Source of the DNA: Rhodobacterales bacterium HKCCSP123
Lineage (GTDB): Bacteria > Pseudomonadota > Alphaproteobacteria > Rhodobacterales > Rhodobacteraceae
Reading direction: 5' to 3'
Length of the DNA: 64,000 nucleotides
NCBI GenBank assembly: GCA_015689745.1
Contig: WVSO01000003.1
Location: 1 to 64,000 of the forward strand
Part shown: positions 1-64,000 of the stretch, one piece after another
Position numbering within the stretch: position 1 is the first letter of the stretch
How the letters are laid out: every line of letters starts with the position of its first letter
Notes under the pieces: generated by a model
The model's database searches: none
Told to the model about the DNA's origin: nothing
The model's input: only the letters and a program-made list of their open reading frames with translations
Program-made: the position numbers and the translations under genes

Positions 1-1
1 G

Positions 2-727
2 CCCTCGCGGCCCGGACGCATGGGCGGCGAGGCGCGGGTCGACCTGGTGGCGACGCTGCGCGCGGCGGCCCCCTGGCAGCCGATGCGCCGCAAGGCCGCC
101 GACGATCATGACCGGCTGCATATCCGCATGTCCGACATCCGCCTGCGCCAGTTCGAGGAAACCTCGGACCGAGCGATCATCTTCGTGGTCGATGCCTCCG
201 GCTCTGCTGCGCTGGCCCGCCTCGGCGAGGCGAAAGGCGCGATCGAGCTGTTGCTGGGCGAAGCCTATGCCCGCCGCGACCATGTCGCGCTCGTGGCCTT
301 CCGCGGCGACGGGGCCGAGGTTCTGCTGCCGCCCACGCGTTCGCTGGTGCAGACGAAGCGCCGCCTCGCGCAGCTTCCCGGCGGGGGCGGCACACCGCTT
401 GCCGCCGGTCTGAGGGCCGCGCTGGAGCTGGCGCTGCTGGCGCAAGGCAAGGGGATGACCCCCTCGGTCGCGCTCCTGACCGACGGGCGCGCCAACGTGG
501 ACCTCAGCGGTACGGCCGACCGCGCGCAGGCCGGCGAGGATGCGACGGCAATGGCCCGCGCGATCCGGGCGCGCGGGTGGCCGGGGCTGGTGATCGACAC
601 GGGGCTTCGCCCGACCCGCGGCCTCGATGCGTTGGCGCGCGAGATGGGCGCGCCCTACCTGCCGTTGCCGCGCGCGGATGCCAGGTCGCTCTCGGCGGCG
701 GTGGATGCGTCGCTGACCCCGGCATGA
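2..727 (+). CDS. bchD: Magnesium chelatase subunit D, C-terminal part (5' end outside window)
   Basis: This is the C-terminal part of the BchD subunit of magnesium chelatase, which with BchI and BchH inserts Mg2+ into protoporphyrin IX, the first committed step of bacteriochlorophyll synthesis. The reading frame is open from base 2, so the AAA-like N-terminal domain lies to the left of the window. What remains is a von Willebrand A (integrin I) domain: VVDASGS is the MIDAS metal site and LLTDGRANV closes the fold. The preceding RPGRMGG and LRAAAPWQ stretch is typical of the BchD linker. The stop overlaps the bchO start in an ATGA, so the two are probably translated together. bchI is expected just upstream. 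Confidence 0.95.
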   Translation, partial: PSRPGRMGGEARVDLVATLRAAAPWQPMRRKAADDHDRLHIRMSDIRLRQFEETSDRAIIFVVDASGSAALARLGEAKGAIELLLGEAYARRDHVALVAFRGDGAEVLLPPTRSLVQTKRRLAQLPGGGGTPLAAGLRAALELALLAQGKGMTPSVALLTDGRANVDLSGTADRAQAGEDATAMARAIRARGWPGLVIDTGLRPTRGLDALAREMGAPYLPLPRADARSLSAAVDASLTPA

Positions 728-1590
728 GCGCCGAGCTGCCGCCAGAGGACTGGCCCTGTCGCGGGGCAAGCCGGATCGTGGCGGCAAGGCCGCATCGCTG
801 GCATGTCCAGGTGACCGGCAAGGGCCCCGACATCCTTCTGCTTCACGGCGCGGGCGCCTCGGCGCACAGCTGGGCGCCATTGATCCCGTTCCTCGCCGAA
901 GATCACCGCGTCATCGCGCTCGACCTGCCCGGCCACGGCTGGACGCGTAGCCCCAGGGGGCGGGCGCGGCTGGGCGACGTGGCCGCCGATATCGCCGCGC
1001 TCTGCGAACAGGAGGGGTGGGCGCCACGTGTCGTGATCGGGCACTCCGCGGGGGGCGCGGTCAGTCTCGAACTGGCGCGTCAGGGTCGAATAAGGCCCGA
1101 CCGGCTGGTCGTCGTGAACGGCGCGTTGGAGAACTTTCGCGGGGCTGCCGGGTGGCTCTTTCCGATCATGGCCAAGATGCTCGCCCTGAACCCCTTCACC
1201 GGGCTTCTCATCAGCCAGGGCGGCCGCTCGGAGCAGCAGGTCCGCAGGGTCCTTGCAAGCGCCGGTACAGAGTTGAGCGACGAGGGGCTTTCGCGCTACG
1301 CGCGCCTGATCCAGCGCCGCGCCCATGTGGACGGGACGCTGGCGATGATGGCGCAATGGTCGCTCGACGAGCTGAACCGCGCGCTGCCCACGATTACGAC
1401 GCCGACGCTTTTCATCCATGGCGAACGCGACGGCGCTGTCGCCCTGCGGGTGGCCGAACGCGCCGCGCAGGCGATGCCGAACGCCCGGCTCATCGCGCTG
1501 CCCGGTGTCGGGCATATCGCGCATGAGGAAGTGCCCGGGCGCGTGGCCGACGAGATCCTCCGTTTCGCCGCGACGGCCGGGGCGGAATGA
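724..1590 (+). CDS. bchO: Alpha/beta hydrolase BchO, Mg-chelatase accessory protein
   Basis: This 288-residue alpha/beta-hydrolase-fold protein is the BchO found beside bchID in purple bacteria. It is assumed to assist magnesium chelation, but its reaction is not established. LLLHGAGAS near the N-terminus is the oxyanion region, VIGHSAGG carries the nucleophile serine, and GVGHIAHEE near the C-terminus supplies the histidine. The ATG at 724 was chosen because it forms an ATGA overlap with the bchD stop and gives the usual family length; the frame is open further upstream but only inside bchD. A hairpin follows the stop. Confidence 0.92.
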   Translation: MSAELPPEDWPCRGASRIVAARPHRWHVQVTGKGPDILLLHGAGASAHSWAPLIPFLAEDHRVIALDLPGHGWTRSPRGRARLGDVAADIAALCEQEGWAPRVVIGHSAGGAVSLELARQGRIRPDRLVVVNGALENFRGAAGWLFPIMAKMLALNPFTGLLISQGGRSEQQVRRVLASAGTELSDEGLSRYARLIQRRAHVDGTLAMMAQWSLDELNRALPTITTPTLFIHGERDGAVALRVAERAAQAMPNARLIALPGVGHIAHEEVPGRVADEILRFAATAGAE

Positions 1591-1592
1591 CA

Positions 1593-1617
1593 AAGGGCGC
1601 CCCGACGGGACGCCCTT
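1593..1617. terminator. Hairpin terminator between convergent bchO and cycA
   Basis: AAGGGCG (1593-1599) and CGCCCTT (1611-1617) pair, with further GC pairing inside the loop. It sits between the stop of bchO (+) and the stop of cycA (-) and can serve both strands. The flanking T-tract is short, so its efficiency is uncertain. Confidence 0.6.
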
Positions 1618-1649
1618 CGTGATCTTGTGCCGTCAGGTTGCCCCGCTGG

Positions 1650-2093
1650 TCACTCGGCCGCGAGCGATGCCAGGTAGGCGTAGAGGTTGACTGCGTCTTC
1701 CTCGGAACGGACGCGGAACGACATTGCGCCACGCGCGGAGTTGTCGCCCGAGGCCTCACGGATGTAGGCGGTCGGGTCCTGGACGTAGGCGACGAAGCTT
1801 TCCTCGGTGATGAGGACGCCGGCCTCATTCAGGGCCTGCATGCCCGGCGACCAGCGGAAATCATCGCCGGTGCCCCAGGCTTCGCCCGCGATCCCGTACA
1901 GGTTCGGGCCGGTGCGGCCGTTGCGGCCGGCCAGGATCTCACCAGCCTCGTTCTCGACGACGTGGCAGGCTACGCACTGGCGGAATGCGGCTTCACCTGC
2001 CGCGGCGTCGCCGGAAGCGGCATGGGCGTCTGCCATGGCCATCGGCGCGGAAAGAAGCGTCATTGCCGCAGCAAGCACGATTTTGCGACTCAT
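1650..2093 (-). CDS. cycA: Periplasmic c-type cytochrome, cytochrome c2 family
   Basis: This is a small soluble monohaem cytochrome c of 147 residues. An N-terminal signal peptide (about residues 1-22, ending in AMA) exports it to the periplasm. The haem site is CVACH at 40-44, followed by GRTGPNLYG as in class I cytochromes c2, and a GAMSF segment near the C-terminus holds the likely methionine ligand. The family carries electrons from cytochrome bc1 to the photosynthetic reaction centre. Its position next to hemA at the PGC edge is the usual one in Rhodobacterales. Assignment to cytochrome c2 rather than a related c-type paralogue is by context and motif. Confidence 0.85.
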   Translation of the reverse strand: MSRKIVLAAAMTLLSAPMAMADAHAASGDAAAGEAAFRQCVACHVVENEAGEILAGRNGRTGPNLYGIAGEAWGTGDDFRWSPGMQALNEAGVLITEESFVAYVQDPTAYIREASGDNSARGAMSFRVRSEEDAVNLYAYLASLAAE

Positions 2094-2172
2094 CAGGTAG
2101 TCTCCCTTCAGATTGGTCCCGTGCGCGTTAAACTATGTCGCAGCGGAAAGAATCCAGTCATTTTTCACAAAT

Positions 2173-3384
2173 TCACGCGACTGCGTGGGCAATCGCGCAT
2201 TGCTTCCACAGGGTCTTGAGCGCCAGCACGAGGTATTCGATATCCTCGTCCGTGTGCAGCGGGCCGGGGGTGAAGCGCAGGCGCTCCGTCCCCTTGGGCA
2301 CCGTCGGATAGTTGATCGGCTGCACGTAGATGCCGAACTGCTCCATCAGGATATCACTGAGCATCCGGCACTTGACCGGGTCCTTCACCATCACGGGGAT
2401 GATGTGCGAGGGATTGTTCTCGTGGGGGATGCCCTCGGCGTCGAGCCTTGCGCGAAGCCGCGCGACCTGCCGCTTCTGCATGTCGCGCTCGTAGGAAGAC
2501 TGCTTCAGATGCCGGATCGAGGCGGTGGCGGCGGCGGCCACGGCGGGCGGCAGGGCGGTTGTGAAGATGAAACCGCTGGCGAAGCTGCGGATGAAATCGA
2601 CAAGCGCGTGCGACCCGGTGATGTAGCCGCCGACGACGCCATAGGCCTTGCCCAGCGTTCCCTCGATCAGGGTGATGCGGTCCATCAGCCCCTCGCGCTC
2701 GGCCACGCCGCCGCCGCGGGGGCCGTACATGCCGACGGCATGAACCTCGTCGATATAGGTCATCGCGCCGTGCTTCTCGGCGACCTCGACGATCTCCCTG
2801 ATGGGAGCGATGTCACCATCCATCGAGTAGACGGACTCGAACGCCACGATCTTGGTCGCGTTGGCCGGCAGGGCGGCCAGCTTGCGGTCGAGGTCTTCGG
2901 GGTCGTTGTGCTTCCAGATCACCTTCTGGCAGCGCGCGTGGCGGATGCCCTCGATCATCGAGGCATGGTTCAGCTCGTCCGACAGGATCACCGCGTTGGG
3001 CAGGCGGCTGCCCAGCGTCGAAAGCGCCGCCCAGTTCGAGACGTAGCCGGAGGTGAAGAGGAGTGCCGCCTCCTTGCCGTGAAGGTCGGCCAGCTCCGCC
3101 TCGAGCTGCTTGTGGTGCCAGGCGTTGCCCGAGATGTTGCGCGTCCCGCCCGCGCCGGTGCCGCAATCCTGCACGGTGTTGACCATCGCCTCGATCACCT
3201 TGGGGTGCTGGCCCATGCCGAGGTAATCGTTCGAGCACCAGACCGTGACCTCGTCCTGGCCGTGGGAATGGTTCTTCACCCGGGGAAACTGCCCGCAGGC
3301 GCGCTCAAGTTCGGCGAAGATGCGATAATTGCCCTCTTCCTTCAGTTGATCGAGCTGGGCTTGAAACAGCTTGTCAAAGTTCAT
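2173..3384 (-). CDS. hemA: 5-aminolevulinate synthase
   Basis: This 403-residue PLP enzyme condenses glycine with succinyl-CoA to 5-aminolevulinate, the entry to haem and bacteriochlorophyll in alphaproteobacteria (Shemin route). Visible family motifs are [21 protein letters not shown], the TSGYVSNWA segment and EGTLGKAYG, whose lysine binds PLP. The frame is open upstream into puhE, but the ATG at 3384 begins the conserved MNFDKLF and overlaps the puhE stop by 4 nt. The length is close to the family norm (about 400-410). It lies at the end of the long bchF-to-hemA transcription unit, tying tetrapyrrole supply to photosystem synthesis. Confidence 0.97.
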
Positions 3385-4196
3385 CGGGCTTCCTCGCTTG
3401 GCAGTATGGCTTGGGTGTTGGGCACGGGACGCGCAGGGAGCATCCAGCGCCAGAGTTTCTCGTCGGGGAGCGGAAGCACCATGAACCAGTGCTCCAGCAG
3501 GGCCAGCGCGGTCAGGGCGCCCAGAAGGGCATATCCGACGGCGTCGGCCGGGGTTTCGGCGGCAAAGACATGGCCGAGCCAGTAGGCGGCGGCGACGCTG
3601 AGGCCGGTGATCGAGATCGGGAAGAGCCAGTTCATCCGCGCGGTGCGGAAATGGCTCGGCAGGTGGTTCAGGTGCTCGGGGATGAACTCCACGTTGATCT
3701 TGCGGACCCCGAGATAGAGGTTGAGCTTGGCCGAGATGCGCGCGGCGAAGAGGACGGCAAAGGTCCACATGCCGAACTGGTTCGCGGCGCCGTAGCTTGC
3801 GCCGATCATCGCCAGCAGCGTGAAGGCCAGCAGCATCTCGTGATAGGCGATCGTGCCCCAGGCCCGGATGAACCGTTCCCATTCGCGGACACCGTCCTTG
3901 AGCGGCTGTCGCACCGGGCCGGTGATGACACCGGTCAGGAACGCCAGCTCGATCCAGCCCCAGAGCGCCAGGGCCGCGAGAAAGGCGATGTAGACCCCCG
4001 CCACGCTGTCATTCGACAGCGTGTCGATGAAGCCCACGCCGCCGAGGACGAGGAAGGGGAGGTTCCAGAGCACCGCCCAGAGGCGGGCCTTGGCCCCTTC
4101 CTTGTCCGCGCGCCGCACCGCAACAAGGATCGCCCCGGTGGAGAACCACCAGAGGAACAGGGCCACGAGGGCCGCGATCCAGGGCGAGTGCAGCAT
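3381..4196 (-). CDS. puhE: PuhE, photosynthetic complex assembly membrane protein
   Basis: This 271-residue integral membrane protein has roughly seven or eight hydrophobic segments, starting with a helix at about residues 8-27. It matches PuhE (DUF3623 family), encoded with puhA-C in purple bacteria. Work in Rhodobacter links it to reaction-centre and LH1 assembly and modulation of bacteriochlorophyll production; its biochemistry is unknown. [10 protein letters not shown] and [13 protein letters not shown] are recognisable family segments. Its ATG shares a base with the acsF stop (TGATG), and its stop overlaps the hemA start. Confidence 0.9.
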
Positions 4197-5311
4197 CAGT
4201 AGGCAGGCTCCAGCCGGGTCGAGACGGGAACGTCATGCTTGACGGCGGGGATGGTGTAGAGCCCCACGAAAGCCGTCGCGGCCCGCGCCATGGCGCCCAG
4301 GCGCTTGAAGACGTTGCCGCTTGCCTTGGCCTCGGCCAGGTCGGCGTTGGCCCTTTGCAGCTTCTTCAGCCCCCGCTCCCAGCGCGGGTTGTCGATGTCG
4401 AGCGTCAGCGGGAAGACCTGCTTCGAGATCTCGGAGGTCTTGGTGAAGACCTCGTGCGCGTACCAGTCGGGATCGACGCCGAGGGCGGCGTGGAAGGCCG
4501 GGCGCTGGTGGTCGCGCACGTACATCGTGGAATAGACCGCCGTCAGGAAGAACTTGATCCACAGCTTGTTGGTGAAGCTCTGGGTCAGCTTCGGGTCGGT
4601 CTTCATCAGCAGGGCAAAGGCCTCGCCATGGCTGAACTCGTCGTTGCACCATTCCTTGAACCACTTGAAGATCGGGTGGAACCGATGCTCGGGGTTCTTC
4701 TCGAGGTGCCGGTAGATGGTGATGTAACGGGCGTAGCCGATCTTTTCCGACAGGTAGGTCGCGTAGTAGATGAACTTGGGCCGGAAGTAGGTGTATTTCT
4801 TCTTCTGCGTGAGGAAGCCCAGGTTCACCGCGATCCCCGCCTCGCGCAGGGCGTCGTTGATGAAGCCGGCGTGCCGCGCCTCGTCGCGGGCCATAAGCTG
4901 GAACAGCGTGACGATATCCTCGTTGTTCCCCCGGCGCTTCATCTCCTTGTACAGGACGCAGCCCGAGAATTCGGCGGTGCAGGAGGACACGAGGAAGTCG
5001 ATGAACTCGGCCTTCAGCCGGGGCTCCATGTTCTCCCAGTCGATGTGGTCCCAGTCCTCGTTCTTCTTGAAATGGCCCTTGTTCGGGTCCGATTTCATCT
5101 GTGCGATCAGCGTGTCCCAATCCTCGCGGACGGAAGAGACGTCGATCGCGTCCAGCTCGTCGAAATCGGTGGTGTAGAAGCGCGGCGTCAGCAGCGTGTT
5201 CTGCATGGCGAGCGCGGTCGCGCCCTCGCTGTCGACGATGCCCTGGTGGTTCGATGCGGCCAGCGCCTCTTCGACGGTGGCGGCATCGGCGGAATGGGTC
5301 AGGTCCTTCAT
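4196..5311 (-). CDS. acsF: Oxygen-dependent Mg-protoporphyrin IX monomethyl ester cyclase AcsF
   Basis: This 371-residue diiron oxygenase forms the isocyclic E ring, converting Mg-protoporphyrin IX monomethyl ester to divinyl protochlorophyllide with O2. The iron-binding helices are seen in RDEARHAGF and CNDEFSHGEAF. LLTPRFYTTDF near the N-terminus is characteristic of the family. It is the only cyclase in the window; the anaerobic radical-SAM BchE is not here. The gene directly upstream, bciE, overlaps it by 4 nt and encodes the small protein that alphaproteobacterial AcsF needs. The set suggests bacteriochlorophyll synthesis under oxic conditions. Confidence 0.97.
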   Translation of the reverse strand: MKDLTHSADAATVEEALAASNHQGIVDSEGATALAMQNTLLTPRFYTTDFDELDAIDVSSVREDWDTLIAQMKSDPNKGHFKKNEDWDHIDWENMEPRLKAEFIDFLVSSCTAEFSGCVLYKEMKRRGNNEDIVTLFQLMARDEARHAGFINDALREAGIAVNLGFLTQKKKYTYFRPKFIYYATYLSEKIGYARYITIYRHLEKNPEHRFHPIFKWFKEWCNDEFSHGEAFALLMKTDPKLTQSFTNKLWIKFFLTAVYSTMYVRDHQRPAFHAALGVDPDWYAHEVFTKTSEISKQVFPLTLDIDNPRWERGLKKLQRANADLAEAKASGNVFKRLGAMARAATAFVGLYTIPAVKHDVPVSTRLEPAY

Positions 5312-5604
5312 ACCGAGACCTCCTCGGAGAATGAGAACTCGCAGAGTTCCATGAATTCGAAGTCCCCGGTCATCCGGGTCCAGAGCTGCTCGATCTTCGA
5401 GGCCCGCGAGATACGCGCGATGCGCTCTTCGCGGACGACCTCGCCATAGGGCGCCATCACGGGCGGACCCTGCACCTGCACTTCATCACCGGGGTTGATG
5501 ACGGCCCCGTTCAGGAATTTCACATGCGCATGGAGCGAGTCGAAGCAGTGGCTCACCTCGACCAGGCAGGGCGCGGTTTCAAAGTCTCGGGTCAGTAGTC
5601 CCAT
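5308..5604 (-). CDS. bciE: BciE, small auxiliary subunit of the AcsF cyclase
   Basis: This 98-residue protein lies between puhC and acsF. Position and length match BciE, the auxiliary subunit reported as required by the oxygen-dependent cyclase of Rhodobacter sphaeroides, analogous in role to cyanobacterial Ycf54. There is no signal peptide or membrane segment. The N-terminal half contains SHCFDSLHAHVKFLNGA followed by a small beta-like segment (GDEVQVQGPPV); the C-terminal half is acidic. Its stop overlaps the acsF ATG (ATGA), consistent with equal production of both subunits. The assignment rests on synteny and remembered family features, not on a search. Confidence 0.8.
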   Translation of the reverse strand: MGLLTRDFETAPCLVEVSHCFDSLHAHVKFLNGAVINPGDEVQVQGPPVMAPYGEVVREERIARISRASKIEQLWTRMTGDFEFMELCEFSFSEEVSV

Positions 5605-5607
5605 CGG

Positions 5608-6096
5608 TCATTCCTCCAGCAGGCGGGCGAAGACCCGCTCGTTGTCCGCCCCGAAGCCGAACAGTTCGGCCCGGAAATCGGTCACGTCGTCACGAAGCCC
5701 GATGCGCCCGTCTGAAAAGCGCACAAGCCGGATGGGCTCCGATGCATGGAGGCCGACGGCCCCCCTCTCCCGCTCCAGCACGCGGTAGATGCCGGCGACA
5801 AAGCCGCCTTCGGTGGGTCCGAGCGTGGCGATCACGGTCCCGTCCTCGGCGAGCACACGGGCCGAGCCGTCCATCTCGCCGAAAATGCGGATCATGCGCT
5901 CCTGCACGACGGGCACCTCCGCCTCGGAGGGCGGCATCGCCTCGAGCGGGCGATCGGTGATCCGTGCATAGGACACGATGATCAGAACGCAGACACAGAG
6001 CACGAACATCGCCCGGACAAGGATGGTCGGCACCATTTCCTTGTCACGCTCGACCAGTTTCTGTTCCGCCTTGGTGTAGCTGCGGGTGTAGGCCAT
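5608..6096 (-). CDS. puhC: PuhC, photosynthetic complex assembly protein
   Basis: This 162-residue protein has one N-terminal transmembrane helix (about residues 25-45, VRAMFVLCVCVLIIVSYARI) and a periplasmic domain of about 115 residues. In Rhodobacter capsulatus PuhC is needed for normal LH1-RC levels, probably at the stage of LH1 assembly. The FGEMDGSARVLAEDGT and GFVAGIYRVLERER segments are typical. It is the fourth gene of the lhaA-puhA-puhB-puhC series, 6 nt from puhB and 3 nt from bciE. Confidence 0.93.
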   Translation of the reverse strand: MAYTRSYTKAEQKLVERDKEMVPTILVRAMFVLCVCVLIIVSYARITDRPLEAMPPSEAEVPVVQERMIRIFGEMDGSARVLAEDGTVIATLGPTEGGFVAGIYRVLERERGAVGLHASEPIRLVRFSDGRIGLRDDVTDFRAELFGFGADNERVFARLLEE

Positions 6097-6102
6097 GACG
6101 CT

Positions 6103-6750
6103 TTACTCCGCTGCGACCGGCCGGGCGGCCGGCACGGTTTCGATGACGGGAACGGAGACCGCCGTCTCGGCCGCTTCGGCCAGGATCGCGGCGACCGTCT
6201 TCGCGTCGGGGATACAACGCAGCGCGGGCTGGGTGTGCTTCATCTTCCACGGGCGCACATGCGGCCATGTCAGGACGTAGGACAGGCGCACGCCGTCATC
6301 CTCGGCCAGTTCCAGCGCGATGGTGCCGGTGCCGTTCCTGCGCAGGCCCAGCTCGGCATTCGCGACCTTCCGGAAGGGGATGTTCAGCGTCATGGTCAGG
6401 GCCGCGCCGATGCGCAGCGCGACGCGCTTGTTGGTGATGGTGTAGACCGTCGCCTTGGCCTGCATCAGCGCGACCATCAGGAGGATCGCGCAGACGATCG
6501 CGCCAAGTGCCAGGAAGAAGGACGCGGCGGTCGCACTCTCCATCCAGGTCTCGGTGGCCGCACCCGAAACGGTGCGCCAGGCGAAGAGGAAGGCGAAATA
6601 GCCAGCCACCCACCAGAAGCTGAGCGCCTCCTTCGCGAGCTGCCACCAGGACGGCTGCCCCTGCCACAGGATCTCTTCGCCCGTCGGAAGCTCCTCGGGC
6701 AGGCCACGCACCGGCTCGGTGGCGAAGTCATCGTGGTGATCGTGTGGCAT
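6103..6750 (-). CDS. puhB: PuhB, reaction-centre assembly factor
   Basis: This 215-residue membrane protein has a histidine-rich N-terminus (MPHDHHDD), the family motif LPTGEEILWQGQPSWW, two or three hydrophobic segments (about residues 45-62 and 75-97), and a PH-like C-terminal domain beginning near YTITNKRVALRIG. PuhB is a dimeric assembly factor for the reaction centre in Rhodobacter capsulatus. It follows puhA with a hairpin in the 69-nt gap, so puhA and puhB messages may accumulate to different levels. Confidence 0.93.
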   Translation of the reverse strand: MPHDHHDDFATEPVRGLPEELPTGEEILWQGQPSWWQLAKEALSFWWVAGYFAFLFAWRTVSGAATETWMESATAASFFLALGAIVCAILLMVALMQAKATVYTITNKRVALRIGAALTMTLNIPFRKVANAELGLRRNGTGTIALELAEDDGVRLSYVLTWPHVRPWKMKHTQPALRCIPDAKTVAAILAEAAETAVSVPVIETVPAARPVAAE

Positions 6751-6781
6751 CGGTCGTTTCTCCTTGCCTTGGGGTCGTGGA

Positions 6782-6808
6782 CCCGGCGCGTGTCTGAAGC
6801 GCGCCGGG
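6782..6808 (-). promoter_or_regulatory. Intercistronic hairpin between puhA and puhB
   Basis: CCCGGCGCG (6782-6790) and CGCGCCGGG (6800-6808) form a perfect 9-bp GC-rich stem with a 9-nt loop, just after the puhA stop in the transcript. There is no T-tract, so it looks more like an mRNA 3'-end stabiliser or partial attenuator than a full terminator. That role is inferred by analogy with puf intercistronic hairpins. Confidence 0.6.
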
Positions 6809-6819
6809 CTTCTTGCACG

Positions 6820-7605
6820 TCAGAGCAGCGGGTCGATCCGATCCTGCGAGGCATAGAGGATGCCGCCGCCGTAGTAGGCGGAGATCTTCTCTTCCTCGAG
6901 GAGCGTGATCTGCGTCGGCGACTTGGTCACCGGCACATTCGCGAAGTGCTTGCCGTAGATGGCGTTGATCTTCACCTTGCTGGGCCAGATCCGGCAGAAC
7001 TGCATCGGCACAAGGCGCGTGCCGCCGCCGTGATCCGCATCAAGCTCGATCTCGAGGTAGCGGACCAGTTGCTCGGGCGCATCGACCCACATGTCGCCGA
7101 TCGTGCCCACCACCTCGCCGTCGCCCGCCTGCACCGGAAGCCCGCGCGGGTCGAACCCGGCAGAGACGCGGAAGGTCTCGGTCTGGCTCATCGGCACGAT
7201 CTTGGCATGGCCGTGTCCGTCAAGCTCGGGGACGTCGCGGCGCGGCACCCAGGCCCCCGGGCCGATGCCGTCGATCATGCCGTCGCCCGTCGGGTCATAG
7301 GGATAGCCGTTGCCCGCCGAGAAGGCGACCTTTTCCATGGCGAGGTCGGTGCGGCGGTGCGCCTCCTCGTTCTCGGGCGAGGGCACGGTCACCTCGCCGC
7401 GGCCGTGCATCAGCCGAAACGTCTTGGGGTTCGGGACCGGGAAGGGGCCCTGGTTCGGAGCGGCCGAACCGTCCTCGTTCTCCAGCGGGTAACCTTCGCG
7501 CATGTTCTCGGTCTGCAGGTAGTAGATCAACAGGGCGAAAAAGATCCAGAACAGCCAGATACTGAGGCTGGCGAGGTCGAAATTGCCGAAAAATGCGTTT
7601 TCCAT
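6820..7605 (-). CDS. puhA: Photosynthetic reaction centre H subunit
   Basis: This 261-residue H subunit of the type II reaction centre has a single N-terminal transmembrane helix (about residues 12-31, [20 protein letters not shown]), followed by [14 protein letters not shown] and a large cytoplasmic beta-barrel domain that covers the quinone sites. [22 protein letters not shown] and [12 protein letters not shown] are diagnostic. The length matches family members. An AGGA ribosome-binding site precedes the ATG. It is transcribed with lhaA upstream and puhB/C downstream, the conserved puh arrangement. Confidence 0.98.
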
Positions 7606-7633
7606 GGGTAGGTCCTCTCAGGGTTCGGCGGTT

Positions 7634-9067
7634 TCAGGTGGGCAGGTCGGCGAGCCCGAACTTTCCGGCCCCCCCTTCCCTGTTGGTCGTTGCAGTGCGG
7701 ACAAGCGGCCCGAGGGCCACGAGTGTTACGAAAAGAAGCAGGATCTCGACGTGGTAGACGACCGAGTAGCCGGTCGCCGGATCGTTCAGCGCAACGCCAA
7801 GGTGCCCCTGCGTCGCCGCTGCGTTGACGACATCGCGCAGGCCGCCCCCGATCAGCGTGGCAAGCCCCGCGGCGGTCGCCTGCGCGGCGCCCCAGGCGCC
7901 CAGCGCAAGGCCCCGGCCCGCCTTGCCCGCGGGCATGGTCATCGCCGCGGTCAGCGTGGCGACCGAGAAGAGGCCGCCGCCGAAACCGATCAGCATCGCG
8001 CCCGCGAAGAACAGCGGCGTCGAGGCCCACGGGTGCGCGAAGATCACCGCCGAGAAGGCGGCGAGCCCCGCGAGGATGCCGCGCCCGCCCATGCGGAACG
8101 GGTTGATGCCCCCCGCCAGCCATCTGGCGGCAAGGCCGAAGGCCACCAGCGCGCCAACGGCCCAGCTTGCGGTCAGAAGGGTTGTCGCCGACACCGAAAG
8201 CCCGAGGATTTCGCCGCCATAGGGTTCCAGCAGCACGTCCTGCATGTTGAAGGCCATCGTGCCCATGAACACGACCACCAGCAGCCGCCCGGCCACGCCG
8301 CCGCCGACATAATCGGCCCAGGCGTCGCGGAAGCTCGGGGTTTCCTCGGCCTCGCGCTGCGCCTTGGTCATCGGACGCACGGTTTCCTGCTTCCACAGCG
8401 CGATGACGTTCAGGACGACGGTGACGACGGCGGTGCCCTGGATCACCTGGATCAGCTCGATCGCGGTGAACTCCCGCAGCAGGTAGCCGATCACCAGCGC
8501 CGAGCCGCCCATGCCGATCAGGAACATGACGTAAAGCAGCGCCACGACCCGCGGCCGCGTCTCGTCCGTCGCGCGGTCGGCGGCCAGGGCCAGACCCGCC
8601 GTCTGGGTCATGTGCATCCCCAGGCCGGTCATCAGGAAGGCGATGCCGGCCAGAAGCTCACCGGCATAGGGGATGTCGTAGCGCACCTGCGTGACGTCGC
8701 CGCCCAGCACCAGAAGGGCCGCGGGCATGATGGCAAGCCCGCCGAACTGCCAGAGCGTGCCGAACCACAGGTAAGGGATCCGCTTCCAGCCGATCGCGGA
8801 TTTGTAGGTGTCCGATTTGAAGCCCAGCAGCGCGCGGAAGGGCGCGATGAGAACCGGCAGCGCCACCATCGCGGCGACGAGAAAGGCCGGAACCTGCAAC
8901 TCGACGATCATCACGCGGTTGAGCGTGCCCAGAAGCATCACCGCCGCCATACCGACCGAGATCTGGAACAGCGACAGCCGCAAGAGCTGGCCGAGCGGCA
9001 GATCGTCCGACGCGGCATCGGCGAAGGGCAGGTAGGCGACCGAGATGCGCTTGAGCAGGGTCTTCAT
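7634..9067 (-). CDS. lhaA: LhaA, LH1 assembly / bacteriochlorophyll-delivery MFS protein
   Basis: This 477-residue BCD-family (PucC-like) major facilitator protein has about 12 membrane segments. It is the F1696/LhaA protein encoded between bchM and puhA, needed for efficient LH1 assembly in Rhodobacter and thought to hand bacteriochlorophyll to the alpha/beta polypeptides. RLSLFQISVGMAAVMLLGTL and GFKSDTYKSAIGWKR near the N-terminus are family signatures. Its ATG overlaps the bchM stop by 4 nt. A shorter paralogue lies at 21253-22545. Confidence 0.95.
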   Translation of the reverse strand: MKTLLKRISVAYLPFADAASDDLPLGQLLRLSLFQISVGMAAVMLLGTLNRVMIVELQVPAFLVAAMVALPVLIAPFRALLGFKSDTYKSAIGWKRIPYLWFGTLWQFGGLAIMPAALLVLGGDVTQVRYDIPYAGELLAGIAFLMTGLGMHMTQTAGLALAADRATDETRPRVVALLYVMFLIGMGGSALVIGYLLREFTAIELIQVIQGTAVVTVVLNVIALWKQETVRPMTKAQREAEETPSFRDAWADYVGGGVAGRLLVVVFMGTMAFNMQDVLLEPYGGEILGLSVSATTLLTASWAVGALVAFGLAARWLAGGINPFRMGGRGILAGLAAFSAVIFAHPWASTPLFFAGAMLIGFGGGLFSVATLTAAMTMPAGKAGRGLALGAWGAAQATAAGLATLIGGGLRDVVNAAATQGHLGVALNDPATGYSVVYHVEILLLFVTLVALGPLVRTATTNREGGAGKFGLADLPT

Positions 9068-9756
9068 GCCCGATACTCCAGGCAGGTCGAGATGTAGAAG
9101 CCGCGGCTCACGCGTTCGACCTCGGTGATCGACCCTGTTGCGCCGCGCAGAGCCGTTTCACGGGCCAGCCTCCGGGGCGCATGCGGGATCATCGTGGGCG
9201 AGCGGTCGGAGCGCGGGAAGAGTTTGCCCAGCGTCCAGAAGGCCATGAGGAAGGCCGTGCGCGGCGCGACGGTGAAGACGACGCTGTCGCGGACACGGGG
9301 GCAGAGATGCGCCAATGCCCGGCCAAGGTCGGGGGCCTCGTAATAGATCATCGAGTCCATCGCCATGACGTGATCGAATGACCCCAGGTCCGACGACAGC
9401 ATGTCGCCCGAGGTGAAGGTCACCTTGGCCGCCAACTCCTCGGGCAGGCGCTTCGCCGCGATCTCGACCAGCGAGGGCGAGATGTCGATCGCCACCACCT
9501 CGGCCCCGCGGCGCGCGAGTTCCTCGGTCATGGCCCCCGTCCCGCACCCCGCGTCGAGGACGCGCTTGCCGGTCAGGTCTGGTGCGAGGCGGGACAGCAT
9601 GATCGCCCTCATCCTGTCCCGCCCCTCGCGCACGGTCTGGCGAATGCCGGACACGGGCGCATCCGATGTCAACCGCTCCCACGTTTTCGTGGCGGTGCGG
9701 TCGAAATAGGCTTCGACGCGGTCGCGCGTGGCGCCGTATGTGGGCGTTGCCACCAT
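9064..9756 (-). CDS. bchM: Mg-protoporphyrin IX methyltransferase
   Basis: This 230-residue SAM-dependent enzyme methylates the C13 propionate of Mg-protoporphyrin IX, the substrate then used by AcsF. The SAM-binding motif is VLDAGCGTGAMTEELARRG at about residues 65-85. The N-terminal YFDRTATKTWERLTSD segment is typical of BchM. It starts one base from the bchL stop and its stop overlaps the lhaA start, so it sits in a tightly coupled bchL-bchM-lhaA-puh run. Confidence 0.96.
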   Translation of the reverse strand: MVATPTYGATRDRVEAYFDRTATKTWERLTSDAPVSGIRQTVREGRDRMRAIMLSRLAPDLTGKRVLDAGCGTGAMTEELARRGAEVVAIDISPSLVEIAAKRLPEELAAKVTFTSGDMLSSDLGSFDHVMAMDSMIYYEAPDLGRALAHLCPRVRDSVVFTVAPRTAFLMAFWTLGKLFPRSDRSPTMIPHAPRRLARETALRGATGSITEVERVSRGFYISTCLEYRA

Positions 9757-9757
9757 C

Positions 9758-17705
<7,948 letters not shown>

Positions 17706-17830
17706 TATTGAACGTCCAGTTTCGAAGGCGTGTCAGGTGCTTGACGTCCCCGGCCCGCCCACGCTTCGCCAAGAAAAAAAGGCGTGTCGGCGAACGTCGG
17801 TGCGGGGGGCACCCCTTGAAAGTGAAAGGA

Positions 17831-17848
17831 TGTCAATTTACTTTGACA
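17831..17848. promoter_or_regulatory. PpsR/CrtJ operator upstream of ppaA
   Basis: TGTCAATTTACTTTGACA is an exact TGT-N12-ACA palindrome about 100 nt before ppaA. Its right half contains TTGACA reading toward ppaA, so it may cover the -35 of the ppaA-ppsR promoter; the matching -10 (GACACT, 17-nt spacing) is poor. Confidence 0.75.
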
Positions 17849-17947
17849 GACGGACGTGGATCAGCGACACTGAAGGGGAACATTTGCTGACCGACCGACG
17901 CGAGACGACAAATAGACGTTAGGCGGCGGCGCAAGTGGTGAACTCAC

Positions 17948-18763
17948 ATGAAGGACGACGCGCACATGCGGCCAGTGACCGGTTCGGTCATGGAGCCTGA
18001 GGAGGTCACGCGCCTTGCCCGGCGTGCGATCGCCGTTCTTGCTGCGCATGGCCCCGGTCGCAGCGACGGCATGGCACGGCGCCTCGTCCAGATGAGTGAT
18101 GCGTTCATCTCTCCGGAAGAGGATCAGCGCCACGACGTGCTTCTTCGGCTCCGGCAGGATGGCGTCTCGAACGAGGACCTCGTCGATCACGTGATCCCCG
18201 CGGTGGCCCGACTGATGGGCGAGCGCTGGTTCGCCGACGATATCAGCTTCGCGCATGTGACCATCGGGGCCGCCCGTCTGCAGGAGACGGTGCGCGCCAT
18301 CGGCCGCCACGACGATGCCGAGGATGCAAGGGCGATCCTCCTGGTCGTGCCGCGGTCCGAGCATCATACGCTGGGGACCTTCGTGCTCGCCGACCAGTTG
18401 CGGCGCAGGGGCTATGCCGTGGACATCGCCGTCGACCGGCATCCGCGCCAGTTGGTCGAAGTGCTGCGAAAGCGGCGCTACCACATGGTCGGCATCACGG
18501 CCTCGGGGCGCAGAACGCTTGCATCCGTAAGGGAATTGGTGGACATAATCCGCCTTACGGTCACACGAGTGACACCTGTCATCATAGGCGGCCCCGTCCT
18601 CGACAAGGACCTCGACGTCCTGGCTTTGACGGGGGCCGATCATACCGCGCGGGATGCCATATCGGCATTGATGAAGTGCGGACTCGAGAGAGCAGGGAAA
18701 AGGGCCCTGTCCATGGCGAATTCAAACCGTACCGGTGACGGGGTGACCGGTGGTGAGGGCTAG
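17948..18763 (+). CDS. ppaA: PpaA/AerR B12-binding antirepressor of PpsR
   Basis: This 271-residue regulator is encoded directly upstream of ppsR. A helical cap domain (about residues 15-120, with GERWFADDISFAHVTIGAARLQ) precedes a cobalamin-binding Rossmann domain. His140 in SEHHTLG takes the place of the lower-ligand histidine of the DxHxxG B12 motif. In Rhodobacter this protein binds cobalamin and antagonises PpsR/CrtJ in a light- and oxygen-dependent way. Starts at 17948 or at the ATG at 17966 (preceded by AAGGA) are both possible; long and short forms are plausible. Only 6 nt separate it from ppsR. Confidence 0.9.
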   Translation: MKDDAHMRPVTGSVMEPEEVTRLARRAIAVLAAHGPGRSDGMARRLVQMSDAFISPEEDQRHDVLLRLRQDGVSNEDLVDHVIPAVARLMGERWFADDISFAHVTIGAARLQETVRAIGRHDDAEDARAILLVVPRSEHHTLGTFVLADQLRRRGYAVDIAVDRHPRQLVEVLRKRRYHMVGITASGRRTLASVRELVDIIRLTVTRVTPVIIGGPVLDKDLDVLALTGADHTARDAISALMKCGLERAGKRALSMANSNRTGDGVTGGEG

Positions 18764-18769
18764 GGTTTC

Positions 18770-20227
18770 ATGAACACGCGCGGATCAGAATTCCTCGATC
18801 AGCCTCAGGCGCCGCCCATCGGCCCCGAGCAGTTCAACGAGATCGTGACGACGGCGGCGGATCTCGCCATCGTGCTCGACACGCAGGGCACGGTGAAATC
18901 CGTCATCACGAACCCGCTCAATCCCACTTTGGGACGGCTCGACCACTGGAAGGACCGCGACATCCGCGAGTTCATGGCCGAGGACAGCCTTTCGAAGCTG
19001 GAAACCCAGCTCGAGGCCTACCGCGAAGGCCAGAAGAAGGCCGTCGACGCGATCGAGGTGAACCATTTCGACAATGCGAATTGGGAATTCCCGATCCGCT
19101 ACACGATCCACAAGACCAATAACCCCGACATCATCCTGATGCTCGGCCGCGACCTGCGGCCCATCGCCGAGTTGCAGCACCGCCTGGTCAAGGCCCAGCT
19201 GGCGCTCGAGAAGGATTACGAGACCCACCGCGATTACGAGACGCGCTACCGGGTCATCATGGAAGCCGCGCGCGATGCGCTGGTGCTGGTGGATGTCGCC
19301 TCCGGGCGCATCCTCGACCTCAATTCGGCCGCGGCCCAGATCCTCGGGGCCGAGGCCGACAGCCTGGCCGGCAGCGCCTTCACGCAGGAATTCGAAGGCC
19401 GCCGCCGCGGTGAGTTCATCGAAGGGCTGGTGCTGGCCGCCGGTGACGAGGCCGGGGGGCCGGTGCAGGTCACCACGCGCCGCGGCAAGGCCGATGTGGC
19501 AATCCACCCGATCGTGTTCCGCGCCGCGGGCGAGAAGTCGCTGCTCTGCCGGATCGAGACCGCGAAAAGCGCCGAGACCGTGGCCGCGGAACTCTCGACA
19601 ACGCTGGCGCAGCTTTACCGCGAGGGGCCCGACGCCGTCGTCGTCACGGATGCCCATGGCGTGATCCGGTCCGCCAACGACGCCTTCCTCGGGCTCACCG
19701 ACGCCGGATCGCTGGCCGACGTGAAGGGCAAGTCGCTGGGCGAATACCTGTCGCGCGGCAGCGTGGACCTCAAGGTTCTGACCGACACTGCCGCGCGGTC
19801 CGGCAAGATGCGCATGTACGCCACCCGGCTCGAGGGGGCCTATGGCTCGCAACTGTCGGTGGAGCTGTCGGCGACGCATCTGAACGCGGGTGGCATGTCG
19901 GGCTTCGCCTTCGTGATCCGCGACACCTCGCGGATGGAGGTCGTGCGCGAACCCGCCTCCGCCGTGACCGCCATTCCCGGTGCCGCGCCCGTCTCGGACG
20001 ACGCGATGCGCAACGTGATGGACCTGGTGGGCTCGGCGCCGCTGAAGGACATCGTCGCCGCCACCACCGACGTGGTCGAGAAGATGTGCATCGAGACCGC
20101 GGTCGAACTGACCGACAACAACCGCGTCGCGGCCGCCGAGATGCTCGGCCTGTCGCGGCAGTCGCTCTACGTGAAGCTGCGGAAGTACGGGCTTCTGCAC
20201 AAGAACGACCGCAACTCGTCCAACTGA
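18770..20227 (+). CDS. ppsR: Transcriptional repressor PpsR/CrtJ
   Basis: This 485-residue master regulator represses bch, crt and puc genes in oxygen through TGT-N12-ACA sites. The order is an N-terminal PAS-like domain (about 20-130), a coiled linker (135-160), two PAS domains (about 160-265 and 280-390), and a Fis-type helix-turn-helix at the C-terminus (about 448-475, NNRVAAAEMLGLSRQSLYVKLRK). Only two cysteines are present, Cys260 and Cys440, in places corresponding to the redox cysteines of Rhodobacter PpsR; Cys440 lies just before the DNA-binding domain. It is co-transcribed with ppaA and followed by a terminator. Confidence 0.97.
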   Translation: MNTRGSEFLDQPQAPPIGPEQFNEIVTTAADLAIVLDTQGTVKSVITNPLNPTLGRLDHWKDRDIREFMAEDSLSKLETQLEAYREGQKKAVDAIEVNHFDNANWEFPIRYTIHKTNNPDIILMLGRDLRPIAELQHRLVKAQLALEKDYETHRDYETRYRVIMEAARDALVLVDVASGRILDLNSAAAQILGAEADSLAGSAFTQEFEGRRRGEFIEGLVLAAGDEAGGPVQVTTRRGKADVAIHPIVFRAAGEKSLLCRIETAKSAETVAAELSTTLAQLYREGPDAVVVTDAHGVIRSANDAFLGLTDAGSLADVKGKSLGEYLSRGSVDLKVLTDTAARSGKMRMYATRLEGAYGSQLSVELSATHLNAGGMSGFAFVIRDTSRMEVVREPASAVTAIPGAAPVSDDAMRNVMDLVGSAPLKDIVAATTDVVEKMCIETAVELTDNNRVAAAEMLGLSRQSLYVKLRKYGLLHKNDRNSSN

Positions 20228-20248
20228 TCCCCAGGAGATCCGCGCAAT

Positions 20249-20270
20249 CCCCTGCCCTGGCGGGGGTTTT
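20249..20270 (+). terminator. Rho-independent terminator after ppsR
   Basis: A GC-rich stem (CCCCTGC paired with GCGGGGG, one G-U in RNA, 4-nt loop) is followed by TTTT. It lies 22 nt after the ppsR stop and would separate the ppaA-ppsR transcript from bchG. Confidence 0.7.
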
Positions 20271-20311
20271 GCCGTGCGTCAGCGCGCGTTTACACTTGCC
20301 GACTCGTAAAG

Positions 20312-20329
20312 TGTCAGGCTATGTTTACA
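20312..20329. promoter_or_regulatory. PpsR/CrtJ operator at the bchG start
   Basis: TGTCAGGCTATGTTTACA is an exact TGT-N12-ACA site whose right end is 3 nt before the bchG ATG at 20333. A weak promoter (TTGCCG at 20296, 18-nt spacer, TATGTT at 20320) would lie under it and start transcription almost at the ATG. The 9-bp word GTTTACACT occurs twice (20288-20296 and 20323-20331), so the region may hold more than one regulator site. Confidence 0.7.
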
Positions 20330-20342
20330 CTCATGAGTGTAA
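20325..20342. repeat. Perfect 18-bp palindrome centred on the bchG start codon
   Basis: TTACACTCATGAGTGTAA is fully self-complementary and includes the ATG of bchG at 20333-20335. It overlaps the right half of the PpsR box. It could be an additional operator or, as RNA, a stem that hides the start codon. No function is known to me. Confidence 0.6.
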
Positions 20343-21256
20343 CGACCGACCTCACCCCGCCGACATCGCCGCGCAGCCTTCCCGAGCCGAAGGCCGTTCT
20401 CACGCTGCTGAAGCCGATCACATGGTTCCCGCCGATGTGGGCCTATCTCTGCGGCGCGGTCTCGGCCGGCGTGTCGCCCTCCGGGCACTGGATCGCCGTG
20501 ATCCTCGGCGTGATCCTCGCCGGGCCCATCGTCTGCGGAATGAGCCAGGCCGCGAATGACTGGTGCGACCGGCACGTCGACGCGATCAACGAGCCGCACC
20601 GCCCGATCCCCTCGGGGCGCATTCCGGGGCGCTGGGGCCTGTGGATCGCCATCGCCATGTCCGGTTTCGCCGCCGTGGTGGGACTTGCGCTTGGCCCCTG
20701 GGGGTTCGCGGCGACGCTGGTCGCCATCGCCGCCGCCTGGGCCTATTCGGTCGAGCCTGTCCGCCTGAAACGCTCGGGCTGGTGGGGACCGGGGCTTGTC
20801 GGTCTCAGCTACGAAACTCTGCCCTGGTTCACCGGTGCTGCCGTCCTGTCGATGGGTGCGCCAAGCTGGCCCGTGATCATCGTGGCCGTCCTTTACGGGA
20901 TCGGCGCGCATGGCATCATGACGCTGAACGATTTCAAGGCGCTGGAAGGCGACCGGCAGATGGGGGTGAACTCCCTTCCCGTCACGCTCGGCCCGGAACG
21001 CGCGGCCAAGCTTGCCTGCGTGGTCATGGCCGTTCCGCAGGTCATCGTCTTTGCGCTGCTCTTTTTCGTCTGGGACCGCCCGGTTCATGGCCTCGCCATC
21101 GCCGTCTCGCTCATCGCGCAGCTTTACGCGATGCAGGTCCTGCTGCGTGATCCAAAGGGCAAGGCCCCGTGGTACAACGGCGTGGGCGTCACGCTTTACG
21201 TCTCCGGCATGATGGTCACCGCCTTTGCCGTCCGCACGCTGGAGGCCTGGCCGTGA
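20333..21256 (+). CDS. bchG: Bacteriochlorophyll synthase (prenyltransferase)
   Basis: This 307-residue UbiA-type membrane prenyltransferase attaches geranylgeranyl diphosphate to bacteriochlorophyllide a. NDWCDRHVDAINEPHRPIPSG is the first aspartate-rich diphosphate-binding motif and NDFKALEGDRQMGVNSLP the second; LLKPITWFPPMWAYLCG is the family N-terminus. The start is placed at the ATG at 20333 (MSVTTD), because an in-frame ATG at 20321 falls inside the PpsR operator and adds four residues with no counterpart. No good ribosome-binding site is seen. Its stop overlaps the next gene by 4 nt. Confidence 0.95.
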   Translation: MSVTTDLTPPTSPRSLPEPKAVLTLLKPITWFPPMWAYLCGAVSAGVSPSGHWIAVILGVILAGPIVCGMSQAANDWCDRHVDAINEPHRPIPSGRIPGRWGLWIAIAMSGFAAVVGLALGPWGFAATLVAIAAAWAYSVEPVRLKRSGWWGPGLVGLSYETLPWFTGAAVLSMGAPSWPVIIVAVLYGIGAHGIMTLNDFKALEGDRQMGVNSLPVTLGPERAAKLACVVMAVPQVIVFALLFFVWDRPVHGLAIAVSLIAQLYAMQVLLRDPKGKAPWYNGVGVTLYVSGMMVTAFAVRTLEAWP

Positions 21257-22545
21257 CGCTGTCCTGGGTCCAGATCATCCGGCTTGGCTTCGTGCAGATG
21301 GCGCTCGGGGCCATTGTCGTTCTGACGACCTCGACCCTCAACCGCCTGATGGTGGTGGAGCTTGCCCTGCCCGCCGTTCTGCCCGGCGCGCTGGTGGCGC
21401 TGCATTACGGCATCCAGATCACGCGGCCTCAATGGGGTTACAAGTCCGACACCGGCGGAAAACGCACGCGCTGGATCATCGGCGGCATGGGTATCCTTGC
21501 GCTCGGCGGGCTGTCCGCGGCCTATGGCGTCGTCCTGATGGAGACGCAGGCGACGCTTGGCCTGATCGTCTCGATCCTCGCCTATGCGGCGATCGGCGTC
21601 GGCGTGGGGGCCTCGGGCACCTCGCTGCTGGCGCTGCTGGCCACGGCGACCGCGCCGCGGCGCAGGCCCGCGGCCGCCACGATCACCTGGCTGATGATGA
21701 TTTTCGGCATCGCCATGACCGCGGGTGTTTCGGGCCAGTTCCTCGACCCCTACACGCCCCTGCGCCTGATGGAGGTGGTCGGCGTCGTGACGCTTGGCGC
21801 CTTCGCGCTGACCTGTCTTGCCGTCCGCGGCATCGAGGCCCGCGTCACCGCCCGCCCGCAAGAGGCCGGCGCCCCCTTCCTCGACGGTCTGCGCGAGGTC
21901 TGGGCCGAGCCCAAGGCGCGGATGTTCACGCTCTTCGTCTTCCTCAGCATGACCGCCTATTTCATGCAGGAACTGATCCTGGAACCCTATTCCGGCCTCG
22001 TCTTCGGCTTCACGCCGGGCCAGTCCACCACGCTGTCGGGCGCGCAGAACGGCGGCGTCTTCCTCGGCATGGTCGTGGTCGGCGTCGCGGGCACCGCGCT
22101 CAGGCTCTTCACGCTCAAGACATGGGTGATCGTCGGCTGCATCGGCTCGGCCGCGGCCCTTCTGGGCATCACCGCGCTGGGCCAGATGGGCCCCGGTGCG
22201 CCGCTTCTGCCTGCGGTCGTGGCGATGGGCTTCTTCAACGGCATGTTCGCGGTCGCCGCCATCGGCTCGATGATGGCGCTGGCCGGCGAAGGGCGCGACG
22301 CGCGCGAGGGCACGCGGATGGGCCTTTGGGGCGCCGCGCAGGCGATTGCCGCGGGCTTCGGCGGGCTGGCGGGGGCAGGGCTGGCCGATCTCGCCCGCAC
22401 CGCGATGCCCGATGCCGCCGCCTTCGGCGCGGTCTTCAGTTTCGAGGCCCTTCTCTATCTCGCCTCCGCCGTCATGGCGCTGCGGGTGATGGAGGGCAAG
22501 GTTTCCATGGCGCCGCAGGCCGGCGCAGCCGTTCCGGGAGAATGA
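21253..22545 (+). CDS. BCD-family MFS protein (orf428/PucC-like) between bchG and bchP
   Basis: This 430-residue major facilitator protein has about 12 hydrophobic segments and belongs to the same bacteriochlorophyll-delivery family as LhaA and PucC. A gene of this type always lies between bchG and bchP in Rhodobacter-like PGCs (orf428 in Rhodobacter capsulatus). It is thought to move or hand over newly made bacteriochlorophyll, though this is not proven. The GTG at 21253 makes a GTGA overlap with the bchG stop; the longer open frame upstream is inside bchG. LGFVQMALGAIVVLTTSTLNR and YKSDTGGKRTRWIIGG match the LhaA signatures. Confidence 0.9.
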   Translation: MTLSWVQIIRLGFVQMALGAIVVLTTSTLNRLMVVELALPAVLPGALVALHYGIQITRPQWGYKSDTGGKRTRWIIGGMGILALGGLSAAYGVVLMETQATLGLIVSILAYAAIGVGVGASGTSLLALLATATAPRRRPAAATITWLMMIFGIAMTAGVSGQFLDPYTPLRLMEVVGVVTLGAFALTCLAVRGIEARVTARPQEAGAPFLDGLREVWAEPKARMFTLFVFLSMTAYFMQELILEPYSGLVFGFTPGQSTTLSGAQNGGVFLGMVVVGVAGTALRLFTLKTWVIVGCIGSAAALLGITALGQMGPGAPLLPAVVAMGFFNGMFAVAAIGSMMALAGEGRDAREGTRMGLWGAAQAIAAGFGGLAGAGLADLARTAMPDAAAFGAVFSFEALLYLASAVMALRVMEGKVSMAPQAGAAVPGE

Positions 22546-22547
22546 CC

Positions 22548-23729
22548 ATGAAATACGATGTCGTCGTCGTGGGCGGGGGTCCCTCGGGCGCCACCGCCGC
22601 CGAGGATCTGGCGCGATCGGGCCACAAGGTTGCGATGATCGACCGCGCCGGCCGGATCAAGCCCTGCGGCGGGGCCATTCCCCCGCGCCTGATCCGCGAT
22701 TTCAACATCCCCGACGATCAGCTTGTGGCCAGGATCACCACCGCGCGCATGATCTCGCCCACGGGCCGCCGCGTCGATATCCCGATCGAGAACGGCTTCG
22801 TCGGCATGGTCGACCGCGAACATTTCGACGAGTTCCTGCGGGTGCGTGCGCAGGAGGCGGGGGCGGAGCGCGTCACCGGCACCTACACGCGCATCACCCG
22901 CGACAAGGACGGCACCCACGTTCATTACCGCGACAAGGCCACGGGCGAGGATCGCAGCCTTACCACCCGCCTTGTCATCGGGGCGGATGGCGCGCGCTCG
23001 AACGTCGCCCGGACCGAGATCAAGGACGGCGACAAGATCCCCTATGTGATCGCCTACCACGAGATCGTCGAGGCCCCCGGCCCGCGCGGGGAGTATCACC
23101 CCGACCGCTGCGACGTCGTCTATGACGGCCGCATCAGCCCGGATTTCTACGGCTGGGTCTTTCCGCACGGGAAGTCTGCCAGCATCGGCATGGGCAGCTT
23201 CCTGAAGGAGGTGGACCTGAAACAGGCCACCGCCGACCTGCGCGAAGCGAGCGGTCTGGCCGACTGCAAGACCATCCGCAAGGAGGGCGCGCCGATCCCG
23301 CTGAAGCCGCTGGACGAATGGGACAACGGGCGCGACGTGGTGCTGGCGGGCGACGCCGCCGGTGTCGTGGCTCCGTCGAGCGGCGAGGGCATCTATTACG
23401 CCATGATGGGCGGCCGCGTGGCGGCCATCGCCGCGGCGACCAAGCTGCAGACCGGGATGATCAAGGACCTGAAGCTTGCGCGGAAGCTCTTCATGCGCGA
23501 GCACAAGAACGTGTTCAAGATCCTCGGCGCGATGCAGGACGCCTATTACAAGTCCGACGAACGGCGCGAACGGTTCGTGTCGCTCTGCCATGACGTCGAC
23601 GTGCAGCGCCTGACCTTCGAGGCCTACATGAACAAGGAACTGGTCAAGGCGCGCCCCCTTGCGCATATAAAGATCGGTATCAAGAACCTTGCCCACCTGA
23701 CCGGGCTCGTGGCCCCGACGCGCGTATGA
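22548..23729 (+). CDS. bchP: Geranylgeranyl reductase (bacteriochlorophyll phytyl formation)
   Basis: This 393-residue FAD-dependent enzyme reduces the geranylgeranyl tail of bacteriochlorophyll to phytyl. The FAD-binding GGGPSGATAAEDLARSG is at the N-terminus, IKPCGGAIPPRLI follows, and GDAAGVVAPSSGEGIYYAM is the second FAD motif. The ATG at 22548 is 2 nt after the upstream stop; the longer open frame is an artefact of the overlapping MFS gene. The stop overlaps the idi start in an ATGA. Confidence 0.97.
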   Translation: MKYDVVVVGGGPSGATAAEDLARSGHKVAMIDRAGRIKPCGGAIPPRLIRDFNIPDDQLVARITTARMISPTGRRVDIPIENGFVGMVDREHFDEFLRVRAQEAGAERVTGTYTRITRDKDGTHVHYRDKATGEDRSLTTRLVIGADGARSNVARTEIKDGDKIPYVIAYHEIVEAPGPRGEYHPDRCDVVYDGRISPDFYGWVFPHGKSASIGMGSFLKEVDLKQATADLREASGLADCKTIRKEGAPIPLKPLDEWDNGRDVVLAGDAAGVVAPSSGEGIYYAMMGGRVAAIAAATKLQTGMIKDLKLARKLFMREHKNVFKILGAMQDAYYKSDERRERFVSLCHDVDVQRLTFEAYMNKELVKARPLAHIKIGIKNLAHLTGLVAPTRV

Positions 23730-24247
23730 CCGACATGATCCCGGCCTGGGTGAACGGCACATTGACCCCCGTCGAAAAGCTGGAGGCCCATGTGAAGGGC
23801 CTTCGCCACAAGGCGATTTCCGTGTTCCTGATGCGGGGGGACAAGGTGCTGCTGCAGCGCCGCGCGCTTGGCAAGTATCACACGCCGGGGCTTTGGGCGA
23901 ACACCTGCTGCACCCATCCCCATTGGGGCGAAGAGGCCGAGGCCTGCGCCACGCGGCGGCTTGAGCAGGAACTGGGCCTGAGCGACATCGACCTCACCTT
24001 CCGCGACACGGTCGAATACCGAGCCGATGTCGGCGGCGGGCTGATCGAGCACGAGGTCGTCGATATCTTCGTGGGCGAACTGCCCGCAGGGCGGGAGCCC
24101 GAACCGAACCCCGACGAGGTGATGGACACGATCTGGCAACCGCTTGCGCAGCTGATGCGCGAGGTGGTGGAAAGCCCCAGGGGCTTCACGCCCTGGCTGC
24201 AGATCTACCTGCGCGACCATGCCGGGGTGATCTTCCAGGACGCATGA
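23726..24247 (+). CDS. idi: Isopentenyl-diphosphate delta-isomerase
   Basis: This 173-residue type 1 (Nudix-fold) isomerase interconverts isopentenyl and dimethylallyl diphosphate, supplying CrtE and the BchG/BchP tail. WANTCCTHPHWGEE contains the catalytic cysteine and metal histidines, and ATRRLEQELGL is the Nudix-like glutamate segment. It is the last gene of the bchG-bchP unit and faces dxs, another isoprenoid gene, across a shared terminator. Confidence 0.96.
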   Translation: MTDMIPAWVNGTLTPVEKLEAHVKGLRHKAISVFLMRGDKVLLQRRALGKYHTPGLWANTCCTHPHWGEEAEACATRRLEQELGLSDIDLTFRDTVEYRADVGGGLIEHEVVDIFVGELPAGREPEPNPDEVMDTIWQPLAQLMREVVESPRGFTPWLQIYLRDHAGVIFQDA

Positions 24248-24248
24248 A

Positions 24249-24273
24249 AAAGGGCGCCCCAAGGGCGCCCTTT
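24249..24273. terminator. Bidirectional terminator between idi and dxs
   Basis: AAAGGGCGCCC and GGGCGCCCTTT form a perfect 11-bp stem with a 3-nt loop. A T-rich run follows on the plus strand and an A-run flanks the other side (T-run on the minus strand). It lies between convergent genes and can end both the idi and the puf-dxs transcripts. Confidence 0.85.
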
Positions 24274-24293
24274 CCTTTACGGCCCGTGCCCTC

Positions 24294-26213
24294 TCAGGCG
24301 CGGGCTTTTTCGTGCAGCGTGGCTACCCCCAGCGCGTCCAGCGCCGCGGCGGCGATATCCTCGGCCGTCAGGCCCGCATCGGCATACATGTCGCCGGGGC
24401 TGGCCTGGTCGATGAACCGGTCGGGCAGTGTCATGGTGCGGATCGCGCAGCCGCGATCCAGCTGGCCCGTCGCGGCCAGGTGGTGCAGCACCAGCGCCCC
24501 GAAGCCCAGCATCGAGCCTTGCTCGACCGTGATCAGCGCGCCGTGGCCTGAGACCAGCCGATCGACCAGCGCGGTATCCAGCGGCTTGGCAAAGCGCGCA
24601 TCGGCGATGGTCACGCTCAACCCGCGGGCTTCCAATGCGCGGGCGGCCTCGGTCGCCTCGGTCAGATGCGCGCCGAAGGACAGGAGCGCCACGTCGCGCC
24701 CCTCCTGCAGGACGCGGCCCTTGCCGATCTCCAGCACCTCGCCCTGGTCGGGCATCGGCACACCGGTCCCCTCGCCCCGCGGATAGCGAAGGGCAATCGG
24801 CCCGCTGTCATGGGCGGCGGCGGTGGCCATCATGTGAACCAACTCCGCCTCGTCGGCGCAGGCCATGACGGTCATGTTGGGCAGGGCGGCCAGGAAATTC
24901 ACGTCGAAAGCGCCGGCATGGGTCGGGCCGTCGGCCCCGACCAGCCCGGCGCGGTCGATCATGAAGCGCACGGGCAGGTTCTGCAGCGCCACGTCATGCA
25001 CCACCTGGTCATAGCCGCGCTGAAGGAAGCTCGAGTAGATCGCGCAAAAGGGTTTCATCCCCCCCGCGGCCATCCCGGCGGCAAAGGTCACCGCGTGCTG
25101 TTCCGCGATGCCCACGTCGAACACCCGGCCCGGCATCGCCTTTTGCAGGATGTTCAGCCCCGTGCCCCCCGGCATCGCGGCGGTCACGCCGACAATGGCG
25201 CTGTCCGTCTCTGCATGGCGCTTCAGACACTCGCCAAAGACCTTGGTATAGGCCGGTGCGTTGGGCGCCGATTTCTGCTGCACCCCGGTCGCCACGTCGA
25301 ATTTCGCCACGCCATGATAGCAATCGTCCGACAGCTCGGCCGGGGCATAGCCCTTGCCCTTCACGGTCACGGCATGGATCAGGACGGGGCCTGTCGCCCG
25401 CGCCTTGGCGCTGCGCAGCACGTTCAGAAGCTGGCCCATGTCATGCCCGTCGACCGGGCCGATATAGGTGAAGCCCAGGTGCTCGAAGAGCGTCGCGGAT
25501 TTCGGCGCACCGGTCACCAGCTCCCGAGCGCGCTCGGCGCCCTGGCGCAGCGGCTCGGGCAGGTGCTGGGCAACGCCATCGGCGATGTCCTTCAACGCCG
25601 CAAGCGGCGAATTCCGCGACAGCCCCGCCAGGTAGCTCGACATCGCACCCGTGGGCGGCGCGATGGACATGTCGTTGTCGTTCAGGATCACGAAGAGGCG
25701 CCGGCCGATATGTCCGGCGTTGTTCAGCGCCTCGTAGGCCATTCCGGCGCTGATCGAGCCGTCACCGATCACGGCGATCGCGTCGCCCGTCGCCTGCCCC
25801 ATCTCGCGCGCCATGGCAAAGCCCAGCGCGGCCGAGATGGAGGTCGAGGAATGCGCGGCGCCGAACGGGTCGTAATCGCTTTCGCTGCGCTTGGTGAACC
25901 CGCTGAGGCCGCCCTTCTGCCGCAGCGTGCGGATGCGGTCGCGGCGACCCGTGACGATCTTGTGCGGATAGCACTGGTGGCCGACATCCCAGACAAGCTT
26001 GTCATAGGGCGTGTTGAAGACCGCGTGGATCGCGACCGTCAACTCGACGACCCCAAGCGACGAACCAAGGTGCCCGCCCGTCTCGCTGACCGCCGAGATC
26101 GTCTCGGCGCGCAGCTCGTCGGCGCATTGTTTCAGCTCGGCGTCGGTGAGGCGGCGCAGGTCCGCGGGGTAGGTGACGCGGTCGAGAACGGGGGTGTGGG
26201 GTCTGTCGGTCAT
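24294..26213 (-). CDS. dxs: 1-deoxy-D-xylulose-5-phosphate synthase
   Basis: This 639-residue thiamine-diphosphate enzyme makes DXP from pyruvate and glyceraldehyde 3-phosphate, the first step of the MEP isoprenoid pathway. [35 protein letters not shown] (ThDP-binding) and [14 protein letters not shown] are conserved. The ATG at 26213 begins MTDRPHTP, the usual N-terminus; the open frame runs further up without homology. It follows pufC, as in other Rhodobacterales, so isoprenoid supply may rise with puf transcription. Confidence 0.97.
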
Positions 26214-26254
26214 TCTGTCGGTCCTCCCGAACCGGGTGGTCAGAGACGAAAAGA

Positions 26255-26282
26255 CCGCGGGCAGGGTCTGACCTGCCCGCGG
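26255..26282 (-). terminator. Hairpin 3' of the puf operon, with T-tract
   Basis: CCGCGGGCAGG (26255-26265) and CCTGCCCGCGG (26272-26282) form a perfect 11-bp stem with a 6-nt loop. In the transcript it is followed by UCUUUUCG, resembling an intrinsic terminator between pufC and dxs. It probably also protects the puf mRNA 3' end. Confidence 0.75.
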
Positions 26283-26320
26283 CTTGAGGCACCTCACGAA
26301 GGGACGTAAGGGTCCGTCTT

Positions 26321-26350
26321 GGCCGGGGGCGCTGCGGGGCGCCCCCGGCC
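26321..26350 (-). promoter_or_regulatory. Strong hairpin immediately 3' of pufC
   Basis: GGCCGGGGGCGC (26321-26332) and GCGCCCCCGGCC (26339-26350) form a perfect 12-bp GC stem with a 6-nt loop, 32 nt after the pufC stop. It has no T-tract. With the next hairpin it makes a tandem 3' structure; tandem hairpins of this kind stabilise puf mRNA in Rhodobacter. Confidence 0.65.
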
Positions 26351-26381
26351 TGTCTCGATATGGGCCGCGGCCCGCATCGCC

Positions 26382-27482
26382 CTACTCGAAGGCCGAGTAG
26401 TCCGGCTCACCGTCAAGGACGGCCAGCTCGGGCCAGTTGCGGATCACGTTCAACCCGTTGAGCGGCTGCTGCTCGCCCTGGTGACAGGTGCGGCAGGCCA
26501 GCTTCGGCACGTCCGCGAAGACCGGGCCGAGGCGCTCCTCGGGCAGGACATACTCGAGCGGCAGGATGTACTGCTCGAGGGTCTCCTGCACCATCGCGAT
26601 GCCGAGGCTTGCGGTCGCCCATTGCGGGGTGACCTGGCCTGCATCGTAGAAGGCGCGGGTGTTGTGGCAGAAGACGCAGTTCACGCCCAGCGAGTTCGCG
26701 AAGTAGTTCATCCAGGCATAGGTCATCTCGGCCTGCTGGATGAGCGGGCTTCCCGGCGGGTTCTCGACCCGGCTGTCGAGGTCATGGACCTGCGCGACAC
26801 CGTATTGCCCGTTCTCGTCCTGAAGCAGGAAATGCTCCAGGTAGGTCGAGGGCAGCGAGGTGAAGTTCGAGGTCATCGTCACCCGGTTCTGGATCGCAGG
26901 CCAGCCGGCCACGTTCGAGTTCACGTTGCCGACGCGGAACCAGATGTTGTTCGGCACGGGCTGTCCGCGGTGGCAGGTGTAACAGGTCACCCCTACCTCC
27001 GCGTTGGCCTGGACGTGTCCGATCCAGTTCTGGTTAATGTTCTGCGTCATCTCGATCATCGTGTAGGCCAGCGCCGTCTGGTAGCTGTCGTTCCCGGGAT
27101 CCAGCAGATCGGGGATGCCGGTCCAGGACCGCATCGCTTCAAGCAGGCGCTCGTAGTTCTCGACCGTGATGTTGCCGAGCGTTGGGGGAACCACATCGAA
27201 CACGTCGATCGCCAGTTGCGAATCCGCGGTCGGGACCACCGGCTCGGATGTGACGTAGCCATCCACATCCGGGTATTCCGACAGGCTCGAGACGAACTCC
27301 GACACGTGCATGCCGGTGCCGCGCGGGCCCGTCTGCATCTGGTCGGTGGCGAAGGGCTGCCCCCAGGCCACGATCATCGCCGCGACGAAGATCGCCGACC
27401 CCGCGACCCCGACCGCGATGGCGGGGCCGAAGATGTTGGTGGGGTTGTCCCTGTTCCAGTTGTCAAACCACTTGGGAAACAT
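26382..27482 (-). CDS. pufC: Reaction-centre cytochrome subunit with three haem motifs
   Basis: This 366-residue periplasmic cytochrome subunit re-reduces the oxidised special pair. The N-terminus has an uncleaved membrane anchor (about residues 18-40) and no lipobox cysteine. Only three CxxCH sites are present: CYTCH 167-171, CVFCH 269-273 and CRTCH 330-334, in the surroundings of haems 2, 3 and 4 of the tetrahaem family. The place of the first motif, after EAMRSWTG, reads IPDLLDPGNDSYQTAL with no cysteine. The conserved QNWIGHV histidine (about 156), a haem-4 ligand in the family, is kept. Three-haem PufC is known in Rhodovulum sulfidophilum. Confidence 0.96.
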   Translation of the reverse strand: MFPKWFDNWNRDNPTNIFGPAIAVGVAGSAIFVAAMIVAWGQPFATDQMQTGPRGTGMHVSEFVSSLSEYPDVDGYVTSEPVVPTADSQLAIDVFDVVPPTLGNITVENYERLLEAMRSWTGIPDLLDPGNDSYQTALAYTMIEMTQNINQNWIGHVQANAEVGVTCYTCHRGQPVPNNIWFRVGNVNSNVAGWPAIQNRVTMTSNFTSLPSTYLEHFLLQDENGQYGVAQVHDLDSRVENPPGSPLIQQAEMTYAWMNYFANSLGVNCVFCHNTRAFYDAGQVTPQWATASLGIAMVQETLEQYILPLEYVLPEERLGPVFADVPKLACRTCHQGEQQPLNGLNVIRNWPELAVLDGEPDYSAFE

Positions 27483-27485
27483 GGC

Positions 27486-28493
27486 TCAGTTACCTCCCGC
27501 CGGGACGCCGCCGAAGTCGCCGTAGGTGCCGTAGGCTTCGTAGCCATAAGCGCCGAGGTATTCGGGTGCGAAGTTGTGTTCGATGGCCCAGATGAACCAG
27601 TTGTCCACGACAGTGCCGGTGAGAAGGATCCCGATGCCGCCGGTGATCGGGGTCAGGACCGCGAACCACCAGGCCCAGCGGTGAATCCCCTCCATCGTGG
27701 CGTTGAAGCCCATCGTCCAGCGCCAGAATAGACCGGCGCGTTCGGATGCCGTGCCGCGGTCGTAGATCTGTTCCAGCTCGCGGTCGCCGCCGTAGCGGGA
27801 GACGGCCAGGATGGTCGCGCCATGCATCGCGAAGAGCAGGACGGAGCCATAGAGGAACACGATCGAAAGCGCGTGGAACGGGTTGTAGTAGAGGTTCCCG
27901 TAGCGGATCGAGAAGGCCGTGGTCCAATCGAGGTGCGGGAAGATGCCGTAGGGCACCGCCTCGGACCAGGATCCCATCAGGATGGGACGGAACAGGCCGA
28001 GGACGAGGAACAGCCAGATCGCCGCCAGGAAGGCCCAGGCGATATGCTTGCCCATCTGGTGCTGCGCGGCCAGGAGGTAGGTTCGCACCCACCACATCAT
28101 CACCGAGACGAGCAAGAAGAAGCTCGAGATGATGTACCACCCGCCGTCATTCAGCGGCGGGAAGCTGAGCCCGTATTCCGGTCCCGGAGGTTCGAGCGCC
28201 AGCCAGAAGAGCTGGCGGATGAACTGCGGGATCGACCAGTCGACCTGCGCCAGCATGTTGAAGCCGACGATGTTGAGCCAGAGCGTCCCGGTGGCAAGGC
28301 TGATGAGCCCCGCCCATCCGAGGTAGATCGGGCCGAGCTGCGCATTGCCCAACCAGCCGACCAGGGTCGAAAACCCGGCCTTGGTGGTGCGCTCTCCGCC
28401 CAGGATGTTCTCGCCGGTCTGGGCCATGCCCATCTCGGGCTCGCCCTGCACCTGCACCTGGGTGAAGATGTTCTGATACTCGAAGTAGGCCAT
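27486..28493 (-). CDS. pufM: Photosynthetic reaction centre M subunit
   Basis: This 335-residue subunit has five transmembrane helices and, with PufL, binds the special pair, bacteriopheophytins and quinones. [23 protein letters not shown] holds the special-pair histidine and a non-haem iron histidine; [20 protein letters not shown] holds another iron ligand. The N-terminus [15 protein letters not shown] is typical. The C-terminal tail (after [11 protein letters not shown]) is extended, as seen in species whose reaction centre carries PufC. It starts 3 nt after the pufL stop. Confidence 0.98.
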
Positions 28494-28496
28494 GGT

Positions 28497-29396
28497 TCAG
28501 TTCCCTCCCACGACGGCGGGGGCGTTGGTGCCGTAGGTGGCCATGCCCGTGCTGTCATAGACGACACCCGGATCCGGCCAGATCGGCAGGTCGAGCCACC
28601 AGTTCCACCACTCGGGCCAGCCGGAGGTCCAGACCGGGCCCGAGATGATGATGCAGACCGCACTCCAGAACCCGGCATTCAGCGCCAGCAGAAGGCCGAC
28701 ACGGTGGATACCGAGCGTGCCGATCGAGTAGCCGATGAAGTCCCGGAAGAAGGTGTCTTCGTGATCCGGGGTTTTCGCCTCGGTGTCCTTCTCGGGGTTC
28801 GCGGCCGACAGGATCAGGCCGCCATGCAGGGCCAGCGCGAAGGTCGTGGCGAAGAAGAACGACACCGCGATCATGTGGGCCGGGTTGTAGTGGAAGTGCA
28901 GGTAGGCGTAACCGACGTTCGACACCCAATCGAGGTGGCTGAAGATGCCGTAGGGAAAGCCATGTCCCCAGGCGCCCATCAGGAGCGGGCGGAACACCAC
29001 CAGGGTGACATAGGCGAAGATCGCGAAGCTGAAGGCGAAGGGGACGTGGTAGCCCATCCCGAGCTTTCGACAGATCTCGACCTCGCGCAGGGCCCAGGAC
29101 GAGAAGGCCCCGACCGCACAGAAGGTGATGATCTGCCAGAGGCCGCCCTCCATGAGCGGCGCGAACCCGAGCCCGTAGCTCAGGTCAGGGGGGGCGATAT
29201 TGATCGTCCAGGGGTTGAAGTTGCCATCCATGGCAGCCCCCCAGAGGATCAGGACAGTCCCCAGCAAGGCGAAAAATGCTGTCGTGACCCCGAAAAAGCC
29301 CACGTAGAACGGGCCAACCCAGAAGTCGAACAGATCGCCGCCAATCAGCGTCCCTCCGCGGACGCGATATTTTTTTTCGAAGCTTAGCAAAGCCAT
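28497..29396 (-). CDS. pufL: Photosynthetic reaction centre L subunit
   Basis: This 299-residue partner of PufM has five transmembrane helices. [21 protein letters not shown] is close to the universal N-terminus; [24 protein letters not shown] carries the special-pair and iron-site histidines, and [21 protein letters not shown] the second iron ligand. The C-terminus ends in VVGGN, matching the GGN ending of PufM. It lies 142 nt after pufA, across the intercistronic hairpin. Confidence 0.98.
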
Positions 29397-29469
29397 GCGT
29401 CTGTCTCCGCGTTCGGCGGCGTCGTCCGGCGGCGGGCCGGTCAGCCGTCAGTAAAGTCTTGTTCGGATC

Positions 29470-29503
29470 GCTGCGGGCGAGGCGGACACGCGCCGCCCGC
29501 AGC
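29470..29503 (-). promoter_or_regulatory. pufA-pufL intercistronic hairpin
   Basis: GCTGCGGGCG (29470-29479) and CGCCCGCAGC (29494-29503) form a perfect 10-bp stem around a loop that can pair further (GCG-GACA-CGC). It lies 36 nt after the pufA stop in the transcript. In Rhodobacter a hairpin at this place stops 3' decay and keeps a stable pufBA segment, giving excess LH1 over RC polypeptides. The same role is inferred here. Confidence 0.8.
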
Positions 29504-29538
29504 AAAGAGTCTTGCCGTGCGGCACAGGCGTGGTCGGC

Positions 29539-29703
29539 TCAGCCGCCGAAACCTGCAGTCGCCGCGGCGGACTCGAACCAGTTCAGACCCGACGACAGAA
29601 CCACCAGGTGGATCATCGCCGCGAGAAGGAACAGGAAGACGCCCTGGGCCACGAACACGCGACGGGGGTCGAAAATGAGCCAGATCTTGTAGAACTTAGC
29701 CAT
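29539..29703 (-). CDS. pufA: LH1 antenna alpha polypeptide
   Basis: This 54-residue light-harvesting 1 alpha chain is found by direct translation. It has one transmembrane helix (about 15-37) with His32 in [10 protein letters not shown] as the bacteriochlorophyll ligand. The N-terminus [20 protein letters not shown] is the classic LH1-alpha signature. A clear GGAGC ribosome-binding site precedes the ATG. It is preceded 15 nt upstream by pufB. Confidence 0.97.
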
Positions 29704-29718
29704 GTTGTTGCTCCTTCC

Positions 29719-29868
29719 TCAGAACCAGGGCGCCCAGATGTACGTGGCGAGATGAGCGACAAGGGCGACGGCCGCAAACAGCCAGAGCCCGCTCATGTAC
29801 ACCGCGTGCAGCTCTTGCGCCTGCTCGTCGGTAAGACCCGTGAAGGACAGGTCGGAATTATCAGCCAT
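29719..29868 (-). CDS. pufB: LH1 antenna beta polypeptide
   Basis: This 49-residue LH1 beta chain is found by direct translation. [19 protein letters not shown] is the conserved amphipathic N-terminus; the transmembrane helix follows, with His39 in VAHLATYIW as the bacteriochlorophyll ligand and His21 in the N-terminal site typical of beta chains. It ends in WAPWF. A strong GGAGG ribosome-binding site precedes the ATG, fitting very high expression. Confidence 0.97.
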
Positions 29869-29919
29869 TAACTTTCCTCCGGAACGTTAGACCGATGCCG
29901 CGAACCCCGCGGCCGGGCC

Positions 29920-29945
29920 CCGGCAAGGCCTCATTGCCCTGCCGG
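29920..29945 (-). promoter_or_regulatory. Hairpin in the pufQ-pufB leader
   Basis: CCGGCAAGGC (29920-29929) and GCCCTGCCGG (29936-29945) make a 10-bp stem in the transcript (one G-U pair) with a 6-nt loop, in the 218-nt gap between pufQ and pufB. The gap holds no gene. It probably marks the processed 5' end of stable pufBA mRNA. Confidence 0.55.
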
Positions 29946-30086
29946 CCATCCACCCCACCCCGGTCTCCCGGAATGCGGCGAACTCCTGTTGTCGGCTCCG
30001 GTCGTCACGCCGAGGTGTGTCCTGGTGGCTCTCCCCCGCCCGCCTGTGGTCTGATGACAGGCTCGAATGGGCGGGTCAGAGCCGGA

Positions 30087-30305
30087 TCAGGCCGAGAAGA
30101 TCATCGGTGTGATGATGCTCGCCTGGCCCCAGGCCCGCTTGATGGGCCCCTTGTCGGTGAAGCTTCCCGAGCGGATCGCGGCCAGCGCCCAGGTCAGGGT
30201 CGCAAGCGGCAGCGTCGCCAGGAAGATGATCGCGAAGTAGATCATGAACTCGGTCTTCGGCGGCTTGTGCCTTGCGACCGTGTGGTTGGAGGTGAAGTCC
30301 GTCAT
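30087..30305 (-). CDS. pufQ: PufQ, puf operon leader protein
   Basis: This 72-residue protein has one transmembrane segment (about residues 20-44, [22 protein letters not shown]). PufQ is the first gene of the puf operon. Rhodobacter studies tie it to bacteriochlorophyll formation and antenna assembly, without a defined activity. The ATG at 30305 overlaps the bchZ stop (ATGA), so puf transcription and translation run on from the bchCXYZ genes, the superoperon arrangement. Confidence 0.92.
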
Positions 30306-31780
30306 CTTTCCTCTCCCTCGTTGATCTCGAAACCCGCCGGCGCGAGGGCGCGGACGGTATCCTTGACGACCCGCTCGGCCCCTTTCGCGAGCGCGGCCTT
30401 CTCGGCGGCGTCGCGCAGGCTCTTGGCGGCGGAAATGCGGGTCAGAACCGGGTGTTCGGCCACGATCCGGTCGAGCAGCGCCTGCGCGTCCTCGTCCCAG
30501 GGGAAATCGCGGCGCAGCGTGGTCGGCGTGGCGTCGGTGCTGTCCATCTGGCTGCCAAGGGGCAGGATGTGGAACAGCGCGTCGAAGAGGCCGTTGCAGA
30601 CCTCCTGGATGATGTAGGTCGCGCCCGCGTAGCCCATGAAGGGGGTGCCGGTGGCGCGCCGGATCGCGGCGCCGGGGAAGCTCGCGGGGATGAAGGCCGG
30701 CTTCGGCCCGTGGCCCGCCGACATCTCGGCCAGGTACATCTTCTCGTTGATCGACCCCATCAGGATCAGCGGGCGCTTGCCGTGGATCATCGCGCGGACC
30801 TGGTCGTTGTCGGTCTTGCGACCGGCGACGCGGGCGACGGCGAAGGCGCAGGGCAGGCCCATGTCCGTCTCGAGGAAGTTGCGCACGCCGCGGGCATAGG
30901 TCTCGTTCGCGACGATGCCGAAGCTGGCGGTGGCGAAGAAATCCTGCGTGACCGAGCGCCAGAGGTCCCAGACCGGCTTGATGGTGGAATGCTTCTCGGT
31001 CTCGATGAAGGGCTCGGGGTCCAGCCCCGTCAGCTCGCCCAGCTTGCGCAAGAATTTCGTGGTGCTCTCCACCCCGATCGGTGCTTGCAGGTAGGGTTTG
31101 CCCAGCACTTCGGCGAGGCCCCGGCCGAACTCGCGATACATCACGATGTTCACATCGGCATTCACGAGGTTCCGCATCTCGGCCAGATGGCTGCCGAGCG
31201 GCATCACCATGTTGACCTCGCAGCCGATCCCTTCGACCAGGCGGCGGATCTCGTGAAGGTCCGAGGGCATGTTGAACGTGCCGTACATCGGCCCGAGGAT
31301 GTTGACGCGCGGCGCGGCCCCCTCCTCGCGCTTCTTCTCGGGCGGCATCCGGCCCTTGGTCATGCCGAACTCTGTGAAGATCCAGGTCATCGCGCGATCC
31401 GCGCTTTCCCACTGATCCTCGTCGATGGTGCGCGGCAGGAACCGCTGGATGTTGGTGCCCATGGGCGTCACACCCCCGCCGATCATCTCGGCGATGGAGC
31501 CGGTGACGACGACGGACGGCAAGGCCGGGTCGAGAACATCCCAGGCGCGTTTCATCGCGGCCTCGGTGCCGTCGCGGCCCAGCTCTTCCTCGGCCAGGCC
31601 CGTCACCACGATGGGCAGCTCGTGCGGCGGCAGCGCGTCGGTGTAGTGCAACACGCTGGTCACCGGCAGGTTCTCGCAGCCCACGGGGCCGTCGATGATG
31701 ACCTGAAGACCCTTCACCGCGGTGAAGGCATAGACAGAGCCCCAATAGCCCCCGGCGCGGTCGTGATCCTGGATCAGCAT
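30302..31780 (-). CDS. bchZ: Chlorophyllide a reductase subunit Z
   Basis: This 492-residue NifK-like subunit forms with BchY the catalytic part of chlorophyllide a oxidoreductase, which reduces ring B to give the bacteriochlorin. [23 protein letters not shown] is the N-terminal cysteine-containing segment, and [18 protein letters not shown] and [18 protein letters not shown] are recognisable. The ATG at 31780 overlaps the bchY stop by 7 nt; the longer frame upstream is inside bchY. Confidence 0.97.
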
Positions 31781-33366
31781 TTCACACCCCCGTTCGCCGC
31801 GATGCGGGCCTTTTCGGCCTTTTCGAGCTTCTTGAGGTTGGTCGCCCGGAACTCGGGGCGCAGGTTCGGCGCGCCTTCCCAGATACCGGCGGTGTCGCCT
31901 TCGCCGACGCCGTCGAAAAAGGCCTTCATGTGGTCCATGCGGTCCTTGTTCGCCATGGCGGCATTGACCACCTGCCCCAGCGAGCCCGCACCGGCGGGTC
32001 CGAACAGGGGCCGGGCCGAGATCAGGTTGGTGAAGTAAAGCGACGGGATGCCCATCTGCTTGCCCTTCTGCACCACGGGCGTGGTGCCGATGGCGAGGTC
32101 GGGGCGGATCGCCTCCATCGCGGCGCAGTCGTCTTCCAGGCTGGCGCGGAACTTGACCTTCACGCCGCGCGCTTCCAGCCACTCGACATCGGGCGCGGAC
32201 CATTTCGTCTTCGGGCAGGCCGAGCCGACATAAGGCACGTCCGCACCGCTCTCGATCAGCAGGCGCGCGACCAGCAGCTCGGACCCTTCATAGCCCGACA
32301 GCGTGATCGTCCCCTTGATCGGAACCGACGCAAGCGCGCCCTTGATCGCGGGCAGGAACGCGTTCTGCGCGGCGGCGATCTTGTCGGGCGAAACGCCATA
32401 GGCCTCACCGATGGCCTTGAGCCAGGCCGCCGTGCCGTCATGGCCAACGGGGGCGGAACCCACGATGGTGCGGCCCGCCGCTTCGAACTCGCGGATTGCG
32501 CTGGTGTAGAAGGGGTGGATCGCGGCCACCACCTTGCTGTCCAACGCGGAATAGAGCTCGCGCCACTCACGGCAGGGAACGACCGGACCTGCCGCCAGAC
32601 CGAGTGGCGCGAGCATCCCTCCGATACCCAGAGGGTCCGCAGGGAACATTTCGCCCAACAGGGTCACTGTCGGACGGTCTGAAACACCCGAGACAGGGGC
32701 TTGCACTGGGCCGGCCTCCACCTCCTGTCGGGCATAGTTGAGCATCGCCCCGGCGAGGACGTCTTTCGCCTCGGCATGGGTCGGCACTCCGAAGCCCGGA
32801 ACGTCGATGCCGACGATCCGAACCCCGTTGATCTCGTCGGGTAGCAGCCGGAGGGGCACGCCGGACGCGGTGGGCACACAGAGGTTGGTGACCACGATCG
32901 CGTCGTAACGCGCGGGGTCGGCCATCTCGTGAACCGCGTCGCGGATGTCCTCGAAGAGCTTGCCGGTGACGAGGGTTTCCGAGTTGAAGGGCACATAGCC
33001 GACCGACCGGCGCGCCCCGTAGAAATGGCTGACGAAGGTCAGGCCATAGACACAGCAGGCCGAACCCGAAAGTACCGTCGCAGTGCGCCGCATCCGAAGG
33101 CCCACGCGCAGCGAGCCGAAAGCCGGGCACATCGACTGCGGCTTGTCATGGGGGCCTTGTGGATAGTCCCTGGCGTATTGGTCAAGGATCTCGGACTTGC
33201 CCGCCTTGCGAGCGGCCTCGGCCATGGTGGACCCGGAATGGCAGCCCATACCGTCTCCACCCTGCGGTGCAGAGCCTGATTCAGTCGCTTCGACACGCGC
33301 CTCGCCCCGGATCACCTCGGCGTCGGCTGCGTCGTCGTAGCGGACTTCTCTGGGATCATCGGTCAT
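31774..33366 (-). CDS. bchY: Chlorophyllide a reductase subunit Y
   Basis: This 530-residue NifD-like partner of BchZ has cysteines in [10 protein letters not shown] and [11 protein letters not shown] at the N-terminal cluster site, then [18 protein letters not shown]. The first 40 or so residues are an acidic extension before [10 protein letters not shown], a little longer than usual, so a downstream start is possible though none has a clearly better ribosome-binding site. It lies 4 nt after bchX in the C-X-Y-Z order. Confidence 0.95.
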
Positions 33367-33370
33367 CGGG

Positions 33371-34372
33371 TCACGCCTCGTCGTACACGACTTCGAGGGA
33401 GGCTTTCGGCGCCGCGTTCTTGCCGCGCATGTCCATGTCGGTGGCGGGCTCCAGCGTGATGCCCGCGCCCGTCTCGGACCCGTCGAACAGCTCGAGCAGC
33501 TGGTCCTGTGTCAGCGCCACGGGGCGCATTGGCGGGGCGTTCGCCACGTTCTCACCAAGCGCCGCGAACAGGTCGCCCCACTGGCTTTGGGAAGTGCCGA
33601 CGATCTGGTAATTCGCGGATTTCTTGCGCAGGTCGTCATCCTGCGGGATCGAGGCCAGAACGGGGATGTCCACCGCCTTGGCAAAGGCCTGCGCCTCGCC
33701 CGAGCCGTCGTCCTTGTTGATGACAAGGCCCGCGACGCCGACATTGCCGCCGAGCTTGCGGAAATACTCCACCGCCGAGCAGACGTTGTTGGCGACGTAA
33801 AGCGACTGCAGGTCGTTGGAGCCGACGAGGATCACCTTCTGCGCCATGTCGCGCGCAATGGGCAGGCCGAAGCCGCCGCAGACCACGTCGCCCAGGAAGT
33901 CGAGCAGGACATAGTCGAAATCCCAATCGTGGAAGCCCAGCTTCTCCAGCAGTTCGAAGCCGTGGATGATCCCGCGCCCGCCGCAGCCGCGGCCCACTTC
34001 CGGCCCGCCAAGCTCCATCGCGAAGACGCCGCCGCGCTTGAAGCAGACATCGCCGATCTTCACTTCCTCGCCGGCCAGCTTCTTCTGGGTCGAGGTCTCG
34101 ATGATCGTCGGGCAAGCCTTGCCGCCGAAGAGCAGGCTGGTGGTATCGGATTTCGGATCGCACCCGATCAGCAGCACGCGCTTGCCCTGTTCGGCCATCA
34201 TGTGACTAAGATTGGCCAGCGTGAAGCTTTTGCCGATGCCGCCCTTGCCGTAGATCGCGATGATCTGCGTCTTCTTCGTCGGCTCGCCCTGGGGCACCTC
34301 GAGCGTGGGCTCGTTGGCTTCTTCGCGGAGCTTGGCGTCGTAGTCACGCAGGTTCGGAACATCGAGGCTCAT
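33371..34372 (-). CDS. bchX: Chlorophyllide a reductase Fe-S ATPase subunit X
   Basis: This 333-residue NifH-like ATPase drives electrons to BchY-Bch[19 protein letters not shown] is the P-loop; [13 protein letters not shown] and [14 protein letters not shown] contain the cluster cysteines. It resembles BchL at 9758-10720 but has the BchX-specific KACPTIIET segment and a longer C-terminus. The ATG at 34372 ([12 protein letters not shown]) overlaps the bchC stop by 4 nt. Confidence 0.97.
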
Positions 34373-35346
34373 GCGGCGTTCTCCTTTTTCGGTCCTACCG
34401 CTTCGCTGCGTGAGGACGTCCAGTTCAGGATCATCTTCAGACAAGCCGGATCTTCGAACGCGGTCTGATACGCACTCTCGGCCTGGTCTGCTTCGACGGT
34501 GTGGGTGATGAGACCAGCAAGGCTGAGCGCCCCGTGGTCGATCAGGTCGCGGGTGGCGACCAGGTCTTCGCGCGTCCATTCCGCGGCGATCCGGAACCGG
34601 GCTTCGCGCAGGAATGCGGGCGGGAAGGAGAATTGCAGCGGCTCGGGGTAGAACCCGGCCAGCACGATCTCACCGCCCTTGGCAAGGCGGCCGACCATGG
34701 TGTCGAGCAGCGACGAGACGCCGGACGCATCGTAGATGCAGCCGTAATCCCGCTTTTCGTCGGCATCGGGGTGGATCACGTCATAGCCGGTGGCCCCGGT
34801 CTGACGATCCGTGTCGATCTCCCAGACGGTGGGGGGCTTGCCGCCCGCCGCGATGGTCAGCCGCGCCAGCAGGCGGCCGAATACGCCGTGACCGATGATC
34901 AGCTCGGGCAGTTGCGTGTTCATCCCCGCCAGCGCGTGACGCGCCGTGGCGGCCAGCGCCAGCAGCGCACCCTCGGCGCCCAGCGCGCCGTCGATGCGGA
35001 CGACACGGTCGGCCTTGGTCACAAGCCGATGCGCGGCACCGCCGAACAGGCCCTTCACCTCGCCGTAGCAGTTGGCTCCGGGAACAAAGACGATATCGCC
35101 GGGCTTGTAGCCCGTGCCCGCCGCGGCCTCGACCACTTCGCCCGCGGCCTCGTAGCCGGGGACAAGCGGGTAGCCCATGCCCGGAAAGGGGGGCATCTGG
35201 CCGGACCAGAACAGCTTTTCCGTGCCGGTCGAAATCCCCGAATGCCGCACATCGACGACCAGGTCGCCCTCGCCGGGCGCGGTCAGCGTGACCTCGCCCA
35301 ATCCAAGGGTTTTCGGTCCTTCCAGTATGACGGCTGTGGTCTTCAC
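34369..35346 (-). CDS. bchC: 3-hydroxyethyl bacteriochlorophyllide a dehydrogenase
   Basis: This 325-residue medium-chain dehydrogenase oxidises the 3-hydroxyethyl group made by BchF to the 3-acetyl group of bacteriochlorophyllide a. [24 protein letters not shown] and [14 protein letters not shown] are typical; [14 protein letters not shown] is the nucleotide-binding turn. Translation appears to begin at a GTG (35346); no in-frame ATG lies nearby and the ribosome-binding site is weak. A strong PpsR-controlled promoter precedes it, as at bchC in Rhodobacter capsulatus. Confidence 0.95.
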
Positions 35347-35408
35347 TTGGGTCGTTCCCGGTCTTTCGGCAGGGGGAGGAAAGAATCCCGGTCCTGCGGC
35401 AACTTGAC

Positions 35409-35452
35409 TGTCAGTTTAACCTGACACTCTTGTATGTCAATCTCAATAGACA
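35409..35452 (-). promoter_or_regulatory. bchC promoter with paired PpsR boxes
   Basis: Two exact TGT-N12-ACA sites, TGTCAGTTTAACCTGACA (35409-35426) and TGTCAATCTCAATAGACA (35435-35452), are separated by exactly 8 bp, the spacing reported for cooperative CrtJ/PpsR binding at bchC. On the minus strand TTGACA (35435-35440) and TAAACT (35413-35418), 16 nt apart, form the promoter, so one box covers the -35 and the other the -10. The promoter drives bchC-X-Y-Z and reads on into puf. Confidence 0.88.
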
Positions 35453-35469
35453 TAACTGTCAGCGTTTCT

Positions 35470-36609
35470 TTACGCTTTCCGCGCTTCGACCACCGAGGTG
35501 ATGAAGGGGCGCGCGGTCCTTCGCGGGTGGATGTCGGCGAACCCGGCCGAGTCGAGATGGCGGGCGATTTCCTCGGCGCTGCGGGCGCGACCCGTCCCCA
35601 TGGCAAGGCAATAGAGGCCGAAATAGGCATCCCCCGCCCGTTCCGGCCGGACGCCGCCCGACATGGGTTCCGAGACGATGAGGCGTCCGCCCTGGGGCAG
35701 CGCGGCATGGGCCTTGGACAGAAGCATGCGCACGGTGTCGTCGGAATGGTCGTAGAGAACGCGGATCAGACTGATCGCGTCGGCGCCCTGCGGCAGGGCA
35801 TCGGTGCGGAAACTGCCGCCGGTGATGGTCGCGCGGTCGGACAGGCCGTTCTGCGCGAAGCGGTCCGTCGCGGGCGCGATGACCTGCGGCAGGTCGAAAA
35901 GATGCAGCTTGAGCCCCGGATAGGCCTGGCCGACGGCGGTCAGGAAGGCCCCGGTGCCGCCGCCGATATCCAGCAGCGTCCCGATTCCGCGCAGGTCGAG
36001 GGCGCGCAGCGCCTCCTCGGCGACAAGGGTCTGGCTTTCGGCCATCAGCTCGGAATAGGTCGCGGCCGTCTCAGGGTCGATCTGACCGGTCGCGCCGAAG
36101 ACGTAGGGCCAGAAGGCCGCCAGCTCGGTATCGGGGGTATCGCGGAAGAAGGCGACCGGGTCCGCCATGTCGCGGTAAAGAACGTCATGGTGCCGGATCA
36201 TCTGTGCCAGCCCCGGAATACCGGGCAGCGCCGCGCCAAGGCGGCCCAGCGCATAACGCCCGTCGCGGCCTCGCGTCATCAGGCCCAGCGCTGACGCAGC
36301 CTGGCACAGGACACGCATCCGGTCGGGGTTGATGCCGGTCAGCAGCGCGAGGGAGTCGACCCTGCGCGGCTGGTTGGACAAATGTTCGGCAAGGTCCAGC
36401 TCGACGAAGGCCATCATGACCTGGCTGTGCAGGAAGCCGGCCACCAGGTCGAACAGCGCCTCGCCATCCTTGCGCGCGACACGCGCCGCCAGCGGGGTGC
36501 GCGCCGCCCATTGCTGGAACCGGCGAGAGCGCAGGAGGCCCGTCTTCCAGGCGTAGATACGGTCGCGCAGGCGCGGCGCGTCGCTTTCGCCGTGGTCGGC
36601 GAGGGCCAC
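35470..36609 (-). CDS. crtF: Demethylspheroidene O-methyltransferase
   Basis: This 379-residue SAM-dependent carotenoid O-methyltransferase forms the methoxy group of spheroidene-type carotenoids. An N-terminal dimerisation/winged-helix region (about 50-125) is followed by a Rossmann domain with LLDIGGGTGAFL. LIRVLYDHSDD and LIVSEPMSGG near the active site are typical of CrtF. It follows crtE by 3 nt and precedes the bchC promoter, as in Rhodobacter. Confidence 0.95.
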   Translation of the reverse strand: MALADHGESDAPRLRDRIYAWKTGLLRSRRFQQWAARTPLAARVARKDGEALFDLVAGFLHSQVMMAFVELDLAEHLSNQPRRVDSLALLTGINPDRMRVLCQAASALGLMTRGRDGRYALGRLGAALPGIPGLAQMIRHHDVLYRDMADPVAFFRDTPDTELAAFWPYVFGATGQIDPETAATYSELMAESQTLVAEEALRALDLRGIGTLLDIGGGTGAFLTAVGQAYPGLKLHLFDLPQVIAPATDRFAQNGLSDRATITGGSFRTDALPQGADAISLIRVLYDHSDDTVRMLLSKAHAALPQGGRLIVSEPMSGGVRPERAGDAYFGLYCLAMGTGRARSAEEIARHLDSAGFADIHPRRTARPFITSVVEARKA

Positions 36610-36612
36610 GCG

Positions 36613-37482
36613 CTAGACCGCCTGGTGCGCCGGAAGGACCGGCGTCAGGCGTTCGGCGGTCTTGCGGACCATCTCGCAGAGCGCCGCTTCACCCGGACAG
36701 GAGGGGATCGAGGAGATGGCGCCCGACAGGATGTCCTCGAGTCGCCGGATCGCGCCGCGCACGCCCAGCTGGCTGACGGCGTTGGGGCGGCCGTTGATCT
36801 CGTCCTGGTGCGCGGGCTTGCCCAGTGTCACCTCGTCATAAAGCGCGTCGCGGAGGTCGTCTGCGACTTGGAACGCTTCGCCGATGCGCGCGCCCAGTTC
36901 TGTCCAGGCGTCGGGCTCTTCACCCGCGGCGGCGGCACCCATGCGCGTCGCGGCGGTGAACAGCGCGCCGGTCTTGGCGCGGTGATAGGCCGAAAGGTCG
37001 ATCTTCGCCTCGCTTTCCCAGCCTTGGCCGGCGCAGATGCCGCCCGGCATCCCCGTGGACTCGCCGAGGATGCGAATGAGCTGGATCGCGCGGGTCGGAT
37101 CGTCGGCGGCGGCGCGGGCCAGGACCTCGAAAGCCATGATGATGAGGGAATCCCCCGCCAGAAGCGCCAGCGGCTCGCCGTAGGCGCGGTGAACCGCGGG
37201 CTTGCCGCGACGTATGTCGGCATTGTCGAAGCAGGGCATGTCGTCATGCACCAGGCTTGCGCAGTGGATCAGCTCGATCGCGCTGGCCGCCGCATCGGCG
37301 ATCGCGGGGCGATCGTCGCCGCAGGCCATGGCCACCGACAGGCAGATCGTCGGGCGGATGCGCGCACCGCCGGGATTGACCGCGTACTCGAGCGCAGAGG
37401 CGAGCTTGGGCGGGGCCGCACCCGCCTGACCCTGCCGGATGGCGCTGGCGATGGCCGCTTCAATCCGGGGTTTCAAAGGCAT
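36613..37482 (-). CDS. crtE: Geranylgeranyl diphosphate synthase
   Basis: This 289-residue trans-prenyltransferase makes the C20 precursor for carotenoids and the bacteriochlorophyll tail. LVHDDMPCFDNADIRRG is the first aspartate-rich motif and FQVADDLRDALYD the second. The ATG at 37482 (MPLKPRIEAAIAS) gives the family length; the frame runs open upstream across the crtE-crtD control region without homology. It is the first gene of the crtE-crtF pair and is divergent from crtD. Confidence 0.96.
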   Translation of the reverse strand: MPLKPRIEAAIASAIRQGQAGAAPPKLASALEYAVNPGGARIRPTICLSVAMACGDDRPAIADAAASAIELIHCASLVHDDMPCFDNADIRRGKPAVHRAYGEPLALLAGDSLIIMAFEVLARAAADDPTRAIQLIRILGESTGMPGGICAGQGWESEAKIDLSAYHRAKTGALFTAATRMGAAAAGEEPDAWTELGARIGEAFQVADDLRDALYDEVTLGKPAHQDEINGRPNAVSQLGVRGAIRRLEDILSGAISSIPSCPGEAALCEMVRKTAERLTPVLPAHQAV

Positions 37483-37530
37483 GCGTGCCCCCTCTGTCCA
37501 AAAGAATCCGTGCAGACTGACACGGTTGCT

Positions 37531-37578
37531 GTAAACTAGGGTGGACAAATCATCTTGAGGTGTCAACATAATCTGACA
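37531..37578. promoter_or_regulatory. Two PpsR boxes between divergent crtE and crtD
   Basis: TGTAAACTAGGGTGGACA (37531-37548) and TGTCAACATAATCTGACA (37561-37578) are both exact TGT-N12-ACA sites, 12 bp apart, in the 114-bp gap between the crtE start (-) and the crtD start (+). They can control both directions. No convincing -10 element could be fixed for either side. Confidence 0.85.
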
Positions 37579-37596
37579 CTTCATTCGGAGATTGCC

Positions 37597-39162
37597 GTGA
37601 CAGACGCCCCCACCCGTGCGGTCGTGATCGGTGCCGGGGTTGGCGGCCTCTCGGCGGCGTTGCGGCTGGCCCATGCGGGGCTTGCGGTGACGGTGCTCGA
37701 CATGGCCGAGGGACCCGGCGGCAAGATGCGCACGCGCGACAGCGTGGCGGGCCCCGTGGATATCGGGCCGACCGTCATGACCCTGAAAGGCGTGTTCGAG
37801 ACGCTTTTTTCCGATGTCGGCGCGCGGCTTGCCGATAAAGTCACGCTGGTCCCCGACGAGGTTCTCGCCCGTCATTTCTGGCGGGATGGCTCCATGCTGG
37901 ACCTGTTCCACGATCCCGGCCGCAGTGCCGACGCCCTGCGCCTGTTCGGCGGCCCAAGGGCCGAGCAGGAATTCCGCCGCTTCTCCGAGCGCGCTAGGCG
38001 GCTTTACGAGGCGTTTGAAGGGCCGGTGATGCTTGCGCAAAGCCCAAGCTTCGCCGGTCTGACCGCGCATGTTCTGAGAAACCCCGCGCTGATCCCCGCG
38101 ATGGCACCGGGGCGCAGCCTTGCCGCGAGCCTTGCAGGCCAGTTCAGCGACCCGCGCCTGCGGCAGCTATTCGGGCGCTATGCGACCTATGTCGGCGGCT
38201 CGCCCTATCTCAGCCCCGCGGTTCTGGGCCTGATCTGGCAGTCCGAGGCGAGCGGCGTCTGGCGTGTCGAAGGCGGGATGCACAGGCTGGCGCAGGCGAT
38301 GCTGCGGCTGGCGCAGGACAAGGGCGCGACCTTCCGCTTCAACGCGCGCGCCGTCCGGATCGAGCAGCAGGACGGACAGGTCCGCGCCGTGCACCTGGAG
38401 GACGGCACCCGCATCCCCGCCGACCTGATCGTCTTCAACGGCGATCCCAAGGCGCTGGTCGATGGGCATCTGGGCCAGGGCCCCGCCGCCGCCGTGCCTC
38501 GCAGGGGGGTTGCGGCGCGCAGTCTCTCCGCCTTCGTCTGGGGCTTCGCCGCCACGCCCGCGGGGGTGGAGCTTGCGCATCACAACGTCTTCTTCTGCGA
38601 CGATCCCAGGCGCGAGTTCGGCGATCTCGCCGCCGGGCGGATGCCGGAGGACGGCACGCTTTACATCTGCGCGCAGGACCGCGGGGGCGAGACGCCCGTG
38701 GGTCCCGAGCGTTTCGAGATCATCCTGAACGGGCCGCCCGGGCACCCGTCGACGCCGGAGGACGCCTACCGATGCCGGACACGTACATTCGAAACACTGC
38801 GGAAGATGGGCCTCAGGTTCTCGCCGACGCCGGACGTCACGGCGCTGACCATGCCGGGGGATTTCGACCGCGCCTTTCCCGGCTCGGACGGTTCCCTCTA
38901 CGGGCTGTCCCCACATGGGATGATGGCGACCTTCCAGCGCCCGACGGCGCGGACGAAGCTCAGGGGGCTTTACCTGGCGGGGGGCGGGGCGCATCCGGGG
39001 GCGGGGATTCCCATGGCCTGCCTCTCAGGGAAGCACGCGGCCGCGGCGATCTTGAGCGACCTTGCTTCGACCTCGACGTTCCGCCGGACGGCTACGCCTG
39101 GTGGTATGTCGACGGGATCAGCGACGATGGCGAACGAGCCATCTCCATCATCGGCTTCATAG
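37597..39162 (+). CDS. crtD: Hydroxyneurosporene/methoxyneurosporene desaturase
   Basis: This 521-residue FAD-dependent carotenoid 3,4-desaturase of the CrtI family acts after CrtC in the spheroidene pathway. The FAD motif VVIGAGVGGLSAALRLAHAG is at residues about 8-27 and the C-terminal LYLAGGGAHPGAGIPMACLSGKHAA is the second FAD-binding segment. The GTG at 37597 is preceded by GGAG at 7 nt, deciding the start. The last third of the gene overlaps an open crtC frame; the real shared coding region is at least about 100 nt, where CrtD ends in an unstructured STFRRTATPGGMSTG tail. Confidence 0.95.
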   Translation: MTDAPTRAVVIGAGVGGLSAALRLAHAGLAVTVLDMAEGPGGKMRTRDSVAGPVDIGPTVMTLKGVFETLFSDVGARLADKVTLVPDEVLARHFWRDGSMLDLFHDPGRSADALRLFGGPRAEQEFRRFSERARRLYEAFEGPVMLAQSPSFAGLTAHVLRNPALIPAMAPGRSLAASLAGQFSDPRLRQLFGRYATYVGGSPYLSPAVLGLIWQSEASGVWRVEGGMHRLAQAMLRLAQDKGATFRFNARAVRIEQQDGQVRAVHLEDGTRIPADLIVFNGDPKALVDGHLGQGPAAAVPRRGVAARSLSAFVWGFAATPAGVELAHHNVFFCDDPRREFGDLAAGRMPEDGTLYICAQDRGGETPVGPERFEIILNGPPGHPSTPEDAYRCRTRTFETLRKMGLRFSPTPDVTALTMPGDFDRAFPGSDGSLYGLSPHGMMATFQRPTARTKLRGLYLAGGGAHPGAGIPMACLSGKHAAAAILSDLASTSTFRRTATPGGMSTGSATMANEPSPSSAS

Positions 39163-39989
39163 GGTCGGTCTTTTCGCCCTGGTACCGCTGGTCCGGGCGC
39201 TGGAACCCCGCCAACCATTGCTGCCTGAACGTCGTCACCTACGGGCGCGGCGGGCGCTGGACGATGACCGACCGAGGCGAGGCGGCGCTTGGCCTGTCGC
39301 GCGACCGGATCCAGATCGGCCCCTCGGCGATGGTCTGGGCGGGCGATCACCTGCGCATCGAGATCGAGGAGATGTCGACGCCCCACGCCCAGCGCGTCAC
39401 CGGGGAGGTGATCGTGCGGCCCGCGGCGCTGACGCAGGTGGAAATGGCCCTGACTCCGGACGGCGCGCATGTCTGGCGGCCCTTCGCGCCCAAGGCGGAT
39501 ATCGAGGTGCGCCTGAACCGGCCCGGCTGGAGCTGGACCGGCCACGGCTATTTCGACGCGAATTTCGGCACCCGCGCACTGGAGGCCGATTTCAGCTACT
39601 GGACCTGGGGCCGGTTCCCCTTGCGCGACGGCGCGGCCTGTTTCTACGACGCCCAGCGCCGCGACGGGACCGAGCTTGCCGCCGCGATCGGCTTTGCCGA
39701 GGACGGCACGCCCCGCGTGATCGAGATGCCGCCGAAAGCGCGGCTGAAGCGCCCCGGCTGGATGGTCCGGCGCGAGACGCGGGCGGATGCGGGTTACAGG
39801 CCGCGGCAGGTCAAGGCGATGCTCGACGCCCCCTTCTACAACCGCGCCGCGGTGCAGACCCGGATCAACGGCGAGGAGACCGTGGGCGTGTTCGAGGCGC
39901 TCGACCTCGACCGCTTCCGCGGGCCATGGCTGATGCCGATGCTCGCCGTGCGCGTCCCGCGCAGGCGGGGGTGGCCGGGGTGGTTGTAG
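38772..39989 (+). CDS. crtC: Hydroxyneurosporene synthase (carotenoid 1,2-hydratase), start uncertain
   Basis: CrtC adds water across the 1,2 double bond of acyclic carotenoids. The recognisable domain begins near 39057 (DLDVPPDGYAWWYVDGISDDG), continues through FIGSVFSPWYRWSGR and NHCCLNVVTYG, and ends at 39989, about 310 residues. In this frame the only ATG, GTG or TTG upstream of that domain is the ATG at 38772, which would add about 95 residues with no family resemblance, all inside crtD. Either that start is used, or translation begins at a non-standard codon (a CTG lies near 39015) by coupling to crtD. Gene identity is firm; the start is not. Confidence 0.85.
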   Translation: MPDTYIRNTAEDGPQVLADAGRHGADHAGGFRPRLSRLGRFPLRAVPTWDDGDLPAPDGADEAQGALPGGGRGASGGGDSHGLPLREARGRGDLERPCFDLDVPPDGYAWWYVDGISDDGERAISIIGFIGSVFSPWYRWSGRWNPANHCCLNVVTYGRGGRWTMTDRGEAALGLSRDRIQIGPSAMVWAGDHLRIEIEEMSTPHAQRVTGEVIVRPAALTQVEMALTPDGAHVWRPFAPKADIEVRLNRPGWSWTGHGYFDANFGTRALEADFSYWTWGRFPLRDGAACFYDAQRRDGTELAAAIGFAEDGTPRVIEMPPKARLKRPGWMVRRETRADAGYRPRQVKAMLDAPFYNRAAVQTRINGEETVGVFEALDLDRFRGPWLMPMLAVRVPRRRGWPGWL

Positions 39990-40014
39990 GGGTGCCGGGC
40001 TGAAGCCCGGCCTA
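39985..40014. repeat. REP-like palindrome after crtC, possible terminator
   Basis: GCCGGGC (39993-39999) and GCCCGGC (40004-40010) pair with a TGAA loop, and outer GTAG/CTAC bases extend the stem. The reverse complement contains GTAGGCCGGGCTTCAGCCCGGC, a word very common among proteobacterial REP elements. It lies at the junction between the PGC and hslV and may end crtC transcription. Confidence 0.6.
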
Positions 40015-40090
40015 CGGCGTTGCACAACCCTTGAGGTTGCGGGCAGGGGGGCGGCCCGCCATATAGGTCCGGACAAGCGCAGGAGACCCC

Positions 40091-40648
40091 ATGGCAGACA
40101 GCGATTTCCCCGGCTGGCACGGCACCACGATCATCGGCGTCCGCAAGGGCGGCGAGGTGGTCGTCGCGGGCGATGGGCAGGTGAGCCTTGGACAGACGGT
40201 CATCAAGGGCAGCGCCCGCAAGGTGCGCAGGCTCTCCCCCGGCGGCTATGACGTGGTGGCGGGCTTCGCGGGCTCCACCGCCGACGCCTTCACCCTGCTG
40301 GAACGGCTGGAAAAGAAGCTCGAGGCGACGCCGGGGCAGTTGCAGCGCGCGAGCGTGGAACTGGCGAAGGACTGGCGCACCGACAAGTACCTGCAGAAGC
40401 TCGAGGCGATGCTGATCGTCACCGACGGCCGGGAGCTCTACATCATCACCGGCGCGGGCGACGTGCTGGAACCCGAGCATGACGTCGCCGCCATCGGCTC
40501 GGGCGGGAATTACGCGCTTGCCGCCGCGCGGGCGATGATGGACAGCGACAAGGACGCCGAGACCGTGGCGCGGGACGCCATGGCGATTGCGGCCGACATC
40601 TGCGTCTACACCAACGGCAACCTGACGGTGGAAAAGATCGGCGGATGA
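40091..40648 (+). CDS. hslV: ATP-dependent protease peptidase subunit HslV
   Basis: This 185-residue proteasome-like threonine peptidase is the core of the HslUV (ClpYQ) protease. The short propeptide ends before Thr12 ([10 protein letters not shown]), and [14 protein letters not shown] is the conserved following strand. [28 protein letters not shown] is also typical. AGGAG lies before the ATG. Its stop overlaps the next gene in an ATGA. Confidence 0.98.
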
Positions 40649-41724
40649 GCGGCATCACCCGCGACGACATCCGCGCCGCGGTCGGTGCGGGCATGCTGAC
40701 CGAAGCGCAGGCCGCCTCGCTGGTGGTGCTTGCCGAGCAGCGCGCGGGCGTACGGACGCACATGTCGGGCCTCGACGAGCCTTTCGAGCTGTTCAAGGGA
40801 TTCAACGAGATCTTCATCGTGGTGGGTCTGACGATCCTCTATCTCGGCTATGCCGGGATCACCGGGATGACGCTTCTGGGCACGACGCAGGGATATATCC
40901 TCGGGATGGTCTATGCGCTTGTTGGCCTTGGCGGGGTCATCCTGCTCGCGCGGTATTTCACGCTGACCCGGCGCATGGTCGCGCCCTCCATCGCACTGGC
41001 GATCATGTTCGGGCTCCTCGCCGCGCAGTTCGGCTTCGCCTTCGCGGCGATGATGGACTTGCGCACGCCGGGGACGCTGACCATGGCGGCGGGGTTCTCG
41101 GCGCTGTGTCTCACCGGCTATTACATGCTTTTCCGGGTCCCCTTCACGGTGGCGCTCATCGCCCTGTCGGTCTTCGTCACCTGCTTCGGCTTTGCCACGC
41201 TCGGCGGTTCTTTCCCGCGCGAGGCGCGTGACATCTTCCTGCTCAGCGCGGACGGCCCCTTTGCCGTGCTCACCATCGTCCTTGGCCTGATCGGCCTTGT
41301 CATCGCGCTTGGCTTCGACATGTCGGACCCGCATCGCGTGACACGCCGGGCCGCCTCGGGCTTCTGGCTGCACGTCATCGCCGCGCCCGCCATCGTGAAC
41401 ACCGTGGCGCTGACGCTGTTCGACGCGCGCAGCTTCGGCGCGCTGGTCACGCTGGTCGCCTTTCTCGCGCTCATGGCGCTTCTGGCCGTGGTGATCGACC
41501 GGCGGTCCTTCCTCGTGGCCGGCGTCGGCTATGTCGTGGCGCTGGCCATCACCGTCGTCGAGGGGCAGGCCTTCTTCGTGATCCTGACGCTTGGCGCCGG
41601 CCTTGTCCTGCTCGGCGCGCAATGGGAGGCGCTGCGCCGCCGCGTCATGCGCGCGCTTCCCGGTTTTCCGGGCAAGGACCGCTTGCCCCCCTATGACCTG
41701 ATCCAACAGGAGTCCGCATCGTGA
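40645..41724 (+). CDS. Uncharacterised multi-pass membrane protein between hslV and hslU
   Basis: I do not recognise a named family. The 359-residue product has a soluble N-terminal part (about residues 1-52, helical, starting [21 protein letters not shown]) and about ten hydrophobic helices (near 55-75, 83-103, 113-134, 145-163, 167-186, 205-223, 239-258, 264-284, 288-304 and 309-326). A short basic C-terminal tail follows ([16 protein letters not shown]). It overlaps hslV by 4 nt upstream and hslU by 4 nt downstream, so all three must be translated from one mRNA. That suggests a link with the HslUV protease or its heat-shock control, but the sequence gives no mechanism. Confidence 0.85.
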
Positions 41725-43031
41725 CCGACCTGACCCCCCGCGAGATTGTCTCGGAACTCGACCGGTTCATCATCGGCCAGCGCGACGCCAAGCGCGCCGT
41801 TGCCGTGGCGCTGCGCAACCGCTGGCGGCGCAAGCAGCTGGCGGACGACCTGCGCGAAGAGGTGTATCCGAAGAACATCCTGATGATCGGGCCGACCGGC
41901 GTCGGGAAGACCGAGATCTCGCGGCGCCTGGCGAAACTCGCCCGCGCGCCCTTCATCAAGGTTGAGGCCACGAAATACACCGAGGTGGGCTATGTCGGCC
42001 GCGACGTGGAGCAGATCATCCGTGATCTCGTCGATGCCGCGCAGGTCATGGTGCGCGAGCACATGCGCGAAGAGGTCAAGGCCCGCGCCCATGACGCCGC
42101 CGAAGAGCGCGTGATCGAGGCGCTGGCCGGCAAGGACGCGCGCGAGCAGACGCGCGAGATGTTCCGCAAGAAGCTGCGTTCGGGCGAGCTGGACGACACG
42201 ATGATCGAGCTGGAGGTCGCCGATACCTCGAACCCGATGCAGGCCTTCGAGATCCCGGGCCAGCCGCCGGGAATGGGCGGGGGGATGATGAACCTCGGCG
42301 ACATCTTCGGGAAAGCCTTTGGTCAGCGGCTGGTGAAAAAGCGCCTGAGCGTAGCGGCAAGCTACGACATCCTGATCGCGGAAGAGGCCGACAACCTGCT
42401 GGACGACGAGGCGGTGAAGAAAGCCGCGCTGGAGGCGGTCGAGCAGAACGGGATCGTCTTCATCGACGAGATCGACAAGGTCGCGGCCCGGCAGGACGTG
42501 CGCGGCGGGGACGTCAGCCGCGAAGGGGTGCAGCGCGACCTACTGCCGTTGATCGAGGGCACGACCGTGTCGACGAAGCTGGGGCCGGTGAAGACGGACC
42601 ATATCCTCTTTATCGCATCGGGCGCGTTTCACATCGCCAAGCCCTCGGACCTTTTGCCGGAGCTTCAGGGGCGCTTGCCGATCCGGGTGAACCTGCGCGC
42701 CCTGACCGAGGAGGATTTCGTCCGCATCCTGACCGAGACGGACAACGCGCTGACGCTGCAATATACCGCCCTCATGGCGACCGAGGAGGTGACCGTCAGC
42801 TTCACGCAAGACGGTATCGCCGCGCTGGCGAAGATCGCGGCCGACGTGAACCAGTCGGTCGAGAACATCGGCGCGCGGCGGCTTTACACGGTGATGGAGC
42901 GGGTCTTCGAGGAGTTGAGCTTCACCGCCCCCGACCGGTCGGGGGATACGGTGACCGTCGATGCGGATTTCGTCGAGAAGAACCTCGGCGAGTTGACGCG
43001 CAGCACCGATCTCAGCCGTTACGTTCTTTAA
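41721..43031 (+). CDS. hslU: HslU, ATPase subunit of the HslUV protease
   Basis: This 436-residue AAA+ unfoldase feeds proteins to Hsl[22 protein letters not shown] is the conserved N-terminus, GPTGVGKTE the Walker [10 protein letters not shown] the Walker B, and the protein ends in RYVL, the short tail that docks into HslV. The insertion (I) domain spans about residues 110-230. The start overlaps the upstream membrane-protein gene in an ATGA. Confidence 0.98.
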
Positions 43032-43043
43032 GGGGGCAGGCCG

Positions 43044-43655
43044 CTACCGGCCCTTCCTGAGATAGACGTAATAGGCCCCGCCGCCGCCGTGGCGCAGATG
43101 CGCCTCGCGGATATCGAGGACAAGCGCCTCCAGCGGCGGCGCGTGAAGCCAGCCCGGAACCTGGTGACGCAAGACGCCACGCCGGACGGGGATCGGCCCG
43201 CCCTCGTCGCGGTCCTTGCCCTTGCCGGTTATCACCAGGACCAACCGTTTGCCCGACGCATGGGCATCGAGGACGAAGCGCAGCAAGGCAGGATGGGCCT
43301 GTGCCAGCGACATGCCGTGCAGGTCGATCCGCGCCTCGGGCGACAGCTTGCCGCGCAACATCTTGCGATGCATGCCGTGATCCATCCTGACCGGCGCCTG
43401 CGCCAGCCGGGCGGACAGGTCGCGGGCAGGCTGTGGCGGGTGGGCGGCCTCGGTCGCCCTTTCCCCGATGCGGAACGCGGGCAGACGGTCGCCGGCGGGG
43501 TCGGGAGCCTTGGGGTTCGCTACGGGCTTGTGGCCCGGAAGCTCGGGAAGGCCCGTGCGCAGGCGCGAGCGATCAAGCGGCGTGGCGCTTTGCGCGACCC
43601 GGTTCCACAGCGCCTTGTCCTCGGCGCTCAGCCCCTTCTTGCCACGGCGCGCCAC
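43044..43655 (-). CDS. Smr-domain protein
   Basis: This 203-residue protein has a basic, low-complexity N-terminal half and a C-terminal Smr (small MutS-related) domain at about residues 108-200: ARIDLHGMSLAQAH carries the LDLHG-type motif and VLVITGKGK the TGxG motif. Smr domains are nucleases or nucleic-acid binding modules; stand-alone bacterial versions are linked to ribosome rescue or DNA metabolism. The substrate here is unknown. It follows mltA by 3 nt and converges on hslU. Confidence 0.88.
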   Translation of the reverse strand: MARRGKKGLSAEDKALWNRVAQSATPLDRSRLRTGLPELPGHKPVANPKAPDPAGDRLPAFRIGERATEAAHPPQPARDLSARLAQAPVRMDHGMHRKMLRGKLSPEARIDLHGMSLAQAHPALLRFVLDAHASGKRLVLVITGKGKDRDEGGPIPVRRGVLRHQVPGWLHAPPLEALVLDIREAHLRHGGGGAYYVYLRKGR

Positions 43656-43658
43656 GGC

Positions 43659-44690
43659 TCAGGCGTCCGGTGCGCGCTGATGCGCCAGTTCGATGGGGAG
43701 CAGCACGACCATCCGGCCGGGATCGCGGATCGTGCCCGCAGCCTCGCCCGCCGCATCCCCGAAACCGAAGAAGATATCGGCGCGCTGCGCGCCCTGGATC
43801 GCCCCGCCGGTATCCTGCGCGATCATCAGGCGGCGCATGGGGCCCGCGCCGTCCTTCTCGATCCAGACCGGCGCACCCAGCGGCGTGTGCAGCGGATCGA
43901 CCGCGACCGTCCTGAGCGGGGTGATGGAGCGGTTCATCGCGCCCAGCGGGCCAAGGCCGGGATCGCCGATGTCGACTTCGCGGAAGAAGATGTAGGACGG
44001 GTTGTGATACAGAAGTTCATGTCCGGCGACGGGATTGCGGCGCACCCAGGCCCGGATGACCTGCGCCGAGACCTCGTGCGGCCGGTAGACACCACGGCGC
44101 ACCAGTTCCTCGCCGATGGAACGGTAGGGCTGCCCGTTCCGCCCGCCGTAGCCCACGCGGATGACCGACCCGTCGGTCAGCCGGATGCGCCCAGATCCCT
44201 GCACCTGGAGGAAGAACAGCTCGACCGGGTCATCGACCCAGGCGATCTCGAGGTCGCGCCCCTCGAGCAGGCGTCCCTCCTCGATCTCGCGGCGGCTGAC
44301 CCATTGCCCGTCGCGAGCCTCGGGGGGAACGCGGTAAAGCGGGTAGCGGAAACGGCTCGTCCGGGTGCGCGATCCATCGAGCTCGGGCTCGAAATAGCCG
44401 GTGAACAGCGCACTGGCCTCCCCCCCGATCAGGACAGGTCGAAAGAACAGCTCGAAGAAGGTGCGGGCGTCCGTCGCACGTTCGGCCAGGGCGCAAAGCG
44501 GCTGCCATTCCGGACCCTCGAGGTCGGCACAGGTGTTGCGAAAGACCGAAAGTGCCGCGGCATGGTCATCGGCGGCCCATCCATCGAGATCGGCGAAGGA
44601 CAAAAGCTCGACGGTCTGTTCAGCCATGGCAGGCCCGGTCGGTGTCAGGGCGGCGAGAACAACGCCGAAGATCGCACCACGCCCGCGCAT
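43659..44690 (-). CDS. mltA: Membrane-bound lytic murein transglycosylase A
   Basis: This 343-residue peptidoglycan lytic transglycosylase has an N-terminal signal peptide (about 1-23, cut near AMA) without a lipobox, a MltA domain containing LFTGYFEPELDGS and FFLQVQGSGRI, and a C-terminal 3D domain with AQDTGGAIQGAQRADIFFGFG, which holds the catalytic aspartate. It acts in the periplasm. It is 3 nt from the Tim44-domain gene, a conserved alphaproteobacterial arrangement. Confidence 0.93.
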   Translation of the reverse strand: MRGRGAIFGVVLAALTPTGPAMAEQTVELLSFADLDGWAADDHAAALSVFRNTCADLEGPEWQPLCALAERATDARTFFELFFRPVLIGGEASALFTGYFEPELDGSRTRTSRFRYPLYRVPPEARDGQWVSRREIEEGRLLEGRDLEIAWVDDPVELFFLQVQGSGRIRLTDGSVIRVGYGGRNGQPYRSIGEELVRRGVYRPHEVSAQVIRAWVRRNPVAGHELLYHNPSYIFFREVDIGDPGLGPLGAMNRSITPLRTVAVDPLHTPLGAPVWIEKDGAGPMRRLMIAQDTGGAIQGAQRADIFFGFGDAAGEAAGTIRDPGRMVVLLPIELAHQRAPDA

Positions 44691-44693
44691 GGC

Positions 44694-45353
44694 TCATCCG
44701 TCGGTGGCCACCAGTTCCCAGTTCGGATCATCCGCCCCCATGTTTCGGGCGAAGGTCCAGACGTCGCGCTGGCGCTTGATCTCGTTCGGGTCGCCTTCGA
44801 TGACCTGGCCATCCGCGTTCTTCACGACCGAGGTCAGCTCGCCCACGAAACGCACGGTGATCTCGCCCACGCCCGTACCCCGGTCGAACGTCGCGCTTTC
44901 GAGTGCCAGTTCGCGGATACCGATGAAGGATGCGTGGATCGTCAGCCCCTGCTCCTCGCGATGGCGGATGACGCTCTCGAAGGTGTCCATCACGTCATCT
45001 GCAAGGAAGGGGCGAAGCTCGTCCAGATCGCCGTTCTCGAAGGCCATCAGGATCATCTCGTAGGCGCCGCGGGCGCCTTGCAGGAACTCGGACACGGAGA
45101 AGCCCGGCTCGGCCAGCTTCATGGCGGCCAGCGCCTTGGCGCTTTCGGATCCGTCTTCGACATGGTCGGTGATGTCCCGGTCGGGGCCACCCTCGATCAC
45201 CTCGAAGTCGCGGCGCCGCGTTTCGCTGGGCGCAGGGCGCGCCATCGGGGGTTTTTCGTACCCTTCACGCGTCCCGAGCACACTGCGCAAGCGCAGGATG
45301 AGGAAGATCGCAATGCCGGCCAGAACCAGCAAGGACAGCAGGGACGAATTCAT
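44694..45353 (-). CDS. Tim44-domain membrane protein
   Basis: This 219-residue protein has an N-terminal membrane anchor (about residues 3-21, SSLLSLLVLAGIAIFLILRL), a charged linker (about 25-70), and a Tim44-like domain from about residue 80 (FLQGARGAYEMILMAFENGDLDELRPFLADDV). Alphaproteobacterial relatives resemble mitochondrial Tim44, the inner-membrane tether of the import motor. The bacterial role is not well defined. The start at 45353 was chosen because the anchor follows it directly. It is divergent from fxsA and close to secB. Confidence 0.88.
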   Translation of the reverse strand: MNSSLLSLLVLAGIAIFLILRLRSVLGTREGYEKPPMARPAPSETRRRDFEVIEGGPDRDITDHVEDGSESAKALAAMKLAEPGFSVSEFLQGARGAYEMILMAFENGDLDELRPFLADDVMDTFESVIRHREEQGLTIHASFIGIRELALESATFDRGTGVGEITVRFVGELTSVVKNADGQVIEGDPNEIKRQRDVWTFARNMGADDPNWELVATDG

Positions 45354-45494
45354 GAAGGATCCTCGAAAACGCGTCGGGGTTCTACTAAACGGGGTCGCAG
45401 GGCACATATGTAAGGCAGGGGTCGGGTCAAGTCCATGACCGAAGGCCCGCCTTTCGACCGCGCGACCCCGCGCCAGACCCGACGGAACCGGACC

Positions 45495-45977
45495 ATGTGG
45501 CTTTTTCTCGCCTTTCTCCTCGTGCCGCTGATCGAGATCGCGTTGTTCATCCAGGTGGGCGGCCTGATCGGCCTTTGGCCGACGCTTCTGATCGTGGTTC
45601 TGACCGCCATCGCCGGCACGGCCCTTGTCCGCTCGCAGGGGGCGCAGGCGCTGGCCCGGCTGCGCGACAGTTTCGACACGCTGCGCGACCCGACCGAGCC
45701 GCTGGCGCATGGCGCCATGATCCTGTTTTCCGGTGCGCTGCTGCTGACGCCGGGGTTCTTCACCGATGCCGTCGGCTTCGCGCTGCTTGTGCCCGGCGTT
45801 CGCAGTTTCGTGCTGCGAGAGGTGAAGAAGCGCGTCCAGGTGCACAGCATGTCCATGGGCGGCCGCCCGCCCGGTGCACCGCCGCGCCCCCGCGACGAGG
45901 TGATCGACGGGAGTTACACCGTCGAGGAGGTGGACGAGCCGCCGCGCAATGGTCCGTCGGGGTGGACGAGGCATTGA
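45495..45977 (+). CDS. fxsA: FxsA family membrane protein
   Basis: This 160-residue protein has hydrophobic segments at about 2-19, 24-44 and 75-100 and the FxsA pattern MWLFLAFLLVPLIEIALFIQVGGLIG and TPGFFTDAVGFALLVPGVRS. In Escherichia coli FxsA overproduction relieves exclusion of phage T7 by the F plasmid; its normal job is unknown. The ATG at 45495 starts the membrane segment directly; an ATG at 45435 would add 20 polar residues. It lies head to head with the Tim44 gene and upstream of secB. Confidence 0.88.
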   Translation: MWLFLAFLLVPLIEIALFIQVGGLIGLWPTLLIVVLTAIAGTALVRSQGAQALARLRDSFDTLRDPTEPLAHGAMILFSGALLLTPGFFTDAVGFALLVPGVRSFVLREVKKRVQVHSMSMGGRPPGAPPRPRDEVIDGSYTVEEVDEPPRNGPSGWTRH

Positions 45978-45994
45978 GCCCCCTGTCAGGGGCT
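45977..45994 (+). terminator. Short hairpin after fxsA
   Basis: AGCCCC and GGGGCT pair around a 6-nt loop starting at the last base of the fxsA stop codon. There is no T-tract, so termination is doubtful; it may only separate fxsA from secB. Confidence 0.4.
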
Positions 45995-46036
45995 GCTAGA
46001 CCCGGCGCCAACCTGTTTTGACGCCTGGAGACGAAA

Positions 46037-46552
46037 ATGTCCGATACCAACGGTGGAACCTCGCCCGCGACCCCTGTCACCCCGGAAGGCCAGCCGGTGC
46101 TGCCCAAGCTGCAGATCCTCGGCCAGTTCGTGCGGGACATGTCCTTCGAGAACATCGCCGCACAGAAAGCCCTGAAGGCCAACGTGCAGCCCGAGGTCCA
46201 GGTGCAGGTCGCACTCGATGCACGCAAGCGCGAGGCCGACGATCAGTACGACGTGATCATGAAGCTCAAGGTCGACAGCAAGACCAAGGAAGACAAGCCG
46301 CAGCCGATCTTTCTGCTCGAGCTGGAATACGGCGGCATCTTCAAGGTCGAGAATGTCTCGAAAGAGCAGCTGCACCCGTTCCTGCTGATCGAGTGTCCGC
46401 GGATGCTGTTCCCCTTCGTGCGCCGCATCGTGTCGGACGTGACCCGCGACGGCGGCTACCCGCCGGTGAACCTGGACACGATCGACTTCCTCGCGCTCTA
46501 CCGCCAGCAGCTTGCGCAGCGCGCGGCCGCGGCCCCCAAGGCCGACGCCTGA
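46037..46552 (+). CDS. secB: Protein-export chaperone SecB
   Basis: This 171-residue cytoplasmic tetrameric chaperone holds preproteins unfolded for SecA. KLQILGQFVRDMSFENI and LELEYGGIFKVENV are family landmarks, with FPFVRRIVSDVTRDGGYPPVNLDTIDF near the C-terminus. A GGAG site precedes the ATG. It converges on dnaQ with a single-base gap between stops. Confidence 0.97.
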   Translation: MSDTNGGTSPATPVTPEGQPVLPKLQILGQFVRDMSFENIAAQKALKANVQPEVQVQVALDARKREADDQYDVIMKLKVDSKTKEDKPQPIFLLELEYGGIFKVENVSKEQLHPFLLIECPRMLFPFVRRIVSDVTRDGGYPPVNLDTIDFLALYRQQLAQRAAAAPKADA

Positions 46553-46553
46553 T

Positions 46554-47252
46554 CTAACCCCGTTTCGACCAGATCGCGCCGTCCCCGAGCTCGGACACGA
46601 AGGCGGCATGGGCGGCGCGTTCCTCCTCCGTGACACGGGGCGGAAGCGGTTTCGGCCGTGGACGCGGGCGCCAGTCGGTTTCCGCCGCCTCGGCGCGGTT
46701 CTTGCCGGTGCCGCCGCCAAGGGCGAAATCCGGCTGTCGTCCGCCCGTGAGCTCCAGGTAGACATCCGCGAGGATCTCGGAATCGAGAAGCGCGCCGTGG
46801 AGCGTACGGTTCGAGTTGTCGATCCCGAACCGCCTGCACAGCGCGTCGAGCGACGCGGGCGAGCCGGGAAACCGGCGCCGCGCGATCAGCAGCGTATCGA
46901 CCGCCTGGTTGTCCGGCAGGGCCGGAAGGCCGGCCCATTGCAGTTCGGCGTTGAGGAAACGCATGTCGAAGCTGGCATTGTGGATGACGAGCCGCGCATC
47001 GCCGACGAACTCCAGGAAGGCGTGCGCGATATCCACGAAGCGGGGCTTGTCGGCCAGGAAATCTTCGCCGATGCCGTGCACGGCGAAGGCCTCGGCCGGC
47101 ATGTCGCGTTCGGGGTTGATGTACTGGTGATATGTCTTTCCCGTCGGCACCTGGTTCCACAGCTCGACCGCCCCGATCTCGACGATCCGGTGAGCGGGCG
47201 TGTCGAACGGGTCGAGGCCGGTGGTTTCGGTGTCGAGAACGATCTCACGCAT
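46554..47252 (-). CDS. dnaQ: DNA polymerase III epsilon subunit (3'-5' exonuclease)
   Basis: This 232-residue proofreading subunit of the replicative polymerase has [10 protein letters not shown] as Exo I with the metal-binding Asp and Glu, [11 protein letters not shown] as Exo II, and the [17 protein letters not shown] segment as Exo III. The C-terminal part (after about 180) would bind the alpha subunit. It overlaps coaE by 8 nt in a coaE-dnaQ arrangement common near alphaproteobacterial origins. Confidence 0.96.
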
Positions 47253-47841
47253 CGGGCCGCTCCGGTCTGGTCAGGCTTTCGATCAGGTCTGCCACGGCGG
47301 CGCGGGTCTGATCCAGTGTCTTCGTCTCGATCACGTGATCGGCGCGCGCGCGTTTCTCGGCATCGGGCAACTGCCGGGCAAGGATGCGCGCGAACATCTC
47401 TTCCGTCATGCCGGGACGGGCGAGCACACGGGCACGCTGCGTCTCGGCATCGGTCGAGACGACGAGGATGCTGTCGATCTCCGTGTTTCCCGTCTCGAAC
47501 AGAAGGGGGATATCGAGAACGACAAGGGGTGCTGCGGCGTGTTCCGCCAGAAAGGCGCGCCGGTCTTCGGCGACGAGCGGATGCACGACCGCCTCGAGGC
47601 GCGTCAGCAACCCCGCGTCACTCGCGAGGGCGTCCTTCAGGCGGTCCCGGCTGACCGCATCGTTCTCGATCGCTTCCGGGCAGAGCGCACCGACCGGACC
47701 GACAGCCGCGCCACCCCTTGCGTAAAGGCGATGCACCGATGCATCCGCATCCCAGACGGGAATGCCCGCGTCGCGGAACATCTGCGACGTGGTCGATTTT
47801 CCCATCCCGATGGACCCCGTCAGCCCAAGCCGATGGGTCAT
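47245..47841 (-). CDS. coaE: Dephospho-CoA kinase
   Basis: This 198-residue P-loop kinase carries out the last step of coenzyme A synthesis. [12 protein letters not shown] is the Walker A and [13 protein letters not shown] carries the conserved DxPLLFE motif. Its start overlaps the aroE stop by 4 nt, and its end overlaps dnaQ. Confidence 0.96.
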
Positions 47842-48674
47842 GGCCCAAGCACCGCGTTGCGCAGATCGTCATCGACCAGGGGCGTATAACCGAACCAGCG
47901 TTCGAAACCGGGCACCGCCTGGTGCAGCAACATGCCAAGACCGTCGACCGTCTCGCATCCGGCCTCGCGCGCCGTGCGAAGCAGCCCGGTTTCCAGCGGC
48001 TTGTAGACGATGTCGGTTACAACCGTCGGCGGGCCGAGGCGGGACAGGTCGATCGCAAGCGGCGGCTGGCCCTCCATCCCGAGCGATGTCGTGTTCACGA
48101 TCAGGGCGCAATCCTCGACAAGCTCGGGGATCCGCGTCCAGTCCTGCGGATCGACGCGCGCGCCGAACTGGTCCTTCAGCGCATCGGCACGGGCGCGCGT
48201 GCGGTTGGCCACGACCACCCGCGGCGCCCCGTCCGAGATCAGCGCCGAGACGATGGCCTTCGCCGCACCGCCCGAGCCCAGAACCAGTGCCGGCCCACTC
48301 GCCGCGGTCCAGCCCGGCAGCGCCTGGCGGATGTTGGTCAGGAACCCCTGGCCATCGGTGTTGTCGGCCTGAATCCGCCCGTCGGACATGAAGGTGATCG
48401 TGTTCGCCGCCCCGATCAGCGCGGCGCGGTCGGTCACGCTGGTCGCCAGCGACAGAACGTATTCCTTGTGCGGGATCGTGACGTTGACACCGACGAAGCC
48501 CATCCGAGGAAGCATGTGGAACGCATCCGCGAGATTGGCATGGGTGATGTGAAGGGGCACGTAATGCCCCCGCAACCCGTAGCGGCGCAGCCAGTGGCCA
48601 TGCAGCCTCGGCGACAGGGAATGGGAAATCGGGTCGCCGATCACGCCGGCGAGCGGGATCTCGGGACGGATCAT
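47838..48674 (-). CDS. aroE: Shikimate dehydrogenase
   Basis: This 278-residue NADP-dependent enzyme reduces 3-dehydroshikimate in aromatic amino acid synthesis. GDPISHSLSPRLHGHWL binds shikimate, NVTIPHKEYV holds the catalytic lysine, NTDGQGFL and LGSGGAAKAIVSAL form the cofactor site. The ATG at 48674 overlaps the maf stop; the longer open frame lies inside maf. Confidence 0.96.
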   Translation of the reverse strand: MIRPEIPLAGVIGDPISHSLSPRLHGHWLRRYGLRGHYVPLHITHANLADAFHMLPRMGFVGVNVTIPHKEYVLSLATSVTDRAALIGAANTITFMSDGRIQADNTDGQGFLTNIRQALPGWTAASGPALVLGSGGAAKAIVSALISDGAPRVVVANRTRARADALKDQFGARVDPQDWTRIPELVEDCALIVNTTSLGMEGQPPLAIDLSRLGPPTVVTDIVYKPLETGLLRTAREAGCETVDGLGMLLHQAVPGFERWFGYTPLVDDDLRNAVLGP

Positions 48675-49279
48675 GTGAAACTCCAGCCGCGCAAGCGCAG
48701 AAAGGAACAGATATCGAGCAAGGGCAACCCAAGCACGGAAAACCAGTCGCCGTCCATCCGGCTGAAGAGCCGTGCCCCGATGCTTTCCGCCTGGTAGGCT
48801 CCGACCGAGCTTGCCACCTCGGGCCATGCGAGGTCGAGATAGGCATCGATCTCGGCCGCGGTCAGAACATGCATGGTCATGCGGGCCACGCCGACATGGC
48901 GCCACGCCGGCTCGGTTCCGTCATAGATGACAGCCGCGGAATAGAGGTGGTGCGTCTGCCCGGAGAGGCGCGACAGCTGTTCTTTCGCCATCTCGCGGCT
49001 TTCGGGTTTCTCGAAAACCTCGGTCTTCAACGCGAGAACCTGGTCGCAACCGAGCGTCAGACCCGCTTCGGCAACCTTGCGCGCCTTGAATTCGGCCAGC
49101 GCGTCCGCCACATCACGGGGATGCGCGTCCTCGGCCAGCAGTGCATCGCGGATCGCGGCCTCGTCTATGCGCGCCGGACGAATCGTCGGCCGGAGACCCG
49201 CCGTTTCCAGCAACTGGCGACGGATATCGGAGGCGGAGGCGAGGGTGAGCTGCCCGTCGGGCACGGAAATCCTGTCCAT
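48671..49279 (-). CDS. maf: Maf-like nucleotide pyrophosphatase
   Basis: This roughly 200-residue Maf/YceF-family enzyme hydrolyses non-canonical or excess nucleoside triphosphates. LTLASASDIRRQLLETAG is the N-terminal signature and LTLGCDQVLAL the active-site segment. Three starts are possible: ATG 49291, ATG 49279 and GTG 49264; the last has the best ribosome-binding site (AGGA at 5 nt). 49279 is given as a compromise. It is the gene immediately left of the candidate oriC and is transcribed away from it. Confidence 0.9.
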   Translation of the reverse strand: MDRISVPDGQLTLASASDIRRQLLETAGLRPTIRPARIDEAAIRDALLAEDAHPRDVADALAEFKARKVAEAGLTLGCDQVLALKTEVFEKPESREMAKEQLSRLSGQTHHLYSAAVIYDGTEPAWRHVGVARMTMHVLTAAEIDAYLDLAWPEVASSVGAYQAESIGARLFSRMDGDWFSVLGLPLLDICSFLRLRGWSFT

Positions 49280-49284
49280 ATCCC

Positions 49285-49660
49285 TGTGCATAACGGAGGG
49301 GAGTTGTCGCCGACAATCGGGTTGATGCGCGATGTGGAAAAGACCCCTCGCGATGCGGCTTCCGGAACCCACGACCTGTTGCGGATTTGTCCACGGGGAA
49401 CAACCATTCACCGCCGTGGTCGGGATAGCTTGACAAAACTCGCCTGTCCCCGATCTTTTCCCACCCTATCCACAACATGAGGAGATTTAACACATTGAAT
49501 AATATATGTATTTTCTGATTTCCACAGACGCGGGAGACCCGTTCCGGGAGAAACATTCCCTTGGGAAAACCCGTTGGAGAACCGGTCGCGGATCAGGGTT
49601 TCGGCGTTGCTCACTGCGCTAAAGAAACAACAACCTTTCTATAAATCTATCTTTTCTTGA
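49285..49660. other. Candidate chromosomal replication origin (oriC) between maf and rho
   Basis: Five DnaA-box-like 9-mers lie here: TTATGCACA (minus, 49285-49293, exact TTATNCACA), TTTTCCACA (minus, 49333-49341, one mismatch to TTATCCACA), TTGTCCACG (49387-49395, two), CTATCCACA (49466-49474, one) and ATTTCCACA (49518-49526, two). The stretch 49481-49520 has only 9 G/C in 40 bases, and 49621-49660 only 10 in 40, in otherwise GC-rich DNA; either could be the unwinding element. Genes on both sides run away from it, and parA, parB and two parS sites lie within 7 kb. No convincing gene occurs in 49280-49804. Confidence 0.75.
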
Positions 49661-49685
49661 TACATGCCCCGGCCGTTCGCCAAGC

Positions 49686-49714
49686 TTGACAGGCGACAGG
49701 ACGGGCCATAGACG
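49686..49714 (+). promoter_or_regulatory. Possible rho promoter
   Basis: TTGACA (49686-49691) is followed at 17 nt by TAGACG, a poor -10, giving a leader of about 80 nt before rho. Long leaders are usual for rho because Rho controls its own synthesis. This is a weak call. Confidence 0.3.
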
Positions 49715-49804
49715 ACAGGTGCCTTTCGTCCGAAAGCGCATCTTCCAGACGATGATGACAAACAGGAACGCCCTGCCTGGGCTGTCCTGCGACAGGATAT
49801 TTCC

Positions 49805-51076
49805 ATGAGTGCTACGACGCTGAAACTTGCCGATCTGAAGGCGAAGTCCCCCAAGGACCTTCTGGCGATGGCCGAAGACCTCGAGATCGAGAACGCCTCG
49901 ACCATGCGCAAGGGCGAGATGATGTTCGAGATCCTGCGCGAGCGGGCGGACGAAGGCTGGGAAATTTCCGGTGACGGTGTGCTCGAGGTGCTGCAGGACG
50001 GCTTCGGTTTCCTTCGATCGCCCGAAGCGAACTACCTGCCGGGTCCCGATGACATCTATGTCAGCCCCGAGATGATCCGTCAGCATTCGCTCCGCACCGG
50101 CGACACCGTCGAAGGGACGATGACCGCGCCGCGCGACAACGAGCGCTACTTCGCGCTTGTGACCGTGCAGGCGATCAACTTCCAGGATCCCGAGCGGGCG
50201 CGCCACAAGGTCGCCTTCGACAACCTGACGCCGCTTTACCCGGACGAGCGGTTGAAGATGGAAATCGAGGATCCCACGATCAAGGATCGCTCGGCACGCA
50301 TCATCGACCTGGTCGCGCCGATCGGGAAGGGGCAGCGGGCGCTGATCGTGGCACCGCCCCGCACCGGCAAGACGGTGCTGTTGCAGAACATCGCCCATTC
50401 GATCGAGACCAACCACCCCGAGTGTTACCTGATCGTCCTTCTGATCGACGAACGCCCGGAAGAAGTGACCGACATGCAGCGCAGCGTGAAGGGCGAGGTG
50501 ATTTCCTCGACCTTCGACGAACCCGCAACGCGGCACGTCGCGGTTGCCGAAATGGTCATTGAAAAGGCCAAGCGCCTTGTCGAGCACAAGCGCGACGTCG
50601 TCATCCTGCTGGACTCGATCACGCGTCTTGGCCGTGCCTACAACACCGTCGTTCCGTCCTCGGGCAAGGTTCTGACCGGTGGCGTGGATGCCAACGCGTT
50701 GCAACGTCCCAAGCGGTTCTTCGGTGCGGCCAGGAACATCGAGGAAGGCGGATCGCTCACCATCATCGCGACGGCGCTGATCGACACCGGCAGCCGTATG
50801 GACGAGGTGATCTTCGAGGAATTCAAGGGCACCGGCAACAGCGAGATCGTGCTGGACCGCAAGGTCGCCGACAAGCGCGTCTTCCCGGCGATGGACATTC
50901 TCAAGTCCGGCACCCGGAAAGAGGATCTGCTCGTCGAAAAGGGCGATCTGCAGAAAACCTATGTCCTGCGCCGCATCCTGAACCCGATGGGTACGACCGA
51001 CGCCATCGAGTTCCTGATCTCGAAGCTCAAGCAGACCAAGACGAATTCCGAGTTCTTCGACTCGATGAACGCATAA
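49805..51076 (+). CDS. rho: Transcription termination factor Rho
   Basis: This 423-residue hexameric RNA helicase ends transcription. The N-terminal [36 protein letters not shown] domain is followed by the RNA-binding cold-shock-like domain (about 50-115, [17 protein letters not shown]). [11 protein letters not shown] is Walker A and [16 protein letters not shown] includes Walker B. It is the first gene to the right of the candidate oriC and is followed 12 nt later by mnmE. Confidence 0.98.
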
Positions 51077-51088
51077 GGGGCGCCGGCG

Positions 51089-52369
51089 ATGCAGACGATC
51101 TTCGCCCTGGCGACCGCCCGGGGGAAGTCGGGCGTCGCCGTTCTCCGCATCTCGGGGCCCGAGGCGCACGACGTCGCGCGTCTGCTCTGCGGTGACCTGC
51201 CGGGACCGGGGCGTTTCGCGCTTCGGGATCTGCGCGATGCAGCGGGCGAGGTTCTGGACGAAGCCCTTGTGCTGCGCTTCGATGCGCCGCGCAGCTTCAC
51301 CGGCGAAGATACCGTCGAGCTGCAGACCCACGGCAGCCTTGCCGTGATCCGCGCGGTCGAGGCCGCCATCGCGGCGACGGGCCTTGCAAGGCTGGCCGAA
51401 CCGGGTGAGTTCACGCGGCGCGCGCTGCTCAACGGTAACCTCGATCTCGCGCAGGTCGAAGGCCTTTCCGATCTTCTCGCCGCCGAGACCGAAGGCCAGC
51501 GTCGGCAAGCGCAATCGCTGTTCTCGGGCGCGATGCGTGCCTTCGTCGAGGAAACGCGGCGCGACCTGCTGCGAGCGGCGGCCCTGATCGAGGCGACGAT
51601 CGATTTCGCCGACGAGGACGTACCCGTCGACGTCTCGCCGGAGGTCGGCGCGCTGATCGCTGGTGTCATCGCCTCGATCGACGGGCAACTTGGGGGCTTC
51701 GCAGGAGCGGACCGCCTGAGAACGGGTTTCGAGGTCGCCATCGTCGGCCCGCCCAATGCGGGGAAATCGACGCTTCTCAATCGCATCGCGGGCCGTGATA
51801 TCGCCATCACCTCCGAGATCGCCGGAACGACGCGGGATATTCTCGAGGTGCGGGTCGATCTTGATGGCCTGCCGGTCACTTTTCTGGATATGGCGGGCCT
51901 TCGCGAATCCGAGGACCGATTGGAACAGATCGGCGTTGCCCGGGCGCGGGAGCGGGCGGAGCGGGCCGATCTTCGGATTCTCCTTCAGGATGGGGCCGCG
52001 GGCGGGGACCCCTTCGATCCGGGGCTCGCGGTTGAGCTGACCTACCGGACGAAATCGGACCTGACGGGCGAGGGGGTGTCCGGGCTGACGGGGGAAGGCG
52101 TCGACCGCATCCTTTCGGATGTGTCCGCACGCCTGGGGGAACGTGTGAGCGATGGAACGATCGCCTCCCATGAACGGCATCGGCATGCGATGGCCGCGGC
52201 CCGGCGTTCATTGGGTCTTGCGGAACGGGCCTTTGCCGAAGGGCAGGGCGCCGAGATCATCGCCTATCACCTGCGTGACGGCTTGGCCGCGCTTGACTCG
52301 TTGATCGGGCGTGTAGATGTAGAGGCGGTCCTCGGCGAAATCTTTGCGCAATTCTGCATCGGCAAGTGA
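51089..52369 (+). CDS. mnmE: tRNA modification GTPase MnmE
   Basis: This 426-residue GTPase works with MnmG to make the 5-carboxymethylaminomethyl group on wobble uridine of certain tRNAs. It has an N-terminal folate-binding domain (GDLPGPGRFALRDLR and EPGEFTRRALLNGNLDL), a helical domain, a G domain (about 215-350; GPPNAGKSTLLN, AGTTRDI, DMAGLRES), and the C-terminal CIGK with the conserved cysteine. The mnmG ribosome-binding site overlaps its stop codon. Confidence 0.97.
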   Translation: MQTIFALATARGKSGVAVLRISGPEAHDVARLLCGDLPGPGRFALRDLRDAAGEVLDEALVLRFDAPRSFTGEDTVELQTHGSLAVIRAVEAAIAATGLARLAEPGEFTRRALLNGNLDLAQVEGLSDLLAAETEGQRRQAQSLFSGAMRAFVEETRRDLLRAAALIEATIDFADEDVPVDVSPEVGALIAGVIASIDGQLGGFAGADRLRTGFEVAIVGPPNAGKSTLLNRIAGRDIAITSEIAGTTRDILEVRVDLDGLPVTFLDMAGLRESEDRLEQIGVARARERAERADLRILLQDGAAGGDPFDPGLAVELTYRTKSDLTGEGVSGLTGEGVDRILSDVSARLGERVSDGTIASHERHRHAMAAARRSLGLAERAFAEGQGAEIIAYHLRDGLAALDSLIGRVDVEAVLGEIFAQFCIGK

Positions 52370-52381
52370 AAGGTGTTTCAC

Positions 52382-54243
<1,862 letters not shown>

Positions 54244-54247
<4 letters not shown>

Positions 54248-54870
54248 CCGATGACGAGGCAAAGGCCGCCCTCGCCGCCCGTGTTTCACGTGAAACACTC
54301 GGCCGGCTCGATCTCTATGCCGGGTTGCTGGTGAAATGGCAGGCCGCGATCAACCTTGTCTCTCCGACAACGCTGCCGCAGCTCTGGCTTCGCCACATGC
54401 TCGACAGCGCACAGGTGTTCGATCATGTGCCAGACTCGGCAAGGCGCTGGATCGATTTCGGCAGCGGCGGCGGGTTTCCCGGCCTTGTCTGCGCGGCCAT
54501 CGCCGCGGAAAAGCGCCCCGATCTTCGGATCACGCTGGTGGAATCCGACATGCGAAAGGGGGCTTTCCTTCGGGAAGCCGCCCGGCAGATGGGCGTTGCG
54601 GTCGACGTGCTGACCCGACGGGTCGAGGATGTTCCGCCGTCCAGGTCCGACGTCGTCAGCGCCCGCGCGCTTGCACCGCTTGCCACCCTCTGCGCCTATG
54701 CGATGCCGCACCTGGGGCCCGACGGCATCTGCCTGTTTCAGAAGGGCGCACGCCACGCCGAGGAGCTTGAAACGGCGCGGCAGGACTGGCAGATGGATGT
54801 GACGACGATCCCGAGCGTCACCGATCCCGACGCGGTCCTTCTGAAACTGGAAAACCTGCGCCATGCCTGA
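54244..54870 (+). CDS. rsmG: 16S rRNA (guanine-527-N7)-methyltransferase RsmG (GidB)
   Basis: This 208-residue SAM methyltransferase modifies G527 of 16S r[30 protein letters not shown] is the N-terminal signature and [14 protein letters not shown] the SAM-binding loop. The second parS site is embedded in codons 13-18 (VSRET), so the DNA serves both as code and as centromere. Loss of this methylation is known to give low-level streptomycin resistance in other bacteria. It overlaps parA by 8 nt. Confidence 0.96.
54282..54297. other. parS centromere site 2, inside rsmG
   Basis: A second TGTTTCACGTGAAACA, identical to site 1 and 1.9 kb from it, lies within the rsmG coding sequence. Two exact copies so close together and next to parAB are strong evidence for a functional chromosomal centromere. 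Confidence 0.95.
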
Positions 54871-55663
54871 GCTGTCCGCCCCGAGGATCCTCGCGATCAC
54901 CAACCAGAAGGGCGGGGTCGGCAAGACGACAACGGCGATCAACCTCGGTGCGGCGCTGGCGCAATTGGGCGAGCGCGTTCTGATCATCGACCTCGATCCG
55001 CAGGGGAACGCATCGACCGGCCTCGGGATTTCGGCGCGCGACCGGGACAACACGACCTACGAACTGCTGCACGAGGAGGCGCCGCTCTCTTCGGTCATCC
55101 GCAAGACGGGGGTGGAGCGGCTGGACATCGCTCCGGGAACGACCGATCTCAGCTCGACCGATGTCGAGCTCGGGCAGCACGAGAACCGCATTTTCCTGCT
55201 GAAGGACGCGCTGTCGACGGATGGTCTTGCCGCCTACGATTACGTCCTGATCGATTGTCCGCCGTCGCTCAGCCTTCTGACGGTCAACGCGCTCGTCGCC
55301 TGCCATGCGGTGCTGGTACCGCTTCAAGCCGAGTTCTTCGCGCTGGAAGGCCTGTCACAGCTGATGCTCACCGTCCGTGACGTGCGCGAAACGGCCAACC
55401 CCGGGCTGCGGATCGAGGGGGTGGTGCTGACCATGTTCGATCAACGCAACAACCTGAGCCAACAGGTCGAAGAGGATGCGCGCGGCACGCTTGGCGAGCT
55501 TGTGCTGAACACGCGGATCCCGCGCAATGTCCGCCTGAGCGAGGCGCCTTCCTACGCGCTTCCGGTTCTGGCCTATGATCCGTCGTCGAAGGGCAGCCAG
55601 GCCTACGTCGAACTGGCCGAGGAAGTCCTTGCACGGCATGCGAAACGGAAGGAGCCGGCATAA
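54863..55663 (+). CDS. parA: Chromosome-partitioning ATPase ParA
   Basis: This 266-residue deviant-Walker ATPase forms the DNA-bound gradient that pulls ParB-parS complexes apart. ITNQKGGVGKTTTAINLG is the Walker A with signature lysine, DLDPQGNASTGLG the A' motif, and YDYVLIDCPPSLS the Walker B. Length and the rsmG-parA-parB order match chromosomal, not plasmid, Par systems. The stop shares a base with the parB start. Confidence 0.97.
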   Translation: MPELSAPRILAITNQKGGVGKTTTAINLGAALAQLGERVLIIDLDPQGNASTGLGISARDRDNTTYELLHEEAPLSSVIRKTGVERLDIAPGTTDLSSTDVELGQHENRIFLLKDALSTDGLAAYDYVLIDCPPSLSLLTVNALVACHAVLVPLQAEFFALEGLSQLMLTVRDVRETANPGLRIEGVVLTMFDQRNNLSQQVEEDARGTLGELVLNTRIPRNVRLSEAPSYALPVLAYDPSSKGSQAYVELAEEVLARHAKRKEPA

Positions 55664-56574
55664 TGGTCAAGCGGCGCGAGCGCACAGGTCTTGGGCGGGG
55701 CCTGTCGGCCCTGTTGGCCGATATCGAAACGCCCGGCACCGCGCCGACGGACGGGCAGCCGGGTCCGGCCGAGGCCACGCCGCGCGGCCTCCGGACTGTG
55801 CCGATCGACCGGATCGTGCCCAACCCCGATCAGCCGCGCCGCAGCTTCGCCGAGGACGCGCTCAACGAGCTGGCCGAATCGATCCGCGAAAAGGGCGTGA
55901 TCCAGCCGCTGATCGTGCGGGCAGACCCCAGGGATTCCTCGAAATTCCAGATCGTTGCGGGTGAGCGGCGCTGGCGCGCATCGCAGCGGGCGCAGCTGCA
56001 TGACCTGCCGGTGATCGTGCGCGAGTTCGATGACACCGAGGTTCTCGAGGTCGCGATCATCGAGAATATCCAGCGCGCCGATCTGAACGCCCTGGAAGAG
56101 GCGCTGGGCTATCGGCAACTGATCGACCGCTTCGGTCACACGCAGGAGCAGCTTGCGACGGCGCTGGGCAAGAGCCGCAGCCATATTGCCAACATGATGC
56201 GGCTTCTGGGTCTGCCCGAAGAAATCCAGGACATGTTGCGCGCCGGACAGCTGAGCGCGGGGCATGCGCGGGCGCTTCTGACGGCCGACGACCCTCTGAC
56301 GCTTGCGCGGCAGGCGGTGGCCAAGGGGCTTTCGGTGCGGGACGTGGAGAAGCGCGCCAAGGCAAGGACGTCCGGCGCCGCGAAGAAGCGTCCGACGACG
56401 GGCGGTGGCAAGGATGCCGATACCATCGCGCTCGAGGGCGATCTGAGCGCCTCGCTCGGAATGCCGGTCAACATCGCGCATGATGCGGCAAGCGGGGGTG
56501 GGTTGGTGACGATCCGTTATGCCGACCTGGAAAAGCTGGATGACATCATCCGCCTTCTGGGCAGCAGCCGCTGA
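55663..56574 (+). CDS. parB: Chromosome-partitioning protein ParB
   Basis: This 303-residue CTP-dependent clamp loads at parS. The N-terminal RTGLGRGLSALLAD helix stimulates ParA; VPNPDQPRRSFAEDALNELAESI and VAGERRWRASQRAQL (GERRxRA motif) belong to the CTPase domain; a helix-turn-helix follows (about 140-185, FGHTQEQLATALGKSRSHIANMMRLL). The C-terminal domain dimerises. Its two cognate sites lie just upstream. Confidence 0.97.
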   Translation: MVKRRERTGLGRGLSALLADIETPGTAPTDGQPGPAEATPRGLRTVPIDRIVPNPDQPRRSFAEDALNELAESIREKGVIQPLIVRADPRDSSKFQIVAGERRWRASQRAQLHDLPVIVREFDDTEVLEVAIIENIQRADLNALEEALGYRQLIDRFGHTQEQLATALGKSRSHIANMMRLLGLPEEIQDMLRAGQLSAGHARALLTADDPLTLARQAVAKGLSVRDVEKRAKARTSGAAKKRPTTGGGKDADTIALEGDLSASLGMPVNIAHDAASGGGLVTIRYADLEKLDDIIRLLGSSR

Positions 56575-56577
56575 CCA

Positions 56578-57738
56578 TCAGTCGACCAGCAGTTCGGCAA
56601 GCACCGTGTTCAGGATGCGGCGACCCTGTTGCGTCGCCGTGATGCGGTCCGTCGTGACCTCGATCATGCCGTATCTGAAGAGCCTATCCAGGGCGTCAGG
56701 GTCGAAATCACGCCCACGCATCGCCACGTAACGCCCCCGGTCCAGGCCTTCGGAAAGGCGCAGAGCCATCATTGCATATTCCTCGGCCTGCGCTTCGGGC
56801 GTGATGACCTCGCGCAGCGTTTCCCCGCTGCCGCGTGTCTCCACGGCCTTCAGCCAGCTGGACGGCGATAGTTCGGTTTCCGTCGCCGTTCGATGCCCAT
56901 CCAGCGTCAGCCGCCCATGTGCCCCGGGGCCGATGCCGACGTAATCGCCACCACGCCAATAAACGAGATTGTGGCGGGATTGCGCCATGTCGCTGGAATG
57001 ATTGGAAACTTCGTAAGCGGGAAGGCCCGCGGCCGCGCACATCTCCTGCGTCATGTCATACATGCTCGCCGCCGTGTCGTCGTCGACAAGCCCGGGCAGC
57101 CGCCCCCGTGTGTGCCGGTCTCCGAAGGCGGTGCCGGGCTCGATCGTGAGCTGGTAGAGCGACAGGTGATCGGCTGCGAGCGCCAGCGCCTCGGACAGTT
57201 CCGCACCCCAGGCCTCGGGCGTCTGGTGCTGGCGGGCATAGATCAGGTCGAAACTGACACGGGGGAAGACGTTCCGCGCGATGTTGAAGGCTTTTCGACC
57301 CTCCGCCGCCGAATGGAGCCTTCCCAATAGCCTGAGATCCTCGTCGTTCAGCGCCTGGAGACCCATCGAGACGCGGTTGATGCCCGCATCCCGAAAGCCG
57401 CGGAAGCGACCGGCCTCGACCGAGGTCGGATTGGCCTCCAACGTCACCTCGAGGTCGTTGGCGGTCGGCCACGTCGCGCGGATCGCGTCGAGGATCGCCG
57501 CAACGGTTTCCGGCGCCATCAGCGAGGGCGTGCCGCCCCCGAAATAGATGCTGGTCAGCGTGCGGCCCGGAACCTCTTCTGAATATCTTTTTATTTCAGA
57601 TAGATAGGATGAAACCCAACGCGATTGGTCGATCTGCGCCGCGACATGGCTGTTGAAGTCGCAATAGGGGCACTTTGCCTGGCAGAAGGGCCAGTGGACA
57701 TAGAGGCCGAAGCCCCCGGCCTGCCAATGCTCAGTCAC
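56578..57738 (-). CDS. hemW: Radical SAM haem chaperone HemW
   Basis: This 386-residue radical SAM protein of the HemN family has the cluster motif CQAKCPYC in [19 protein letters not shown]. The arrangement, length and lack of the N-terminal extension of true coproporphyrinogen dehydrogenase suggest HemW, which inserts haem into respiratory proteins. [11 protein letters not shown] and [17 protein letters not shown] are typical. It overlaps rdgB by 8 nt and converges on parB, with a 3-nt gap. Confidence 0.93.
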
Positions 57739-58339
57739 CGAGGGCCTGTTTCAACTGCTCGACCGCCTTGGCGCGATGGCTGATCCTGTTCTTTTCCCAC
57801 CGGTCCATCTCGCCGAAGGTGATGTCGTAGCCTTCCGGCTGAAAGATCGGGTCGTAGCCGTACCCCTGGTCGCCCCGCATCGGCCAGACGACCTGCCCCT
57901 CCATCACACCGGGGAACACCTCGTCATGGCCATCGGGCCAGGCAAGGACCAGCGTGCAGCAAAAGCGCGCGGTCCGGGGGTGGGGCGCGCCCTTCGCCTC
58001 CAGCAACTCGTGCGTTTTCCGCATGGCCATCACGAAATCGCGCCCGTTGGGCGTTTCTGCCCAATCGGCGGTGTAGACACCGGGCGCGCCCTCGAGCGCG
58101 TCGATCTCGATGCCGCTGTCATCCGACAGCGCGGGAAGGCCCGTCGCCTTTGCGGCGGCATGGGCCTTGATCCGGGCGTTCTCGACGAAGGTCGTTCCCG
58201 TTTCCTCTGGCTCGGGCAGGTCGTGATCGGCCGCCCCGCTCACGCGGATGCCGAAAGGCGCCAAAAGCGCCTCCATCTCCTCGAGCTTTCCCTTGTTGTG
58301 GGTCGCGATCAGCAGGTGATCGCCGGTGAAGCGTCGCAT
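57731..58339 (-). CDS. rdgB: XTP/dITP pyrophosphatase
   Basis: This 202-residue RdgB/HAM1 enzyme removes deaminated purine nucleotides from the pool. [14 protein letters not shown] is the N-terminal nucleotide-binding motif and [15 protein letters not shown] the active-site loop. Its ATG shares one base with the rph stop (TGATG), the usual rph-rdgB-hemW series. Confidence 0.95.
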
Positions 58340-59052
58340 CAGCTGGTCGCCGCCTTCTGTGCCGCGACAAGCGCCGCGATGCCCTGTTCGGCAAGGCCGT
58401 ACATCTCGTCGAACTGGCCGCGGGAGAAGGCCGAGCCCTCGGCGCTCGCCTGCACCTCGACCAAAGCGCCCGCGCCGGTCATGACGAAGTTCGAATCGGT
58501 CCCCGCCTCGCTGTCCTCAAGGTAGTCGAGGTCCAGCACCGGCTGGCCCGCGTAGATCCCGCAGGAGACGGCGGCGATGTGATCGGTGATGGGATCGCTC
58601 GTGATATCGCCCGCCTTCATCAGCTTGTTCACGGCCAGCCGCAGCGCGACCCAGCCGCCCGTGATCGAGGCGCAGCGCGTGCCGCCATCGGCCTGGATCA
58701 CGTCGCAGTCGATGGTGATCTGCCGTTCGCCAAGCGCCGAGCGGTCCACCCCGGCACGCAAGCTGCGCCCGATGAGGCGCTGAATCTCCTGCGTGCGGCC
58801 CGATTGCTTGCCCGAGGCGGCCTCCCGACGCATGCGCGTGTGGGTGGCGCGGGGCAGCATGCCGTATTCAGCGGTCACCCAGCCAAGCCCCGAGTTCTTC
58901 AGGAACGGCGGCACGCGTTCCTCGAGCGTCGCAGTGCACAGAACATGGGTGCCCCCGCAGCGGATCATGCACGACCCCTCGGCATGGCGCGTGACGCCGG
59001 TTTCGATCACGATTTCGCGCATTTCGTCTAGGTTTCGGCCGGAAGGACGCAT
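58339..59052 (-). CDS. rph: Ribonuclease PH
   Basis: This 237-residue phosphorolytic exoribonuclease trims tRNA 3' ends. [27 protein letters not shown] is the family N-terminus, which fixes the ATG at 59052 despite an open frame upstream. [16 protein letters not shown] and [19 protein letters not shown] contain the phosphate and metal residues. It is divergent from hrcA across 79 bp with no visible CIRCE element. Confidence 0.96.
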
Positions 59053-59131
59053 AGATATTCCCCTGATGATCCGTGAGGCGGGGATAGTCCGCGCCCGCCC
59101 CGCGACGCAAGCCCGAATGGCCGGCAGGACC

Positions 59132-60214
59132 ATGAAGACGACCGATCGCACGACCGAACAGTCCAGCGTGATGAACGACCTCAACGACCGCTCGCGCGAG
59201 GTGTTTCGCCGCGTGGTCGAAGGGTACCTGGAGACCGGCGCGCCTGTGGGCTCGCGCACGCTGACGCGCAGCTTGTCGGAACAGGTCTCGGCCGCGACGG
59301 TGCGCAACGTGATGCAGGACCTCGAATATCTCGGCCTGCTCGATAGCCCGCATGTCTCGGCGGGGCGGGTGCCCACGCAGCTGGGGCTGCGCATGTTCAT
59401 CGACGGCTTCATGGAGGTCGGCGCGCTGACCGAGGCGGATCGCCAGAACCTCGACGACACGCTCGGGTCGAACACCGGCGACGTGACCGGCGCGCTCGAC
59501 CGGCTCGGCTCGGCCCTGTCGGCGGCCACCCATGGCGCCAGCGTCGTCCTGACGCCGAAGCGCGAGGCGCCGATCAAGCATATCGATTTCGTGCCGCTGT
59601 CGCCCGACCGGGCGCTGGTGGTGCTGGTCCATGCAGACGGCCATGTCGAGAACCGCTTGTTCCAGCCGCCCCCCGGCCATACCCCAAGCGCGATGCGCGA
59701 GGCGGCGAATTACCTGAACGCCCATCTTGCGGGTCGGACGCTGGGAAGCCTCCGGGCGGACATGCAGCGCGAGGTGGAAACGCGCCGCGCGCAGATCGAC
59801 GAGATCGCAAGCCACATGATCGAGGCCGGCCTTGCCGTCTGGGATGCCGACGGCAACGAGGGTGGCCGGCTCATCGTGCGGGGCCGCTCCAACCTCCTGT
59901 CCGAGGCTGCCGAGGCGGAGGACCTCGAGCGCATCCGGCTGCTGTTCGACGACCTTGAACGCAAGCGCGACATCGCCGAGTTCCTGGAGCTGGCCGAAAC
60001 AGGCGAGGGGGTGCGCATTTTCATCGGCTCCGAGAACAAGCTTTTCTCACTTTCGGGTTCCGCTCTGGTCGTCTCTCCCTATATGAACGCGGACCGGAAG
60101 ATCGTGGGCGCGGTGGGGGTCATCGGCCCGACCCGTCTGAACTACGGGCGCATCGTTCCGATCGTGGATTACACGGCACAGCTTGTCGGCAAACTGATCG
60201 CCGATCGCGGCTGA
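59132..60214 (+). CDS. hrcA: Heat-shock transcriptional repressor HrcA
   Basis: This 360-residue repressor of the groE/dnaK heat-shock genes binds CIRCE. The N-terminal winged helix (about 14-85) contains [23 protein letters not shown] and [18 protein letters not shown]. The C-terminal [19 protein letters not shown] is typical. An ATG at 59117 is also in frame; 59132 has AGGA close by. It is followed by grpE, the usual alphaproteobacterial pair. No CIRCE was seen upstream, so its targets are probably elsewhere. Confidence 0.94.
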
Positions 60215-60244
60215 GCCGGAACATTGAAGGTTGAAGAGGCACGC

Positions 60245-60808
60245 ATGTCCGACACCAGGCAGGAGAACATGGCCGAAGAGGAACAGCACGCGGCCGCGCC
60301 CGACGAGGCCGCGCCCGACATCGATCTGTCCGAAGAGCCGGTCGACGAAATTGATGCACTCCGCGCCGAGCGGGACGACCTGAAGGACCGGCTTCTGCGC
60401 ACGCTCGCCGAATCGGAGAACGTCCGCAAACGGGCCGAGCGCGATCGTCGCGAATCCGAGAAATACGGTGGAACGCGGATCGTTCGGGATCTTTTGCCGG
60501 TGTATGACAACCTGCGCCGCGCGCTCGACAGCGCCGCCGAGGCGGCTGGCGATGCCGACAAGGCGCTCATGGAGGGCGTGGAGCTGACCTTGCGCGAATT
60601 GCTCAAGGTTCTTGGCAAGCACGGCGTCACGCCCATCGTTCCCGAGGTCGGCGAACAGTTCGATCCGCAAAGCCACGAAGCCATGTTCGAGGCCCCCGTG
60701 CCCGGCACGAAGGCGGGCGAGATCCTGCAGGTGATGGCCGAGGGCTTCCTTCTGCATGACCGGCTGGTCCGGCCCGCGCAGGTGGGCGTGTCGTCGAACC
60801 CCGGCTAA
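60245..60808 (+). CDS. grpE: Nucleotide exchange factor GrpE
   Basis: This 187-residue DnaK co-chaperone has an acidic N-terminal region, a long coiled coil (about 40-90, including [18 protein letters not shown]), and a C-terminal beta domain ([45 protein letters not shown]). The ATG at 60245 has GAGG at a suitable distance. Its stop codon overlaps the stop of mutS on the other strand by 4 nt. Confidence 0.95.
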
Positions 60809-63444
60809 CGCGGCTCGGCAAGGTCCTTCAGCTCGTAGAGCAGCATCAGCGCCTCGCGCGCCGTTAACTCGTCGGGGTGAACGGCGGCGAGGCGCTCCTG
60901 TAACGGCGACGGCCCGGCCTGTTTCACGGGCCTGGCCGGCGCGGCGGCGAACAGCGGCAGGTCGTCGATCACGGCCTTGCGGTCGCCGCCTTCGCGTTCG
61001 CCCTTTTCCAAGGCATCCAGCACCTCGTGCGCGCGGGCCACCACGCTGTCGGGCAGGCCCGCCAGTTTCGCGACCTGAACGCCGTAAGAGCGGTCGGCGG
61101 CCCCTTCACGCACCTCGTGCAGGAAGATCACCTCGCCCTGCCACTCCCTCACGGCGACGGTCGCGTTCCTCAGCCCGTCCAGCCGTGCGGCAAGGCCGGT
61201 CATCTCGTGGTAATGGGTCGCGAAAAGCGCGCGGCAGCGGTTGACCTCGTGCAGGTGCTCCAGTGTCGCCCAGGCGATCGACAAACCGTCATAGGTCGCC
61301 GTGCCGCGCCCGATCTCGTCGAGGATGACCAGCGCGCAGTCATCGGCCTGGTTCAGGATCGTCGCGGTTTCCACCATCTCGACCATGAAGGTCGACCGCC
61401 CGCGGGCAAGGTCATCGGCGGCGCCGACACGGCTGAAGACCTGGCTGACAAGGCCGATCTCGGCCCGTTCGGCAGGGACGAATCCGCCCATTTGAGCCAG
61501 AATCGCGATCAGCGCATTCTGGCGGAGGTAGGTGGATTTGCCGGCCATGTTCGGCCCGGTCAGAAGGGTGATCGCCGCACCGTCGCCCTCGGGGCTGAGG
61601 GAGCAATCATTGGCGACGAAGGGCGCCCCCTCGCGCGCGAGCGCGGCCTCGACCACCGGATGACGGCCGCCGGAGATGTCGAAACGCCGGTCGGCATGCA
61701 TCGCGGGGCGGCTCCAGTTCCCCTCGGCGGCCCGCCGTGCAAGGGCTGCGGACAGGTCCAGCTCCGCCAGGGCGCGCGCCGTCGCGCCGATGGCGTCGTG
61801 TTCGGCCAGCACCGCCTCGCGCAGGGATTGGAAGAGCGCGCGCTCGATCTCTTGCGCGCGGTTGCCGGCGTTCAGGATCTTCGTTTCCAGCTCCGACAGC
61901 TCAAGCGTCGTGAAACGCACGGCGTTGGCCGTGGTCTGGCGGTGGATGAAGCGTTCCGACAGCGGCGGGGACAGCATCTTTTGAGCATGGGTCGCCGTCG
62001 TCTCGATGAAATAGCCCAGCACGTTGTTGTGCTTGATCTTCAGCGAGGAGACGCCGGTCGCCTCGACATACTCCGCCTGCATCCCCGCGATCACGCCGCG
62101 CCCCTCGTCGCGCAGGCGGCGCACTTCGTCCAGCTCGTCGCTATAACCCTCGGCGATGGTGCCCCCGTCGCGAAGCTGGACGGGCGGCTCGGCAACCAGC
62201 GCGCGGTCAAGGAGGCCGGACAGGCTTTCGTGGCCCGTCAGGCCCCCGCGCGCCTCGGCCAGAACCTCGGGAAGATCGACGCCGGAGAGCATCGCGTGAA
62301 GCGCCATCGCCCCCGCCAGCCCGTCCCGGATCGCGGCAAGGTCGCGCGGACCGCCGCGGTCGAGCGCCAGCCGCGACAGGGCGCGGTCAAGGTCGGGGAT
62401 GCGGCGCAGATGCGTCTCGGTTTCGTCTCTGACAAGCCTGTCAGAGACGAAGAACCCGACCGCGTCATGCCGCGCGCGGATCACGCCAAGGTCGGTGGAC
62501 GGCCCCGACAGGCGCCGCTCCAGCAGCCGCGCGCCCCCTGCGGTCAGGGTCCGGTCGATGACCGACAGAACCGTGTTCGCCCGCCCGCCCGACAACGCCT
62601 GCGTCAGTTCCAGGTTCCGCCGCGTGGCGGCGTCGAGTTGCAACACCTGCCCCGCCGATTGCCGACGAGGTGCGCGCAGAAGCGGCAGGCTGCCTTTCTG
62701 CGTCAGTTCCAGGTAGTCGATCAGCGCGCCCGTGGCGGCCACCTCGGGCCGCGTGAAGCTGCCGAACCCGTCGAGCGAGGCCACCGAGAACAGCCGCGCG
62801 ATGCGCGCCTCGGCGGAGCGGCTGTCGAAACTGGTGGGGGCAAGCGTCGTGACCGCCGCGCCGATCTCCTCGATCGCCGCGATGCGCTCGGGCGGCATGC
62901 CGTCCGAGACCAGCACCTCGCGCGGGGCAAGCCGGGCCAGTTCCGGGCCAAGCCGCACGGGCGGGCAGGGCAGGACGTGAAAATCGCCGGTCGAGATATC
63001 GCACCAGGCAAGCGCGCCCTCGCCCCGGATCTCGGCATAGCCGGCAAGGTAGTTGTGCCGCCGCGCCTCCAAGAGCGTGTCCTCGGTCAGCGTGCCGGGC
63101 GTGACCAGCCGCACCACCTCGCGCCGGACCACGGCCTTGGAGCCCCCGCGCTTCTTCGCCTCGGCGGGGTCCTCCATCTGCTCGCAGATCGCCACGCGAA
63201 ACCCCTTGCGGATCAGGGTCAACAGGTAGCTTTCGGCACTATGCGCCGGCACGCCGCACATCGGGATGTCGTCGCCCGCGTGCTGCCCGCGCTTGGTCAG
63301 CGCGATATCCAGCGCCGCCGCCGCCGCGACCGCGTCGTCGAAGAACATCTCGTAGAAATCGCCCATCCGGTAGAACAGGAGCGCATCGGCATGCTGCCCC
63401 TTGATCTCCAGGTATTGCGCCATCATCGGCGTCACTTGGCTCAT
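60805..63444 (-). CDS. mutS: DNA mismatch repair protein MutS
   Basis: This 879-residue mismatch-recognition ATPase has [26 protein letters not shown] at the N-terminus, carrying the mismatch-reading Phe-x-Glu. [24 protein letters not shown] is Walker A and [20 protein letters not shown] Walker B. It converges tail to tail on grpE with overlapping stops and is divergent from the malic enzyme gene. Confidence 0.98.
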
Positions 63445-63541
63445 CCCGCCCCCCGCAGTCGCGGGTGGAGCCTACGCAAGGCGCACGCGGGATTGAAGCG
63501 GCAAAAGGCCCTTGTTGCCCGGGCGCTGGACAGTGGATAAA

Positions 63542-63563
63542 CCCTCCCTCGGCAAAGGGAGGG
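63542..63563 (+). promoter_or_regulatory. Hairpin covering the malic-enzyme ribosome-binding site
   Basis: CCCTCCCT (63542-63549) and AGGGAGGG (63556-63563) form a perfect 8-bp stem with a 6-nt loop, 8 nt before the ATG at 63572. The right arm contains the only ribosome-binding site (GGGAGG). Folded RNA would block initiation, so this may be a translational control element. Confidence 0.5.
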
Positions 63564-63571
63564 CGCCGCGC

Positions 63572-64000
63572 ATGGCCGACAAGACCAAGATCACCCGGGA
63601 CGAGGCGCTGGCCTATCACCTGGACCCCTATCCGGGAAAGATCGACATCTCGGCCTCGGTGCCGATGGCGACGCAGCGCGACCTGAGCCTTGCCTATTCG
63701 CCCGGCGTCGCGGTGCCCTGCGAGGTGATCGCGGAACGGCCCGAGACGGCCTATGACTACACGACCAAGGGCAACCTCGTCGCCGTCATCTCGAACGGGA
63801 CCGCGGTTCTGGGCCTTGGAAATCTCGGCGCCCTGGCCTCGAAGCCCGTGATGGAGGGCAAGGCGGTGCTCTTCAAGCGGTTCGCCGACGTGAACTCCAT
63901 CGACATCGAGCTCGATACCGAGGACCCGGATGAATTCTGCCGCGCCGTCAGGCTGATGAGCCCGACCTTCGGCGGCATCAACCTCGAGGACATCAAGGCG
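63572..64000 (+). CDS. maeB: NADP-dependent malic enzyme, N-terminal part (3' end outside window)
   Basis: The first 143 residues of a MaeB-type malic enzyme (oxidative decarboxylation of malate to pyruvate) are present; the gene continues beyond the window. [38 protein letters not shown] and [38 protein letters not shown] are conserved family segments. Full-length relatives also carry a C-terminal phosphotransacetylase-like domain, which cannot be checked here. Confidence 0.93.

Follow-up and report, generated by a model that had tools for sequence, protein, structure and literature searches.

The intergenic gap between the divergent genes maf and rho of a Roseicyclus-like member of the Rhodobacterales contains several words resembling DnaA boxes and two AT-rich blocks. 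It raises the question of whether replication of the chromosome starts there. The stretch of DNA analysed (the window) comprises bases 1–64000 of contig C111 (113,959 bases), which belongs to a draft assembly with 187 contigs and 3.97 Mb in total. A first-pass annotation of the window had proposed a probable oriC between maf and rho. This proposal was upheld: the maf–rho gap is very probably the chromosomal oriC of this bacterium, because its anatomy and the gene order around it are conserved, its box cluster is unusual and a parABS system lies nearby.

Boxes, AT-rich blocks and parS sites around the gap

A non-coding gap of 525 bp, as annotated, separates the start of maf on the minus strand from that of rho on the plus strand (Table 1). 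The change of gene direction at the gap was also found again: the minus strand carries the genes of the dnaQ, coaE, aroE and maf families, and the plus strand carries rho, mnmE, mnmG, rsmG, parA and parB. A search of the window against Rfam gave no match at gathering scores.

Table 1. Features in and around the maf–rho gap, in window coordinates. The placement of the parS sites within mnmG and rsmG is as called from the ORF list.
Feature	Coordinates	Strand	Remarks
maf (Maf-like protein)	48671..49279	-	PF02545; start at 49279
maf–rho intergenic gap	49280..49804	.	Length 525 bp; proposed oriC in the left 380 bases
DnaA-like box 1, TTATGCACA	49285..49293	-	Position and word shared by 10/12 genus gaps; two have TTATCAACA instead
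DnaA-like box 2, TTTTCCACA	49333..49341	-	
DnaA-like box 3, TTGTCCACG	49387..49395	+	2 mismatches; in a well conserved block of columns
DnaA-like box 4, CTATCCACA	49466..49474	+	Adjoins AT-rich block 1
AT-rich block 1, proposed unwinding element	49482..49521	.	8 G/C of 40
DnaA-like box 5, ATTTCCACA	49518..49526	+	2 mismatches
AT-rich block 2	49619..49658	.	10 G/C of 40
Element GCTTGACAG	49684..49692	+	8/9 columns identical over 12 genus gaps, the ninth nearly so
rho, transcription terminator	49805..51076	+	PF07497, PF07498, PF00006; start at 49805
parS site 1, exact 16-mer	52374..52389	+	Inside mnmG ORF, at first codons
parS site 2, exact 16-mer	54282..54297	+	Inside rsmG ORF, within first 20 codons
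parA	54863..55663	+	PF13614
parB	55663..56574	+	PF02195, PF17762, PF23552

DnaA boxes were searched with at most two or at most one mismatch to TTATCCACA, and with the looser pattern TTWTNCACA. Exactly five sites with up to two mismatches were found in the gap (boxes 1 to 5), in agreement with the five box-like sequences annotated there, and the average of the window would give 0.58 such sites per 525 bp. Three of the five carry one mismatch, and two sites in the gap fit the looser pattern. One box had been annotated as exact. This was an error with respect to TTATCCACA, of which the gap and the whole window contain no exact copy. The exact consensus was dropped as a criterion, as it is missing from the gap although the element is conserved.

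Sites with one mismatch to TTATCCACA number nine in the whole window, where 2.93 are expected, a count equalled in none of 100 shuffles. There is no enrichment across the whole genome, which holds 154 such sites and 268 for the reversed pattern. TTWTNCACA is also hardly commoner than its reversed control (36 sites and 29, respectively). Only one pair of these 36 sites lies less than 1 kb apart, and it is the pair in the gap; likewise, among 100 listed of the 154 one-mismatch sites, this gap alone has three within 525 bp. The same search was applied to 2,041,871 sampled bases from 101 sources, 12 of them with a maf–rho gap, and gave 128 one-mismatch sites. Three boxes come together within 525 bp at five places in this sample, and each of these is a maf–rho gap (those of the window, G003, G005, G007 and G004; G numbers denote genomes). 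With one or two boxes each, the remaining seven of the 12 gaps fall short of three. In G020, which belongs to another genus, the sole three-box cluster in 400 kb of sampled sequence comes to within 16 bases of the maf match. The DnaA-box cluster of the gap is rare in the sequence examined and unusual for its genome, its boxes being degenerate and none of them exact.

The 40-mers of lowest GC content in the window start at 49482, with eight G/C, and at 49619, with 10 (tied with 57575). Two such blocks, with nine and 10 G/C, had been annotated. Judged by base composition, a candidate AT-rich unwinding element therefore lies beside the boxes. The CtrA site TTAA-N7-TTAA was searched as an exact pattern and occurs neither in the gap nor in the window, so that a CtrA block of the Caulobacter type is not indicated by the exact consensus. 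GANTC sites are absent from the gap.

Two exact 16-mers are the only parS matches with up to three mismatches in the window, where 0.04 are expected. They and the parA–parB pair lie less than 7 kb from the gap, as had been annotated, so that a parABS system neighbours the putative origin. Closeness of parAB to ori has been reported for almost all alphaproteobacterial genomes of one study, with some exceptions that include Rhodobacterales (PMC8116508).

Conservation of the gap and of its gene order

The gap was compared with 40 related loci, 11 from the genus and 29 from the family, giving 41 gaps with that of the window. The family loci were the best maf matches among the 180 of 199 genomes that had a match. 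Divergent maf and rho were found in 40/40 loci. Gap size is 518–542 bp in the 11 genus loci and 469–564 or 925–1006 bp in the 29 family loci. Two of the longer gaps were opened (loci L078 and L103) and contain a UPF0093 gene, which we take to be HemJ-type, between the gap and rho (L078:637–1131 and L103:2480–2932). At least 400 extra bases in other relatives hint at the same gene in this position. In the genus of the window, rho follows the gap directly, without a UPF0093 gene.

With at most one mismatch, 99 boxes were counted in the 41 gaps, against 5.32 in shuffles preserving base content but not dinucleotide content (about 19-fold). The same shuffles gave 0.11 exact boxes, against 11 in the gaps. 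At least one box with up to one mismatch is present in 39/41 gaps; the other two, L076 (the closest maf outside the genus among the family matches) and L080, have none in the gap. Within the genus, an exact box occurs in 0/12 gaps, and 7/12 have fewer than three boxes with up to one mismatch. Box positions recur over the 41 gaps, mostly at 0–20 (12 of 13 from the genus), 120–200 and 240–320 bases from maf. The two AT-rich blocks also keep their place in terms of average GC: the mean over the 41 gaps falls to 0.26–0.33 at 201–240 and to 0.31–0.38 at 341–380 bases from the maf start. Many columns that are invariant in the genus alignment fall in the first box and in the TCCACGGGGA block.

The gene order was then checked across the class in 86 genomes, 26 of which lacked a match to maf at the cut-off used. 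Among the 59 genomes with a maf match (our own left out), rho was found in 58 and on the same contig in 48. The two genes are divergent and within 10 kb of each other in 45 of these 48, which suggests one ancestral neighbourhood across the class.

The gap resembles Cori of Caulobacter crescentus, and the Rickettsia and Wolbachia origins predicted on its model, in being intergenic and in having DnaA boxes and an AT-rich block of about 40 bp. Cori is located between hemE and COG1806 and is reported to have five CtrA sites (PMC1914354). In contrast, the gap is flanked by maf and rho and has no CtrA consensus site in an exact search. It would function in the manner of Cori, but these two differences keep it out of the Cori type. 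For the Rhodobacteraceae, oriC has been treated in Ori-Finder predictions for 101 strains (PMC6699656) and, as oriC1, in R. sphaeroides (PMC6315104). By the criteria of the former study, DnaA boxes are overrepresented in the gap, its GC content reaches a local minimum and parAB is close by, whereas closeness to the GC disparity minimum was not confirmed.

GC skew, dnaA and other readings of the gap

In the best surviving alternative, replication starts at another place of the ori-proximal region, possibly close to dnaA, and the maf–rho gap is a former or accessory site of DnaA binding. This reading is improbable. GC skew bears on it. An origin should show negative skew on its left. No switch of skew was found at the gap within the window, the skew being slightly positive to the left and near zero to the right. 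Outside the window, skew was calculated from sampled 20-kb stretches, which include some but not all of those near the minima. The skew minimum, which the first-pass annotation had put forward as a check, did not confirm the place: besides the lack of a switch in the window, the distance between the sampled minimum and maf is 93–319 kb in three complete relatives.

In G097, the sampled minimum (2.42 Mb) is 319 kb from maf and nearer to dnaA (187 kb), which favours an origin near dnaA, but the skew remains negative across dnaA. The minimum of G153 is at 0.52 Mb, with near-equal values at 0.30–0.35 Mb, and that of G020, which has the strongest skew, is at 2.77–2.82 Mb. Both speak against dnaA, from which they are 493 and 404 kb away, respectively, compared with 107 kb (G153) and 93–143 kb (G020) from maf. 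The maf–rho place is thus nearer to the sampled minimum in two relatives and dnaA in one; dnaA is not their common minimum and the maf–rho place is not confirmed.

The complete genome of G004, from the same genus as the window, is a single contig of 3,552,491 bases with maf at 3.405 Mb and dnaA at 461. A steady rise of the sampled skew starts only at dnaA, 148 kb from maf, and this also favours an origin near dnaA. About 130 kb on the side of the photosynthesis gene cluster (PGC) mostly have the wrong sign for a maf–rho origin. There is no clean minimum in G004: the lowest cumulative skew in a sparse sampling is at 2.52 Mb, 885 kb from maf, and lesser dips are at 3.22 Mb and at dnaA. The polarity of KOPS-like motifs GGGNAGGG switches between 1.64 and 1.80 Mb in the sampled stretches of this genome, and this region is probably the terminus. 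By arithmetic, its antipode is 3.42–0.02 Mb, which extends from beside maf–rho to just past dnaA and therefore does not choose between the two places.

The position of dnaA itself varies. In the genome of the window, it is on another contig than the gap (G000:C1:120117–120602). Relative to maf, it is on the PGC side in G003, G004 and G005 and on the rho side in G006, and it is about 27–505 kb away in 15 of 26 genomes, those in which the distance could be worked out. The region has therefore been rearranged, which could displace the skew minima. Such rearrangement, which would disturb the skew, weakens the case for dnaA, and so does the scarcity of boxes around this gene. Boxes with up to one mismatch are absent from the dnaA locus (3.5 kb) of our genome and from the two G004 stretches around dnaA, and the 20-kb stretch with dnaA in G020 has five that are scattered and form no cluster. 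Conservation of dnaA close to ori in Rhodobacterales has been reported (PMC8116508), which fits either place.

GC skew was dropped as a means of deciding, the minima being displaced or unclear in G004, G097, G153 and G020. Correction for gene direction by the skew of third codon positions (G004, G097 and G153) did not sharpen them. Skew has been called insufficient in several Alphaproteobacteria (PMC1914354). Other kinds of data are reported for the group: marker frequencies for R. sphaeroides and Paracoccus (PMC13342612, 2026) and, in a study of D. shibae vesicle DNA, a terminus (PMC7901474).

According to a second alternative, the gap is purely regulatory, and its boxes and AT-rich blocks control transcription of maf and rho without origin function. 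A conserved TTGACA-like element in the right part of the gap and the location of box 1, 6–14 bases from the maf start, agree with this. The element GCTTGACAG is probably the −35 region of a rho promoter and not part of oriC. It was not listed by a promoter scan, which gave one site in the AT-rich block where 0.3 are expected; that site was not counted as evidence. However, the boxes are mostly in the 320 bases nearest maf, away from the rho side, and their placement is the same in L078 and L103, where the next gene is UPF0093 and not rho. Moreover, origin function and regulation can coexist, and a purely regulatory role is very unlikely. That box-like words arose by chance in an AT-rich gap of a GC-rich genome is scarcely credible: the boxes are degenerate in the genus and one-mismatch boxes are not enriched genome-wide, but their excess over the base-composition shuffles and their recurring positions contradict it.

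If the maf–rho gap is oriC, DnaA, whose gene is elsewhere, would bind the boxes at 49285–49526 and melt the AT-rich block at 49482–49521, perhaps also that at 49619–49658. From there, one fork would proceed through maf and the PGC and another, in the opposite direction, through rho and parAB, and ParB on the two parS sites would move the new origins apart. Anatomy and gene order thus place the probable origin of a phototrophic genus of the Rhodobacterales in which GC skew is an unreliable guide, and the divergent maf–rho gap may serve as a marker by which draft genomes of this group are oriented.

The photosynthesis gene cluster near the gap

The gap itself is an ordinary kind of element at a conserved place; the mildly interesting part is the linkage of the PGC to the probable origin. 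The PGC had been annotated about 10 kb from the gap. A distance of about 11 kb was measured to a polyprenyl synthetase gene at 36613–38070, presumably crtE-like, with pigment and reaction-centre genes further left. Two ORFs at 38.7–40.1 kb gave no Pfam match. In the window, pufM is at 27570–28328. It is 19,978–22,198 bases from maf in 10/10 genus genomes with both genes on one contig; in the remaining three, the genes are on different short contigs (G010) or there is no Photo_RC match (G009 and G011). The PGC had also been annotated as chromosomal rather than plasmid-borne, and this is supported, since pufM is 21 kb from maf in the single contig (3.55 Mb) of G004 and core genes surround the PGC.

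In the family sample, Photo_RC was found in 74/199 genomes. The listed maf and puf places are on one contig in 23 of these (our own left out), and 18 of the 23 are within 150 kb, a count that favours short distances as it includes only genomes with both genes listed on one contig. Fifteen PGC genomes have at most 10 contigs, and 10 of them have both genes on one contig, within 150 kb in six (G039, G040, G112, G132, G151 and G175) and far apart in four (G056, G100, G153 and G164). As to the other five, the genes are on different contigs in three (G122, G163 and G196) and no maf is listed in two (G050 and G063). Taking 300 kb out of a chromosome of 4 Mb, we estimate that a distance of up to 150 kb has a chance of about 7.5%.

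No statement that the PGC is near oriC was found in the literature searched; placement of flagellar genes near oriC is reported (PMC12363192). The first-pass annotation had predicted a rise of PGC dosage in fast-growing cells. Such an effect is plausible. Replication cycles of R. sphaeroides are reported not to overlap (PMC6315104), and the gain may therefore be at most about two-fold. A more tentative idea, which we consider rather doubtful, is that selection holds the PGC near the origin in the genus and in a good part of the family, either for gene dosage or for synthesis of pigment–protein near the cell pole with the ParB-bound origin. In those members of the genus that could be assessed, the PGC is an ori-proximal chromosomal trait, which makes an effect of dosage or of placement testable.
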